In this document: one piece after another, positions 1 through 64,000 of the stretch
Layout: every line of letters starts with the position of its first letter
Numbering within the stretch: position 1 is the stretch's first letter
Notes under the pieces: model-generated
The model's input: only the letters and a program-made list of their open reading frames with translations
Told to the model about the DNA's origin: nothing
Database searches by the model: none
Origin: Thioalbus denitrificans
GTDB taxonomy: Bacteria > Pseudomonadota > Gammaproteobacteria > DSM-26407
Length of the DNA stretch: 64,000 nucleotides
Assembly (NCBI RefSeq): GCF_003337735.1
Contig: NZ_QPJY01000002.1
Coordinates: 124,001 to 188,000, forward strand
Direction of reading: 5' to 3'
Position numbers and translations under genes: made by a program

Positions 1-531
1 GGAGCCCATGGCGTGGCCCTCATCGGCCTGCGCGGGGCGGGCAAGTCCACCCTCGGCGTCCGCCTGGCGGAGCGCCTCGGCGTGCCCTTCGTGCGCCTGG
101 GCGGGCTCATCGAGGAGCTGGGGGGGATGCCCGTCGGCGAACTCTTCTCCCTGCGCGGCCAGTCCGGCTACCGGCGCCTCGAACGCCAGGCCCTGGAACT
201 GGCCATTGATCGCCACCCCCGGGCCGTGGTGGAGGCCGGGGGGAGCCTGGTTTCCGAGCGGGTGACCTACGATCGGCTGCTGGAGGCCTACCGAGTGGTG
301 TGGATCCGGGCCGAACCGGATGATCACTACCGGCGCGTGCTGCAGCAGGGCGATCTGCGGCCGCTGCAGGAGAGCCGCGAAGCCATCGAGGACATGCGGC
401 GCATCCTCGCCGAGCGCGAGCCGCTCTATGCCGCGGCCCACCGGCAGCTCATGACCTCGGGCAAACCGGTGGAGGCGTGCGTGGCAGAGCTCGCCGCGTT
501 CGCCGAGCACGGTCTCGGCGGCGCTGTTTGA
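1..531 (+). CDS. BoxR/BzdR-like transcriptional regulator, C-terminal shikimate-kinase-like domain (5' end missing)
   Basis: The reading frame is open to the left edge, so the N-terminus lies outside the window. The visible part begins with a P-loop (ALIGLRGAGKSTLG) and continues as a shikimate-kinase fold. Family knowledge: BoxR/BzdR regulators of benzoyl-CoA pathways join an XRE helix-turn-helix domain to a shikimate-kinase-like effector domain with phrases very like GQSGYRRLERQALE and the region after it. A true AroK would have an acidic shikimate-binding residue and a GGG loop; here the loop reads EAGGSLVSE and the early acidic position is replaced (RLGGLIEEL). This favours a ligand-sensing regulator over an enzyme. 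The HTH domain cannot be seen, so the fusion is inferred. No benzoate genes are visible in the window. Confidence 0.7.
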   Translation, partial: GAHGVALIGLRGAGKSTLGVRLAERLGVPFVRLGGLIEELGGMPVGELFSLRGQSGYRRLERQALELAIDRHPRAVVEAGGSLVSERVTYDRLLEAYRVVWIRAEPDDHYRRVLQQGDLRPLQESREAIEDMRRILAEREPLYAAAHRQLMTSGKPVEACVAELAAFAEHGLGGAV

Positions 532-586
532 TATCATCCCGGCACTGGTCCGCTGTTCATCGTCCACGGAGGGCATGCTCGCTTTC

Positions 587-1687
587 ATGACCCGTTTTCT
601 CCACACCGCCGACTGGCAGCTCGGCCTCAAGCTCAACTACCTCCCCGGGGAGGCGGGCGCCCGCGCCCGCGCCCAGCGGTTCGAAACGGTGCGCCGCATC
701 GCCGCGGTGGCGCGGGAGCAGGGGGTGGAGTGCGTGGTGGTGGCAGGCGATGTCTTCGACGACAACGCCGTGGGCGAGGAGACCCTGCAGCAGGCCCGCG
801 ATGCCCTGGAGCAGTTCCGACCCCTGCCGGTGCTCCTGCTGCCCGGCAATCACGACGCCGCCACCCCCGACTCGGCGCTGGCCCGGCTGCAGGCCGGCGA
901 CCACGTGCGGGTGCTGCTCGACGATGCCCCGGTGCGCATCGGCGGGGCGGACTTCCATCCCTGCCCGCTACGCCGCCGCCACGAGTACGAGGATCCCACC
1001 CGCGGGCTCCCGCCGCGCACCGAAGAGGGCACGGTGCGGGTGGCCATCGCCCACGGCGGCGTGCTCGATTTCGCCGAGGAGACCGAGACGCCCAATCTCA
1101 TCGACGGCCGCCGGGTGCTGGAGCGGGGCTTCGACTACCTGGCCCTCGGCGACTGGCACGGCACCCTCCGCTTCGGCCCCCGCATCTGGTATCCGGGCAC
1201 GCCCGAGGCTACCCGGTTCAAGGAGCGCGATCCGGGCAACGTGCTGGTAGTGGAGATCCCCGCCCCCGGCGCGGAGCCGCTGGTGACCCCGGTAGCGGTG
1301 GCCCGCACCCGCTGGCTGCGGCAGCGCTGGGCCTTTCACGAGAGTGCCGACCTGGACCGCCTGGAGGATTGGTTCGAGAGGCTGGAGGAGCGCTCCTGGA
1401 CGCTGGTGGAGCTGACCCTGGAGGGGGAGCTCTCACTGGCCGACCGCTCCCGCCTCGACGGGCTCCTGGAAGCGCAGTCCGGCCGCCTGCTCCACCTGCG
1501 GCCGGACCTTGCGGGCATCACCGAGTCGCCGAGCGAGGCCGATCTCGCCGCCCTGGCCGCGGAGGGTTTCCCGGGCGCGGCCGCCGCGGCGTTGCGGGGA
1601 CAGGAGACGCCGGCCGCCCGCGACGCCCTGCGGCTGCTGTACCGCTTCCTGGTGGAGGAGGGCAACGGTGCATCTGCTCGCGGTTGA
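587..1687 (+). CDS. SbcD/Mre11-like (YhaO-type) DNA repair exonuclease
   Basis: Calcineurin-like metallophosphoesterase of 366 residues, the nuclease partner of the ATPase that follows. The metal-site motifs appear in order: HTADWQLG near the N-terminus, AGDVFDDN, LLPGNHDAA, IAHGG and GDWHG. In the first motif the usual DxH is DWQ, so one canonical metal ligand is replaced by Gln. The start at 587 (MTRFLHTADW) matches the usual family start; an in-frame ATG at 575 is closer to the GGAGGG but would leave almost no spacing. The stop overlaps the next gene by 20 nt, which suggests translational coupling. Expected role: double-strand-end or hairpin processing in the cytoplasm. Confidence 0.85.
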   Translation: MTRFLHTADWQLGLKLNYLPGEAGARARAQRFETVRRIAAVAREQGVECVVVAGDVFDDNAVGEETLQQARDALEQFRPLPVLLLPGNHDAATPDSALARLQAGDHVRVLLDDAPVRIGGADFHPCPLRRRHEYEDPTRGLPPRTEEGTVRVAIAHGGVLDFAEETETPNLIDGRRVLERGFDYLALGDWHGTLRFGPRIWYPGTPEATRFKERDPGNVLVVEIPAPGAEPLVTPVAVARTRWLRQRWAFHESADLDRLEDWFERLEERSWTLVELTLEGELSLADRSRLDGLLEAQSGRLLHLRPDLAGITESPSEADLAALAAEGFPGAAAAALRGQETPAARDALRLLYRFLVEEGNGASARG

Positions 1688-4298
1688 AGTCTGGCACTGG
1701 CGGGGTCTCGAGCATCACGCCCTGGCCGACCTCTCGCCCCACCTCAACCTGGTGCTGGGGCCCAACGAGTCGGGCAAGTCGCGGCTGTTCGAGGCCATCC
1801 GCTACGCCCTGTTCGAACCCAGCAAGGGTGCCGCGCAGAACAAGAAGGACCTGCAGGGCTGGTCCGCTACCGAACCGCCCCGGGTGCGGGTGACCTTCGA
1901 GACCGACGCCGGCCCCTACACGGTCACCAAGCAGTTCCTCAAGTCCCCGGCGACCCTGCTGGAGGGGGGCGGCGAGACCTTGCGCCAGGAGGAGGCCGAG
2001 GCGCGCCTGCGCCAACTGCTCGCCCTGCCGGAGCCCGCCGGGCGGAGCGGGGCCGGGCAGTTGGAGAGTCTCGGCTCCTGGCCGCTGCTGTGGCTGTCCC
2101 AGGGCGACTCCCGGAAACCCCCGCAGGAGCACCTGAGCGGGTCGGGCCGCGGCCGGCTGCAGGATGCCCTCGCGCTGGAGGTGGGCGAGGCGGCCACCGG
2201 CGAGGAGGGCCGCCGCATCCACGCCCGGGCCCGCGCCGAGGCGGAAAAGTACTGGACCGCCACCTGGAAGGAGACCGGTGAGCTGCGCCGGGCCCGGGAG
2301 GCGGCCGCCGCCGCCGATGCCGTGCTGGAGGAGGCCCGGGAGCGGCGCGAGGCCCTGCATCGCACCGCGGCCGATCTGGCCGCGGCCCGGGAACGCCTCG
2401 CGGGCCTGGAGCCCCGCCTGGCGCGTGCCCGCGCCGAGCTCCGGAGCGCCGAGGAGAGGGAGGCGGCGGCCCGGGAGGCCCGCCGGCAGCTGGACCTGCA
2501 GGAGGCGCGCACCCGCGCCGAGGAGCAGCAGCTCCGGCATCTGCGGGAGCAGAGCGGGCGCCGCGGTGCGCTGGCGGAGGAGCAGGAGCGCCTGCTGGCC
2601 CGGCAGGCCGAGGCCCATGCCGGGCGGACGACTCTTGAGGGGCGGCTGGAGCAGCAGCGCACGGCCTTGCGCGAGGCCGACCAGGCCCTGAAGGAGAGCG
2701 AGACGGCGGAGCGGGAATCCGAAACCCGGCTGCGCCTGGCCCGGCTCGCCGCCCGGCGCCGGGGGCTGGAGTCCAGCCGCGCGGAGCTCGCCGAACGCCT
2801 CGCCCGGGCGCGGACGCTGCAGGCGGAAGCGACCCGGTTGCGAGGCCTGGTGGCGGCGGAATCCATCGACACCGTCGCGCTGAAGGGGATCAACCGGGCC
2901 GAGGCGGAAATGCAGGCGGCCCACGCGCGCCTGCTCGGCGCCGCCGCCCGGGTGGAGGTGCGGGCGCTGCGGACGTTCAGCGTGGACGGCGAGTCGCTGG
3001 CCGCGGGGACGGAGCAGTCCTGGACCCTCACCGAGCCGCGCGTGTTCCGCCTCGGCGAACTGGCGGAGCTGCGGGTGGAGCCCGGCGGCGATTCCCTGGA
3101 GGCGCTGCGCCAGAGCCGGCGCGATGCCGAACAGGCGCTGCGGTCGTTGCTCGATAGCCACGGCGCGGAGAGCCCGGAGCAGGCCCGGATTCGCCACGAG
3201 GAGCGGGAGCGGAACGAGCGGGAGGCCGCCCGCGCTTTCGACCGCCTCGGGCTGGCGGCGCCGGACGGGGTGGAGGCCCTGGAGGAGTCGGTCCAGGCGG
3301 CGGGCGCGGAACTCTCCCGCATGGAGGGGTTGCCCGGGGATCTGCCCGGCGAGGCGGAGGCTGAGCAGGGGGCCAGGGCGGCGCGGACCGCGCTGGAGAC
3401 GGCCCGTGCCCGCCGTGATGCCGCCCGGGAGTCATACGCCAATGCCCGGCTCGAGTCCGAGACCCTGGGGGAGCGGGTGGAGGGCCTGGCGCGGGAGAGT
3501 GACCGGCTGGCGCGCCAGCTGGACGAGCTGCCCGGGGCCCAGGCCCTGGAGACGGCGCTGGCCGCGGCCGAGCAGGCCTGGCAGGAGTCGCTCGCCCTGC
3601 GGCAGGGTTACCGGGAGGCCTGGGAATCCCTGGGCGGCGAGCAGGTGGCGCTGGAGCTGGACCGGGTCCGCCAGGCGCTGCAGCGGCTGGAGGAGGAGCG
3701 CACCGGTGCGGCCCGCGAGGCGGAGCGGCTGGACGCGGTCCTGCGCTCCCGCGAGGGCGAGGCCCTGCACGAGGCGGTCCAGGAGGCCGAGGCCGAGGCC
3801 GCCCGCGCCGGCGCCGAGCTGGAGCGCGTGGAGCGCCGGGCGCAGGCGGTACGGCTGCTGGTGGAGGTGCTGGAAGCCGCCCTGCAGGAGATCCAGGCCC
3901 GCTTCACCGCCCCGATCATGGCGCGCATCCGCCCCTACCTGAGGCGGCTCTTCCCGGGTTCGGAGCTGGCGCTGGGGGAGGACCTGGCGCTGCAGGGGCT
4001 GCGCACCGGCAACACCGCGGAGCCCTTCGGCATGCTCTCCGGCGGTGCCCAGGAGCAGCTGGCGATCCTGGTGCGCATCGGCCTGGCGGAACTGCTGGCC
4101 GGTGACGGACGTCTACCTGTCATACTGGATGACGCGCTCATCAACACCGACCCGGCGCGCCTGCAGGCCATGCAGGCCGTGCTCTACCAGGCGGCACGGG
4201 GGCTGCAGGTGATTGTCTTCACCTGCCAGGAGGCGGATTTCGACACCCTCGGCGCCGAGCGGGTCATCCGCCTGCCGCCGCGTCCGCGGGGCCGGTGA
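1668..4298 (+). CDS. SbcC/Rad50-like (YhaN-type) AAA ATPase without zinc hook
   Basis: 876-residue ATPase starting at a GTG that overlaps the nuclease gene; GGAGGAGGG sits at 1654-1662. Walker A is GPNESGKS (residues about 31-38). The ABC signature is LSGGAQEQLAIL and Walker B is LPVILDDAL near the C-terminus. Between them are two long Ala/Arg/Glu-rich coiled coils. Rad50 and SbcC carry a CxxC zinc hook at the coiled-coil apex. Here only one Cys occurs in the whole protein (VIVFTCQE, near the C-terminus), and the apex instead holds a short beta-like segment (RTFSVDGESLAAG, then RVFRLGELAELRVE). The LDD Walker B and the missing hook resemble YhaN-type proteins. It should pair with the upstream nuclease. 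How two heads are tethered is unknown. Confidence 0.85.
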   Translation: MHLLAVEVWHWRGLEHHALADLSPHLNLVLGPNESGKSRLFEAIRYALFEPSKGAAQNKKDLQGWSATEPPRVRVTFETDAGPYTVTKQFLKSPATLLEGGGETLRQEEAEARLRQLLALPEPAGRSGAGQLESLGSWPLLWLSQGDSRKPPQEHLSGSGRGRLQDALALEVGEAATGEEGRRIHARARAEAEKYWTATWKETGELRRAREAAAAADAVLEEARERREALHRTAADLAAARERLAGLEPRLARARAELRSAEEREAAAREARRQLDLQEARTRAEEQQLRHLREQSGRRGALAEEQERLLARQAEAHAGRTTLEGRLEQQRTALREADQALKESETAERESETRLRLARLAARRRGLESSRAELAERLARARTLQAEATRLRGLVAAESIDTVALKGINRAEAEMQAAHARLLGAAARVEVRALRTFSVDGESLAAGTEQSWTLTEPRVFRLGELAELRVEPGGDSLEALRQSRRDAEQALRSLLDSHGAESPEQARIRHEERERNEREAARAFDRLGLAAPDGVEALEESVQAAGAELSRMEGLPGDLPGEAEAEQGARAARTALETARARRDAARESYANARLESETLGERVEGLARESDRLARQLDELPGAQALETALAAAEQAWQESLALRQGYREAWESLGGEQVALELDRVRQALQRLEEERTGAAREAERLDAVLRSREGEALHEAVQEAEAEAARAGAELERVERRAQAVRLLVEVLEAALQEIQARFTAPIMARIRPYLRRLFPGSELALGEDLALQGLRTGNTAEPFGMLSGGAQEQLAILVRIGLAELLAGDGRLPVILDDALINTDPARLQAMQAVLYQAARGLQVIVFTCQEADFDTLGAERVIRLPPRPRGR

Positions 4299-4439
4299 CG
4301 GACGGTCCGTTCACGATCCCGGCGTCCCGGCAGGACGAGGGAGCGGCACCCCGCGTGGCGACCGCGGTGCACAGGGCTGTTCCGGCAACGGGCGGGCCAT
4401 GACCAGACGAGATCCGGGGCGCTACCCGGACGAGGAGAG

Positions 4440-5087
<648 letters not shown>

Positions 5088-5093
5088 GCCGCC

Positions 5094-6071
5094 GTGCAGC
5101 GTCTCCTCGCGCTCCTGGTGCTGCTCGCCGCCCTGGCCGGGGCGGCCTGGTGGTGGCTGATCGAAAACCGCGACACCCCGCCGGCCTGGCTCAAGGGCAC
5201 GCCCGTGGATCCAGGTCCCGGCAGCACCACCCTCTACCGCTGGAAGGACGGGCGCGGGCCGTCGGCGCGCTTCGAGGCCGATGGCGTCAGCTGGCTGGTG
5301 CGGATACTGGCCAACCTGCGGCGCAAGGCGCAGGCGCGCACGGCGCAGGCGGGCGGTACGGCGCCCGCCAACCCCTTCCTGCCACCCGAGCCCGATCTGC
5401 TGGTGGCGGAGCTCACGCCCACCCACCGTGCGGTGCTGAACAAGTTCAACGTCGTCGAGCACCACCTGCTGGTGGTCACCCGCGCGTTCGAGGACCAGGA
5501 GCGGCTTCTCACCCCGGCCGACTTCGAGGCCCTCTGGCTGTGCCTGGGAGAGTACCCCGCGCTCGGCTTCTACAACGGCGGCGCGGCGGCCGGCGCCAGC
5601 CAGCGCCACCGCCACCTGCAGCTGGTGCCCCTGCCGCTCGACGCGGCGGGCGCTCCGCTGCCGCTTGGCCCCCTGCTGGACAGCGCCACCTACCGGGAGG
5701 GCATCGGTACCGTGGCGGCGCTGCCGTACCGGCACGCGTTGGTGCGGCTGGATGATCTGCGGGAGCTGGCTCCGGGAGCTGCCGCCGGTCCGCTGCATGA
5801 CCGCTACCGTCGACTCCTGGCGGCGACGGGGATCCATGGAGAGGGACCGGAGGCGCTGCAGTCCTGTCCCTACAACCTGCTGGCGACCCGCGGGTGGATG
5901 CTGCTGGCGCCCCGGTCGCGGGAGTTCTGGGAGGGCATGTCGGTCAACGCGCTCGGCTTCGCCGGCGCGCTGCTGGTGCGCGACCAGGAACAGCTGCGGC
6001 GCCTGCGCGAGACCGGTCCGCTGGCGGCCCTGGCGGCGGTGGGGGTCAGGAAGGCGCCTGAAAATGAATAG
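5094..6071 (+). CDS. Ap4A phosphorylase / ATP adenylyltransferase-like (HIT superfamily) with hydrophobic N-terminus
   Basis: 325-residue protein from a GTG start 7 nt after msrA. The HIT-type signature [12 protein letters not shown] (residues about 167-178) and the downstream [18 protein letters not shown] match the bacterial/yeast Apa1/Apa2 family, which splits diadenosine tetraphosphate with phosphate to ATP and ADP. Oddly, residues 1-22 are strongly hydrophobic ([20 protein letters not shown]) and look like a membrane anchor or signal sequence, whereas the family is cytosolic. The catalytic region is intact. An exported or membrane-anchored form is therefore possible; alternatively the true start is further in and the hydrophobic stretch is not translated. 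Neighbouring msrA hints at a stress-response context. Confidence 0.8.
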
Positions 6072-6087
6072 ACAGGATTAACAGGAC
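6065..6087 (+). repeat. ACAGGATTA-type 9-nt repeat, single copy abutting a stop codon
   Basis: The sequence GAATAGACAGGATTAACAGG overlaps the stop codon of the upstream gene. It matches the units of the paired repeat at 57226-57441 (AATAGACAGGATTTACAGGA on the opposite strand of the right arm). It is thus a third, shorter copy of the same dispersed repeat. Confidence 0.6.
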
Positions 6088-6153
6088 GACTGTCGGGCCG
6101 GACGAGCTGTTCCGGGGAGGCGTGGCGGGGCGGCGGTGAAGACGCCCCCTGTT

Positions 6154-6357
6154 TCACTCATCCTCGTAGTCGTTGTAGAGCTCGATGCCCATCTCCTCGG
6201 CCAGCTCGGCCCAGTAGGGCTCCGCCTCGCAGGAGCAGCAGTCGCACCACACGGCGACGCCGTCGTGCATGCTCTTGGATTTCCGGCCCCTGCCCCTGGA
6301 GGCGGAGGTATCGGTTCCGTCGCTTTCCGGGGCCCTTTCAGCGGGTGAGTCCGCCAT
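6154..6357 (-). CDS. Small acidic Cys-rich protein, function unknown
   Basis: 67 residues, starting MADSPAERAP. The start is set by an excellent Shine-Dalgarno (AAGGGAGGTG) seven nucleotides upstream of ATG 6357; a longer in-frame start at 6393 would place this signal inside the gene. The N-terminal half is Ser/Arg/Lys-rich and probably disordered. The C-terminal half holds WCDCCSCEAE, four cysteines within six residues (CxCCxC), followed by a very acidic tail (ELYNDYEDE). The cluster could bind zinc, copper or an Fe-S centre. I do not recognise the family. It is convergent with the Ap4A phosphorylase-like gene. Confidence 0.65.
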   Translation of the reverse strand: MADSPAERAPESDGTDTSASRGRGRKSKSMHDGVAVWCDCCSCEAEPYWAELAEEMGIELYNDYEDE

Positions 6358-6519
6358 GGCTGCGCACCTCCCTTGTCGATAAGCCTGATTCACTGCGGTG
6401 CCTGCCGCCCCAATTCATACGATCCTTTTCAGTCCGGGTAAACCACGGAGTTTCAGGGTGATTTCAGCATCCCGGGATTATGTTGACCATGAGGCTGACA
6501 TTCAAAGGAGGATGCCGCA

Positions 6520-6654
6520 ATGTTTGCAATCAACATGATCCTGATGGCGCTTCCCGCCCTCCTGGCGATCGTCGTACCCGTCCTGCTGCTCCTGTTGATA
6601 GGGGACTGGCTGAGGGATGAATACAAACAGGCGCCCAACGGCGGCGGCGGGTAG
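6520..6654 (+). CDS. 44-residue single-pass membrane peptide
   Basis: Short frame beginning MFAINMILMALPALLAIV and ending NGGGG. It has a strong Shine-Dalgarno (AAAGGAGG, 6504-6511) eight nucleotides before the ATG. Residues 6-27 form one hydrophobic helix; a short polar tail DWLRDEYKQAPN follows, so the C-terminus is probably cytoplasmic by the positive-inside rule, though charge is weak. The bad-luck odds of such a good SD with a perfect membrane segment make translation likely. It is divergent from the small Cys-rich protein gene and convergent with the MocR gene. Function unknown; similar small proteins often modulate membrane complexes. Confidence 0.6.
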   Translation: MFAINMILMALPALLAIVVPVLLLLLIGDWLRDEYKQAPNGGGG

Positions 6655-6699
6655 GAGATACCCGGAAGAGATCCCGCAATAGCGTCCGGTGCCGTTCAA

Positions 6700-8190
6700 T
6701 CAGCAGCAGATGGCCTGCGCCAGGCGGCTTATTCCTTCCATGATTTCCACGGACGAGAGAGAGGCGTAACCGAACACGAGCAGCCGCTCGTTCAGCGACC
6801 GGCATTCGGTCACGTCGGCGCCTCCCGCCTCGGGGTTGTAGACATTGACCTGGTATTCCGCCGCCGCCTGCTGCACTTCCGAGGCGGGGGGGAAGTCCGG
6901 CGGCAGGTGCCAGACGACATGCATGCCGCCCCTGAGCCCCTTCAGCTTCACATCGCCGAAATTCTGCTGCAACGCGTCGCGCAGGCAGTCTCTTCTGACC
7001 TTCTGGTCGTGTCTCACCTGGCGCAGGCGCCGGGCATAGTTGCCGCTGGCGATGAATTCCGCCATTGCCGCCTGTACCAGCCACGGTTGGCAATAGGAAA
7101 AGAGGGCCTTGACGGTGGTTGCCGGTTCCACCAGTTCATGGGGGAGCACCATGTAGCCCAGGCGCAGGCCGACTCCCATGGCCTTCGAAAAGGTCCCCAG
7201 ATAGATGACGCTCCCCCGTTTATCGAGGGCCGCAAGCGCAGGCAGCGGCGAATTCTCGAAGCGGAAGTCGCAATCGTAATCGTCTTCCAGGACGTAAGCG
7301 CCGCTCGTCGCGGCCCATTCGAGCAGTGCATGCCGGCGTTCCATCGACAGGATGTGGCCCAGCGGATACTGGTGCGACGGCGTGACGTAGACAAGGGCGG
7401 AGCGTTGCGCGGGCAGTCGGTCGACCTGGATCCCTTCCTCGTCGATCCCGACCCGTATGATCCGGGCGCCAAAGCTTTCGAACACGTAGCTGGCGCCCTT
7501 GTAGCAGGGGGCTTCGGTAACCGCCGTGGAGGATGGCTCGAGGAACAGTCGCGCGGAGATGGAGAGTGCTTCCTGGATTCCGGCGGTAACGACCACTTGC
7601 CGCGGATCGGGCCGGAAGCCGCGGGCCCGCGCGAGGTGCTCGGCGATAGCGCACCGCAGCGCGTCGAGCCCGGCCGCGTCGCCGTAGTCGGTAAGGTTCG
7701 CACCGGCGTGTTGCAGTTGCGCGTTGATCAGGTGGCGCCATTCCTTGATTGGAAAGGAGCGCGGATCGGTTCGCCCGGCCCAGAAGTCGATTGCCCCGGC
7801 GTTGGCCCTCCTTCTCGGATTGATCTGGCTGCGTCCGCGGAATGGCGGTGGAAACCGGGTTGGATGGCGTTCGTGACTGGGTGTAGTGGCGGGTGGGTTG
7901 CTCAGGAAGACCCGCTGCTCGGGCGAGACGGGCGCAACGAAGGTGCCTCTGGCCTCCGAGGTGACCAGGTGGCCCTCGGAAATCAACTGCTGGTAAGCCA
8001 GTTTGACGGTATTGAAGGAAACACCGAGCTGAGCGGCCATTTCCCTGATCGAAGTCAAACGCGTTCCGGGCCTCAGGTGTCCGTCCGAGATCAGCTTCCG
8101 CAGTTGAGCGCAGATTTGGTGTTGCAGCGAGTCTGTGGACCGCTTCGAGATGTTCAGCGGTATCTGGACGGGGATTTCCAATTCATTCAT
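6700..8190 (-). CDS. MocR/PdxR-family transcriptional regulator (GntR HTH + aminotransferase-like domain)
   Basis: 496 residues from the start MNELEIPVQIPL, chosen because the GntR winged-helix domain begins right after it (about residues 15-80: SIREMAAQLGVSFNTVKLAY is the recognition region). A fold-type-I aminotransferase domain follows. It has LEDDYDCDFRFE and the PLP-lysine motif GTFSKAMGVGLRLGY. MocR proteins use PLP as a sensor, usually without catalysis. Known targets of the family include pdxST, gabTD, taurine and other amine genes; none is adjacent. Immediately upstream on the same strand is the TorA/cytochrome pair, so it may regulate this or another locus. A longer reading frame extends upstream but has no domain content. 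Confidence 0.85.
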   Translation of the reverse strand: MNELEIPVQIPLNISKRSTDSLQHQICAQLRKLISDGHLRPGTRLTSIREMAAQLGVSFNTVKLAYQQLISEGHLVTSEARGTFVAPVSPEQRVFLSNPPATTPSHERHPTRFPPPFRGRSQINPRRRANAGAIDFWAGRTDPRSFPIKEWRHLINAQLQHAGANLTDYGDAAGLDALRCAIAEHLARARGFRPDPRQVVVTAGIQEALSISARLFLEPSSTAVTEAPCYKGASYVFESFGARIIRVGIDEEGIQVDRLPAQRSALVYVTPSHQYPLGHILSMERRHALLEWAATSGAYVLEDDYDCDFRFENSPLPALAALDKRGSVIYLGTFSKAMGVGLRLGYMVLPHELVEPATTVKALFSYCQPWLVQAAMAEFIASGNYARRLRQVRHDQKVRRDCLRDALQQNFGDVKLKGLRGGMHVVWHLPPDFPPASEVQQAAAEYQVNVYNPEAGGADVTECRSLNERLLVFGYASLSSVEIMEGISRLAQAICC

Positions 8191-8392
8191 GACGCTTCTG
8201 ACGCCCGGGCCTTCGTTCGTGAATCGACGCGCGGCCAGAAGTGTCACGTTGTCTGGAAGACTGAGCATCCTTACTGATTTCAGCCGTCCGTGGCCGGAAT
8301 TCGCGACACTCCGGCTGCAGACGATCCTGATCCATTGGGAGAGGACCGCTAACGTGTTACGAGCGTGGTGGAAATCCGCGTTCGAAAACAAA

Positions 8393-8433
8393 ATTCACTC
8401 AATGAATGTATCTGTTTTCAGTCTGCATGTGAA
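8393..8433 (-). promoter_or_regulatory. Predicted promoter and palindrome of the MocR-type gene
   Basis: Read on the minus strand, TTCACA (8428-8433) and TACATT (8405-8410) are separated by 17 nt, a fair sigma-70 match. Overlapping the -10 and start region is the inverted repeat ATTCA-ctcaa-TGAAT (8393-8407), placed as an autoregulatory operator would be. This is the least GC-rich stretch nearby. Prediction only. Confidence 0.4.
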
Positions 8434-8440
8434 GCGATGT

Positions 8441-9415
8441 CTATTGGAGCGAGAGCCAATAGGAAATCGCCCGGGCGTCGTCCTCCGACAGGGGCAGCAC
8501 GGATTCCTTCATCATGGAGAATGAATCGTTGGCGCGGGTACCCCCCTTGAAATCCAGGATCTGCTTGAACAGGTATTCAGCATTTTGTCCGGCCAGTTTC
8601 GGGTATACGGGCATGATCGGCGTCTTCGCATCCTGGCCGTGGCAGGCGAAGCAGTTGGCCGATGCGAACAGGGCGCCGCCCTGGGCCGCGAGTTCCGGTG
8701 AACCGGCGATTTTCGGAATGGCGGGTGGAGCGGGCGTGGGAGCGGCAGTCTCCGCGGTGCGCGTAAAGAAGTCCTCACCCTTCTGATCCCGGCCATGGTA
8801 TTGCAGCAGGGCGGTGACCAGCGCGGCCTGTTCCCTGGAGAATCCCGCGCGCACCGTCATGATCTTGAGCACCGACGGCCACTGGTTGGCGGTGAACTCC
8901 CTGGGGCGGCGCAGGGAATGGCAGCGCGAGCAGCGTGTGAAGTAGAGGGTGCTCGCCTCTTCCCAGATGGTGTCGATATCCTCGACGACCTCTCCCTGCT
9001 CGATCCAGCCCGTGATCTTCGCGTCCTCCCAGGTGCTTTCCCAGGCGTCCTCCCTGGTGCCGATGACAGCGCGCTTGTTCACGCCCTCCTCGGTGAGAAC
9101 GGCACGGCTGATGCGCTGGCCGATGTCCTTGAACAGGTAGCTGGCACCGCCCATCGGCGACCACCCTGTCACCTCCACCTCGATATGCGTTCCCTGCTGC
9201 GAGCGGATGACGACCGGTGTCGCGGGCAGGATGCTTGCAAGGACAGGGCCGCCGACGGTTTCGTGCAGAGCGGCGATCGTGTTCACGAACCGGGGTGCCG
9301 GTTCCTCCGCGGCGATGGCGGAACCCGGGACGGAGGCCAGGGCAAGCAAAACGGCGGCGAACCGCCACAATGAAGCGAGCAGATTGGGCGCGACTCCACC
9401 GTGCGTGTGGGACAT
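8441..9415 (-). CDS. Periplasmic di-haem cytochrome c: TorC C-terminal-type domain fused to a monohaem domain
   Basis: 324 residues from MSHTHGG (GGTGA upstream); a signal peptide ends near AIAAEE. Residues about 40-165 and the first haem site (CSRCH followed by FTANQWPSVLKIM and LLQYHGRD) match the C-terminal globular domain of the TMAO-reductase cytochrome TorC. A Pro/Ala linker (TAAPTPAPPAIP) leads to a second cytochrome c553/c4-like domain with CFACH and Met-rich ligation candidates. The membrane-bound pentahaem NapC/TorC domain is absent. The protein should pass electrons to the TorA-like enzyme encoded just upstream on the same strand. The quinol-oxidising donor must be encoded elsewhere. 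Confidence 0.8.
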   Translation of the reverse strand: MSHTHGGVAPNLLASLWRFAAVLLALASVPGSAIAAEEPAPRFVNTIAALHETVGGPVLASILPATPVVIRSQQGTHIEVEVTGWSPMGGASYLFKDIGQRISRAVLTEEGVNKRAVIGTREDAWESTWEDAKITGWIEQGEVVEDIDTIWEEASTLYFTRCSRCHSLRRPREFTANQWPSVLKIMTVRAGFSREQAALVTALLQYHGRDQKGEDFFTRTAETAAPTPAPPAIPKIAGSPELAAQGGALFASANCFACHGQDAKTPIMPVYPKLAGQNAEYLFKQILDFKGGTRANDSFSMMKESVLPLSEDDARAISYWLSLQ

Positions 9416-9513
9416 TTTCGAATCACCGTAAGCCAATGTGCAGTTGTTCGGGTACATGGGTATCTGCGGCCGTGGATCGCCGTCCACGGGCCATGTGCTG
9501 CGGCCCGGCGGGG

Positions 9514-9550
9514 GGGCGTTCGGCGCAGCCGAGGGGGCGGCCGAACGCCC
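9514..9550 (-). terminator. Stem-loop between the TorA-like gene and the cytochrome gene
   Basis: A perfect 10-bp inverted repeat GGGCGTTCGG (9514-9523) / CCGAACGCCC (9541-9550) with a 17-nt GC-rich loop lies 10 nt after the TorA-like stop. No T-run follows, so it is more likely an mRNA-stabilising or partial-termination hairpin than a full intrinsic terminator. Confidence 0.4.
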
Positions 9551-9559
9551 TCGAGCGCT

Positions 9560-11986
9560 TCAGGCCCCGACCGGTGGTGTGAAGGCGGTCACGGGGGGCG
9601 CGGGGGTCTTGTGCCTTGCCACCTCGACAATGGCGGTATTGGCCACGTTGCCCTGGGCTAGTTTCGAGGTTCCCTTGTCCAGGGTCACCAGGTTGATGTT
9701 GCCGTGCTTGCACAGCGCACCCGCCTCGCCGGGCTTGTCCGGGTCGTACCATGCGCCTTCCTGCAACATCACCACGCCCTGGCGGATTCGGTCGGTGACG
9801 ATGGCACCCGCCAGCAGGGCGCCACGGTCATTGAAGACGCGGACGACATCACCGTTATTGATGTCGCGGGCCTTGGCATCGTCGGGATTGATCCACAGCG
9901 GTTCGCGCCCGGCGACTTCGTAGACCTCGCGCAGCCAGGTGTTGTCCATCTGTGAATGCAGACGGTACTTGGGGTGCGGAGAGATGATGTGCAGGGGATG
10001 TTTCGCCACCTTGTCAGAACCCAGCCATTCGGCCGGTTCGATCCAGGTTGGATGCGGCGGGCAGTCGTCATAACCGAACTTCTCGATCTCGAAGGAATAG
10101 ATCTCGATCTTGCCCGAGGGGGTCCCCAGCGCGTTGGCGATCGGGTCTTTCCTGTAATCGCCGAAGCGGACGTAGTTCTTCGCATCCTCCGGTACCGGGA
10201 ATTCGAAGTAGCCATCACCGTTCCACAGGTCATTGAAGGCGGGCATCTCCAGGCCCTCCTTCCCGGCCGCGGCGACCGCCTCGTCGTAAATCGATTCGAC
10301 CCACTGCATCTCGGTCTTCCCTTCGGTGTACTTGTCCTTGAATCCCAGACGCTCGGATATGGCGGTGAAAATATCGAAATCGCTCATCGACTCGTGCTGC
10401 GACTCGATCAACTGCGGCATCGCGACGACATACCTTCCGCTGTACTCGCTCACGGAGACGATGTCGTTGCGCTCGAAGGTGGTGTTCGCGGGCAGTACGA
10501 TGTCGGCGAACATCGCGGTGTTGGTCCAGTACGGCTCGTTGACGATAATCGTCTCGGGCTTCTGCCACGCCTTGATCTGCTTGTTGCGATCCATCTGGTG
10601 ACTGAGCGGGTTGCCGCCGGCCCAGTAGATCAACTGGATGTCGGGGTAGGTGATCTTCTCGCCGTTGAAATCGACGGTCATGCCCGGATTGAGCAGCATG
10701 TCGCTCAGGCCGCGCGCGTAAGGGACATGCTCCGCTACCGGGTTCTCACCGGCGGAGATGCCACCGAGCGCGACGTGCCGCGCGGTCAGGGAGCCGCCGT
10801 TGGCATAGTGATAACTCAGGCCGAACCCACCCCCGGGCAGGCCGATCTGGCCGAGCATGGAGGCCAGCGTCACCAGCATCCAGTAGGACTGCTCCCCGTG
10901 ATCCTGGCGCTGGATGGCCCAGCCGCTCATGATCATGGTGCGGCCCTTGGCCATGCGCCGGGCCAGCTTGCGGATGTCATCCGCCGGAACCGTGGTGATC
11001 TTTTCCGCCCACTCGGGGGACTTCGGCTGACCGTCCTTGGTGCCCAGCAGGTAGGGCAGGAACTTCTTGAAGCCGACGGTATAGGTCTCGACGAATTTCT
11101 CGTCGTAAAGCTTCTCGGTATAGAGCGTGTGCGCCAGGGCCAGCATGAGCGCGGTGTCGGTGTTGGGACGGGGCGCCACCCATTCGGCACCGAAGTACTT
11201 GGCGGTGTCGGTCATCCGCGGGTCGATGGAGACCACGGGCGTGCCCTTTTCCTTCAGCGCCTTCATCGCCTCGTAGGCGGTGTGATCCGTTGGCTCCCAG
11301 CCAATCTGGTTGTTCTTGAGCAGGGTGGCGCCCCAGAGCACCACCAGATCGGTGTTCGCGAGCACCGTCGTCCAGGCGCTCTGCTGATCGTAGACCTCGG
11401 TACCGCCGATGACATGAGGGAGGATGACCATCGCCGCGGCGACGCTGAAGTCGCCGGTGTTGTCGACGAAACCGCCGTGAAGACCCAGCATGCGCCGGAG
11501 CAGCACGGGGGAATTGTGAAGCTTGCCGACCGAGTGCCAGTCGGTGCTGCCCGAGTGGATCGCCGTGTTGCCGTGGGTCTTCTTGACGCGCTCCAGTTCC
11601 GCGGCGACCAGGTTCAGGGCGTCATCCCAGCTTACGCGGACGAAGTCGCCGCGCCCGCGCTCGGTGCGGTCGCTCTTCGCGCCATTCTTGAGAAAATCCC
11701 TGCGCACCATCGGATACCGCACCCGGGTTTCCGAATAGACCCGATCCATGAATGCCTGGATGACCGGGGAGGGTGCGAAGGCGTCTTTTTCGAACGGGAC
11801 CACTCGCGCCAGTCGACCGGCCTCGACATAGGCCCGGATAATGCCCCAGTGGGTGGCCGTCAGGCGTGACGAGGCGTCGAGCAGGGGTTCGGTAAGCAGC
11901 GAATGGGCACCTGCAATCGATGGCATCGTCGCCAGGGCGCCCAGCGCCGCGGAGTGACCAAGAAAGGATCTCCGGGAGACTTTCAT
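9560..11986 (-). CDS. TorA-like periplasmic S/N-oxide reductase (molybdopterin guanine dinucleotide enzyme)
   Basis: 808 residues from MKVSRRSFLG, with GAGGATGGA upstream. The Tat signal (SRRSFLGHSAALGALATM) exports the folded Mo enzyme. The core carries family hallmarks: DRVYSETRVRYPMVRRDFL, HSVGKLHNSPVLLRRML, the TGDFSVAAAM segment holding the Ser expected to ligate Mo, YWAGGNPLSHQMDRN and the C-terminal MGD-binding HPKYRLHSQMDNTWLREV. TorA, DorA and BisC cannot be separated by eye, but the TorC-type cytochrome partner favours TMAO or a related oxide. No torD chaperone or torTSR sensor genes are in the window. It is transcribed before the cytochrome gene. An in-frame upstream extension has no Tat motif and is rejected. 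Confidence 0.85.
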   Translation of the reverse strand: MKVSRRSFLGHSAALGALATMPSIAGAHSLLTEPLLDASSRLTATHWGIIRAYVEAGRLARVVPFEKDAFAPSPVIQAFMDRVYSETRVRYPMVRRDFLKNGAKSDRTERGRGDFVRVSWDDALNLVAAELERVKKTHGNTAIHSGSTDWHSVGKLHNSPVLLRRMLGLHGGFVDNTGDFSVAAAMVILPHVIGGTEVYDQQSAWTTVLANTDLVVLWGATLLKNNQIGWEPTDHTAYEAMKALKEKGTPVVSIDPRMTDTAKYFGAEWVAPRPNTDTALMLALAHTLYTEKLYDEKFVETYTVGFKKFLPYLLGTKDGQPKSPEWAEKITTVPADDIRKLARRMAKGRTMIMSGWAIQRQDHGEQSYWMLVTLASMLGQIGLPGGGFGLSYHYANGGSLTARHVALGGISAGENPVAEHVPYARGLSDMLLNPGMTVDFNGEKITYPDIQLIYWAGGNPLSHQMDRNKQIKAWQKPETIIVNEPYWTNTAMFADIVLPANTTFERNDIVSVSEYSGRYVVAMPQLIESQHESMSDFDIFTAISERLGFKDKYTEGKTEMQWVESIYDEAVAAAGKEGLEMPAFNDLWNGDGYFEFPVPEDAKNYVRFGDYRKDPIANALGTPSGKIEIYSFEIEKFGYDDCPPHPTWIEPAEWLGSDKVAKHPLHIISPHPKYRLHSQMDNTWLREVYEVAGREPLWINPDDAKARDINNGDVVRVFNDRGALLAGAIVTDRIRQGVVMLQEGAWYDPDKPGEAGALCKHGNINLVTLDKGTSKLAQGNVANTAIVEVARHKTPAPPVTAFTPPVGA

Positions 11987-12223
11987 TTTTCCATCCTCGC
12001 TAGTGTGGTTGGGTTGCTGGTCCAGTACCAAGAACCGCGCCGCTTGCCTGCCTGATGGGCCTAAACGCCCTGGGCGCTGCCGATCGTGCATTTTTGTTTT
12101 CCACTATAGGGGGAGAGTCCGCATCCCCTTAGATCCAGAGTCAGGATTCTTCTTGGATACACTCGGCGGGTTGCCGCAGGTTCGTGCCGCCTGGACAAGC
12201 CCTCGATTGGGTTCCAAGATTCT

Positions 12224-12280
12224 CAGGGACACTCCCGCCAATCGGGCGCGGATTGCATCCGATTGGCGGGAGTGTCCCTG
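12224..12280. repeat. Perfect 22-bp inverted repeat (REP-like)
   Basis: The arms 12224-12245 (starting CAGGGACACTCCCG) and 12259-12280 (ending GAGTGTCCCTG) are exact reverse complements around a 13-nt loop. It lies between the divergent TorA-like and M20 genes. There is no T-run on either side, so it is not an intrinsic terminator. The size and GC content resemble REP/BIME-type extragenic palindromes. Only one copy is present in the window. Confidence 0.75.
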
Positions 12281-12327
12281 ACACACCGCGGTACGCGCCG
12301 ATGCCGCAAAGTGAGCCATTGACGGAT

Positions 12328-13497
12328 ATGCCAACAACGCGCACGGAACGCCTGCAGTCCATGACCGATCTGCTGGAGGCGCTGGTTGCCCGCCCGAGCC
12401 GGGCGGGCGTGGACGACTGCACCCCCGTGCTCGGGGCGATCTCCGGCTGGCTCGAGCGCCATGAGATCCCCCACGAATGGATGCGGGACCCGGCGGGCAG
12501 GCCGCTGGGCCTCGCGGGCGGAATCGCGGGCGGTCGGCCCGGTCCCGTCTACCTGCTGGACGCGACCGCCGACACCGCCCCCTTCGGCGACCCGGGCGCC
12601 TGGCGGCACCCGCCCGATCGCCCCACCATCGAGGCGGGCTGGCTGTACGGGCGCGGCAGCGCCGACAGCAAGGCCGGCATCGCGGTGTTCTGCCACGTGC
12701 TGGCGGACCTGCTGCCCGGGCGGGAGCGCCTCGCCGGCAGGGTGAACTTCGTCTTCGATGTGGAGGAGCACAGCGGCACCTTCGCCGGCATCCGCGCCTA
12801 CATGGAGAAGCACCTCGACCGCCCCCCCGCGGGGGTGATGATCGGCTACCCGGGCAATGATCGGCTGGTGGTGGGCGCCCGCGGCTTCCTGCGCGCGCGG
12901 CTCGTCATCCACGGCCTCGGCGCCCACTCGGGTTCCTCCAGCAACCGGGGAATCAACGCCATCGACCGGGCCCGCGCGCTGCTGGGTCAATTGGCGGCCG
13001 AGCCGCTGGCGCCCCCCGATGACGCCTTCCCCCTCCCGCCGAGGATTACCGCCACGGGCATCCGCGGCGGCGGCAGCTTCTCGCTGGTGCCGGACCGCTG
13101 CGAGCTGGATCTGGATATCCGCCTCACCCCCGCTTTCGACGACGGGGCGGCACGAACGCTGCTGCAGAACGCGGCGGCGCGGCTGGATGGCGACGGGGCG
13201 CCGGCCACGGAGATCCGGTGGTCGCCGGGCTGGCCGGCCTACCGCCTCGAGGACGGTGCGCCGCTGAGCACGGCACTGTCCGAGGCGGCCCGCGAGGCGT
13301 TCGGGCACACGGTGCCCCAGGGAGTCGCGGGGCCCTCCTGCATCGCCAACTACCTCCACACCCTGGGCATACCCGCCACGGCGGGCCTGGGTGTGACCTA
13401 CCGGAATGTGCACGCGGCGGACGAGTGCGTGCTGCTCGAGACACTGGAACCCACCTTCCTCGCCTACCGGCAGGCCCTGGCCCGGCTGCTGCGGTAG
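12328..13497 (+). CDS. M20-family metallopeptidase-like protein lacking the first zinc histidine
   Basis: 389 residues. The family's central motifs are present: YGRGSADSKAG (bridging Asp), FDVEEHSGTFAG (catalytic Glu pair), the dimerisation-domain phrase GLGAHSGSSSNRGINAID, and a late His in TYRNVHAADECV. The first motif, normally HxDTVP with a zinc-binding His, reads LLDATADTAP: the Asp is kept but the His position is Thr. The enzyme may thus be mono-metal or inactive. The start is uncertain: ATG 12328 places the core at the usual distance; ATG 12301 is also in frame. Neither has a good Shine-Dalgarno. Substrate unknown (ArgE/DapE/CPG2 group). Confidence 0.7.
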   Translation: MPTTRTERLQSMTDLLEALVARPSRAGVDDCTPVLGAISGWLERHEIPHEWMRDPAGRPLGLAGGIAGGRPGPVYLLDATADTAPFGDPGAWRHPPDRPTIEAGWLYGRGSADSKAGIAVFCHVLADLLPGRERLAGRVNFVFDVEEHSGTFAGIRAYMEKHLDRPPAGVMIGYPGNDRLVVGARGFLRARLVIHGLGAHSGSSSNRGINAIDRARALLGQLAAEPLAPPDDAFPLPPRITATGIRGGGSFSLVPDRCELDLDIRLTPAFDDGAARTLLQNAAARLDGDGAPATEIRWSPGWPAYRLEDGAPLSTALSEAAREAFGHTVPQGVAGPSCIANYLHTLGIPATAGLGVTYRNVHAADECVLLETLEPTFLAYRQALARLLR

Positions 13498-13547
13498 GAC
13501 GGTTCAGGGAGCAGGGGCAGCTCTTCAGGGACCTACAGGAGACCCCC

Positions 13548-16535
13548 ATGAACCAGGCCCAGGCGAACAACACGGGAAGTCCCTGTCACGACCAGGAACT
13601 GCGCATCGCCCTGGTGATGAACGGCGGGGTCAGCCTGGCGGTATGGATCGGCGGCGTTACCCAGGAGATCAACCGGCTGGTTCGCCGCGAGACCCTCTAC
13701 GGCCGCCTCTGCGACATTCTCCACCTGCGCCCGCGGGTGGACATCGTGAGCGGTACCAGCGCGGGTGGCATCAACGGCGCCATCCTGGCCCTGGCCATGA
13801 GCCAGGGCAAGCCGCTGGATCCCCTGCGCGACATCTGGCTCAACAAGGGCGACATCCTCACCCTGCTGCGCCCGCCCACCCGGGAGGATCCCCCCTCGCT
13901 CCTCGACGGCGGCTACTTCTACAAGGCCATGGTGGAGGGTTTCCACGCCATCCGCGATCAGCAGGGCCCGGGCCTGCTGCCACCCGCCCAGGTGCCCATC
14001 GAGCTGTTTCTCACCACCACGGTCCTGCGCGGGGAGGTGCACGACTTCCCCGACGATGCCGGGACCGTCATCCGCGATGTCACCCACCGCGGCCTGATGC
14101 GCTTCCAACGCGGCCCCGATCAGCCCCGGGATCACTTTGCCGACCCGGCGATCGCCCGCAAGCTGGCCGCCGCGGCGCGCGCCACCGCCTCCTTCCCCGC
14201 CGCCTTCGAGCCCTTCTACCTGCCTGGCGCGGAGGAGAAGGGCGAGATCTCCGCGGGCGGCGAAGCCGTCCCCTGCCTCGAGGGCCACGCGAACTTCGCC
14301 CTGGGCTGCTTCGTGGTGGACGGCGGCGTGCTCGACAACAATCCCCTGGAAGCGGCCATCGACGCGGTGTTTCTGCAGCGGGCGGAGGGCGAGGTGCGAA
14401 GGGTGCTGGCCTACGTGGTCCCCGACCCGGGTCATATCCCCGATCCGCCCGCCCAGGACCCGGCCCGGGTCCCGAGCCTGGCGGGCACCATCCTGGCATC
14501 GCTGGTGGACATCCCGCGGGTGGAGTCGGTCTCGGATCAGCTGCGCGCCATCACCCGCCACAACCAGGAGGTCGCCCGGCACTACAACACCCGCCTGCTG
14601 TTGGCGCGTTCCGTGGACGGGCCGGGCGCCGAGACGGTGGCAGCGGATGTCTTCCCCGGCTACCGGCTGCGCCGTTGCCAGAGCGCCGCGGACTACATCG
14701 CCACCGCCCTGGCCGATGGCGCGGCGCGCCATCGCGACGCCACCGGACGGGGCATCGCCCTGGGGCGGCGGGCCCGCGAGCGCATCGCCGGCGCCCTGGC
14801 CGGCTGCGGCGCGGTGCCCTGGCTCCCCGAGCGCTTCGAGGAGGCGGGAACGGGGGGCGAATGGTGGTGGGGGCTGCTGACGCTGGAAAACGTCATGGCC
14901 GTGGTGCTGGAGCTGCTGTGCCGGGCCGTGGCGCTGGTGCCCGCCCGGCGCAGCGGGGAGAGCGATGCGTTATGGCCGGACCTGATGCGGGCCCGGCGCC
15001 GGGCCTATGACCTGGTGGCGGAGCTCGCCCGCCTGCGCCGGCTCGACCAGGGCCACTGGCAGAGGCGCGGCCAGGCACTGGCTCCCGAGCTCGCCGGGCT
15101 GGGAACAGCGGATGCGAGCCGGGTGATGGCGCTGGCGGAGCGCGAGATCCGCGTCTGGGTGGGAGTGTTCGATGCCACCCTGCAGGCCGACGAGCCCCTG
15201 CGTCCCCCCCGGGTCTTCGCCGAACTCGCCGACCGGATCGGCGGGCTGCTGCTGGAGAGCAGCCCGCTGCTGCACGGCGTGCTGGGCCTGGGCGTGCCCC
15301 TGCGCCACCCGGAGAAATTCGCCGATCTCAGCACCCTGACCGACTTTCTCCTGCCGGAGGCGAACGGCAGCCTCGGGGCGACCTGGAGGCGACTGCTCGC
15401 CCTGGAGGTGGTGCACTATGCCTTCGGTGCCGACACCCCCCGCGACCAGTTCATGGAGCTCTACCAGTTCAGCGCCAACGTGCCCACCGCCTTCGGCGGT
15501 CCGGACCGGCTGGAGCAGAAGCTGGCCGGCGTGCAGGTGGCCCACTTCGGCGCCTTCTACAAGCGCAGCTGGCGCATCAACGACTGGATGTTCGGACGCC
15601 TCGACGGCTCCGAGCGCCTGCTCCGCATCCTGCTGGATCCCAGGCGTCTGGCCCGACTCTATGGCCGGGAGCCGGGGGACGGGATTGCGCCGGGGGCTGC
15701 GGCCGGGGCCGTCCTGGGCCTGCTCCGCGAGGCGTTGCTGGAGGGTGTCGCCCGGGAGGACGACCGTGTCCTGCTGGAGACCCACTGGCGGGAGCGGCTC
15801 GAAGCCATGGGTGCCGAGCTGGCCTACCTGGAGCGCACCGACGCGGCGATTCCGGACTGCCTGCCCGAGTGCGCGGCCATGCTGCGGGAACGCCTGCATC
15901 TCGACATCCTGCGCCGGGAGCTGCCCGCCCTGGCGGACGCGGTGGGCGATGACGAACTGGACGGGGCCCACCAGGCCGGCTTCGGTTCCAAGTTCCTCAA
16001 ACGCTTCCGCAGCGCCCTGTGCCAGCTGGGCGACGCCGCGCGCAAGGCCCCGGGGCCATCCGCCTCGCCCGCCCTGTCCAGCGAACAGCTCGTGGAGCTG
16101 TTCAAGGGCGCGCGGGTCGGGGAGGAGCGGGTGCTGGACGAGGTGGGCACCGACCGTTTCACCATCACCGCCACCCGCTCCGCCGCGGTGGCCGTCGGCG
16201 CCCTCTCGGGGAAGGGGTCGGGGCTCAAGTACCTGCGGGGCATTTTCGCCGCCGCCCGTACCCCCCTGGTGGCCCTGGACCTCCTGGTACAGGCCCTGAT
16301 GAAGAAGGGTCGGCTGCTGGTCAGCCTGTACGCCATGGCGATGGCGGCGGCCATCACCATCCTGGTGGCTCCCGCCGCCGACTGGCCGGACGGCGTGGAG
16401 ATGGCCGCCGCGGTCGTTCTCGCGGCGGGGCTCGTCGTGCTGCTGCGACGCTATCCGCGGCTGCTGATCGGGCTGTTTGCCCTGGTGCTCGTGCTGTGGA
16501 AGGTCGTGCCGCTGCTACGGGGGTGGCTGGGGTGA
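13548..16535 (+). CDS. Large patatin-like phospholipase (DUF3376-type), C-terminal membrane segments
   Basis: 995 residues; ATG preceded by ACAGGAG. The patatin catalytic dyad is clear: oxyanion region MNGGVSLAVWIGG (about residue 25-37), nucleophile SGTSAGGING (about residue 67-76) and DGGVLDNNP (about residue 262-270). A long helical region without a recognised motif follows. The last 90 residues hold two or three hydrophobic spans (AMAMAAAITILVA, MAAAVVLAAGLVVLL, LIGLFALVLVLWKVV), so the C-terminus is likely anchored in the inner membrane. Related patatin proteins of about 1000 residues occur in actinobacteria and proteobacteria as DUF3376 members. The physiological lipid substrate is not known. 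Confidence 0.8.
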   Translation: MNQAQANNTGSPCHDQELRIALVMNGGVSLAVWIGGVTQEINRLVRRETLYGRLCDILHLRPRVDIVSGTSAGGINGAILALAMSQGKPLDPLRDIWLNKGDILTLLRPPTREDPPSLLDGGYFYKAMVEGFHAIRDQQGPGLLPPAQVPIELFLTTTVLRGEVHDFPDDAGTVIRDVTHRGLMRFQRGPDQPRDHFADPAIARKLAAAARATASFPAAFEPFYLPGAEEKGEISAGGEAVPCLEGHANFALGCFVVDGGVLDNNPLEAAIDAVFLQRAEGEVRRVLAYVVPDPGHIPDPPAQDPARVPSLAGTILASLVDIPRVESVSDQLRAITRHNQEVARHYNTRLLLARSVDGPGAETVAADVFPGYRLRRCQSAADYIATALADGAARHRDATGRGIALGRRARERIAGALAGCGAVPWLPERFEEAGTGGEWWWGLLTLENVMAVVLELLCRAVALVPARRSGESDALWPDLMRARRRAYDLVAELARLRRLDQGHWQRRGQALAPELAGLGTADASRVMALAEREIRVWVGVFDATLQADEPLRPPRVFAELADRIGGLLLESSPLLHGVLGLGVPLRHPEKFADLSTLTDFLLPEANGSLGATWRRLLALEVVHYAFGADTPRDQFMELYQFSANVPTAFGGPDRLEQKLAGVQVAHFGAFYKRSWRINDWMFGRLDGSERLLRILLDPRRLARLYGREPGDGIAPGAAAGAVLGLLREALLEGVAREDDRVLLETHWRERLEAMGAELAYLERTDAAIPDCLPECAAMLRERLHLDILRRELPALADAVGDDELDGAHQAGFGSKFLKRFRSALCQLGDAARKAPGPSASPALSSEQLVELFKGARVGEERVLDEVGTDRFTITATRSAAVAVGALSGKGSGLKYLRGIFAAARTPLVALDLLVQALMKKGRLLVSLYAMAMAAAITILVAPAADWPDGVEMAAAVVLAAGLVVLLRRYPRLLIGLFALVLVLWKVVPLLRGWLG

Positions 16536-16621
16536 GTGCTCTTCGAGGGGCGGGGTTCACAGGATCGCGGGCAAGTGCGCCGGGAGGAGCGCCCGCATTC
16601 CACCGGGCGGCTGCAACCGGA

Positions 16622-17176
16622 TTATTCGCCGACCCGCTGGAAACGGGCCCACGAGGAGCTGCTGTCCGAGAATGGAACCAGGAAGACATAACCCCGGCCG
16701 GTGTAACGCTGGCCGACGACCAGCGAGCCGTCCACGGCTCTGTGCAGGGTGATCGTTTGCGATTCGTAGTAGACGGCGAGCGGATCAAGGGACCCATGGG
16801 CCCAGGCTATAGCCGCTGTGCCCGAGCTGCACGTGAATGCCATGTTCTTCCTGAGGTTCACTCTTGTCGGTGTCTGCTTCGCGTCAAATACCGTGATGAT
16901 CAGTTCGCGGTTGCGGGCCACCGAGATGGAAACGGTTCTGGCCTCCACAGGCGGCTCGTCACTCAGGATCGCGCTGAGCGATGCGAAGGACCGACTGCTT
17001 TTTTCATCCGTCAGCAGGCCGCGATCGGCGTATCTCCCCCCGATTCCGGAGCAGTCCGTTCCGGGAGTTGCCAGAGCGGGCCAGTCAGGCGGATACGGCC
17101 GTTCCTCGACCGTGGCGCACCCGCCGCACAGGAGGCCGCACAACAGCCATGGGGCGAGGGGGTGTCGACCGAACAT
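16622..17176 (-). CDS. Predicted outer-membrane or periplasmic lipoprotein
   Basis: 184 residues from MFGRHPLAPWLLCGLLCGGC. The sequence LLCGGC with an N-terminal hydrophobic stretch is a lipobox, so the mature protein should begin at Cys and be lipid-anchored. The rest is mostly beta (SVARNRELIITVFDAKQ, AVYYESQTITLHRAVDGS). AAGGAG lies 13 nt upstream of the start, a loose fit. No family is recognised. It is convergent with the patatin gene. A longer frame reaching 17413 has no sensible N-terminus and runs into the decayed two-component gene. Confidence 0.65.
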   Translation of the reverse strand: MFGRHPLAPWLLCGLLCGGCATVEERPYPPDWPALATPGTDCSGIGGRYADRGLLTDEKSSRSFASLSAILSDEPPVEARTVSISVARNRELIITVFDAKQTPTRVNLRKNMAFTCSSGTAAIAWAHGSLDPLAVYYESQTITLHRAVDGSLVVGQRYTGRGYVFLVPFSDSSSSWARFQRVGE

Positions 17177-17333
17177 GTTGCCGCGGGCGCTCCTTGGCGG
17201 GGATGGGGCCACCCGGCGCCCGCCATGCCAGCCGACGGGCGGCCGGGATGAATCTGAGTATAGCGAAGCCCCGCGTGCCGAAACCCCGAAGCCGGCACGG
17301 TGCGGGGCGGACGGGCGCCCGCCGTTCCAGTCG

Positions 17334-17651
17334 GGATTTCCCGGCGCCGCCGACCGTGCCGCCGTGGGCCTCGACGAGTTCCTTGACGATGGACAGCCCG
17401 ATGCCCGCGCCACCCCCCTCCCGGGCGCGGGAGCGGTCCGCCCGGACCCAGGCCGCCTCCGGGGGAAGCACCTGCCGCACCTCCAGGCCGGTCCCCTCCA
17501 GGTGCTGCCGGCCGAGTTCTATCGTCTCGCCCACCAGTTCCCGCAAGGAGATCGTCCGCGGCCGCAGGCCGCTCCGGGACGCATCGGCCCGGGCCGGGTA
17601 GGTCTTCACCAGGGCGGCGATATGGCGGTCGTCCTCCACCACCAGGAGCAG
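17334..17651 (-). pseudogene. Collapsed two-component system remnant (response-regulator start joined to histidine-kinase pieces)
   Basis: One frame carries three fragments joined by deletions. LLLVVEDDRHIAALVKTYPA is the start of an OmpR-type receiver. ISLRELVGETIELGRQHLEG is the linker between the dimerisation and ATPase domains of a BaeS-like kinase. RADRSRAREGGGAGIGLSIV then continues into KELVEAHGG, the G2 region of a HATPase domain. The remainder of the receiver, the DNA-binding domain, the H-box and the N-box are missing. No start codon with a ribosome site was found. It represents a lost baeSR-like pair; the flanking sequence has no other coding signal. Confidence 0.7.
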
Positions 17652-17921
17652 CCCCCGCGTGCCCGCGGGATTCCGAAAGCCGATGTCATGCGCCTGCCGG
17701 ATATCTGTCTGTTGGATGCCCATGCGGTCGCACGGTCCTCTCCCGGTGTGGCAGGAACCGGCGCAGCACCACCTGGGTGGCCGAGTCCGGACGCCACGAA
17801 ATGTTCACTCCCGAAGTCGGACCGGGAATCCGCCCGCTTCCTTTCCCGATGGAAGCGCATCGGCGTCGCCCTTCCCGGGGCTCTTGCGAGCGACAGGTCG
17901 GCAGGAACCGGCGTTCAGGCG

Positions 17922-20378
17922 TCAGCACTTCCCCTTCGCGGCCTTGGCCGGCGGGCAGGAGCCGCCGCCGCCCGTGTCACCGCCGCCGTCGCTCGCTCCG
18001 CCGGAGCCCGCGCTCTTGCCCCGGCTCTTGGCCTGGACGTCGGCGGTGGCGGTACCGGTTTCGGCGTCGTCATCGGTGACGGTGAGCTCAACCGGGTAGG
18101 TGCCGGCCGCGGAATAGGTGTGGCCGGCCGTCAAGCCGCTGCCGCCGCTACCGTCGCCGAAGTCCCAGGCGTAGCCCGTGATGGTGCCGTCGTCGCTGGA
18201 GCCGGAGGCGTCGAAGCTGCAGGCGAGCCGGTCGCAGGCGTAGGTGAAGGCGGCGCTGGGCGGCATGCCTCCCGGGGGCGCGCTCACCGTCACCGGCTGG
18301 CTGGTGCTGTCCGTGGCGTCCCCGTCGTCGGTCACCGTCAGGGTGACGGTGTAGGTGCCCGCCGTCCCATAGCTGTGGGACGGGTTGCGGACGCCCGAAG
18401 TGCCGCCGTCGCCGAAATTCCAGCTCCACGCCACCACGGTGCCGTCGTCGTCCCCGCTCTGGTCGGTGAACTGCACGTCGAGGTTGTCCGGGCTCCAGGT
18501 GAAGGCAGCGGTGGGCGGCAGGTTCGCCGCGCCGATGGCGGCGACCGCCTGGTCGGCCCGGACGAGACCGTGGCCGCTGTCGGGGTCGTAGCCGGCGGCC
18601 AGCATGTCGATGGCGGTGGACTCCAGCGCGGCCTGCACGGCATCCGGGGAGGCCGTGGGTCTTGCCTCGAGCATCAGCGCGGCGACGCCGGCGGCGTGGG
18701 GGGCCGCGGCCGAGGTGCCGGAGAAGTCCGGGGTGCCGTCGCCGTCGCGATCGCTGCCGGGGTAGAAAAAGGTGGTGTTGACGCCGTCCGGCGCGACGAC
18801 GGCTGGCTGCATGCGTACCTCGGGCGCCGCCAGGCGCGTGCCGTCCGCCGCGAACAGGATGGGCGTGCCGCCGGCCGAGGAGAAGGACTCGAGCAGGGGC
18901 GGGCTGACGCCGAACTCCGGGGTGTTCCGGTAGTAGGCCGCGCCGACCGCCACGGCACCCGCTGCGTTGGCGTGGCCGTAGAGCGAGCCGCTGTGGGTGG
19001 CGTACGCGTCGATGGCGGCGCTGCCGAACAGCACCGTTTTCATCAGGCCCGGCTCGGCGCCGTCCCACAGCGCGATGACGAGCTTGAACACCGGCGGGCT
19101 GGTGGGCGCGAAGAGTCCGTCGTTGCAGAACTGCAGGATCTCGACCGGCTCGCCGGTGGGGATGTTCTCGTGGGCGTCCCAGGCGACGATGAGCGTCTCT
19201 GTGGAATCCAGCAGCCAGACATCGAGGTCGTTCTGGGTGCCGGTGCCCGCGGCGGCCGAGCCGAAGGGCGAGTCCCACTGCACCGAGAAGATGGCGCACT
19301 GCCCGGCGGGAATGGTGTGCTCCTGCGTCGTGTCCCGGAACGGGCCGGGGTCGAAGTCGTGCATGTAGCCGGCCGGCCAGAGCACGCCGCCGATGTCGAT
19401 GTAGAGCATCTCGCCGCTGTTGACGAAGCCGTGCTCGTAGCTGTCGCGGGCCTGGTTGCCGGCCGCCGAGAAGTAGGCGACCCCGTCGCCCTTCACCTGG
19501 TCGATGGCCTGGGCGATCACCCCGTCCATGAACATGGGCTCGCCGAGGTAGATGACATCGTCGACGATCACGCCGGCGCCTGCGTCGGCGAGCGCCAGGA
19601 TGCCGTTGGCGAAGCCGGCGAAGCCGTTGAAGGCGGTGTGGAAGGCGAGCGCCGCGCCGGGTGCCACGTCATGGACGATCTGCAGCATGGCGCGCCCCTC
19701 GTCGGTGCAGGGGGCCGGGTAGACGGCATCTCCGCAGTTGGCGCTGTCGTCGATTACCTGGACGCCGGTCGGCAGATCGTTGCCGGCCACGTCTGCGGCC
19801 GCGCCGCCGAGGTGATCGTAGCTGTCTGAGAGCACGCCCACCTTGACCCCGGCGCCGCTGACGCCGTACAGGGTGCGCGCGATATCGGAGCGTTGCGCCA
19901 GGTCGCCCTGGCTGGTCACGCTGCCGGCGTTCGTCAGCGGAATGGAGGCGGAGAGGGCGCGTAGGTTGCCGAGCGCCGCCGCCTGACGGACCACCCCGAT
20001 GGGCAGCCAGCCGGATACGGTATCGCCGAACGCGGAGCCCCGCTGCAGCCCGAGCCGGTCCAGATCCGCCAGCAGGGCTTCGGCGTCCCCGGCGGCGCGC
20101 GCATCCACCAGGACCCGGCCCCGGCTGACGCGTATGAAATGGTTGCGGGAGTGGAAGGGAACGGTCGGTGCCGCCCGCCGGTGCTGCAGGAACTCGAGAT
20201 AGAGCCTGGACAGGGTGCCGTCGAGCCTTGCGAGGGCGCCGCCCGGCTTCAGGGCATGCAAGCCCGGGTGGGTGTCCGGCAGCCGGGCCTCGAGGCCGAG
20301 CGCGATCGGCGCGGTCAGCGCGAGCACCACCAGCAGCAGGATCTTCAGCGGGGTAAAGGGGCCGGCATTCGGTTTCAT
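17922..20378 (-). CDS. Secreted S8-like serine peptidase with two PKD domains and Gly/Cys tail
   Basis: 818 residues from MKPNAGPFTP (GAGGGA upstream), with a signal sequence LKILLLVVLALTAPIALG. The catalytic domain has VGVLSDSYDHLG (Asp), YFSAAGNQA (oxyanion Asn) and GTSAAAPHAAGVAAL (Ser). Where subtilisins have HGTxVAG the protein reads TDEGRAMLQIVHDVAPGA, so Glu stands at the His position, as in sedolisins. Two PKD domains follow (WSWNFGDGGTSG; YAWDFGDGSGG), each ending in an xxYPV/YTVTLTV strand. The tail is Gly/Ser-rich and ends CPPAKAAKGKC. An in-frame start 30 nt upstream is less likely. Probably an extracellular protease for protein scavenging. Confidence 0.8.
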   Translation of the reverse strand: MKPNAGPFTPLKILLLVVLALTAPIALGLEARLPDTHPGLHALKPGGALARLDGTLSRLYLEFLQHRRAAPTVPFHSRNHFIRVSRGRVLVDARAAGDAEALLADLDRLGLQRGSAFGDTVSGWLPIGVVRQAAALGNLRALSASIPLTNAGSVTSQGDLAQRSDIARTLYGVSGAGVKVGVLSDSYDHLGGAAADVAGNDLPTGVQVIDDSANCGDAVYPAPCTDEGRAMLQIVHDVAPGAALAFHTAFNGFAGFANGILALADAGAGVIVDDVIYLGEPMFMDGVIAQAIDQVKGDGVAYFSAAGNQARDSYEHGFVNSGEMLYIDIGGVLWPAGYMHDFDPGPFRDTTQEHTIPAGQCAIFSVQWDSPFGSAAAGTGTQNDLDVWLLDSTETLIVAWDAHENIPTGEPVEILQFCNDGLFAPTSPPVFKLVIALWDGAEPGLMKTVLFGSAAIDAYATHSGSLYGHANAAGAVAVGAAYYRNTPEFGVSPPLLESFSSAGGTPILFAADGTRLAAPEVRMQPAVVAPDGVNTTFFYPGSDRDGDGTPDFSGTSAAAPHAAGVAALMLEARPTASPDAVQAALESTAIDMLAAGYDPDSGHGLVRADQAVAAIGAANLPPTAAFTWSPDNLDVQFTDQSGDDDGTVVAWSWNFGDGGTSGVRNPSHSYGTAGTYTVTLTVTDDGDATDSTSQPVTVSAPPGGMPPSAAFTYACDRLACSFDASGSSDDGTITGYAWDFGDGSGGSGLTAGHTYSAAGTYPVELTVTDDDAETGTATADVQAKSRGKSAGSGGASDGGGDTGGGGSCPPAKAAKGKC

Positions 20379-20729
20379 GGAAGCGTCCCTCTTGATCGCC
20401 ATAATCAATAGCTTAGCTTGCTTGCGGGGCCTGGGGAGCGAATTGCGGATATTTGTACCCGGACTCCCCGCACCGCTCCAGGCGGGTGCCTCTTCCGGCG
20501 CTTCAAGATGGTCGTGCAGGACACTGTTCGGGCGGGACTTTCTCTTCTCGGAAGCGGATTACTCCCGGCGCTCCGGGTCCCCGGCTCTTCGTCTTGCCTG
20601 TCTGGCAAGCATTGAACCCGTGGCGGGAACTTCAGGGCGGGCACAGTGAAATACGCAAGACTCCGCATGGTTTCCTGCACGGAGTCAGCCGCCAGGACGG
20701 CCGCGGTGGGGGCCGCCCGGGCGACGATT
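20379..20729. other. Intergenic region without a supported gene
   Basis: 351 nt between the subtilase start and the SIMPL gene stop, both on the minus strand. Short frames occur on both strands but none has a ribosome site or domain. The promoter of the subtilase should lie at the left end. No hairpin with a T-run was seen. Confidence 0.5.
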
Positions 20730-21464
20730 TCAATCCTGCAGCAGATACTGGATGGTGGAAACCACCCGCACCGTCTTCATCACCTGCCGCGACTCCATCA
20801 TCCCCGGCGTGTCGTCCCGGGGCAGGATCTGGAACAGTCCCTGGTTCGCGGTGCGGATGCCGCCGAGGGCGCTGCCGGAATCCTCGGCGAACTGCCGGGC
20901 CGCGGCACGGGCGTTGCGGGTGGCCTCGGCGATCATTTCCGGCTTGAGATCGTTGAGGCGGGTGAAGAGATAGAAGGGGCCGCTGCCGGAGGGGCCCATC
21001 TCGCTGCTGAGGACGACGCCGGCATCCACCAGCACGTCGAGCTTCTGGCTGGCCTGGATGATGCGGTCCACATCATCGGTGCGGACCATGAGCGTCTGGG
21101 CGACGATGAAGCGGCTCTCCACGGGGCCGGAGCGGTAGGCCTGGGCGAGGAGGTCGGTGACCTCCACGCTCTGGAGCTCCACCGCCTCACGGGGGATGCC
21201 GGCATCGGCGAGGAAGGCGAGGACGGCGGCGGCGTCGCTGCGCAGCTTCTCCTGCACCTGGGTGAGGTCGTTGCCGGTGGCCACGAAGCGCATGGGCCAG
21301 AGGGCCAGGTCCGCCTTGACGATGCGCTCGGCGAAACCCTTGACGGTCACATGACGGTCGGCCTGCCGGCCCTCGAGGAAGCCCTGCCCGACGAACCAGC
21401 CGCCCAGCGCGATGCCCGCGGCCAGCACCAGGGCGGCCCCCCACCACGTCCCCTTGCTGTTCAT
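20730..21464 (-). CDS. SIMPL (DUF541) domain protein, membrane-anchored
   Basis: 244 residues. One N-terminal hydrophobic helix (WWGAALVLAAGIALGGWFVG) anchors or exports the protein, followed by the SIMPL domain. Family features seen: VTVKGFAERIVKADLALWPM at the domain start and the ARAAARQFAEDSG helix near the end. Relatives such as YggE, BP26 and Omp28 are periplasmic or outer-membrane proteins linked to oxidative stress; the biochemical role is not established. The gene stands alone, divergent from the NDUFA9-like gene. Confidence 0.85.
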   Translation of the reverse strand: MNSKGTWWGAALVLAAGIALGGWFVGQGFLEGRQADRHVTVKGFAERIVKADLALWPMRFVATGNDLTQVQEKLRSDAAAVLAFLADAGIPREAVELQSVEVTDLLAQAYRSGPVESRFIVAQTLMVRTDDVDRIIQASQKLDVLVDAGVVLSSEMGPSGSGPFYLFTRLNDLKPEMIAEATRNARAAARQFAEDSGSALGGIRTANQGLFQILPRDDTPGMMESRQVMKTVRVVSTIQYLLQD

Positions 21465-21710
21465 CGAAGCCCTCCCCGGGCAAGAGATACGGTAATCCTA
21501 GCCCCCGCCATCCCTCTGCGCCAGGGGTTGTCCAAGGCGCAGCATCGGTACACGGCAATAACTTGACAATAGCAGTACATTAACCCACTATCAGACTCAA
21601 GTAATAGGCCTGTAAGAGACAGGAACGACAAGAAATACCCGCCTATTCAGGCAATTTATGTCGACGGCGTGAGGATGCGCGACCAGACGGCCGCACCCTT
21701 CATGATAACA

Positions 21711-21725
21711 GTACAAACGATGTAC
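21711..21725. promoter_or_regulatory. GTACA-N5-TGTAC inverted repeat upstream of the NDUFA9-like gene
   Basis: The perfect 5-bp arms GTACA/TGTAC lie 52 nt before the start codon and run on into ACATATGT (21723-21730), another palindrome. GTACA recurs at about 21548 and 21573 in the same 312-nt divergent region, and TTGACA occurs at 21563-21568. This is consistent with a regulator-binding region shared by the two divergent genes. No matching regulator gene is adjacent. Confidence 0.35.
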
Positions 21726-21776
21726 ATATGTGAGACCCCGCCCGGGCCCGGGCGGCACCCTGCAGGAGTGAGCGTC

Positions 21777-22745
21777 ATGCGCGTAGCGGTCATCGGCGGA
21801 ACCGGATTCGTGGGCAGCTACCTGGTGGATGCCCTCCTGGCCCATGGGCATACCCCGGTGCTGATGGTGCGCCCGGGCAGCGGCGGCAGGTTGCGCCGGC
21901 CCGACTCGGTCTACCAGGTGCCCGGCCGTGTGGAGGATGACGACGCGCTGCGCCGCTGCCTCGAGGGCGTCGACGCCGCCGTCTACAACATCGGCATCCT
22001 GCGCGAGCAACCGCGCCGGGGCATCACCTTCACCGCCCTGCACGAGGAGGGCGCTCGGCGAGCCATCGACACGGCCGGGGAAATGGGCGTGAAGCGCTTC
22101 CTGCTGATGAGCGCCAACGGCGTGCGCCCGGACGGCACACCCTACCAGCGTACCAAGTTCGCCGCCGAGGAGTACCTGCGCGCCAGCGGCCTCGAGTGGA
22201 CCATTTTCCGGCCCTCGCTCATCTTCGGCGACCCGCGCGGGCAGATGGAGTTCTGCTCCATGCTGCGGGAGCAGATGATCCGCCCGCCCATCCCGGCGCC
22301 GCTCTTCTACGAGGGCCTGCTTCCGCTGGATGCCGGCGGCTTCTCCTTCACCCCGGTCCTTGTACGGGACGTTGCCGAGGCATTCGCGCTCTCCCTGGAA
22401 CGGCCGGAGACGGTGGGTGAAGTGCTGCACCTGGGCGGGCCGGTGGAGATCAGCTGGCGTGGCATCATCCGCACCCTCGCCGGGATCGGGGGGCGGCGCA
22501 AGCTGGCTCTGCCGGCGCCCGCCGGGGTGGTGCGGCGGGTGGCCGCGCTGATGGAACCGCTGGGGGTCTTCCCCGTGACCGCCGACCAGGTGCGCATGCT
22601 CACCGAGGGCAACAGCTGCGACGGCCGGCCCGCCTTCGAACTTCTCGGCATCACCCCGACCCCGTTCGGCCCCGACGCCCTGGGCTATCTCCAGTCGGTC
22701 CAGGGCGCCCGCGCGCAGGCCCGTGCGGCGGGTCAGGGGAGCTGA
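21777..22745 (+). CDS. NAD(P)-binding protein, complex I NDUFA9-like / atypical SDR
   Basis: 322 residues; AGGAGTG precedes the ATG. The N-terminal nucleotide-binding loop VIGGTGFVGSYLVDALL marks an atypical short-chain dehydrogenase. FLLMSANGV and PYQRTKFAAEEYLRASGLEW, then TIFRPSLIFGDP, are typical of NDUFA9-like/YbjT-type proteins. The usual YxxxK active site is degenerate (PYQRTKF contains Y..TK). In bacteria such proteins are proposed to act in ubiquinone biosynthesis or as NADPH sensors. No neighbouring gene clarifies the job. Confidence 0.8.
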   Translation: MRVAVIGGTGFVGSYLVDALLAHGHTPVLMVRPGSGGRLRRPDSVYQVPGRVEDDDALRRCLEGVDAAVYNIGILREQPRRGITFTALHEEGARRAIDTAGEMGVKRFLLMSANGVRPDGTPYQRTKFAAEEYLRASGLEWTIFRPSLIFGDPRGQMEFCSMLREQMIRPPIPAPLFYEGLLPLDAGGFSFTPVLVRDVAEAFALSLERPETVGEVLHLGGPVEISWRGIIRTLAGIGGRRKLALPAPAGVVRRVAALMEPLGVFPVTADQVRMLTEGNSCDGRPAFELLGITPTPFGPDALGYLQSVQGARAQARAAGQGS

Positions 22746-22991
22746 ACCGAAGCGAATCCCCGACTGCTTCGACGCCGGGAACGCCGGGAATCCAAAGCCC
22801 CGGGTGTGACGGTATCGTGGCGGCAGATACCGATTGCGCCACCTGATGCCGCCCCTGCGCCTCCGGAATCGCCGCACAACGGCGTCCTGTCGCACCATTC
22901 CCGGCGGGTTCCGCGGAATCCCGGCGGCTATCCCTCCCCCGGCCCGATTGGGGCATAATCGAACGTTTCATCCCCTCATCCCGTATGGGGT

Positions 22992-23045
22992 GCTGACGAA
23001 CCGGTCGTCAGCGTTCTAGACTTGAGTATTGGAACATTCGAATGT
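22992..23045 (+). promoter_or_regulatory. Stem-loop and palindrome upstream of nadA
   Basis: An 8-bp perfect inverted repeat GCTGACGA-accgg-TCGTCAGC (22992-23012) and a perfect 12-bp palindrome ACATTCGAATGT (23034-23045) lie within 100 nt of the nadA start. The rest of the 344-nt gap before nadA shows no gene. Either element could be an operator or leader structure. They do not match NAD-regulator motifs that I recognise. Confidence 0.35.
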
Positions 23046-23089
23046 GCGGGCCAGGCGAGGTGGTCCGCTCCATGTGCCGGAGGAATTTG

Positions 23090-24172
23090 ATGGACAGAGC
23101 CTTTGACGTGCCGCACCGGCTCGAGGCCGATATCCGTGCCCGTGCCGCGCAGGCGCCGCGGCCCGCGCCGCTGTCGCCGGAACGGCGCGAAGAGGTTATC
23201 GAGCGGATCAAGCGACTGCTGAAGGAGCGTGACGCGGTCCTCGTGGCCCACTACTACGTGGACGAGGAGCTGCAGATGCTGGCCGAGGAGACCGGCGGCC
23301 ACGTGGCCGACTCCCTGGAGATGGCCAACTTCGGCAGCCGGCACCCGGCCACCACCCTGGTGGTCATCGGCGTGCGCTTCATGGGCGAGACGGCCAAGAT
23401 CCTCAATCCCGAGAAACGGGTGCTGATGCCCGATCTCGATGCCAGCTGCTCGCTGGACCTGGGCTGCCCGGCGGACGAGTTCACCGCCTTCTGCGACGAG
23501 CACCCGGACCGCACCTCGGTGGTCTACGCCAACACCAGCGCCGCGGTCAAGGCCCGCACCGACTGGGTGGTCACCTCCAGCAACGGCCTGCAGATCGTCC
23601 GCCACCTGAAGGAGCGGGGCGAGAAGATCATCTGGGCGCCGGACAAGCACCTCGGACACTACATCCAGCGCGAGACCGGCGCCGACATGCTGCTCTGGGA
23701 CGGCGCCTGCATCGTCCACGAGGAGTTCCGTGCCGACGCCCTCAAGAAACTCATCGACGAGAACCCCAATGCCGAGGTCCTGGTGCACCCGGAATCGCCC
23801 GAGGCGGTCATCGAGCTGGCCGACGTGGTGGGCTCCACCAGCCGCCTCATCAAGGCGGTGCGCGAGTCGGATGCCGACGCCTTCATCGTGGCCACCGACT
23901 TCGGCATCTTCCACAAGATGCGCGAGGCGGCGCCCCACAAGCGCTTCCTGGTGGCGCCGACGGGCGGTGAGGGCGGCACCTGCATCAGCTGCGCCCACTG
24001 CCCGTGGATGGCCATGAACGGGCTGGAGAACCTGGCCGATGTGCTCGAGAGCGGGCGCAACGAGATCCTCATCGACGAGGATATCCGCCGGAAGGCCTAC
24101 CAGTCGGTGAAACGGATGCTGGACTTCTCCCGCGATCACGGGCTGGTGGGCGGCCCGGCGAAGTGCGACTGA
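23090..24172 (+). CDS. nadA: Quinolinate synthase A (NadA)
   Basis: Condenses iminoaspartate and dihydroxyacetone phosphate to quinolinate, the entry to NAD synthesis; a [4Fe-4S] enzyme of the cytosol. 360 residues from [10 protein letters not shown], with GGAGGA six nt upstream. The motifs [33 protein letters not shown]-like ([14 protein letters not shown]), CSLDLGCP and [13 protein letters not shown] are all present, providing the three cluster cysteines. It stands alone; nadB and nadC are not in the window. Confidence 0.97.
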
Positions 24173-24187
24173 GGGTGGTGGGCACCG

Positions 24188-24841
24188 ATGGCAGGCAATC
24201 ATTTCAGTCCCGTGTTCAGCGAGTTGCCTGCGACGCTGGCCATCTTTCCGCTGCCCGGCGCCATTCTGCTCCCCCACGGCCAGTTGCCGCTGAACATCTT
24301 CGAACCGCGCTACCTCAACATGGTTCTCGACGCCCTCGGCCAGGGCCGGATGATCGGAATGATCCAGCCCGATCCCGCCGCCGGTGCGGATGAGGGCATT
24401 CACCGCATCGGCTGTGCCGGGCGCATCACCCGTTTCAACGAGACCGAGGACGGGCGCCTGCTGATTCTCCTCACCGGGGTATGCCGCTTCGAGGTGAGCG
24501 AGGAACTCGACCTGCTGCGGGGCTACCGGCGCGTGGTCCCCGACTGGCGCCGCTTCCGCGCCGATCTCGACGAGGCGGAACCGCCGATGGCCGAAATCGA
24601 GCCCCTCATGGTGGCCCTGACCCGCTACTGCGAGGAGAGCGGCCTGGAGGTGGAATGGGAGAAGCTGCGCGCCATGGATCCCGTCCGCCTGGTGAACTTC
24701 CTCGCCATCAACCTGCCCTTCGGGGTGGACGAGAAGCAGAGCCTGGTGGAGGCGGTGACCCCGGTGGAACGGGCCCGCCTGCTCACTGTCCTGGCCGAGT
24801 TCGGCGCCGCTGGCCGCGACAATGGCGGCGGCCTGCACTGA
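24188..24841 (+). CDS. Lon N-terminal-domain (LON substrate-binding) protein
   Basis: 217 residues, consisting only of the N-terminal domain of Lon: IFPLPGAILLPHGQLPLNIF, then EPRYLNMVLDAL, is the diagnostic start. There is no AAA or protease domain. Stand-alone LAN/LonN proteins are common in proteobacteria; their function is not established, though a role as adaptor has been proposed. It begins 15 nt after nadA and overlaps the next gene by 20 nt, so the three may be co-transcribed. Confidence 0.88.
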   Translation: MAGNHFSPVFSELPATLAIFPLPGAILLPHGQLPLNIFEPRYLNMVLDALGQGRMIGMIQPDPAAGADEGIHRIGCAGRITRFNETEDGRLLILLTGVCRFEVSEELDLLRGYRRVVPDWRRFRADLDEAEPPMAEIEPLMVALTRYCEESGLEVEWEKLRAMDPVRLVNFLAINLPFGVDEKQSLVEAVTPVERARLLTVLAEFGAAGRDNGGGLH

Positions 24842-25757
24842 ACCGGTGGCCGCTCACCCCTGCAATCCTTCCCGCCGTGCCTTCCTGACCGTTCTCGCCT
24901 CCGGCGCGGCGCTGGCGGCCTGCGGCGACTGGCGGGCGGGCAGGGGAACCCCGCGGGTGGGGCTCGCGCTGGGCGGCGGGGGCGCTCGCGGGCTGGCCCA
25001 TATCCCCTTCCTGGAACTGCTCGACGAGATGAAGGTGCGCCCCCACCGCATCGCCGGCACCAGCATCGGCGCGGTGCTTGGCACCCTCTACGCCGCCGGC
25101 CGCAGCGGACGCGAAATCAGGGAGTTGATGACCGGCCTGGTGGGCGACGGGCGGGGGGAGGGGCTGCTCCATGGCAGCTACCGCTGGATCGAGTACATCG
25201 ATCTGGCCATGGGCGGTGGCGGGCTGCTCGATACGGACGATTTTCTGCAATTTCTGCATGGAGCACTCCGTCACGACACCTTTGCCGAGCTCGCAATTCC
25301 GATGCGGGTCGTTGCCGCCGACCTCTGGAGCCGGGAGCCCGTCGTTTTCTCTTCGGGTGAGATGTTGCCGGCCCTCAAGGCGACCATTGCCCTGCCGGGA
25401 CTGTTCAAGCCGGTGCCGTACCGTGGGCATCTGCTGGTGGATGGCGGTGTCGTCAATCCTGTGCCCTGGGATCTGCTGGATGACTGTGATGTGGTGGTGG
25501 CGCTCGACGTTTCTGGCCAGAGAACCCACCAGCGGGGTGAAGTCCCGGGTGTCATCGAAAGCGTCTTTCTCAGCTTCCACGCCATGGAAGAGGCGCTGGT
25601 GGCGGAGAAGCTTCGCTGCAGCCGGCCCGACCTCTACATCAAGCCGCCCATCAAGGACATCCGGGTCATGGATTTCCAGCGGGCAGGGGAGATCTACGAC
25701 CAGGCAAAACCTGCCCTGCAGGAACTGCGCTGGGGATTGAAGCGGCTGCTGGGCTGA
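24822..25757 (+). CDS. RssA-like patatin phospholipase with Tat/lipoprotein signal
   Basis: 311 residues. The N-terminus SRRAFLTVLASGAALAAC combines a twin-arginine motif with a lipobox, so it is probably a lipid-anchored envelope protein. The patatin motifs follow at once: LGGGGARGLAHI (oxyanion), GTSIGAVLGTLYA (nucleophile Ser) and DGGVVNPVP (Asp). This makes it a compact RssA/YchK-type esterase. The start overlaps the preceding Lon-N gene, which points to translational coupling. It is the second patatin in the window and is unrelated in architecture to the large one at 13.5 kb. Confidence 0.85.
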   Translation: MAAACTEPVAAHPCNPSRRAFLTVLASGAALAACGDWRAGRGTPRVGLALGGGGARGLAHIPFLELLDEMKVRPHRIAGTSIGAVLGTLYAAGRSGREIRELMTGLVGDGRGEGLLHGSYRWIEYIDLAMGGGGLLDTDDFLQFLHGALRHDTFAELAIPMRVVAADLWSREPVVFSSGEMLPALKATIALPGLFKPVPYRGHLLVDGGVVNPVPWDLLDDCDVVVALDVSGQRTHQRGEVPGVIESVFLSFHAMEEALVAEKLRCSRPDLYIKPPIKDIRVMDFQRAGEIYDQAKPALQELRWGLKRLLG

Positions 25758-26096
25758 GTCCCGCCGCCAGCCAACGAGGGGGGGACGGCCGCCAGGGTCA
25801 GGGTACGCTGCGGCAGACTCGGGTCCGCTCTCCCTTTCACCGGGCCGTTTCCGGGAGGGGGGAATCGTGCCGGGGATGCTCCGTCCACCTGCGTTGATGA
25901 GCCCTGCGGCCGGAACGGAGCCCGCGAGAGCCTCGCCGATGCGATTGACCGTCCACCCCTGGGCATCGCCCGCGGCAGCGTCCCCGGATCCCAGTCGCAC
26001 CAGCGCTGTGCACCCATGCTGTTCCCGGCACCGTTCGGGGGCAGTGTGCGCTTCAACAAAAAATCGTAACTAACAGAATTGTTTGATATTTAAAGA
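25758..26096. other. Intergenic region with AT-rich upstream sequence
   Basis: No gene was found. The last 50 nt are strikingly AT-rich for this genome (26060-26096) and include AACA-gaat-TGTT (26072-26083), a possible activator site upstream of the sigma-54 promoter. Confidence 0.45.
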
Positions 26097-26113
26097 TTGG
26101 CATGGTGGCTGCA
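26097..26113 (+). promoter_or_regulatory. Sigma-54 (RpoN) promoter, -24/-12 type
   Basis: The sequence TTGGCATGGTGGCTGCA fits the consensus YTGGCACG-N4-TTGCW at 11 of 13 defined positions. It keeps the invariant GG (26099-26100) and GC (26111-26112) at the required spacing. An AT-rich tract lies directly upstream, as expected for IHF or activator binding. The predicted start site is near 26124. Confidence 0.65.
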
Positions 26114-26123
26114 TCTGTTCCTG

Positions 26124-26201
26124 TGCACGCATGTGCTGACTTCATTGTCATGGCTTGACCTCCTCGCTTCCTTGCCCGCCGCACCCCGGCGGGTTTTTTT
26201 T
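26124..26201 (+). ncRNA. Candidate sigma-54-dependent small RNA (about 78 nt)
   Basis: Begins about 12 nt after the -12 element and ends in a T-run. The predicted RNA has a 5' hairpin GCAC-GCAT-GTGC (26125-26136), a second hairpin TGAC-TTCATT-GTCA (26137-26150), an unpaired linker TGGCTTGACCTCCTCGCTTC containing the anti-Shine-Dalgarno string CCTCC, and a terminator. This layout is like Qrr- or Gly-type regulatory RNAs. A 18-codon frame at 26102-26158 overlaps the promoter and is therefore not the product. I do not recognise a known RNA family. It is convergent with the PEP-carboxykinase-like gene. Confidence 0.5.
26175..26201 (+). terminator. Strong intrinsic terminator
   Basis: Stem CCCGCCG (26175-26181) / CGGCGGG (26187-26193) with a 5-nt loop, followed by eight consecutive T. 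It works on the plus strand only. It could end both the candidate small RNA and any read-through from the patatin gene 418 nt upstream. Confidence 0.85.
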
Positions 26202-26297
26202 GCGGGAGACACGGGAGGCTGGGCATCGGGCCGTGCCGGAGGCGGTGGCCCCGGCCCGGCCGTCACCCACCGCGCCCGGATTCCGGGCGGGGGTTGG

Positions 26298-29200
26298 TCA
26301 GGCCGCCGCCGGCACCTCGCCGCCGCGCTCGGCGCTGTCGCGGACCGGGCGCATGGGATCGGCGCCGATGGTGCCGCGCAGGCTCTCCAGGTACTCGGGG
26401 CTCGCCACCCATTCCAGCCTCTCCCGTGCCTGTTCCAAACGTTCGGCAATCCGCAGGCGGGCGGCCACGTCGGCATGGCTCTCCTGGGCCAGGAACGTCT
26501 CCAGGCTCAGTACATGGCGCTGCCACAGCGCCTGGTCGCGGGCCTGCTTGGTCTCCAGCCGCTCGCGGTACCAGTCCGAGGCGAGCAGCGACTCGCGGGT
26601 GAACAGGGCGCGGATCTCCGGGTGGTGGACATCCTTTCCCCGGTAGTGCCCCTCGGCCATGATGTGCAGCAGTGCGCGCAGGGGCGGACAGGCCTCATCC
26701 ACGCTGCCGTCCTCGAGGTAGCGCCGGGCCACCCGCTGCTGGGCCTCCACGATGTTGTCCACGCCGTCGACGAAGGCGTCCAGATCCTGGGTCTCCGGGC
26801 GCAGGACGGACTCGTTGAAGACCGCCGTGGGACTGTCGAAGATCTTGCCCATGAAGCGGTGCACGAAACGGTCGGTGATGCGGTAGCCGAGCCGGCTGGC
26901 CGCCACCATGCGCCCCCGGTGCTCGAAATCCCGCACCGGCTCCAGGTAGCCGCGCTCGGTGAGCCAGGCGGGATCGCGTTCGCGCTCGGTGAGACGGCTC
27001 CAGATCTCCGGGATCAGCAGGCTGACGTCGTGGTCCACCCGCATGCGGGGACCGATGTGGCCGGCGGCGCTGGAGTAGCCGGCGTAGCCGGTGAGGATGT
27101 AGGAGACCAGGGCGTTGTTGAGGTCCGCCGTGGGGCGCAGGGCGTTGAAGGGCCCCTTGGTCAGGGCTCCCTCGCTGCCGGCGCCGGTGGTGGAGGGGGA
27201 CTTGCCCGTGAGGCTGCAGATGAAGTCCATGAACAGCTCGGGCAACTCCTGGTAGTGAATCGGGTTGTAGACCGCCAGCGGCCGGATGCCGGGCTGCGGC
27301 GGGTTGTTGCGCCGGCCGGTCAGCACCGCGTTCACCGGGTTGCAGACGGGCCGCTCGAGTGCGACGCGCCGGTGCAGGCGGATCCCCATCTCCGCCACGT
27401 AGCGGCGCACCGGGTCGGAGAGATCCGGGCGCAACTGCAGGTAGCGGGGGTTCTTGCTCGGCTTGCCGTCCACCAGCCGCGGGTGGGCGGAGGAGACCAC
27501 GTAGCCGGTGCCGGCGTCGTAGGCGCCGCGCAGCAGGTTCTGCATGGGCGGGGTGAAGGCCTGGAAGCCCACCACGTCCTCCACGATATCCGCCAGCGCC
27601 TCGCCGTGCAGGGGTTCGAAATTGGCGATGAAGTTGCCGTGCCGGGCCATGTCCGCCTCGGTCTGCTTGTCGAAGCCGGGGTGGATGGCCTCGTCGGGGC
27701 GCTGGAACAGCCGGAACTCGCAGTTGCTCACCAGCTTCACGCTGGGATGGCCGGCGGCGTTGGGCGAGCAGTTGCACAGCGCCTCGGTGGGCACCACCAC
27801 GGAGGCGCTGATGTCGTCCTCCATCTGCACTTTCTCCGCGGCGATGAAATCCTGGCGCACCTTGAACACCCGCCAGGCGCTGGAGCCCTCCAGGCCCACC
27901 CGCAGGTAGGAGCCCACCAGCTTGCGGCCGTTCATCTTCAGCTCGTGGCCGGGGCTGCCGTTCACCACGTCCACGGAGAGCCGCTCGCGCCAGCGGTCGC
28001 CCCACTCGGGGCGGTAGACGCGCTTGATGATGAAGGCGAGCGCCCGGATATGGTCGGGGATGGTTTCCAGCCAGGCGTTGTAGGCGTCGGTATTGGCGGG
28101 CGAGGGGGTGAGCAGCTTGATGACGGAGCCGAGGCTGCGCTCGGGGCTCAGCGGCTTGCGGCTCGGATCACGGTCCTCGTGGGCGAACTCGGGCTTTAGA
28201 CGGTCGCTGTAGTCGCGCTCGAAGATGGCCTCGACGATATCGAGATCCTCCTCCAGATCGCCCACGTAGAGGGAGCCGTAGATGACCGCGTCATCGATGG
28301 ACTTGGAGATCTCCGACTTGCCGCCGCCGGAGACGGTGCAGGGCTTGTGGCAGAAGGTGCCCTCGGGCTCGGTGCCCAGCAGCCGCCAGGAGGGCGCCCC
28401 CGGGTGCTTCTGCATCTCCACCCGGTAGCCGTTGGGCTGCATGTAGATGTGCCCGGGGCGCAGTTTGAGGGTCTGCTTCACGCCGTCCCGGTACCAGGTG
28501 ATGGTCTGGGCGTTGAGGTCCATGCGCAGGTCCTGGGGCACGTAGATGACCTGCGGGAAGCGCTTGTCAACCGCGTAGCCTTCGGGCTGGACGTCCATCA
28601 CCGGGGCGAACATCCCCGTCATCTCGTCGAAGCTGTAGCCGCTGGCGCGGGCGCGGCTGTCCACGCCGTACTCCTCGCCGTGGTTGCGGCGCACGAAGAC
28701 CAGCGCGCCGCCGGCATGCTCCTCCTCGGCCAGCCCGTAGAGGTTGGCGGCGAAGCTGATCTGGGTCTTCACCTCCTTCTTGCAGTAGCCGAAATAGTTG
28801 TCGGCCAGCAGGGTGACGATGACCCCGGAGGCGTCACGGGCGGTGATCTTGAAGGAGTTGCCGTCGTTGTAGCGCTCATCGGCCTCGCGCCAGCACATGC
28901 CGTCCGCGCGCTGGCGCTCGCTGGCCTCGTCCCAGTGGGGCAGGCCCAGCTCGCGCTTGGTGAAGCCGACCAGGTGGGGCGCGAGAATGACGCAGCCGGT
29001 GTGGCCGGTCCAGTGCTCCACGTCCAGGGCCGCGTCGTTGTCCGCCAGGTAGGGATTGCCGGCATTGCCGAAGATGCTCTCCACGAAATCCAGGTTGCTC
29101 ACCAGGCGGCCGGGAGCGAAGAAGCGGATCTCCATGCTCTTGGCCACATCGCGGCCGGGAATGGCGGGACAGACCAGCGGCCGGAGCAGAAGCGAGGCGA

Positions 29201-29840
29201 ACATGGCGGCCGGTTCCGGCTGGCCGGTGGCGAAGGGCAGATGCAGCAGTTCCTCCGGCGGGGACAGGGCCGCGGCGAGCAGGCGGGCGAAGACCGCCTT
29301 CGGCACCGCCTTCTTGTCGCCCGGGATGGGCAGGCCGTCCTCGGCCACGTGGAATGAGCCGGCAGTGGTGCGCCGGTCGCTGGCCGGGTTGTGCAGTACG
29401 CCCTGGCGCACCCGGTAACTGCTGAGGATGTCGGAGTTGAACGCGTCGCGGCCGAGGGGCAGGGAGAGCTCCCGCGCAACCCCGTGGCGGTCCAGCACGA
29501 TGGTGTTCCCCGGGAGGCGCGGCACCGCCCCCGGCCCCAGGTCACCGAGGTAGCGTTCCAGAAACGCCTGGATGCGGCGGTCGGGGGGGCAGAGGTAGTC
29601 GGAGAGCAGGCGGCTCTTCTCCCGGTAGCTCTGCAGCAGGCTGCGGGCGACGGAGAGGAATTCGGCATCCTCCTCGGCAGGGCAGATGGGTTGGCCGGAG
29701 GAGGCGAGCTTGAGGTTGATGTAGAGCTGCAGACGGCGCCGGCTCCAGCTCTCGTCCTCCTCCCCGGTCTTCAGTCCCAGGGCCTGTTCCAGGTCATCGA
29801 GGCCGGTCCAGTCGGTCAGCAGGCGGTTGTGATCGTGCAT
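26298..29840 (-). CDS. Probable pyrophosphate-type PEP carboxykinase (PPi-PEPCK)
   Basis: 1180 residues. Family knowledge: PPi-dependent PEP carboxykinases, known from Entamoeba and propionibacteria, are unusually long (about 1100-1200 residues) and unrelated in length to ATP- or GTP-forms. This protein has that length and a P-loop-like CTVSGGGKSEISKSI (about residue 510), within the phrase TFCHKPCTVSGGGKSEI. Other conserved-looking runs are NDGNSFKITARDASG and TGKSPSTTGAGSEGALTKGP. The enzyme would interconvert oxaloacetate and PEP using PPi/Pi. My assignment rests on recollection of the family, not on a search. It stands alone, 247 nt from the next gene. The weak AGAAGAA ribosome site supports the given start. 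Confidence 0.65.
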   Translation of the reverse strand: MHDHNRLLTDWTGLDDLEQALGLKTGEEDESWSRRRLQLYINLKLASSGQPICPAEEDAEFLSVARSLLQSYREKSRLLSDYLCPPDRRIQAFLERYLGDLGPGAVPRLPGNTIVLDRHGVARELSLPLGRDAFNSDILSSYRVRQGVLHNPASDRRTTAGSFHVAEDGLPIPGDKKAVPKAVFARLLAAALSPPEELLHLPFATGQPEPAAMFASLLLRPLVCPAIPGRDVAKSMEIRFFAPGRLVSNLDFVESIFGNAGNPYLADNDAALDVEHWTGHTGCVILAPHLVGFTKRELGLPHWDEASERQRADGMCWREADERYNDGNSFKITARDASGVIVTLLADNYFGYCKKEVKTQISFAANLYGLAEEEHAGGALVFVRRNHGEEYGVDSRARASGYSFDEMTGMFAPVMDVQPEGYAVDKRFPQVIYVPQDLRMDLNAQTITWYRDGVKQTLKLRPGHIYMQPNGYRVEMQKHPGAPSWRLLGTEPEGTFCHKPCTVSGGGKSEISKSIDDAVIYGSLYVGDLEEDLDIVEAIFERDYSDRLKPEFAHEDRDPSRKPLSPERSLGSVIKLLTPSPANTDAYNAWLETIPDHIRALAFIIKRVYRPEWGDRWRERLSVDVVNGSPGHELKMNGRKLVGSYLRVGLEGSSAWRVFKVRQDFIAAEKVQMEDDISASVVVPTEALCNCSPNAAGHPSVKLVSNCEFRLFQRPDEAIHPGFDKQTEADMARHGNFIANFEPLHGEALADIVEDVVGFQAFTPPMQNLLRGAYDAGTGYVVSSAHPRLVDGKPSKNPRYLQLRPDLSDPVRRYVAEMGIRLHRRVALERPVCNPVNAVLTGRRNNPPQPGIRPLAVYNPIHYQELPELFMDFICSLTGKSPSTTGAGSEGALTKGPFNALRPTADLNNALVSYILTGYAGYSSAAGHIGPRMRVDHDVSLLIPEIWSRLTERERDPAWLTERGYLEPVRDFEHRGRMVAASRLGYRITDRFVHRFMGKIFDSPTAVFNESVLRPETQDLDAFVDGVDNIVEAQQRVARRYLEDGSVDEACPPLRALLHIMAEGHYRGKDVHHPEIRALFTRESLLASDWYRERLETKQARDQALWQRHVLSLETFLAQESHADVAARLRIAERLEQARERLEWVASPEYLESLRGTIGADPMRPVRDSAERGGEVPAAA

Positions 29841-30087
29841 GGCGTCTCGGTTCTTCTCGCGCGGGTCCCGTTTTTTGAGCGTGCCATGTTAATGCCCTCG
29901 GATGGGGATGGCTTGCCGCACTGCAACAGATACGCGGGCGGCAGCTGCGGTTCGGTGCCGCAGGCGCGGCGCTGATCCCGGCCCCGGCCGGCGGACCATT
30001 CCAAACCGGTTGATGGAATGATGGAAATCCGGCCGGCGCCCCCGGTCGTGCCGGGGACGCCGGGACGCTTGCCGCAACTCCCCGGGC

Positions 30088-30957
30088 TCAGCGCCTGAGG
30101 TAGCTGAAGCTCGGGTTCGGGCGGCCCACGAAGCAGGAGTTGCGGAACTCGTGATGGCGGATGATGTTCAGCGCCTGCCGGGCCTCGGCCTCCTTGTTCT
30201 GGAAGTCGAAGATCCAGTGGCTGCCCTCGACGATCTTCCACCGTCCACCGATCTGCCGCACCTCGATGTTGCCCGGGTTGAAACCGACGCAATCCTCGCC
30301 GGGCATGGGGCCGGCCGGTGCGGCGCCGCCCGCCAGCAGGTAGGACAGGGAGGGATCGGGGCGACCCACGAAGCAGGACTGGTCGGCGCGATAGTGGCGG
30401 ATCACCCGCAGCGCCTGGCGGGCCTCGGCCTCGTTGCCGCCGAAGTCGAATACCCAGTGGCTGCCGTCCACGATCTTCCAGCGGCCGTTGATGCGGCTGA
30501 CCTGGGCGTTGCGCGGATCGAAGTTGACGCAGTCCTCCCGCGGCGCCATCGGAACCGGCCTGGGACGCATGCCCGGACGCGGTATCGGGGCGATGGCCAC
30601 CGGGGCGCCCTCGCGGGTCCAGCGCGAGCCGCCGAAACCGCCGGTCTTGCGCTCGGCGACCAACTCGTTGCCGCCGCGCTCGATGGACAGGTCCAGCCGC
30701 CCCTCGTTCATGGTGCGGCCCTTGGGCACATCGGCCCACTCGCCGCGTACGCGATCGCCGTGAATGCGGCCGTTGAAGACATTGGACCAGGAAGGGTTGG
30801 AACTGCCGCGTTCGCCGTACCAATAGAGCTGGTTGCCGACCTGGCGCAGGTAGTAGGTACCGCCGTCGTCACCCTTCCAGGTGCCGGTCAGGTCGGCGGC
30901 CACCGCTGCCGTCGCGGTGATCAGGGCAAGCAGCAGAGTGACAAGGATCCGTTGCAT
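30088..30957 (-). CDS. Secreted protein with a duplicated Cys-containing repeat
   Basis: 289 residues from MQRILVTLLLALITATAAVAAD, a clear signal peptide with GGAGGA upstream. An N-terminal beta domain (TGTWKGDDGGTYYLRQVGNQ) is followed by two near-identical modules of about 65 residues. Each runs from DCVxFxPxN through GRWKIVxGSHWxFDF and EAEARQAL to SCFVGRPxPSxSYL, with one Cys at each end. The two Cys probably form a disulfide in each module. The modules resemble a domain seen in other exported hypothetical proteins, but no function is known. The duplication looks recent. Confidence 0.75.
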   Translation of the reverse strand: MQRILVTLLLALITATAAVAADLTGTWKGDDGGTYYLRQVGNQLYWYGERGSSNPSWSNVFNGRIHGDRVRGEWADVPKGRTMNEGRLDLSIERGGNELVAERKTGGFGGSRWTREGAPVAIAPIPRPGMRPRPVPMAPREDCVNFDPRNAQVSRINGRWKIVDGSHWVFDFGGNEAEARQALRVIRHYRADQSCFVGRPDPSLSYLLAGGAAPAGPMPGEDCVGFNPGNIEVRQIGGRWKIVEGSHWIFDFQNKEAEARQALNIIRHHEFRNSCFVGRPNPSFSYLRR

Positions 30958-31139
30958 GGTGCTTCCTCCGTTCCCTGGGCGATGGATCATCCATTGCCCT
31001 GCAGGGTAAAGCTTAGATCGTATGGAGGCGGAGGTGGACGGAAAATTCAGGGGGATGAATGTCTGGTGGAAAAGGGGAACGTCTCCCGCGGGCGGCATTG
31101 CCGATGCCGCCCGCGGGATCCGGCCCGGAAAGCGGCAGT

Positions 31140-31259
31140 TCAGAGAATGCCGATGATCGCCAGGGTGAGAATGACGAAGTAGGTCGCCACCGCGGCGATG
31201 GTGAACTTGACGACGGTGCGATGTTCGGCGGGGCTGTCGAATAGGCTGCTGTCTGCCAT
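31140..31259 (-). CDS. 39-residue single-pass membrane peptide
   Basis: Short frame MADSSLFDSPAEHRTVVK followed by a 20-residue hydrophobic helix (FTIAAVATYFVILTLAIIGIL) at the very C-terminus. An AGGGAG lies 6-11 nt upstream of the ATG. A polar N-terminus with a C-terminal helix is the layout of tail-anchored or small regulatory membrane proteins. No family is recognised. It lies between the secreted repeat protein and lhr genes on the same strand. Confidence 0.6.
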   Translation of the reverse strand: MADSSLFDSPAEHRTVVKFTIAAVATYFVILTLAIIGIL

Positions 31260-31368
31260 GGAAGACTCCCTGTCAGGATTGGGTTTGCAGGTGGAAACCT
31301 AACGGGTGCGGGCATCGCCGCGCATTGATTAAACGCAATTAATGAAGCTGCCGGTTGCCGGTTGCCGG

Positions 31369-35805
<4,437 letters not shown>

Positions 35806-35869
35806 GGCCACAGATCGCCGGGGTCTGGCCGGGTTGTCAAGCCATGCTGCCGCGGGGACCCGAAAGTAA

Positions 35870-35891
35870 ACATACAAACATGTATGTATGT
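35870..35891. promoter_or_regulatory. TetR/AcrR-type operator
   Basis: Near-perfect inverted repeat: ACATACAAACA (35870-35880) pairs with TGTATGTATGT (35881-35891) with one mismatch per half-site. The string closely resembles known AcrR/TtgR-type operators with TACATACA half-sites. It lies 47 nt upstream of the tetR start and 65 nt from the lhr start, so it could control both directions. Confidence 0.75.
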
Positions 35892-35937
35892 ACTAGACTT
35901 ACTTGGTGTCAGGCTCAGGCAGGGGTATCAGTCCGTC

Positions 35938-36648
35938 ATGGCGCGAAAGACCCGAACGGAGGCCGATCGGACCCGCAGGGTGCTGCTCGATTCGGCCCTG
36001 GAGCTGTTCCGGCGCCAGGGGGTGGTCCACACCACTCTGAACCAGATTGCCGCGAACGCCGGCATGACCCGTGGGGCGGTCTACTGGCATTTCAGGAACA
36101 AGGAAGAGATCATCCTGGCGCTCTGGGCGCTCCACCTCTTCCCCCTGTCCCGTCACTACCGCGACTCGCTCCGGGCCCTCGATCCGGAACATCCCGCCCG
36201 CCATTTCCGGACCATTCTCTCCGCCGCCTTCAGCGATATCCTCGGCAGTCGCGAGTTGGGTCTGACCGTGCGCATCCTCCTGCGCTCGGTCGAGTTCAGC
36301 GAGCGGCAGACCGAACTGCAGCGGGTCTCCCTGGAGGAGCGCCAGTCACTCTACTGGGTCTTGGTGGGGGCGCTCGAGTACCTGCGTGGTCGTGGCTATG
36401 TCCGTACCGGCCTGCCGGTGGAGATTCTGGCGGGTGGGGTACTGAGCTACCTGCACGGCCTGCTGGACCTGAACCTGTCCGTCGACAGCCCGGTCTGCCT
36501 GGTGAATGACATTCCCCGCCTGCTCGACCTGTTTCTCGACGGCATACTGCGCCCGGAGCCGGAGGGCGGCGCCTCGGACCGCGCCCCGGTATCTCCGGAC
36601 GCGACAGTGGAATCCCCGAGTCATCCGCATGTGAGGAAGCGTCAATGA
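35938..36648 (+). CDS. TetR/AcrR-family repressor of the exporter operon
   Basis: 236 residues. The helix-turn-helix runs from TTLNQIAANAGMTRGAVYWH to FRNKEEI (about residues 33-62), almost the AcrR/TtgR form. The C-terminal domain is AcrR-like (TTRR-C family: SVEFSERQTELQ). It is the first gene of an operon and overlaps the next start by four nt (ATGA). Its likely operator lies just upstream. The likely signal is a hydrophobic toxic compound. Confidence 0.9.
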   Translation: MARKTRTEADRTRRVLLDSALELFRRQGVVHTTLNQIAANAGMTRGAVYWHFRNKEEIILALWALHLFPLSRHYRDSLRALDPEHPARHFRTILSAAFSDILGSRELGLTVRILLRSVEFSERQTELQRVSLEERQSLYWVLVGALEYLRGRGYVRTGLPVEILAGGVLSYLHGLLDLNLSVDSPVCLVNDIPRLLDLFLDGILRPEPEGGASDRAPVSPDATVESPSHPHVRKRQ

Positions 36649-37625
36649 ACTCCATCAAGCGCGTGGGCGTGCCGGTTGCCCTGGTCCTGGCCGCGGTGGG
36701 CGGCTGGAGCGTCTGGCAGAGCTATCGGGGCGACGGCCTGGAGGCGGGTTTCGCTTCCGGCAACGGCCGCATCGAAGCCACCGAGGTGGATATCGCGACC
36801 CGCCTGCCGGGGCGGCTCGACGGGGTGCTGGTGGAGGAGGGCGCCCTGGTGGAGGCGGGTCAGCTGGTGGCGCGCATGGACACCGACGAGTTGCAGGCCC
36901 AGCTCCGGGAGGCCAGCGCGGGTCTGCGCAAGGCCCGGGAAGGGGCACGCTACGCAGAGGCCATCGTGCGCCAGCGCCAGAGCGAGCTGACCTACGCCCG
37001 CGGCGAGTACGAACGTTCCCGTCGCCTCAGCGGGCAGGGGCACGTCTCGATCGAAAAGCTCGACCAGGATCGTACCCGGCTCGCTACCGCCGAGGCGGCG
37101 CTGGAAGCGGCCAACGTGCAGGTGGTTGAGGCGGATGCCGCCATCGAGGCGGCCCAGGCGGCGGTGGACCGCATCCAGTCCAATATCGATGACAGCGTAT
37201 TGACCACGCCCATCGCCGGGCGCGTGCTCTACCGGATTGCCGAGCCCGGGGAGGTGCTGGCCGCCGGCGGGCGGGTGGTGACGGTGCTCGATCTCACCGA
37301 CGTCTACATGACCATCTTCCTGCCCACCGCCCAGGCCGGTCTGGTCACCGTGGGCGGCGAGGCGCGCATCATCCTCGACGCCATTCCCCAGTACGTGATT
37401 CCCGCCCAGGTCAGCTTCGTGGATCCGCAGGCGCAGTTCACCCCGCGCGAGGTGGAGACGCGCAGCGAGCGCGAGAAGCTCATGTTCCGGGTGAAAGTGA
37501 AGATCGAGCCCCGCCTCCTCAAGGAGCGCGCGGAGCGGGTCAAGACCGGCATCCCGGGGGTTGCCTATGTACGTCTCGACCCGCAGGCGCCCTGGCCGGA
37601 GAGGCTGCGGACGAGGCTGCCGTGA
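36645..37625 (+). CDS. HlyD/YbhG-like membrane fusion protein
   Basis: 326 residues. One N-terminal membrane helix ([18 protein letters not shown]), then lipoyl-like half ([19 protein letters not shown]), a coiled-coil hairpin of about 120 residues, the second lipoyl half ([20 protein letters not shown]) and a beta-barrel. This is the periplasmic adaptor of a tripartite ABC exporter. It overlaps both neighbours, showing one operon: tetR, adaptor, fused ATPase-permease, permease. The outer-membrane TolC would be encoded elsewhere. Confidence 0.92.
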
Positions 37626-40351
37626 TGAGCGCCCTTTCCGGCCCGGTGGTCCGGATCGAGCGGGTGGTTCACCACTACGGGGAGATCGCGGCGGTGGACG
37701 GCGTCTCCCTGACGATCCCCGCCGGCGGAATGGTGGGCCTCATCGGGCCTGACGGGGTGGGCAAGTCCACCCTGCTGGGCCTGATGGCCGGCGCCCGGCG
37801 TCTGCAGGCCGGCCGGGTGGAGGTACTCGGCGGCAACATGCGCGATGCCCGCTACCGCAGCCGGGTGGCGCCGCGCATCGCCTTCATGCCCCAGGGGCTC
37901 GGTCGCAACCTCTATCCCACCCTCTCGGTGGAGGAGAACGTGGCGTTCTTCGGCCGCCTGTTCGGGCAGGACCGCGCGGAGCGCCGGGCGCGCACCGCCG
38001 AGCTGCTGGAGAGCACCGGGCTCGCGCCCTTCGCCGGGCGTGCCGCCGGCAAGCTCTCGGGCGGCATGAAGCAGAAGCTGGGGCTCTGCTGCGCCCTCAT
38101 TCACGATCCGGACCTGCTCATCCTCGACGAGCCCACCACCGGCGTCGACCCCCTCTCGCGGCGCCAGTTCTGGGAGCTCATCGAGCGCCTGCGCCAGCGC
38201 CGCCCCGGCATGAGCGTGGTGGTGGCCACCGCCTACATGGAGGAGGCGGCGCGCTTCCAGTGGCTGGCGGCCATGGACGCGGGCCGCGTTCTGGCCACCG
38301 GCACGCCGGCGGAGCTGCTGGCACGCACCGGCGCCGACAACCTCGACACCGCCTTCATCCGTCTGCTCCCGGAGGAGAAGCGCGCCCGCCACCGGGAGCT
38401 GGTGGTGCCGCCGCGTCCCGGGAGCGACGGCCTGCCCGCCATCGAGGCGGAGGGACTCAGCCGCCGCTTCGGCGATTTCACCGCGGTGGACCGCGTGTGC
38501 TTCCGCATCGGCCGCGGCGAGATCTACGGCTTCCTCGGCTCCAACGGCTGCGGCAAGACCACCACCATGAAGATGCTCACCGGCCTGCTGCCGGCGAGCG
38601 AAGGGACGGCGCGCCTGTTCGGCCACGAGGTGGACGCCGGCGACATGGCCGTCCGCCGGCGGGTGGGCTACATGTCCCAGGGCTTCTCCCTCTACAGCGA
38701 GCTCACGGTGCGCCAGAACCTCGATCTGCACGCGCGCCTCTTCCACCTGGCGCCGGAGCGGGTGGGGCCGCGGGTGGCAGCGCTGGTGGAGACCTTCGGC
38801 CTCCGCGACTGCCTCGACGAGCTGGCGGCGGAGCTGCCGCTGGGCATCCGCCAGCGCCTGTCGCTGGCGGTGGCGGTGGTGCACGAGCCGGAGGTGCTGA
38901 TCCTCGACGAGCCCACCTCCGGCGTGGATCCGGTGGCCCGCGACGGCTTCTGGGAGCTGCTCATCAAGCTCTCCCGCGAGCAGGGAGTCACCATCTTCAT
39001 CTCCACCCACTTCATGAACGAGGGGGAGCGCTGCGACCGCATCTCCCTCATGCACGCCGGGCGGGTGCTGGCCAGCGACAGTCCGCAGGCGCTGGAGGCG
39101 CAGCGCGGTGCAGTGACCTTGGAGGAGGCGTTCATCCAGGTGCTCACGGAGGCTACGGGTGAGCCCGTCGCCGCCGCCACGGTGCCGCCCTCCACCACCT
39201 CGGCGCGTCCCGCTCGCGGCCTCCACCTGCCGCTGCGCCGGACCGTGGGCTATGCCTGGCGCGAGAGCCTGGAGCTGCTGCGCGATCCCATCCGGCTGGT
39301 GTTCGCGCTGGCGGGCTCGGTGTTTCTGATGCTCATCATGGGCTACGGCCTGACGATGGACGTGGAGGATCTGCACTTCGCGGTGCTCGACTACGACGGC
39401 ACCCCACAGAGCCGCGACTACGTGCAGAACATCGCCGGCTCCCGCTACTTCCTGGAGCAGCCGCCCCTGCGTGATTCCGCGGACATGGAGCGGCGTCTGC
39501 GCAGCGGGGAGCTCGCCCTGGCCATCGAGATTCCCCCCGGCTTCGGGCGTGACCTCAAACGGGGTCGGACCCCCGAACTGGGGGTTTGGGTGGACGGCTC
39601 CATGCCGTTCCGCGGTGAGACCGCCGGTGGCTATGTGGAGGGCATGCACTACCAGTACCTGAAGGATCTGGCCCGCCACAGCACCAGCGCCACCCGCACT
39701 GCCGGCATGGTGGCGCTGGAGATGCGCTATCGCTACAACCAGGACTACAAGAGCCTCTACGCCATGGTGCCGGCGATGCTTCCGCTGCTGCTGGCCTTCA
39801 TCCCGTCGATTCTGACGGCGCTGGCGGTGGTGCGTGAGAAGGAACTGGGCTCCATCACCAACTTCTACGTCACACCCGTGACCCGCATCGAGTTCCTGGT
39901 GGGCAAGCAGCTCCCCTACATCGCCGTGAGCATGGTGAGCTTTCTCGGGCTGGTCGCCCTGGCGCTGTGGGTGTTCCGGGTGCCCATCAAGGGGGACTTC
40001 GGTGCCCTGGCGCTCGGGGCGTTCCTCTACGTGAGTGCGACCACCGCCATCGGCCTGCTCATGTCCACCTTCACCCGCACCCAGATCGCGGCACTCGCCG
40101 GTGCCGCCATCGGCACCATCCTGCCGGCGGTGCAGTTCTCCGGTCTCGTCGATCCGGTGGCCTCCCTGGAAGGGGCGGGTTACTGGATTGGCCAGTTCTA
40201 CCCCACCACCTACTTCCTGGTGGTGAGCCGCGGTGTTTTCACCAAGGCGCTGGGGTTTTCGGCGCTCTCGGACCAGCTCGTGGCACTGGCGCTTTTCGCG
40301 CCGGTGCTGGTGGCGTTGAGCGCGCTGCTGCTGCGCAGACAGGAGCGGTGA
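37622..40351 (+). CDS. RbbA/YhhH-like fusion of two ABC ATPase domains and an ABC-2 permease
   Basis: 909 residues. Two ATP-binding cassettes are in tandem: first Walker [16 protein letters not shown] with signature [12 protein letters not shown] and [12 protein letters not shown]; second [15 protein letters not shown] with signature [13 protein letters not shown] and [12 protein letters not shown]. Residues about 540-909 form an ABC-2 permease with an N-terminal membrane helix, a large periplasmic loop and five more helices. The arrangement is that of RbbA/YhiH. The first ATPase P-loop has Asp (GPDGVGKS) where Asn or Ser is commoner. The start is GTG 37622 or ATG 37625, overlapping the adaptor stop. 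Confidence 0.92.
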
Positions 40352-40353
40352 CC

Positions 40354-41481
40354 ATGAAGCACCTGGAGAACATCCTCCGCCTCGGCCTCAAGGAGCTGCG
40401 CAGCCTCTGGCGCGACAAGGTGCTGCTGTTCCTCATCCTGTGGGTCTTCACCGGCGGTGTCTACGTGGCGGCCAGCGCCATGTCCACCGACGTCAACAAG
40501 GCCCCCATCGCCATCGTGGACGAGGATCATTCGCCCCTCTCCGGGCGCATCGCCGAGGCCTTCTACCCGCCTTACTTCCAGCCGCCCGAACAGATCGCGT
40601 TCTCCGAGGTCGATCGTTACCTGGATACCGGAAAAGTCACGTTCGTCATCGAGATTCCGGTCAATTTCGAGCGCGACGTGCTGGCCGGCAAGCAGCCGGC
40701 GGTCCAGGTGAACGTGGATGCCACGCGCATGAGCCAGGCGTTCATCGGCGCCAACTACATCAGCAACATCGTGAACGGCGAGGTGGCCACCTTCGTGCGC
40801 GGCTACCGGGCCGCCTCTTCCCAGGCCGTCGGCATGGTGGTGCGCTACCGCTTCAACCCCAACCTGGAGGGGCACTGGTTCGGCGGGGTGGTGGAGATCA
40901 TCAACAACGTGAACCTGCTGGCCATCATGCTCGCCGGGGCGGCCATCGTGCGCGAGCGCGAGCACGGCACCCTGGAGCACCTGCTGGTGATGCCGCTCAC
41001 CCCCTTCGAGATCATGATGGCCAAGGTGTGGTCCAACGTGCTGGTGATCGTGGCCGGGGCGGGGCTCTCCATCGAGCTGATGATCAAGGGCGTGCTGGCG
41101 GTGCCCATCGCCGGCTCGGTCCCCCTGTTCCTGCTGGGGGCCGTTCTGTATCTCTACTCGGCCACCTCCATCGGCATCTTCCTGGGTACCGTGGCCCGCT
41201 CCATGCCCCAGCTCGGGTTGCTGATGATTCTGACCATCATCCCGCTGCAGATGCTCTCGGGCGGCATCACCCCGCGGGAGAGCATGCCGGAGCTGGTGCA
41301 GACGGTGATGGAGGCCGCGCCGACCACCCACTTCGTGGCGCTGGCCCAGGGCATCCTCTACCGGGGTGCGGGGATCGACGTGGTGTGGCCCCAGTTTCTC
41401 GCCATGGCCGCCATCGGCGCGGTATTCTTCCTGCTCGCGCTGGCCCGCTTCCGCAAGGCCATCACCCTCACCTCGCTCTGA
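40354..41481 (+). CDS. ABC-2-type permease (YhhJ/YbhR-like)
   Basis: 375 residues, start 2 nt after the previous stop. An N-terminal helix (DKVLLFLILWVFTGGVYVAA), a large extracytoplasmic domain and five C-terminal helices are followed by a short tail. The motif MLSGGITPRESMPE is typical of the YhhJ/YbhS/YbhR group of drug-exporting permeases. It is the partner of the half-permease fused to the ATPases. A bidirectional hairpin ends the operon. Confidence 0.92.
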   Translation: MKHLENILRLGLKELRSLWRDKVLLFLILWVFTGGVYVAASAMSTDVNKAPIAIVDEDHSPLSGRIAEAFYPPYFQPPEQIAFSEVDRYLDTGKVTFVIEIPVNFERDVLAGKQPAVQVNVDATRMSQAFIGANYISNIVNGEVATFVRGYRAASSQAVGMVVRYRFNPNLEGHWFGGVVEIINNVNLLAIMLAGAAIVREREHGTLEHLLVMPLTPFEIMMAKVWSNVLVIVAGAGLSIELMIKGVLAVPIAGSVPLFLLGAVLYLYSATSIGIFLGTVARSMPQLGLLMILTIIPLQMLSGGITPRESMPELVQTVMEAAPTTHFVALAQGILYRGAGIDVVWPQFLAMAAIGAVFFLLALARFRKAITLTSL

Positions 41482-41499
41482 GAAAAGACCGGTGTCATC

Positions 41500-41521
41500 C
41501 CGGCCCGTTGTTCCGGGCCGG
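41500..41521. terminator. Bidirectional hairpin between convergent genes
   Basis: Perfect 8-bp stem CCGGCCCG (41500-41507) / CGGGCCGG (41514-41521), 6-nt loop, lying between the ABC permease stop and the radical SAM stop. On the minus strand it is followed by GGTCTTTTCT, a partial T-run; on the plus strand there is none. Confidence 0.5.
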
Positions 41522-43495
41522 TCAGGCGCTCCTGCGTACCGAAGCGTCGGCGGATTCGAGGAATCCCGCCTGCCGGAGCTCGTGGAGCAGCGCCGCCGGC
41601 AGCCGGTGCGAAGGCCCAGACCCCGCCCGCAGCAGCTCCAACTGGGCCGGGGTGAGGCGGAAGATGCGGGCGCTGCGCTCACAGCAGAGGTAGAGCAGAT
41701 CGGCGTCGACCCGTGAGCGGATGGACTGCACATCCCCGCACAGCCGGAAAACCTTCCCCGGGGCTACCCGCTCCACGCTAGCGGGGATTCCCCGGTAGGT
41801 CGCGGCAAGGAAGTCGTGGAGCGGGAGCCCATCACCGGACGATCCCCCGAACAGCGTCTCCACGAACTCCCGGGCCCGCCGGGCATGCTTTGCCGCCGCC
41901 TGGGGGGATAATCCGTGGCCGGTGTGGTGGGCGTGCTCCAGAGCCAGATCCCGGAGCGGATCATCGACAATCTCGATCCCGAATCTTGCCGGCTCCCTGA
42001 ACACCATCGAACCGGTCTCAAGGCGGAAGGTGGAGACATTCACCGTGTGGACGGCATCCCGGTTGCGGCGCAGGAATTCGACTGTCGCCTGGAAGTCATG
42101 CCCGGTCTCGCCGGGGAAACCCACCATCCAGTCCAGATGCACCCGGATCCCGTGGCGGGCGAACAGTTTTATCACGCGCTCGACCAGTACGGGGTCTCCG
42201 CTGCGCCGCATGCGTTTCCTCAGTCCGGGGCTGGCGCTTTCCAGGCCGAACCGGGCCTGGCGGCAGCCGGACTCGGCCAGCAGGCCGACCAGCGCCGAGT
42301 CGGCCAGGGTGGGCTCGAAGAAGAGCCTGGTGCTCCATTCGATCCCCGGCTTACGCACGGCCAGCGCCTCGGCGAGCCGGCGCAGGTGAAGCGGAGCGAT
42401 GTTGTCCACGTTGAAGTAGAAGCGCCGGGTATCCAGGGTCCGCTCCAGCTGTTCCATGTCCTCCAGCACCCGCTCCACGGGCCGTTCCAGGTAGTGCCAG
42501 CCGTGTCCGGGCGATGTGCTGCAGAAGGCGCACTTGCGCCAGTAGCAGCCACGGGTCGGCTGCAGCATCGCGACCGGTTGCGGCACGAGATAGGGACGTC
42601 CGGCGAAGTCGACGCAGTCGGGTGCCGGCAGGCTGGCGGCGAGGAGCTTCCGCTCGGGGTGCTCGAGCCGCTCGTCGATGATTGCCGGTCGTTCCCGTGT
42701 CGCGGAGCGCCAGCCGTTGCCGAGGGTGTCGAGCAGGCGCGGGAACGCGATTTCGCCATCGCCGAGGATCAGGTAGTCGGCCAGGCCCGAAAGCACCTCG
42801 CTGCCGGCCAGTACCCGGCCGATCTGCTCCACATGGCGGCCCGCCAGGATGATGCTGCGCGCGGGCCAGCGCGCCTTCAGCTGCAGGGCGAGGGTCAGGC
42901 CCGGCAGCAGCTGGTCGGGCCGGGAGATGACGATGCCGAATGCCTCGGCCCGAACCAGATGCCCCCGCTCGGGATCGCTATCGAGAAAGACGCGGACGGT
43001 TTCGTCGAAGGGGTTGGTGCGCCGGTCGGTCAGGGCCAGCGCCAGCCCGTCGGAGCGCTCGAGATCGTGCGCGGAACGAAAACGGGTCAGCGACCACCGG
43101 GACGGATGGTGACAGCTGCTGAGGATGAAGAAGGCGTTGTCGATCACCTCCAGGCTGGAGCGGTAGTCCAGGCCCAGGGGATCGCGGTAGGTGTCCGGGT
43201 GACGCAACGCCCCCAGTGCCGCGGGAAGCGTTTCCCTCAGCTTCGGCAACAGCAGCCCGCACAGTTCGCGCCGCTCCCGCAGCTCGCTGCTCGATTCGGC
43301 GTCGCACTTCCGGTCCAGCTCCCCGAGCTTGCGCTCCAGCCAGTCATGGTCGAGTACCCGGGTGAGGGTGGCCAGGTTCATGTCCACACCGTGCGCCCGA
43401 TGTCCACCCGTGTTGATCGCGGCAATCAGCGGCGGCAGGGCCGGGTCCGGATGGGTCGGGTCGAACACGGGTGGAATGAGAAGGGTGATGTCCAT
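41522..43495 (-). CDS. B12-binding-like radical SAM protein with PqqD-like C-terminus
   Basis: 657 residues. The radical SAM cluster motif CYWRKCAFC (Cys 317, 322, 325) lies inside QPTRGCYWRKCAFCSTSPGH. Residues about 170-300 form the Rossmann-like region often called B12-binding, with SIILAGRHVEQIGR. The ending YLILGDGEIAFPRLL is characteristic of this class. The final 60 residues (LLYLCCERSARIFRLTPAQL to HELRQAGFLE) resemble PqqD/RRE peptide-recognition domains, hinting at peptide (RiPP) modification; this is inferred. No clear precursor peptide was found near it. The substrate is unknown. Confidence 0.75.
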   Translation of the reverse strand: MDITLLIPPVFDPTHPDPALPPLIAAINTGGHRAHGVDMNLATLTRVLDHDWLERKLGELDRKCDAESSSELRERRELCGLLLPKLRETLPAALGALRHPDTYRDPLGLDYRSSLEVIDNAFFILSSCHHPSRWSLTRFRSAHDLERSDGLALALTDRRTNPFDETVRVFLDSDPERGHLVRAEAFGIVISRPDQLLPGLTLALQLKARWPARSIILAGRHVEQIGRVLAGSEVLSGLADYLILGDGEIAFPRLLDTLGNGWRSATRERPAIIDERLEHPERKLLAASLPAPDCVDFAGRPYLVPQPVAMLQPTRGCYWRKCAFCSTSPGHGWHYLERPVERVLEDMEQLERTLDTRRFYFNVDNIAPLHLRRLAEALAVRKPGIEWSTRLFFEPTLADSALVGLLAESGCRQARFGLESASPGLRKRMRRSGDPVLVERVIKLFARHGIRVHLDWMVGFPGETGHDFQATVEFLRRNRDAVHTVNVSTFRLETGSMVFREPARFGIEIVDDPLRDLALEHAHHTGHGLSPQAAAKHARRAREFVETLFGGSSGDGLPLHDFLAATYRGIPASVERVAPGKVFRLCGDVQSIRSRVDADLLYLCCERSARIFRLTPAQLELLRAGSGPSHRLPAALLHELRQAGFLESADASVRRSA

Positions 43496-43940
43496 GTCAC
43501 CTCCCGAACCGGACTGCGACGCGGTGCGCGGCAGGCCGGTCGATCATGCTGCGTCCGCGGCGCGAACTCCGCCGGCCCGGCCATTCGTTCTGGCACTGCA
43601 GATTCGGCAACACATCCGCTTAAGTTAATAATGTGAAAAATTGTGTCAATGATCTTGTGGACATTTTTTCCATGGGAGTTGACCGCGGCTGCGTGAAGTT
43701 CTGATGCAACACATTGTCTGTCTGGATATTTGTCAATAGAGAGGACGATGACCTACGACAGGAGGCGTCAACTTCCTACACAAGTACAGAGAACTGGACT
43801 ACATGATCGGTAGGGTTTCCTGGCGCGCCTCATCCGGACATCGGGTGCGGTTCCACGCCATGCCGCGCCGGTCCGGTTCCTCCGGGTACAAGTACCGGCG
43901 ACTGGCGGGCGTTTCAGGTGGAAACCCCGGGAGGTGAAGC
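43496..43940. other. Divergent regulatory region between radical SAM and DUF3330 genes
   Basis: 445 nt, AT-rich at 43615-43740. On the minus strand TTGACA (plus 43644-43649) is a good -35 for the radical SAM gene with no clear -10. Two short frames occur on the plus strand (43748-43813, 21 codons; 43803-43937, 44 codons ending in the next gene's ribosome site). Neither has a ribosome site, so neither is called a gene. Confidence 0.4.
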
Positions 43941-44138
43941 ATGGGCGGTCAGACGAAGAACAGCCAGGAGAAGACCGTCTCCTGCGAGGTGTGCATGAAG
44001 GAGATCCCCGTCTCCGAGGCGAAGACCGCCGAGGCGGTGGACTACGTGGCCCACTTCTGCGGTCTTGAGTGTTTCGAGAAGTGGAAGCACCACGAGAACG
44101 GTGAAGAGGAACCCCGCCCCGGGGAGGAGATCGAATAG
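43941..44138 (+). CDS. DUF3330-like zinc-ribbon protein
   Basis: 65 residues with GGGAGGTGA before the ATG. The core VSCEVCMKEIPVSEAKTAEA, then YVAHFCGLECFEKW, gives a CxxC...CxxxC zinc finger; DUF3330 proteins have this exact plan. Members are often found beside heavy-metal or mobile genes. The acidic tail EEEPRPGEEIE is disordered. The link to the divergent radical SAM gene may be fortuitous. Confidence 0.8.
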   Translation: MGGQTKNSQEKTVSCEVCMKEIPVSEAKTAEAVDYVAHFCGLECFEKWKHHENGEEEPRPGEEIE

Positions 44139-44401
44139 GCCGCGGCACCGAGCCTGCCGGGGGCATGGCGGGTTCCAGCCGCCCGGCCAATGATCCTTCA
44201 CCCCGGTCGAATGCAATCCTCCACGACCGGGGGAGGGTGGCTTCGGTCTTGCACCAGCGGCATCCGTCCCCGATCCGTGCGTTTGGCTGCCCGGCTTCAT
44301 GACGCTTCCCCCCCCGGTTCCCGACCCGCCGTTGCGGGAACACCCGGGTTCGGCAGGCTGTTAGAATGCCGCGACAACCATGTCACGGGCAAGGAGCATC
44401 C

Positions 44402-45016
44402 ATGTACATCGACCTGTCTGAACTCGGTCCCGACGCGGTCTATATCCAGATGATCCAGACGCTCATCCCGCGCCCTATCGCCTGGGTGCTGTCGGAGAAC
44501 GAGGGCGGAAACCTCAACCTGGCGCCTTTCTCCTACTTCAACGCCGTGTGCAGCGACCCGCCGCTCATCATGCTCTCCATCGGCAGGAAGCCCGATGGCA
44601 GCAACAAGGACACCCGGGTCAACATCGAACAGCGCGGCCACTTCGTCATCCACATTCCCCACCGGGAGCAGGCCCGGGTTCTCACCCAGACCTCGGCGAC
44701 TCGCGCGGCCGGCGTCTCCGAGCTGGAGGAGGTGGGGCTGGAGACGGTCCCGTTCGAGGGGTTCAGCCTGCCGCGGCTGGCCGAATGCCGCATCGCCTAC
44801 GCCTGTGAGCGCCACGAGATCCGTGAAATCGGCGGTACGCCCCAGTCCCTCATCCTGGGGCGGGTGCGGCGCATCTACGTGGATGACGGGGTCACCGTGC
44901 GGGATGGGAAGGGTCGGCTGAAGGTGGATGCCGCGAAGGTGGATCCCCTCGGTCGTCTCGGTGCGAGCGAGTACGTCGCTTTCGGCGAAGTGATCCGGGT
45001 TCCCCGGCCCGCCTGA
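44402..45016 (+). CDS. Flavin reductase-like (DIM6/NTAB) FMN-binding protein
   Basis: 204 residues from MYIDLSELGP with AAGGAG 5 nt upstream. The split-barrel flavin-binding start IPRPIAWVLSENEGGNLNLA and the segment PFSYFNAVCSDPPLIMLSIG define the flavin reductase-like domain (FMN-dependent). The family holds NAD(P)H:FMN oxidoreductases and related proteins of unknown substrate. It stands alone, convergent with the hydrolase. Confidence 0.88.
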   Translation: MYIDLSELGPDAVYIQMIQTLIPRPIAWVLSENEGGNLNLAPFSYFNAVCSDPPLIMLSIGRKPDGSNKDTRVNIEQRGHFVIHIPHREQARVLTQTSATRAAGVSELEEVGLETVPFEGFSLPRLAECRIAYACERHEIREIGGTPQSLILGRVRRIYVDDGVTVRDGKGRLKVDAAKVDPLGRLGASEYVAFGEVIRVPRPA

Positions 45017-45118
45017 GCAGCACGGAGAGCCGTCTCACCGCGCACCGTCCATCCCCGTGGTTCCCGGGCTGCCGCGCCTTGTCGGCCATGGCAATGAACC
45101 GGTTTTCGATGCGGTGGT

Positions 45119-45994
45119 TCAGGGGCGTCGCAGCGCTCCGTCCAGGAACCCCACCAGCTCGCCGCCGTGCTCGCGGACACGCTCCACGGAGTCGTGGCCG
45201 GTGGCGGACAGCCGCCGCAGCCGCACGTGCTCTCCGGGACGGTTGGCGTGGATGCGTTCGGCATCCGCCACCGGGACCGCGAGATCATCCTCGCCGTGCA
45301 CCAGCAGCACCGGGCAGCGGACCCGGCGGATGGTGTTCACGGGAGCGATATCCCCATAGCGGGCGCCGATTGTGCGCTGGATGACCCGCAGCACCCACCA
45401 GCCGAGGGGAATGTAGGGAATGTGGTGGGCGCGCATCTGCCGGCGCATGAGCGTTACCGGGTGGGCGAAGGCGGCGAGGCTCACCACCGCGGCGACCTCC
45501 GGCCGTCGGGCCGCCACCAGCAGGGCGGCGGCGGCTCCCACGGAGTGGCCCAGCAGCGCCACCTGCGCCGGATCCACCTCCGGCCGCGCCCGCAGCCAGT
45601 CAAACCCCTGTTCCAGGTCCTCGGCGAAGCGGGGCAGGGAGGAGAAGTCGTCGCTGTCGCTGCGGCCGTGGTTGCGCGCGTCCAGCAGCAGGACCCCGTA
45701 GCCGGCCCGGTGCAGGAGATCGGCGAAGGGCAGCATGAGCCCGGCGTTGCCGCCCCAGCCGTGCAGAATCGCCACCGCGGGTCCGGGTCTCCCGGTCCCG
45801 GCCGGGACAAACCAGGCATGCAGCCACTTGCCCCCCGCCGTGGCCAGCGCCACTGCCTCCGCGCTCAGCCCGTGTGACTCCGGCGTGGCGGGATGCCCGT
45901 GGCGGGGCACCCGGTAGGCCAGGCGCAGCAACCGCGGCGCGAGCAGGTGGATCGTCAGCAGCAGGGCGGCGAGCCCCAGGAACAGGGAGGTCAT
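45119..45994 (-). CDS. Alpha/beta hydrolase, membrane-anchored
   Basis: 291 residues from MTSLFLGLAALLLTIHLLAP, an N-terminal anchor. The hydrolase core has the oxyanion/nucleophile-elbow layout: LHGWGGNAG, GHSVGAAAAL (Ser), HGEDDLAVP (Asp) and TGHDSVERV (His), so the triad is complete. It belongs to the Ser-aminopeptidase-like / BAAT group; substrate unknown. An N-terminal extension to 46099 is Pro/Arg-rich and has no support. Confidence 0.85.
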   Translation of the reverse strand: MTSLFLGLAALLLTIHLLAPRLLRLAYRVPRHGHPATPESHGLSAEAVALATAGGKWLHAWFVPAGTGRPGPAVAILHGWGGNAGLMLPFADLLHRAGYGVLLLDARNHGRSDSDDFSSLPRFAEDLEQGFDWLRARPEVDPAQVALLGHSVGAAAALLVAARRPEVAAVVSLAAFAHPVTLMRRQMRAHHIPYIPLGWWVLRVIQRTIGARYGDIAPVNTIRRVRCPVLLVHGEDDLAVPVADAERIHANRPGEHVRLRRLSATGHDSVERVREHGGELVGFLDGALRRP

Positions 45995-46102
45995 GGATGG
46001 CGATGGCGGATCCGGCCCGGAAGGGACGTATTGTGCCGGAACCCGCCGGGTGTTCATACGCCGCGCAGCGGTCCGCCCCGCGGCGCAGGCTCCACCCAAC
46101 GG

Positions 46103-47070
46103 TCACTCGAGCTCGCAGGCCGCGGATGCGGATGCATCGCAGGGCGTCGCCCACGCCCGACCGAGCCAGTCCATCACCGCCGGGGTCAGCAGGACTCCGC
46201 GGCGCAGTTCCTGGGCTCCCCGGGAGACATGCACGGCGTACTGCCTGACCACGTCCTCTAGTGTACTGCTTCACTCTTGGAGGTACTTTCAGAGCCGCCC
46301 CGAAAGCGCCAGGACAAGGCGCAGCGCGCAGGCAATGGTTGTTCCCTTGTCAAGCGCTGCAACACGGTCATGGTGCTTTCGGGGGGCTCCCTTCGGGCGA
46401 GCCGCTGGCCGGCCATCTGCGGCGTTGCGCTTGCTTGAAAGGGGGCCTGCCCTTCCTGCGCAAGCGCGCCTTGCATCTGACCGGCCAGCGACTCGCTGAA
46501 TGTGCCTCCAAGAGTGAAGCAGTACACTCAGGCATCGTAGAGGTAGACGGGCGAACCGCTGCTCCCGGGGAGGGTGTCGTGGGTGAACAGCAGGGTGTTG
46601 GTGGTGAGCTCGACACCGGCCACCTGGTCATGATCGCGCCACATCTCCCCGTTCCGCGCGCCCGGATATCCGGTCAGGTCGAGAAACTCCCCCACCAGGC
46701 CGGTGCCGGCCGACTGCGTGGGCTGGAAGGCGAACTCCCGCGGCACCGCCGCCGCGAGCCGCACCACGCCCACGTCCCAGGCATCCTGGCCGGTCCGGTA
46801 CGCCGTGGGCCAGAACCAGCACTCCGCCGCCTCGTAGGGCGTGCCGCCGTCGGGCGGCGGGGCGCCGTTCCAGCCGGGATAGAAGCGGATCTCCAGGGCG
46901 TGGTCCGGAGCCGCTCCCTGTTCGGTCAGGTTGTGGGCGCAGGTGAGGATGTTGCGCGCATCGATGAGCGCGCCGGTACCGAGGTACCAGGCACCGTCGC
47001 TGAAGCGCATGCGCAGCAGCCCCATGGCGGAGTAGGGGGGGATGGCCGCATTCCAGACACGTTCCGACAT
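46103..47070 (-). pseudogene. Trypsin/V8-like serine protease gene split by a MITE-like element
   Basis: The 5' part (47070 to 46531) begins MSERVWNAAI with GGGAGG upstream. It carries the triad regions ILTCAHNL (His), AWDVGVVRLA (Asp) and LPGSSGSPVYLYDA (Ser), and ends at a stop created by the inserted element. Beyond the element, 46258-46103 continues as EDVVRQYAVHVSRGAQELRR, GVLLTPAVMDWLGRAW and an Ala/Cys tail ending CELE-stop. This 51-residue piece looks like the missing C-terminus, rich in features of V8-like proteases (VLLTPAVMDWL). The intervening 272 nt shift the frame. The gene has no signal peptide. It is probably disrupted, although the catalytic triad part remains translated without the last strands. 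Confidence 0.75.
46259..46530. mobile_element. MITE-like element, about 270 bp, with terminal inverted repeats
   Basis: Left end 46260 onward (AGTGTACTGCTTCACTCTTG) and right end up to 46528 are reverse complements for the first 24 nt, then imperfectly for about 15 more. Internally a second imperfect palindrome is built around CGCTGGCCGG (left) and CCGGCCAGCG (right). No transposase or gene is encoded. It sits inside the protease gene. A target duplication could not be defined with confidence. Confidence 0.8.
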
Positions 47071-47128
47071 GGCGCCTCCCGGGCCCGGGCCGGCTGCCGG
47101 CGGGGCCGGGCCCCGCCGGAGTACGGGT

Positions 47129-47893
47129 TCAGATGTCGAGGTCCGCAACGAAGGTGCGCGCCTTGTCGCCCAGCTTGTCGACCACCTGCTGGCGCACCTG
47201 GGCGTAGACCTCCTCGTTCAGGTTGACGGTCTGGGCGCCCTGGTAGAAGCCGCTCTCCGAGCTGGAGAACTGCATCCACAGCAGGCGGGTCACCTGCTGG
47301 GTGGTGCTGAAGTAGAAGGTGCCGATCTTCATCACCACCACGCCGTCCGATTCGCTGCACACGCCGATCTGGAAGTTGCCCTTCTGCAGGGAGTGGCTTT
47401 CCTGGTTGAAGAGCACCACCCGGCCGTCGTCGTCCGTGAGCGCCTTCATCGCCTCCAGTGTTTCAGTCACCACCGCGATATCGTTCTGGGTGGCGATGGC
47501 GGCCAGGATCTTGACCACCACCTCGTCGACCGAGAAGGTGGCGCCGGCCGTCTCGAAACGGGTGAAGTCGAAGGCCTGGATGACCCAGCCCACATTCTCC
47601 AGCACGGTGCGGTAGAAGTCGTACCACGCCTCGGTCTTCTCCTCCCGGTCGAACTGCTTGTTGGCGGCAAGCTGGGCCAGCAGGGTGGAGTTGAGCACGT
47701 CGCTCTTGTGGGTGGCGCTCAGGCCGGCCACGAAGGAAACCATGCTCCCGTCGTCCACGTAGCCGCCCTTCTCGGTGTCCACCAGCCGCGGGGCCGCGGG
47801 GATCAGGCGGGCGAGCTCGGGGGGCGGCTCGGCCAGTTCGAGCCGGTCGATGAAGCTCCGGACTTCAGCGATGTTCCTGGTGGCGACATCCAT
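47129..47893 (-). CDS. Conserved-looking hypothetical protein upstream of the split protease
   Basis: 254 residues, AAAGGAG before the ATG. No signal peptide or membrane span; soluble, mixed alpha/beta. Phrases include FDFTRFETAGATFSVDEVVV, VLFNQESHSLQKGNFQIG and VTRLLWMQFSSSESGFYQGA. I do not recognise a family. It lies 58 nt upstream of the protease start on the same strand, so the two probably formed an operon before the element inserted. A substrate, inhibitor or immunity role for the protease is possible but unsupported. Confidence 0.7.
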   Translation of the reverse strand: MDVATRNIAEVRSFIDRLELAEPPPELARLIPAAPRLVDTEKGGYVDDGSMVSFVAGLSATHKSDVLNSTLLAQLAANKQFDREEKTEAWYDFYRTVLENVGWVIQAFDFTRFETAGATFSVDEVVVKILAAIATQNDIAVVTETLEAMKALTDDDGRVVLFNQESHSLQKGNFQIGVCSESDGVVVMKIGTFYFSTTQQVTRLLWMQFSSSESGFYQGAQTVNLNEEVYAQVRQQVVDKLGDKARTFVADLDI

Positions 47894-48277
47894 GACAGTC
47901 TCTCCTTTTCACCGGGGGTCAGTCCTGAGGACACTAGACCATGGGGCGCCGCATGGAGGGGAGTGGTTCGATAGGCTTGAGGGAGGAACGTCGGGCAAGG
48001 CATTGTTTTACCTGAGGCGACCGGAGCGGGAGTGGATCGAGGCGCACAGGAGAATGCGTCGAGTTCGCACGCCCCTATCCGCGTAATCGACGCTCCGTCG
48101 GGTCGTGGACGAAGCCCCGATCGCGCCCCGGTCCCGCGTGATTCCGGCGACCGCTCCGTTCCCGTGGGGTCCCGGGCGCGGCGCAGGAGCGCTCGCCCCG
48201 GCGTGCCCCATGCCGCGCGCGGCCCAGCGGGTTACACTGTCAGGCCAGGAATTCCGCGGACAGGAGAGCGAACCACG
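47894..48277. other. Divergent intergenic region
   Basis: 384 nt between the hypothetical gene and the DinB-like gene. Open frames extend upstream of the latter but have no start with a ribosome site. No clear promoter or repeat was recognised. Confidence 0.45.
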
Positions 48278-48877
48278 ATGAAACCGACCGAACCGCAGCT
48301 GCAGCGCCCCGGCGCCGGGCTGCCGCCCCTGGAACTGGCGCTGTCGCGGGCCGGGTTCCGGTTGCTGCGGCGGGTCTTCTCCGATGCCCGGGCCACGCGG
48401 CTGTTCTTCGACGAGGGGCGCCGGGTATTCGAGATGGCCCGGTCCACGCCGCTGCCGCTCGCCGGGGAACCGGTGCTGATCCGTCGCGTCCCCGGCATGG
48501 AGGACAGCAGCCGGAACTGGTCGGTCTACATGGTGCTGGACCATCTGCGGCGGGTGAACAACGGCATCGCGCGGATCATCGCCGCACTGTGCGCGGGCGA
48601 GGGCGGACTTGAGGAGGTGCGCATCGAGGCGGTCAAGCCCGATCCGGACGCCATGGTGGAGGTGCTCGGCCCCTACGAGGCCTCCGTCGAACGCTACCTG
48701 CAGACGGTCAAGCGCAACCCACGGCTCGCCGGCCGCGGCACCCATCCCCATCCCTGGTTCGGCCCGCTGGACGCCCACGGCTGGCACTGCCTGGCGGCGC
48801 TGCACCACCGCACCCACCGGCGCCAGATCGAGCGGATCCGGGAACAACTGGGCGTGTCGGAGTCCAATTCCATGTGA
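48278..48877 (+). CDS. DinB-like four-helix metal-binding domain protein
   Basis: 199 residues. MVLDHLRRVNNGIARIIAAL and HPWFGPLDAHGWHCLAALHH, followed by RTHRRQIERI, are the DinB-type helices with the His residues that would bind a metal. The DinB/YfiT-like superfamily includes thiol transferases and other small enzymes. AGGAG stands about 10 nt before the chosen ATG. A frame continues upstream without features. Confidence 0.75.
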   Translation: MKPTEPQLQRPGAGLPPLELALSRAGFRLLRRVFSDARATRLFFDEGRRVFEMARSTPLPLAGEPVLIRRVPGMEDSSRNWSVYMVLDHLRRVNNGIARIIAALCAGEGGLEEVRIEAVKPDPDAMVEVLGPYEASVERYLQTVKRNPRLAGRGTHPHPWFGPLDAHGWHCLAALHHRTHRRQIERIREQLGVSESNSM

Positions 48878-48899
48878 CAGCGGCAGCGGGGGCGGCGAG

Positions 48900-49283
48900 A
48901 TGGAGATTCGTGTCAGGCGTATCTACGCGCCGCCCGCCCGGGACGACGGGGTCAGGGTCCTGGTGGATCGGCTCTGGCCCCGCGGCGTGGCGAAGTCTAA
49001 AGCGGGCGTGGACCACTGGGTGAAGGCGGCGGCGCCATCCGATGAGCTGCGCCGGTGGTTCGGTCACCAACCGGGGAAGTGGGAGGGATTCCGCGAACGC
49101 TACTTCGCGGAGCTGGATGGGAATCCCGCCGCGGTGGCCGAGCTGAGGCAGGCGCTGGGCGACGGGACGGCGACCCTGCTCTTCGCGGCACGGGATGAGC
49201 GGTACAACAATGCCGTCGCCCTGCGGGAGTACCTGGAGAAACGCCGATCAACCCCGGCAGCCGACCCTGTAGCGGCGTGCTGA
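48900..49283 (+). CDS. DUF488 family protein (YeaO-like)
   Basis: 127 residues. RIYAPPARDDGVRVLVDRLW, then PRGVAKSKAGVDHWVKAAAP, is the DUF488 signature; it continues as WFGHQPGKWEGFRERYFAEL. Small single-domain cytoplasmic proteins of this family have no established role, though some are described near DNA-binding functions. It starts 22 nt after the DinB-like stop, with GGCGGCGAGATGG as a poor ribosome site. Confidence 0.85.
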   Translation: MEIRVRRIYAPPARDDGVRVLVDRLWPRGVAKSKAGVDHWVKAAAPSDELRRWFGHQPGKWEGFRERYFAELDGNPAAVAELRQALGDGTATLLFAARDERYNNAVALREYLEKRRSTPAADPVAAC

Positions 49284-49327
49284 ATGGGGCTTTGTCAGGG
49301 TTTGGGTTAGTAAAGGAGCGAGTCCCG

Positions 49328-49738
49328 ATGAACAGAGTCCTGCTATTGCTGCTGAGTGTACTGATGACCCCGGTCGCCGCGACGGAACGGGAACAGGTCG
49401 AACTGCCGCCGATGATGCGCGAGCACATGCTCGCCAACATGCGCGACCACCTGGAATCCCTCAACGGGATCCTCGAGCACCTCGCCGCGGGACGGATGGA
49501 CCAGGCCGCGGAGCTGGCCGAGCAGCGGCTGGGCATGAGCTCCCTGGACGACCACGGGGCGGCGCACATGGCCCCCTACATGCCGGAACGCATGCAGGCG
49601 CTCGGGACGGACATGCACCACGCCGCCAGCCGTTTCGCCCGCGTGGCCCAGGAGGGCGACCCCCTGCCGGCCTACCGGGCACTGGCGGAGGTGACGGGGG
49701 CCTGCGTGGCCTGTCACGGCGCCTACCGGGTCCACTGA
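49328..49738 (+). CDS. Exported monohaem cytochrome c (c'/c556-like)
   Basis: 136 residues from MNRVLLLLLSVLMTPVAATE, a signal peptide; AAAGGAG precedes the ATG. The mature part is helical with one haem site, CVACH, 12 residues from the C-terminus, the layout of cytochromes c'/c556. Its Met- and His-rich helices (MMREHMLANMRDHLE) may supply the sixth ligand. A soluble periplasmic electron carrier or gas-binding protein is likely. Confidence 0.8.
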   Translation: MNRVLLLLLSVLMTPVAATEREQVELPPMMREHMLANMRDHLESLNGILEHLAAGRMDQAAELAEQRLGMSSLDDHGAAHMAPYMPERMQALGTDMHHAASRFARVAQEGDPLPAYRALAEVTGACVACHGAYRVH

Positions 49739-49850
49739 GAGCGGGGGCGCGCCCGTCCGTTCCGGAGACTTTTCATCGCCTCCTGACCGGGCTGCATGGA
49801 TTCCAGACCCCGGAACAGGGGCGCCCCGGGAGAGCTGCCCGGATTCAACC

Positions 49851-50033
49851 ATGGAACCGTATCGCTATCTCGAACAGGTTTCCCGCGAATTCGACCGGAT
49901 CCGCACCCGGCAGCAGGCCGAGACGGTCCTGGACGAGCTGGAGTTTCTCTACGACGCCCTGGATCCCGAGTTCCAGGATCTCTGCACGGATCTCATCGAG
50001 CGGCTGACACGCCGGCTCCGGGAGCTGGCGTGA
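49851..50033 (+). CDS. Small helical hypothetical protein
   Basis: 60 residues, MEPYRYLEQVSREFDRIRTR, then an all-helical Arg/Glu/Leu-rich pattern. No convincing ribosome site lies upstream. Its stop overlaps the start of the next gene by four nt (GTGA), which supports translation as a coupled pair. Function unknown. Confidence 0.5.
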   Translation: MEPYRYLEQVSREFDRIRTRQQAETVLDELEFLYDALDPEFQDLCTDLIERLTRRLRELA

Positions 50034-50917
50034 GCGGGATCAGCTGCTACTCGATCCGGCGCCTCTGCCCCCTGCGCAGCACCATCCAGGTGGCCCAGGA
50101 CGAAACCGCGCGGGCAGTGAGCTACGACGGCGTCAACTGGCAGATCCAGGTGCTGAGCCAGTGGTCCCAGAACCGCTGGGGCAGCCTCAACGCGGGGGAC
50201 CGGGGCGGGGGCAGCTACGCCCTCTATGCCGTCTGGTCGGCCGGCGAAGGCATCGCCTTCCTGCCGCGCAACCCCATGCTGAGCCGCACGGAGTTGGAGG
50301 CGGCGAGCGCGGAGCTGCTCCGCATCCTGCCCTCCCTCGATGTGCCGTTCCCGCCCGGGGACCCCTACGAGCTGTGGTGGCTCGACACCCGCGATGAACC
50401 CCTGGCGCTGCTCGCCAGCGCCGTCAACCGTCTCGACCTGGCCGGGGGAGTGATGCCGCGCTGGCGGGCCCTGCCCGACGGCGAGGTCAGCTATGGTCCG
50501 GCCGGGGCCAGCCACGAGCGGCTGCAGCTGGAGCAGCGGGTGCGCGCCGCCGCGGGCGGACCCAGCCGGGCCCAGTGGTTCCGGCGTGACGAATCGGGCC
50601 GCGGGGTGCCTATCGAGGGCGGCGGGCCGCTGCACTGCCCCGGGGGCCTGGGGCCGGGGCACTTTCCGGTCCTGCCCCTGCGGGAGCATTGGGACGATCC
50701 GGTCACGGCCACCCTGGTGCGGGACTACCTGGAGTGGATGGCGCCGGTGCTGCTGACCCAGGGGGGATTTCCGGACCAGACCCGGCTGCGGCTGGAGACG
50801 GCCGCGCGCAGGCGCGTCCTGGAAGTGGATAATCTCTACCGCCTCTACCCCGATGTGGTCGATGAGGACAACCTGAAGGCGGCGCTGGTGGAGGCCGCCC
50901 TGCGCAAGCGTGCGTGA
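50030..50917 (+). CDS. Hypothetical protein, 295 residues
   Basis: Starts at GTG 50030, inside the stop of the small helical gene. The N-terminus (CYSIRRLCPLRSTIQVAQDE) is unusual in having two early Cys and no signal sequence. Regions WRALPDGEVSYGPAGASHE and WMAPVLLTQGGFPDQTRLRL are distinctive but match no family that I know. Probably cytoplasmic. Followed 32 nt later by the HNH gene. Confidence 0.6.
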   Translation: MSGISCYSIRRLCPLRSTIQVAQDETARAVSYDGVNWQIQVLSQWSQNRWGSLNAGDRGGGSYALYAVWSAGEGIAFLPRNPMLSRTELEAASAELLRILPSLDVPFPPGDPYELWWLDTRDEPLALLASAVNRLDLAGGVMPRWRALPDGEVSYGPAGASHERLQLEQRVRAAAGGPSRAQWFRRDESGRGVPIEGGGPLHCPGGLGPGHFPVLPLREHWDDPVTATLVRDYLEWMAPVLLTQGGFPDQTRLRLETAARRRVLEVDNLYRLYPDVVDEDNLKAALVEAALRKRA

Positions 50918-50949
50918 GCAACTCGTACTGAAACACCGGAGGAGACACG

Positions 50950-51327
50950 ATGGCAGGCAGGCAACCGGACAATGGCAGGCTCGACCGCGTGGTGGCCGAG
51001 GCCCGCCGCCAGCGCGAGGAGCGGGAAAAGGGCTACCGCGAGCGGGCCCTGAAGCTCTATCCCTGGGTCTGCGGACGCTGCGGCAGGGAGTTCACCCGCG
51101 AGAACGTGCGGGAGCTGACGGTCCACCACAAGGATCACAACCACGACAACAATCCCCTGGACGGCAGCAACTGGGAGCTGCTGTGCCTCTACTGCCACGA
51201 CAACGAGCACCAGCGCTACCTGGAGGCGGCCAGCGGCCTGGGAGCGGGGAGCGGCGGGACGAACGGCGACGCGGCGACCCACAATCCGTTCGCGGGACTC
51301 AAGGATCTGCTCAAGGGGAGCCGGTGA
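50950..51327 (+). CDS. yajD: YajD-like HNH nuclease
   Basis: 125 residues, GGAGGAG before the ATG. The HNH fold is complete: CGRCGREF supplies the first zinc pair, VHHKDHNHDNN the active-site His and LLCLYCHDNEHQR the second zinc pair and the final His. The C-terminal tail is polar. YajD proteins are small proteobacterial HNH proteins of unknown physiological role. Confidence 0.9.
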   Translation: MAGRQPDNGRLDRVVAEARRQREEREKGYRERALKLYPWVCGRCGREFTRENVRELTVHHKDHNHDNNPLDGSNWELLCLYCHDNEHQRYLEAASGLGAGSGGTNGDAATHNPFAGLKDLLKGSR

Positions 51328-51405
51328 CCGGCAGGCGCAGCTTCCGGGCCGGCCGACAACCCATGCAGTGGCTATGGCAGCTAGCCGGCGGTTGCGCCCG
51401 CCGCT

Positions 51406-52287
51406 TCAGCGGAAACGGTTCCCGGAGGCGGTCCGCGCCGGCGTGGTCCGTCGCCGGGTCAGCACCAGAGCGATGCCGCCGAGAATGGCGGCGGAGGCGA
51501 GCCCCAGGCGCAGCGTGAGGAGTTCATCCAGCAGCAGGACGCCCCCAAGGGCGGTGATGACGGGCACCGAGAGCTGGATGGTGGCGGCCTGGGTGGCGGC
51601 GAGGCCGGCCAGCGCGGCGTACCAGACGACATAGCCCAGCCCGGAGGCCACGGCGCCGGAGAGAACGGCGAGGAGCAGGCCGGCGCTGTCCGCCCGGGCC
51701 TCGCCGGCCAGCAGGAAGGGCGTCATGGCGGCCAGCGCCAGGGGCACGGCGCCGAGGAAGTTTCCGGCGCTGGCCCGCAGGGGCTCGGTCACGCCGCGGC
51801 CGCGCAGGGAGTAGAGGCCCCAGGCCATCCCGGCGCCGGCCATCAACCCCGCGCCCAGGGGCTCGGGGGCGGCAATCCCGGGCAGCAGCAGGTAGACCAG
51901 GCCGGCGACCGCCAGCAGGATGCCCGCGCCGCTGCGCCGGGTGGGCGCCTCGCCGGCGCGCAGGCCGGCGCCGATCATGGTGAGCTGTACCGCCGCGAAG
52001 AGGATCAGTGCGCCCGTGGCGGCGGTCAGGGAGCGATAGGCAAAGGAGAAGCAGATCGCGTAGGCGAACAGCGCCGCGGCCGCCACCCAGTCGGGCCGGG
52101 TCCAGGCGCTGCCGCGGCGGATGCGCACGATGAGCCACAGGGTCAGGGCGCCGGAGGCCAGGCGGACCAAGGTGAAGGTCGCCGCGTCGATGGGTGTCGA
52201 GTCCAGCGCCTGGCGGGCGAGCAGGGAATTGGCGGCGAAGGCCAGCATGGCCAGGGCCGTCAGCAGAAGGGTGCGCAGCCGCGGCAA
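51406..52287 (-). CDS. EamA/DMT-family transporter
   Basis: 293 residues with ten hydrophobic helices in two EamA repeats; LRTLLLTALAMLAFAANSLL and SGAVASGLGYVVWYAALAGL mark the beginning of each half. The family exports or imports metabolites such as amino acids and purine nucleosides; the substrate cannot be told. It is convergent with the HNH gene and has its own predicted promoter upstream. Confidence 0.9.
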   Translation of the reverse strand: MPRLRTLLLTALAMLAFAANSLLARQALDSTPIDAATFTLVRLASGALTLWLIVRIRRGSAWTRPDWVAAAALFAYAICFSFAYRSLTAATGALILFAAVQLTMIGAGLRAGEAPTRRSGAGILLAVAGLVYLLLPGIAAPEPLGAGLMAGAGMAWGLYSLRGRGVTEPLRASAGNFLGAVPLALAAMTPFLLAGEARADSAGLLLAVLSGAVASGLGYVVWYAALAGLAATQAATIQLSVPVITALGGVLLLDELLTLRLGLASAAILGGIALVLTRRRTTPARTASGNRFR

Positions 52288-52468
52288 TGGATGTTCCAGT
52301 TTCCTTCCCCCCTCAGCCGGAGGCGCCGGTCATGGCACGCCCGGCACCTCGGTCAATCGGTTCCAGCGCGCATCGGCGAAGCGTCCGGGGTCGATTCGCC
52401 TGTACCTGAACTCAACAGTCAGAAATATTGACGACGCAGCCGCAGGGAATCGTCCCGGCGGTTCCGGG

Positions 52469-52503
52469 AGTATATCAACCTGTACATGTTTCGATAAAAC
52501 ATG
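52469..52503 (-). promoter_or_regulatory. Predicted promoter and operator of the EamA gene
   Basis: On the minus strand a good -10 TATACT (plus 52469-52474) lies 17 nt from a poor -35. The perfect inverted repeat CATGTTT-cgata-AAACATG (52485-52503) covers the -35 region, as an operator would. The region 52430-52550 is AT-rich. The rest of the 320-nt gap shows no gene. Confidence 0.4.
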
Positions 52504-52575
52504 ATGATAGCGCGTTATATTGGAGTGAAATCCCGTTTTTAGAGGACAATGACGCCAGCCCTCGCTTGACCTTTG

Positions 52576-52617
52576 TCCCTTATCCCTTAACCCTTCTCCT
52601 TAATCCCCTATCCCGCC
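52576..52617 (-). repeat. Degenerate G-rich heptamer array at the glcB stop (possible G-quadruplex)
   Basis: Read on the minus strand, GGGATAGGGG, then GGGTTAAGGGATAAGGG are six 7-nt units of GGGATAA type. Five G-runs of three or more occur within 37 nt, enough for an intramolecular G-quadruplex in the mRNA just after the glcB stop codon. Confidence 0.55.
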
Positions 52618-54788
52618 TGATCCAATGACGCCTTGAGCACCTTGCGCCAGTGATGCAGGGTGGGCTCGGTGTAGCCGTTGGGCACCTCGCGGCCGAGGAA
52701 GATGAGGTCGCGCGCGGCCTGGAAGGCGATGCCGTCGAACTCCGGGGCCATGGGGGTGTAGAGGGGATCGCCGGCATTCTGGGCGTCCACCACCGCGGCC
52801 ATGCGGCGCAGGGTCTCCAGCACCTGGTCCTCGCTGACGATGCCGTGGTGGAGCCAGTTGGCCACGTGCTGACTGGAAATGCGCAGGGTGGCGCGGTCCT
52901 CCATCAGCCCCGTGTCGGTGATGTCCGGCACCTTGGAGCAGCCCACCCCCTGGTCGATCCAGCGCACCACGTAGCCGAGGATGCCCTGGATGTTGTTGTC
53001 CAGTTCCGCCTGGATTGCATCGGCGGGCCAGTCGGGCTTCCCGGCCAGCGGCAGCGAGAGGAGCTGGCCCAGGGTCGCCCGGGCATGTCCGGCGAGCTCG
53101 CGCTGGCGCGCCGCCACGTCCACCTGGTGGTAATGCATGGCGTGCAGGGTGGCGGCGGTGGGCGAGGGTACCCAGGCGCAGCTGGCGCCTGCCCGGGGGT
53201 GGGCGATTTTGGCCTCCACCATGGCACGCATCCGGTCGGGCATGGTCCACATGCCCTTGCCGATCTGGGCCCGGCCGGACAGGCCGCAGAGCAGCCCCGT
53301 GTCCACGTTCCAGTCCTCGTAGGCCAGCAGCCAGGTGGCGTTCTTCATGTCGTTCTTGCGCAGGACCGGGCCGGCCTCCATGGAGGTATGGATCTCGTCG
53401 CCGGTGCGATCGAGAAATCCGGTATTGATGAAAATGACCCGGTTGCGGGCGGCCCGGATGCACTCCTTGAGGTTGACCGTGGTGCGCCGCTCCTCGTCCA
53501 TGATGCCCATCTTGAGGGTGTCGTGGGGCAGGCCGAAGGCCTGCTCCATGCGTCCGAACAGCTCGTCGGCGAAGGCGACCTCCTCGGGGCCGTGCATCTT
53601 GGGCTTGACGATGTAGACGCTGCCGGTGCGGGAGTTGCGCACGCTGCCGGTCTCTTTCAAATCGTGCAGGGCGCAGAACACCGTCACCATGCCGTCGAGG
53701 ATTCCCTCGGGGATCTCCTCGCCCTCCGCGGTCAGGACCGCGTCGGTGGTCATCAGGTGACCCACGTTGCGCACCAGCATCAGGCTGCGCCCGGGCAGGG
53801 TGAGGATCCCGCCGTCCGGCGCGCTGTAGCTGCGGTCCGGGTTGAGCCGGCGGGTGAGGGTGGCGTCGCCTTTCCGGAAGGTGGCCTCCAGGGTGCCCTG
53901 CATGAGCCCAAGCCAGTAGCCGTACACCTGGACCTTGTCCTCGGCATCCACCGCGGCCACCGAGTCCTCGCAGTCCTGGATGGCGGTGACGGCCGCCTCG
54001 AGCACCACGTCCTTGATGTTGCCGGGGCTGTCGCGGCCCACCGGGCTGGTGGGGTCGATCTGCAGCTCGATGTGCAGGCCGTGATGGCGCAGCAGGATCG
54101 AGCGCAGCACCCCGTCCTCGTCGCGATAGCCGACAAACTGGCGCGGGTCCGCCAGCCCCGTCTCGCCGCCGTCGGACAGGGTGACCACGAGCCGTCCGTC
54201 ATGGACCGCGTAACGTCTCACCGCCGCGTAACTGCCCTGCCCGAGGGGTGCGGATTCGTCGAGCAGGGCATTGGCGTAGGCCACCACCCGGGCGCCCCGT
54301 GCCGGGTTGTAGCCCGGGCCCTTCTCAGCGCCGCCCTCCCCGGGGATGACATCGGTGCCGTAGAGGGCGTCGAAGAGGCTGCCCCAGCGGGCATTGGCCG
54401 CGTTGAGGGCGTAGCGGGCGTTGCTCAGCGGAACCACCAGCTGGGGACCGGCGATGGAGGCGATCTCCGGATCCACGTGGGTGGTGCCCACCTGGAAGTC
54501 CGGCCCCTCCGGGACGATGTAGCCGATCTCCTCCAGGAAGTGGCGGTAGGCTTCGGGATCGTGGGGCTGTCCCTTGCGGGCCAGGTGCCAGGCGTCGATG
54601 CGGGCCTGCAGCGCGTCGCGTTTCTCCAGCAGGGCGCGGTTCTTCGGCGCCAGGTCGCGGACCATGTCCGCCAGCGATTCCCAGAAGCGTTCCGGGTCGA
54701 TGCCGGTGCCCGGGGCGATTCGATCGTTTACCAGCGCATGCAGCGGCTTGGCCACCTGCAGTCCGGCCACGTTCACTCGTTCGGTCAT
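52608..54788 (-). CDS. glcB: Malate synthase G (GlcB)
   Basis: 726 residues, the length of the monomeric G isoform. It condenses glyoxylate and acetyl-CoA to malate. Diagnostic segments: [20 protein letters not shown] near the N-terminus, [40 protein letters not shown] and [20 protein letters not shown]. It is the last gene of the minus-strand glycolate unit, immediately downstream of mmsA, and consumes the glyoxylate made by GlcDEF. Confidence 0.97.
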
Positions 54789-54833
54789 GGGTCGCCTCCT
54801 GGTGTCGGTTTCCGCCGGTGCTGATGGGCCTGA

Positions 54834-56303
54834 TCAGAAGGTGCGCGACCACTCCCGCGGCCAGCGCTCCACCACCACCTTGGTCTGGGTATAGAACTCC
54901 AGGGCATGGCTGCCCTGGGCGTGAAGATCGCCGAAGAAGCTCTCCTTCCAGCCGCTGAAGGGGAAAAAGGCCATGGGTGCGGCGACGCCGATATTGATGC
55001 CCACGTTGCCGGCCTCGACCTCGTGGCGGAACCGCCGCGCCGCGGCCCCGCTCTCGGTGAACAGACAGGCCATGTTGCCGTAGGCGCCGCGATTCACCAG
55101 GCCGATGGCGGTCTCGAGGCTGTCGGCGTGGAGCAGGCCGAGGACGGGGCCGAACACCTCGGTGCCCACCAGGGGATCGTCGGGACGTACCCCGTCCAGC
55201 AGCGTCGGTCCGATGAAGTTGCCGTGGGGATAGTCGGCCAGCCGCTGTCCGCGGCCGTCCACCAGCACCCGGGCGCCGCTTGCCACCGCCCGTTCGATGT
55301 GCCCCTCGATGCGGACCCTGCTGGCCGGGGTGATCACCGGCCCCATCTGGGTGTCGTCCTCCAGTCCGTACCCTACCCGGCGCGTGGCGGCGGCCTCGCC
55401 CAGGGCGTCGAGGAAGCGCTCCCGGGCGCTGCCCACGGTGATGAGCAGCGAGGCGGCCAGGCAGCGCTGCCCGGCGCAGCCGAAGGCGCTGTCGGCCACG
55501 ATGGCGGTGGTCAGCTCCGGGTCGGCGTCGGGCATGATGACCACCGGGTTCTTGGCCCCGCCCTGGGCCTGCACCCGCTTCCCGGCGGCGGTCCCGCGGC
55601 TGTAGACATGGCGCGCCACCGGGGTGGAGCCGACGAAGCTGACAGCCCGCACGTCGGGATGATCGAGCAGGGCGTCGACCGCCGCCGCGCCGCCGTTCAC
55701 CAGGTTCACGACCCCGTCCGGCAGCCCGGTCTCCTGCACCAGCGCCATCAGTTTCTGCATCGTCGCCGGCACCCGTTCGGAGGGCTTGACCACCACGCTG
55801 TTGCCGGTGGCGATGGCATAGGGGAGGAACCAGAACGGGATCATGGCGGGGAAGTTGAACGGCGCGATGATGCCCACCACGCCCAGCGGCTGGCGGATCA
55901 GGTGCTCGTCGATCCCGCGGGCGATGTCCTCCAGGTTGCGCCCCTGCATCAGGGTGGGTATGCCGCAGGCCACCTCCACGTTCTCTATGGCCCGCTGCAG
56001 CTCGCCGTGGGACTCGGCCAGGGTCTTGCCGCACTCGCGGGTGATGGTGCGGGCGATGTCGTCGCGGTGCGCCTCCAGCAGGACCTTGAGCCGGAACAGG
56101 AACTGCACCCGCTCGGTGGCCGGTGTGCGGCGCCAGTCGCCGAAGGCGGACGCGGCGGCCCGGACCGCCGCGTCGACCTCCGCCGGGCCGCACAGGGGCA
56201 CCCGCGCCAGCAGCGCCTGGGTGGCCGGATCGTGCACCTCGGCCGTCTCCGCCGCGGGAGTCTCCCAGCGTCCGCCGATGAAATTGGGAAGGGTGCCGGC
56301 CAT
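54834..56303 (-). CDS. mmsA: Methylmalonate-semialdehyde dehydrogenase (MmsA)
   Basis: 489 residues, CoA-acylating aldehyde dehydrogenase. [20 protein letters not shown] and [14 protein letters not shown] (catalytic Cys) are MmsA hallmarks; [16 protein letters not shown] and [17 protein letters not shown] also fit. Classically it acts in valine and inositol catabolism on methylmalonate/malonate semialdehyde. In this unit it may process malonate semialdehyde or a tautomeric product of the neighbouring reductase. The start lies 3 nt after the reductase stop. Confidence 0.95.
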
Positions 56304-56306
56304 CGC

Positions 56307-57200
56307 TCAGCCTTCCCCGTGGCCCTGGCCCGACAGCTCCTCCTGCAGCCGGAAGACGGCGGCGGAGTCGAGCTCGCCCAGCCCCCGGCCGACGAGGGCG
56401 TTGATGTACTGGGCCGCCTGCGCGGCGCCGGGCAGGGCGATGCCGAGCTCGTGGGCCGCCTGCACGGCGATGCGCATGTCCTTCTGGTGCAGGGCGGTCT
56501 TGAACCCCGGCGTGTAGTCGTCGTCGAGCATGCGCTGGCCGTGCACCTCCAGCACGCGGCTGCCGGCGAAACCGCCCAGCAGCGCGGCACGCACCCGGGC
56601 GGGGTCCACGCCCGAGGCGCGCGCGAGAATGAAGGCCTCGCCCACGCCCACCAGCGTCTGGGCGATGACCACCTGGTTGCAGGCCTTGGCCACCTGGCCG
56701 GCGCCGTTGCCGCCGATGTGGATGATGTTCCTGCCCATCGCCTCGAACAGGGGCCGCACCCGCTCGAAGGTCTCCACGGCACCGCCCGCCATGATGGAGA
56801 GGGTGCCGTCGATGGCGCCGCGCTCACCCCCGGAGACCGGCGCGTCGAGCATCTCCACGCCATGCTCCCGCAGCCGGTCGGCCATGGCCCGGGTGGCGGA
56901 GGGGGAGATGGTGCTCATGTCCACCACCACGCTGCCGGCGCGGATCGTCCCGACGAGCCCGCCGTCACCGAGGATGACCTGCTCGACATCGGGGGTGTCG
57001 GAAACCATGGTGAAGACGATGTCCGCCTGCGCGGCCACCTCCGCCGGCGAGCCGCAGGCAGCGGCCCCGGCCTCCACCAGCGGGGACATCATCTCCGCGC
57101 GGCGCGCGTGCACCGCGAGCCCATGACCCGCCCGCAGGAGATTCAGCGCCATGGGCCGTCCCATGATCCCCAGCCCGACAAACCCGACCCTTTCCTTCAT
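56307..57200 (-). CDS. 2-hydroxy-3-oxopropionate (tartronate semialdehyde) reductase-like
   Basis: 297 residues, beta-hydroxyacid dehydrogenase family. NAD loop VGFVGLGIMGRPMALNLL, the substrate-binding DAPVSGGERGAIDGTLSIM and the catalytic-Lys region GAGQVAKACNQ are intact. The details (ERGAIDGTLSIMAGG; FAGSRVLEVHGQRML) resemble GarR/GlxR more than the 3-hydroxyisobutyrate dehydrogenase MmsB, though the adjacent mmsA would also suit MmsB. It would reduce tartronate semialdehyde to glycerate. No gcl (glyoxylate carboligase) gene is seen here. Confidence 0.85.
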   Translation of the reverse strand: MKERVGFVGLGIMGRPMALNLLRAGHGLAVHARRAEMMSPLVEAGAAACGSPAEVAAQADIVFTMVSDTPDVEQVILGDGGLVGTIRAGSVVVDMSTISPSATRAMADRLREHGVEMLDAPVSGGERGAIDGTLSIMAGGAVETFERVRPLFEAMGRNIIHIGGNGAGQVAKACNQVVIAQTLVGVGEAFILARASGVDPARVRAALLGGFAGSRVLEVHGQRMLDDDYTPGFKTALHQKDMRIAVQAAHELGIALPGAAQAAQYINALVGRGLGELDSAAVFRLQEELSGQGHGEG

Positions 57201-57225
57201 CAGCGACTCCTGTTTTTTGGTTAAT

Positions 57226-57441
57226 GGACAGGATTTACAGGATTGACAGGATTTTGAGTTGAAGAAGTATTCTGCCGGTAGGGAGGTTGATGCGCCCGGA
57301 CGGGCACACGCTCATGCCGTCGCGTTCCATCTAGCAGCCTGAACACGCCGGCCTGCTGTGCCCTCAGCCGGCGTCACCGGCGCATTGACTGTCGAAAATG
57401 CTGTCTGTGAAATCCTGTTCATCCTGTAAATCCTGTCTATT
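57226..57441. repeat. Inverted pair of ACAGGATTT 9-nt repeat arrays
   Basis: Left array 57226-57256 is GGACAGGATTTACAGGATTG and continues with a third unit. Right array 57410-57441 is its reverse complement (AATAGACAGGATTTACAGGA on the minus strand). The arms are about 154 nt apart and fill the gap between the reductase gene and glcF. The intervening DNA has no gene. A third short copy is at 6065-6087. Confidence 0.75.
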
Positions 57442-57450
57442 TCGCAAAGT

Positions 57451-58668
57451 TCAGCTACAGACCTCGTCCAGCAGCTCGATCCAGTGGCGGACGGGGACGG
57501 CGGCGCCGCTTTCGATGTGGAGCTGGCAGCCGATGTTGGCGGTGGCGATGACCTCGGGCCCGCCCGACTGCAGGGCCGCGACCTTGTTGGCGAGGAGCTC
57601 TCCCGACAGTTCCGGCTGGAGCAGGGAGTAGGTGCCGGCGGAGCCGCAGCAGAGGTGGGCGTCGGGTACCGGCGTGAGCTGAAACCCGGCTCCGCGCAGG
57701 ATCGACTCCACCACGCCCCGTATCCGCTGGCCGTGCTGGAGGCTGCAGGGGCTGTGGAACGCCACCTTGCGGCCTTCAGCCCGGGCCTTCAGCCGCCCGA
57801 GGTCCTCCTGCGCCACCACCTCGGCGATGTCGCGGGCGAGTCCCGCAACCCGCCCGGCCTTCGCGGCGTAGGCGGGGTCGTTGCGCAATGCCTCGCCGTA
57901 CTCCTTGACCATGGTCCCGCAGCCGCTGGCGCTGACCACGATGGCCTCGGCGCCGGCCTCGATATGGGGCCACCAGGCGTCGATGTTACGGCGCATGAAG
58001 TCGAGCCCTTCCGCGGGTGCCGCCAGGTGGGTGCTCACGGCGCCGCAGCAGCCTGCCGAGTCGGCCCGGATCAGGGTGACGCCGAGGCGGGCGAGAACCC
58101 GGGCCGCGGCGGCGTTGGTGGCGGGCGTGGCCACCGCCTGCACGCACCCCTCCAGTACCAGCATGCGCCGGTCCCGGGCCGCGGCGAGCCAGGGTCCGGC
58201 CGGGCGCTTGGCCGGCACCTTGCGCCTCAGCGCTGTCGGCAGCAGCGGCCGGGCCAGCCGGCCCAGGGCGATGAACGGCCGGAGACGGCCGGGGTAGGGC
58301 ACCAGCGTCCGCAGCAGCCAGCGCGTCAGTCGCTCCCCGGCGGGACGCGGCACCCGCTGTTCCAGCTCGGCGCGGCCGAGGTCAGCCAGCCGCGCGTAGC
58401 GTACCCCCGAGGGGCAGGTGGTCTCGCAGGCCCGGCAGGTCAGGCAGCGATCCAGGTGCAGCTGGGTGGTGCGCGTGGGCGGCACACCCTCCAGCATCAG
58501 CTTGAGCTGGTAGATGCGCCCCCGCGGTCCGTCCAGCTCGTCGCCCAGCAGCTGGTAGGTGGGGCAGGTGGCGGTGCAGAAGCCGCAATGCACGCAGGCG
58601 CGCAGGATCGCGTCCGCCTCCCGCCCCTCGGGCGTGGCCAGGAATTCCGCTGTCAGGCTGGTCTGCAT
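57451..58668 (-). CDS. glcF: Glycolate oxidase iron-sulfur subunit GlcF
   Basis: 405 residues. Two 4Fe-4S sets: CVHCGFCTATCPTYQ (about residue 25-39) and CLTCRACETTCPSG (about residue 75-88). Two CCG modules, SAGCCGAVSTH and HLCCGSAGTYS, complete the heterodisulfide-reductase-like half. GlcF passes electrons from the FAD subunits to the quinone pool. It is separated from glcE by the 9-nt inverted-repeat element described next. Confidence 0.97.
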   Translation of the reverse strand: MQTSLTAEFLATPEGREADAILRACVHCGFCTATCPTYQLLGDELDGPRGRIYQLKLMLEGVPPTRTTQLHLDRCLTCRACETTCPSGVRYARLADLGRAELEQRVPRPAGERLTRWLLRTLVPYPGRLRPFIALGRLARPLLPTALRRKVPAKRPAGPWLAAARDRRMLVLEGCVQAVATPATNAAAARVLARLGVTLIRADSAGCCGAVSTHLAAPAEGLDFMRRNIDAWWPHIEAGAEAIVVSASGCGTMVKEYGEALRNDPAYAAKAGRVAGLARDIAEVVAQEDLGRLKARAEGRKVAFHSPCSLQHGQRIRGVVESILRGAGFQLTPVPDAHLCCGSAGTYSLLQPELSGELLANKVAALQSGGPEVIATANIGCQLHIESGAAVPVRHWIELLDEVCS

Positions 58669-58678
58669 ATCGATTTGT

Positions 58679-58847
58679 CACCACGAAGGCACGAAGGATG
58701 CGAAGAGAGATGGAACTGTTTCCGCCACCTGCCGTATCGCGCGGGCTGCGGAGTGACGGCCGAACTCTCTCGTTCGATTGCCGCGATGGAACTTCGCACC
58801 TGTCGCCTCCAGCGAATCAGCTTCGTGTTCTTCGTGCCTTCGTGGTG
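58679..58847. repeat. Inverted repeat of CACGAAGG units (about 169 bp) between glcE and glcF
   Basis: The left arm 58679-58705 (CACCACGAAGGCACGAAG plus GATGCGAAG) and right arm 58821-58847 are reverse complements at 23 of 27 positions; the first 18 are exact. Each arm has 9-nt periodicity (ACGAAGGC/ACGAAGGA). Between them no gene is supported; short frames such as MHHEGTKNTK on the minus strand merely translate the arms. Confidence 0.75.
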
Positions 58848-58854
58848 CATTGGG

Positions 58855-59919
58855 CTAGATTTCCGCGTACATGCGGCCGGGGTTGAGCAGGCCCTGGGGA
58901 TCGAAGGCGTTCTTCAGCCGGCGGTGGAGTGCCAGCAGCGGCGCGGGCAGGGGGTGGAACACCGGCCCCGTCCGGTCGCCGTGGCGGAACAGGGTGGCAT
59001 GGCCGCCGAGGCGGGCCGCGACGGAGCGAATCGTCTCCGCCTCCGCGTCGCTGCGCAGCCAGCGCTGGCCGCCGCCCCACTCGATCAGCCACTTGCCGGG
59101 CAGCGCGGGCATGGGCGCCGCGCTCGGCAGGGCGAGGCGCCACAGGGGGGTGCCGCCGGCGAAGAAGGCGTGTCCCTGCTCACGGATGCGGTCGGACCAG
59201 AATCCCGCGCCGTCTTCCAGCGGTTCGCCGCCGATGACCGCCCGGGCCTGCTCCACGGCGCTGGCCGCGCCGGAGAGGCGGACGTAGAGCCGCTCGCCGT
59301 CATGGCAGGTGGCGCTGAGGGGCAGCGGCCGGCCGGCCCAGCGGTTCATGGCCTCGAGGGCGTCGGCGGTCCCGCGCGACTGGACCAGGGTGAGCTCACC
59401 GGCCGGGTGCGGCAGCACCTTGAGACTGACCTCGAGCAGCACGCCGAGGGTGCCCCAGGCGCCCGTCATCAGCCTGGAGATGTCGTAGCCGGCCACGTTC
59501 TTCATCACCTCGCCGCCGAAGCGCAGGACCTCGCCACGGCCGGTCAGCACCCGGGTGCCGAGCACGAAGTCGCGGGCGGAGCCGGCATAGGCGCGGCGCG
59601 GTCCGGAGAGGCCGGCGGCGATGGTGCCGCCCAGGGTGGCGCCGGCGCCGAAGCGGGGCGGCTCGAAGGCCAGCATCTGGCCCCGTCGCGCCAGCTCCGC
59701 CTCCAGCTCCTCCAGGGTCGTGCCGCAGCGGGCGGTCACCACCAGTTCCTTGGGTTCGTAGCTGACGATGCCCCGGTGGCCGGTGACGTCGAGGGGGGCG
59801 CCGGCGGCGGACCGGCCGAGGTCCCGCTTGCTTCCGCAGCCGCGGATGTCGAGGCGGGTTCCGTCCGCGGCCGCGGCCAGGACCTGTTCCTGCAGGATTC
59901 GGGTCTGGTCCTGGCTCAT
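58855..59919 (-). CDS. glcE: Glycolate oxidase FAD-binding subunit GlcE
   Basis: 354 residues. FAD-binding PCMH domain with IRGCGSKRDLG, FEPPRFGAGATLGGTIAAGL and GPRRAYAGSARDFVLGTRVL, then the C-terminal half ending FDPQGLLNPGRMYAEI. It is shorter than GlcD, as expected. The start overlaps the glcD stop by four nt, and it precedes glcF with the inverted repeat between. Confidence 0.95.
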   Translation of the reverse strand: MSQDQTRILQEQVLAAAADGTRLDIRGCGSKRDLGRSAAGAPLDVTGHRGIVSYEPKELVVTARCGTTLEELEAELARRGQMLAFEPPRFGAGATLGGTIAAGLSGPRRAYAGSARDFVLGTRVLTGRGEVLRFGGEVMKNVAGYDISRLMTGAWGTLGVLLEVSLKVLPHPAGELTLVQSRGTADALEAMNRWAGRPLPLSATCHDGERLYVRLSGAASAVEQARAVIGGEPLEDGAGFWSDRIREQGHAFFAGGTPLWRLALPSAAPMPALPGKWLIEWGGGQRWLRSDAEAETIRSVAARLGGHATLFRHGDRTGPVFHPLPAPLLALHRRLKNAFDPQGLLNPGRMYAEI

Positions 59920-61418
59920 GGGCGCGGATCTTCTCCGTGGCCGTGGACATGGTCATGTCCATGGCGATCGGGCAGGGCGCGGTACTCCGAGCAGCGCCGC
60001 GGGGTGGGGACGCCCTTGCCGGGGTTGAGCAGTTCGCGGGGGTCGAAGGCCCGCTTCACGGCCCGGAACTGTTCCAGCTCCTCGGGCTGGAACTGGACGC
60101 ACATCTGGCCGATCTTCTCGATGCCGACACCGTGCTCCCCGGTGATGGTGCCGCCCACCTCCACGCACAGCTCCAGGATGGCTCCCCCCAGGGCCTCGGC
60201 CCGCTCCAGCTCGCCGGGCTTGTTGGCGTCGAAGAGAATCAGCGGGTGCATGTTGCCGTCGCCGGCGTGGAAGACGTTGGCCACCGGGAGCGCGTACTCG
60301 GCGGAGAGCTCGGCGGTCCGGCGCAGAACCTCGGGCAGGTGGCGGCGGGGAATGGTGCCGTCCATGCAGTAGTAGTCGGGCGAGATGCGGCCCACGGCCG
60401 GGAAGGCGGACTTGCGGCCCTGCCAGAAGCGCAGCCGTTCGGCCTCGTCGCCGGCGGTGCGCACCTCGGTGGCGCCGCAGCGCTCGAGCACCGCGCGCAC
60501 CTGCAGGATGTGCTCGGAGACCTCCTGGTTGGTGCCGTCGACCTCGCACAGCAGGATGGCCCTGGCAGCGGTGGGGTAGCCGGCGTGGACGAAGTCCTCG
60601 GCGGCCTGGATGGCGGGGCCGTCCATCATCTCCAGCCCCGCCGGGATGATCCCCGCGGCGATGATCTCGCCCACCGCGGTGCCGGCCTTCTCCACGTCAT
60701 CGAAGGCGGCGAGCACCACCTGGGCGCGCTCCGGCAGGGGCAGCAGGCGCACGGTGACCTCCACCACCACCCCGAGCATGCCCTCGGAGCCGATGAGCAG
60801 CGCCAGCAGATCGTAGCCGGGCGCGTCGGGGGCGTCCGCGCCCACCTCGATGATCTCCCCCTCCACCGTCACCAGCCGGATCTTCAGCACGTTGTGCACC
60901 GTCAGGCCGTACTTCAGGCAGTGCACGCCGCCGGAGTTCTCCGCCACGTTGCCGCCGATGGTGCAGGCGATCTGGGAGGAGGGATCGGGCGCGTAGTAGA
61001 GGCCGTGGGGGGCGACGGCCTCGGAGATGGCGAGGTTGCGCACCCCGGGCTGCACCCGGGCGGTGCGGTTCACCGGGTCGATGTCGAGAATCGACTTGAA
61101 CCGCGCCAGGCTCAGCAGCACCCCGTCGGCCAGGGGCAATGCGCCGCCCGAGAGACCGGTGCCGGCGCCGCGCGCCACCACCGGCACTCCCAGGGAATGG
61201 CACAGCCGCATCACCTGCCGCACCTCCCCGACGGTGCGCGGCAGGACCACCACCATGGGCAGCTGCCGGTAGGCGGACAGTCCGTCGCACTCGTAGGGCC
61301 GGCGCTCCTCCTCCGCTTCCAGGACTGCGTCGGGCGGGAGGAAATCGCGCAGGGCCCGCACCAGGGTGGACCGCAGCTGCGGATCCGGCTCGGGACGTTG
61401 AGGGAGAACGAGACTCAT
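59916..61418 (-). CDS. glcD: Glycolate oxidase FAD subunit GlcD, His-rich C-terminus
   Basis: 500 residues. FAD-linked oxidase: PVVARGAGTGLSGGALPLAD, TIGGNVAENSGGVHCLKYGL and the C-terminal GEHGVGIEKIGQMCVQFQPE with FDPRELLNPGKGVPTPRRC. The final 20 residues include HGHDHVHGHGEDPRP, seven His/Asp-rich positions not usual in GlcD; they may bind metal or be an accident of the overlap with glcE. First gene of glcDEF, 34 nt downstream of dctM. Confidence 0.96.
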   Translation of the reverse strand: MSLVLPQRPEPDPQLRSTLVRALRDFLPPDAVLEAEEERRPYECDGLSAYRQLPMVVVLPRTVGEVRQVMRLCHSLGVPVVARGAGTGLSGGALPLADGVLLSLARFKSILDIDPVNRTARVQPGVRNLAISEAVAPHGLYYAPDPSSQIACTIGGNVAENSGGVHCLKYGLTVHNVLKIRLVTVEGEIIEVGADAPDAPGYDLLALLIGSEGMLGVVVEVTVRLLPLPERAQVVLAAFDDVEKAGTAVGEIIAAGIIPAGLEMMDGPAIQAAEDFVHAGYPTAARAILLCEVDGTNQEVSEHILQVRAVLERCGATEVRTAGDEAERLRFWQGRKSAFPAVGRISPDYYCMDGTIPRRHLPEVLRRTAELSAEYALPVANVFHAGDGNMHPLILFDANKPGELERAEALGGAILELCVEVGGTITGEHGVGIEKIGQMCVQFQPEELEQFRAVKRAFDPRELLNPGKGVPTPRRCSEYRALPDRHGHDHVHGHGEDPRP

Positions 61419-61452
61419 GGATTGCCTCCGGGAGCGACGCGATTCACCGACT

Positions 61453-62988
61453 TTAACCGTACACCAGGTTCGGCAGCCAGACGCTCAGGCCCGGAATCAG
61501 CACGCACAGCACCAGCCCCACGGTCTGCAGCAGCAGGAAGATCAGCGAGGACTTGAAGATGGTGGCCATGCTGATCTCCGGCGGGCAGACCCCGCGGATG
61601 TAGAACAGGGCGTAGCCGAAGGGCGGACTCAGGAACGACATCTGCATGTTCACCAGGTAGATGACGCCGAACCAGAGCGCCACGTCGTCGGCGGGGACCC
61701 CCGGCAGGCCGAACAGGCCGTCGAAGCTGAGGCTCTTGATGATGGGTACGAAGATGGGCACCGCCAGGAGCAGGATGCCGACCCAGTCGAGGAACATGCC
61801 CAGCACCACCAGCAGCACCATCATCAGGAACAGGATGCCGTAGGAGGAGAGTCCGGTGCCGAGCAGGGTCTCGGTGATGAAGGCCTGGCCGCCCTGGAGG
61901 ATGTAGAAGCCCACGAAGATGGAGGCGCCGAAGATGATCCACAGCACCATGGCCGAGGCCTTCACTGTGGTGATGGAGGCCGACTTCAGCGCCTCCAGGT
62001 TGAAGCGCTTGTGCAGCATGGCCACGATGATGGCGCCGAAGGAGCCGATGCCGGCGGCTTCCACCGGGGTGGCGACGCCGGCGAACAGCAGGCCCAGCAC
62101 CAGGAACACCAGCACGGTCGGGGCGATGAGCTGGCGCACGAGGAGAATCTTCTCCCGCATGCCGATGCGCTCCTCCTTGGGCATGGCGGGCCCCAGGGCC
62201 GGGTTGAGCCAGGTGCGGAAGAGTACATAGGCGATGTACATGCCCGAGAGCATCAGGCCGGGAATGATGGCGCCCAGGTAGAGCTCGCCCACCGACTGCT
62301 GGGCCACCACGGCGTAGAGAATGGCCAGGATGGAGGGCGGGATCAGGATGCCGAGGGTGCCACCGGCCATGATGGAGCCGAGCGCGATCTGCGGGTCGTA
62401 CTTGCGCTTGAGCATGGCCGGCAGGGCGATGATGCCCATGGTCACCACCGCCGCGCCGATGACGCCCACCATGGCCGCGAGCAGGGTGGAGGCGATGATG
62501 GTGGCCGCGGCCAGGCCGCCGCGCAGGCCGCCCATCCACTTGTAGACCACATCGAACATCTCCTCGATGAGGCCCGCCCGCTCCAGCATGGAGGCCATGA
62601 AGATGAACAGCGGGATGGCGGCCAGATCCGAGTTGGTCATCATCGGGAAGATGCGGCTGGGGATGATGTTGAGCATCACCTGGTCGCCGATCAGATAGAT
62701 GAAGACCACACCCAGGCCGCCGGTGACGAAGGCCAGTGGCAGACCGAGCATCAGCAGCACCAGCAGGCTGCCGAACATGATGATGGTCAGCTCGGCGATG
62801 TCGGTATCGCCGAGGATGCCGGCGCTGCGGAACAGGAAGTATTCATCCCCGTAAGGGTCGTAGAAGGCGATGTTGATCACTTCCACCGCCACCACCAGCA
62901 GCAGGGCGACGCTGGCCAGGATCATGGCCCAGGTCCAGAACCGGCCCATCAGGCTTGGATTCGGGGCGGATGCGGTTGCTGCATTCAT
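61453..62988 (-). CDS. dctM: TRAP transporter large permease DctM
   Basis: 511 residues, 13 or more hydrophobic helices. DctM-type phrases: FIFMASMLERAGLIEEMFDV, STLLAAMVGVIGAAVVTMGI and PPSILAILYAVVAQQSVGEL. It uses the sodium gradient to import the acid delivered by DctP. One nucleotide separates the dctQ stop from this start. It is longer than the usual 425 residues because of extra loops, as in the mannitol/chloroaromatic TRAP subgroup. Confidence 0.95.
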   Translation of the reverse strand: MNAATASAPNPSLMGRFWTWAMILASVALLLVVAVEVINIAFYDPYGDEYFLFRSAGILGDTDIAELTIIMFGSLLVLLMLGLPLAFVTGGLGVVFIYLIGDQVMLNIIPSRIFPMMTNSDLAAIPLFIFMASMLERAGLIEEMFDVVYKWMGGLRGGLAAATIIASTLLAAMVGVIGAAVVTMGIIALPAMLKRKYDPQIALGSIMAGGTLGILIPPSILAILYAVVAQQSVGELYLGAIIPGLMLSGMYIAYVLFRTWLNPALGPAMPKEERIGMREKILLVRQLIAPTVLVFLVLGLLFAGVATPVEAAGIGSFGAIIVAMLHKRFNLEALKSASITTVKASAMVLWIIFGASIFVGFYILQGGQAFITETLLGTGLSSYGILFLMMVLLVVLGMFLDWVGILLLAVPIFVPIIKSLSFDGLFGLPGVPADDVALWFGVIYLVNMQMSFLSPPFGYALFYIRGVCPPEISMATIFKSSLIFLLLQTVGLVLCVLIPGLSVWLPNLVYG

Positions 62989-62989
62989 G

Positions 62990-63685
62990 TCAGACTTCCT
63001 CCCCGAGACTGCGGAACAGCTGGATGTCCTTGATGAGTTTCGACAGGCCGGCCAGGGTGATGAGGATTGCGCCGAGCAGCATCATCCCCTTCACCGGCCA
63101 GTACTGAATGCCCCAGGTCTCCACGGTGGTTTCGCCCATCCCGTAGGAATTCATGAAGAACTTCCACGAGGTGCCCATCAATGCCGCGGCGAAGATGAAG
63201 AAGAACACCGAGGTGAAGATGTCCATGCCCACCCGCCCGCGCACGGGCAGCTTCACATAGAGGATGTCCACCCGCACATGGGCGCCGTGGAGCAGGGCGA
63301 AGGCCCCGGCGAGCAGATACTGCATGCCGAACAGAAGGTAGGAGGACTCGTGCACCCAGATGGTGGGCATGTTGAAGAGATAGCGCATCACCACTTCATA
63401 GAAGTAGGCGCACACGGCATTGACGGTCCAGAACGCCACGAAGATGCCGGACATGTTGCTGATCCAGTCCACGACGCGGGTGAAGCGGTTGCCGGGGGCA
63501 TGCAGCGCCGGGTCTTCCTCGGCCAGCAGGTCGATGTCCAGCGCCTCGTCGGGGGCGGGCGCCACGGCCGGTGCATCGCCGCGCCGGCGCGTGAAGAACA
63601 TGAGGATGATGGGCATGATCACCAGCCAGCCCCAGTAGAACCAGTGGGGCAGCACGAATCCGAAACCGTGCAGTTCCTGTGACAT
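62990..63685 (-). CDS. dctQ: TRAP transporter small permease DctQ
   Basis: 231 residues from MSQELHGFGF. One N-terminal helix (WFYWGWLVIMPIILMFF) is followed by a Pro/Ala-rich linker and the four-helix DctQ core: VVMRYLFNMPTIWVHESSYL and GAHVRVDILYVKLP match the DctQ motif. The extra N-terminal helix plus linker makes it longer than typical DctQ. An in-frame extension to 63871 covers the hairpin between dctP and dctQ and is rejected. Confidence 0.92.
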   Translation of the reverse strand: MSQELHGFGFVLPHWFYWGWLVIMPIILMFFTRRRGDAPAVAPAPDEALDIDLLAEEDPALHAPGNRFTRVVDWISNMSGIFVAFWTVNAVCAYFYEVVMRYLFNMPTIWVHESSYLLFGMQYLLAGAFALLHGAHVRVDILYVKLPVRGRVGMDIFTSVFFFIFAAALMGTSWKFFMNSYGMGETTVETWGIQYWPVKGMMLLGAILITLAGLSKLIKDIQLFRSLGEEV

Positions 63686-63713
63686 GATGCGTGACTCCAG
63701 GGTGGAGGAAACG

Positions 63714-63739
63714 CCGGCGGGCGGCAATCCGCCCGCCGG
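63714..63739 (-). terminator. GC-rich hairpin between dctP and dctQ
   Basis: A perfect 11-bp stem CCGGCGGGCGG (63714-63724) / CCGCCCGCCGG (63729-63739) with a CAAT loop, in the 71-nt gap. No full T-run follows. In TRAP operons such hairpins often allow more DctP than permease to be made; that role is inferred. Confidence 0.6.
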
Positions 63740-63756
63740 AACCGTGGCAGTGGGGG

Positions 63757-64000
63757 CTACAGGCTGTAGCCCTTGATGTCCTCGGGGGTCACGTACCCCA
63801 TGATGTCGTTCATCATGTAGTCGAGCTGCAGCTTGAACACCCGCTTGGCGTCCTCGTCCTTGCTGGCCCACTTGAACCAGATGGGGATGGCCTTGCGGCG
63901 GAATTCCTCCACATCCTCGCCGCTGAGGCGCGACACGATGCTGCCCGCATCCTTGAACTTCTTCATCGCCTCCACGTTGCGCTTCTGGATGGTCACGTAG
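63757..64000 (-). CDS. dctP: TRAP transporter substrate-binding protein DctP (C-terminal end only)
   Basis: The reading frame runs out of the window on the right; 80 C-terminal residues are seen, including VEAMKKFKDAGSIVSRLSGE, FRRKAIPIWFKWASKDEDAK and the end VTPEDIKGYSL. The pattern fits the C-terminal helices of a DctP-like periplasmic receptor, and the location before dctQM fixes the role. The ligand-binding Arg lies outside the window. It is probably specific for glycolate, lactate or another 2-hydroxyacid, by context. Confidence 0.8.
   Translation of the reverse strand, partial: YVTIQKRNVEAMKKFKDAGSIVSRLSGEDVEEFRRKAIPIWFKWASKDEDAKRVFKLQLDYMMNDIMGYVTPEDIKGYSL

Follow-up and report, generated by a model that had tools for sequence, protein, structure and literature searches.

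The question raised by this locus is whether the DNA between a patatin gene, which stops at 25757, and the convergent gene that ends at 26298 carries a gene of its own, and, if so, what would switch it on and what its product would do. Within the window, that is, the whole 64-kb stretch of DNA that was analysed, the patatin gene is followed at 25757-26060 by some 300 bp of GC-rich intergenic DNA in which neither a strong terminator nor any gene was recognised. The features of the locus are listed below, and of these the promoter, the pair of enhancer sites and the terminator can be read directly from the DNA. Taken together, they quite probably constitute a stand-alone gene for an NtrC- and sigma-54-dependent small RNA of about 78 nt, which would be made under nitrogen limitation and would act in trans by base-pairing.

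25996-26012, no strand assigned: upstream NtrC-like site CGCACCAGCGCTGTGCA, 10/12 to TGCACC-N5-GGTGCA, 102 bp before the promoter start
26027-26043, no strand assigned: second NtrC-like site GGCACCGTTCGGGGGCA, 10/12, 71 bp before the promoter start
26060-26097, no strand assigned: AT-rich tract between enhancer and promoter, by base composition
26076-26088, minus strand: IHF-like site GAATTGTTTGATA, 8/9 specified positions of WATCAANNNNTTR, between enhancer and promoter
26098-26113, plus strand: sigma-54 -24/-12 promoter TGGCATGGTGGCTGCA, full match to the consensus TGGCAYRNNNNYTGCW
26124-26201, plus strand: putative small RNA, about 78 nt long, its start set 12 nt past the -12 C
26155-26173, plus strand: pyrimidine-rich linker TTGACCTCCTCGCTTCCTT with CCTCC, predicted to be mostly unpaired, a possible seed
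26174-26201, plus strand: intrinsic terminator GCCCGCCG-CACCC-CGGCGGGT-T tail, a GC-rich hairpin followed by seven to eight T

The promoter is the firmest of these elements. Its GG (26099-26100) and GC (26111-26112) have the spacing correct for -24/-12, which bears out the preliminary description, where the two had been placed 12 nt apart, and this is the sole strict match to TGGCAYRNNNNYTGCW in the window, against 0.09 expected by dinucleotide shuffling. Genome-wide, the same pattern is matched 29 times and its reversed control 6 times, and therefore most matches in this genome are taken to be real promoters. The majority of the other sites that were fetched lie 50-150 nt ahead of a gene, for instance glnA, glnK, nifH or nifV (named from their translations, with glnA confirmed by the cut-offs of a curated model), and from these promoters the presence of rpoN in the genome can be deduced. 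The AT-rich tract, also claimed previously, is equally clear, with an A+T content of 75-80% at 26060-26099 vs about 20-35% in the surrounding region.

Sigma-54 promoters require an enhancer-binding protein. The preliminary description did not look for an activator and so missed what is the best evidence at this locus, namely the pair of NtrC-like sites, spaced 31 bp apart and with two mismatches each. The strict NtrC motif gave no match upstream of the 26098-26113 promoter, and the motif was relaxed after that scan had failed and the GCACC halves had been seen, the null counts being given accordingly: ten places in the window score at least 10/12, these two among them, while just one pair of such strength at a spacing of 30-32 bp occurs in the window and one more in 959 kb of contigs taken from other genomes. 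Both this species and its congener have sites of the form GCACC-N5-GGTGC at their glnA and glnK promoters, and at glnA the two species show an equivalent arrangement, at -109 and -79. The glnA, ntrB and ntrC genes are adjacent in the genome, with proteins above the NCBI curated cut-offs, so that the enhancer expected of a sigma-54 small RNA is found here together with an encoded NtrC, albeit in sites two mismatches off consensus. Because of the relaxation of the motif, the pair is strong circumstantial evidence for NtrC control, short of proof. The IHF-like site is one of nine as good in the window. No NifA site (TGT-N10-ACA) was found upstream of 26098-26113. Elsewhere, in the nif cluster (L123-L126, G000:C2:391400-413751), the sigma-54 promoters each have such a site upstream, and the organism is probably a diazotroph.

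The terminator lies on the strand of the promoter, 61 nt past it and about 50 nt past the expected start, and under strict settings the scan gave no other match on the two strands of the window and no match at all in 30 shuffles; the hairpin with eight T that had been reported some 60 nt on is thus upheld. It could be argued that this terminator serves the upstream operon of nadA, a LON domain gene and the patatin gene, and that the sigma-54 site is inactive or does no more than bind polymerase, with no separate RNA. After the patatin gene there is indeed no other strong terminator, and sigma-54 is able to bind without transcription; however, more than 400 nt separate the patatin stop codon from the terminator, and a silent site would not readily account for an enhancer pair and an IHF-like site that are both in register with a perfect promoter, all of which makes this explanation unlikely. 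As to a short coding transcript or a leader peptide, an 11-codon GTG frame (26123-26158) does begin at the predicted 5′ end, but it is the longest closed frame between promoter and terminator, no start there has a Shine-Dalgarno sequence, no gene follows on the same strand and the terminator comes soon after, so that a coding function is very improbable and the earlier statement that no gene frame fits the interval is confirmed. The promoter, then, is followed by a short stretch without coding capacity that ends in a terminator, as expected of a small RNA gene.

The convergent gene (26298-29840, minus strand) encodes an 1180-aa PPi-dependent PEP carboxykinase that scores 1191 bits to PDB 8e1u and matches no Pfam or NCBIfam model; its relatives number at least 566 in bacterial genomes, the best being mostly from sulfur oxidisers and methanotrophs. 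A cis-acting role of the sigma-54/NtrC RNA can be proposed from this arrangement, in which it would overlap the 3′ end of the PEP carboxykinase transcript and limit or end it by antisense pairing or by transcription interference, given that the identity of the gene is firm and that no minus-strand terminator is found from its end at 26298 down to 25757. Nevertheless, the RNA sits past the stop codon of that gene, where Rho-dependent termination would suffice, and a cis role is in any case compatible with one in trans; we regard it as rather unlikely to be the explanation of the locus.

Returning to a trans-acting small RNA, its start was placed at 26124 by the rule of 12 nt after the -12 C, with 26123-26125 equally possible. 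The predicted minimum-energy fold of 26124-26201 has two hairpins of 4 bp each, followed by an open linker and by the terminator, and is better than that of shuffled sequences (z about -2.3) because of the terminator, since the 5′ part without it is ordinary (21% of shuffles are as stable, and 6% for the two hairpins alone). The CCTCC (26159-26163) is mostly unpaired in this fold and appears by chance in 5% of dinucleotide and 14% of mononucleotide shuffles. In other words, the two hairpins and the exposed CCTCC linker of the preliminary description are both recovered in the predicted structure, but the hairpins are no better than chance and CCTCC is frequent in sequence of this kind.

The same description had supposed that the RNA pairs with ribosome sites through this CCTCC. 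Sites complementary to the linker with up to two mismatches number 575 genome-wide vs 497 for the reversed control, that is, 1.16 times, and among the 29 one-mismatch sites inspected there was no convincing ribosome binding site. In a duplex scan of 19 mRNA starts, nifH gave the best relative duplex, formed between CUCCUCG of the RNA and CGAGGAG, the Shine-Dalgarno sequence of nifH; its z of -2.05 does not reach significance once corrected for 19 tests. Because the target search is near background and the nifH duplex is not significant, an anti-Shine-Dalgarno role of the linker can be offered as a hypothesis that is at most plausible, and the earlier claim gains nothing beyond that plausibility.

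The search for relatives of the RNA is conditioned by the genomes at hand, as the family of the host has one other species in the collection, the congener, with an assembly that is 87% complete and in 510 contigs. This assembly contains neither the RNA nor nadA, the patatin gene or the PEP carboxykinase gene, and since it is incomplete and also without the neighbouring genes, the absence of the RNA from it is uninformative. The covariance search proposed previously was run across 369 genomes of the class and gave no homologue; neither did blastn in these and in the congener, which returned nothing but fortuitous pieces of terminator or of coding sequence. The single-RNA covariance model did produce several full-length matches in the class (E down to about 3e-5), which were rejected as homologues because all that they share is CTCC and a terminator, with no sigma-54 site upstream of any of them. 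The Qrr, GlmY/GlmZ and CrcZ families are present in Rfam, and none of them has a covariance match in the window at gathering score; for Rfam as a whole the window gave 0 matches at the gathering threshold and, at a relaxed one, chance-level matches with nothing credible. Nor did the PEP carboxykinase neighbourhoods of 80 named loci contain a unit of sigma-54 site and terminator. As a separate observation, in unrelated gammaproteobacteria intergenic CTCC(TCC) occurs beside or just before a strong terminator (L138 in G202, L139 in G087, L143 in G210 and L140 in G014), and these segments could belong to further small RNAs of the anti-Shine-Dalgarno type, in this case lacking a sigma-54 site; three covariance matches in one further genome (G026, C3:254778-255109 and C5:113853), two of which are separated by about 270 bp, are probably repeated terminator-like elements.

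The scan of sigma-54 sites also revealed a second candidate in the same genome (G000:C4:177471; L133 1501-1616), with an orthologue in the congener (L121, G001:C456). A sigma-54 promoter there precedes a putative RNA of about 90 nt, which carries CATCCTCC in the loop of a hairpin and is closed by a terminator; NtrC-like matches of 8-9/12 recur at -102 and -71, as at the first locus, and the candidate has no match in Rfam. Between the two species the RNA body is 97% identical, as against 82-83% for the intergenic flanks and 50% for the spacer to the start, a conservation that argues, without proving it, for sigma-54 RNAs being genuine and under selection in the genus. Homology between the two RNAs was considered and is not credible, their sequences being dissimilar. 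A broader conjecture, which we hold to be improbable, is that the lineage has a few NtrC/sigma-54 RNAs, the present one and the second candidate, both with CCUCC, forming a nitrogen-starvation riboregulon with ribosome-site targets such as nifH; if true, it would link nitrogen status to nitrogenase synthesis at a post-transcriptional level.

The most probable sequence of events at this locus is as follows. Under nitrogen limitation, phosphorylated NtrC would bind at 25996-26012 and 26027-26043, possibly with the AT-rich tract bent by IHF, and the sigma-54 polymerase would start near 26124, to be stopped at about 26201 by the Rho-independent terminator, leaving an RNA of about 78 nt. This RNA would offer a pyrimidine linker in single-stranded form and a U tail of the sort that Hfq could bind, and it presents the traits of a putative Hfq-dependent trans-acting small RNA, in that hfq is encoded in the genome and the tail is U-rich. 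Its action would most likely be in trans by base-pairing, as in NrsZ and NfiS. The sigma-54-dependent RNA of about 78 nt put forward at the outset is therefore well supported, by a promoter and a terminator that are unique in the window, the NtrC-like pair, the IHF-like site, ntrBC and hfq. An unannotated RNA is thereby given a specific putative regulator (NtrC) and a condition (nitrogen limitation). Its host, a probable diazotroph, has sulfur oxidisers as relatives, and little work has been done on small RNAs in such organisms. The same analysis also leads to a second candidate sigma-54 RNA, the body of which would be under selection.

Among known systems, the Qrr RNAs of Vibrio are likewise short sigma-54 RNAs with an upstream enhancer pair and a terminator, activated by LuxO or SypG (PMC10162802), in place of which there are NtrC-like sites here, and no Rfam match. 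CrcZ and CrcY share the sigma-54 promoter and work by binding Hfq/Crc (PMC8871633), whereas the present RNA has no A-rich Hfq/Crc motifs (7 A in 79 nt); nor does it contain any GGA, a motif of which a Csr/Rsm sponge has several in its loops. The alpha-r14 sRNAs such as NfeR1 also have an unpaired anti-Shine-Dalgarno motif, but in three hairpins each with CCUCCUCCC (PMC10746234), while here a single CCUCC lies in the linker, which places the RNA outside that group. The nearest in regulation are NrsZ of Pseudomonas aeruginosa, an NtrB/C- and RpoN-induced sRNA of at least 226 nt, processed, encoded in the ntrC-PA5126 spacer and carrying ACAGGCAG (PMC9308961), and NfiS of Pseudomonas stutzeri A1501, a sigma-54-dependent ncRNA of a diazotroph, which lacks an NtrC site and has nifK as its target (PMC6606865). 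With the former our RNA has in common an intergenic position and a predicted NtrC/sigma-54 control under nitrogen limitation, although it is of about 78 nt, is without the ACAGGCAG motif and has a different genome location; with the latter, a sigma-54 promoter and a nitrogen-fixing host, although with an NtrC-like pair. By the features tested it would belong to neither family: sigma-54 RNAs of nitrogen control are already known as a kind, and the candidate RNA at 26124-26201 is itself new.
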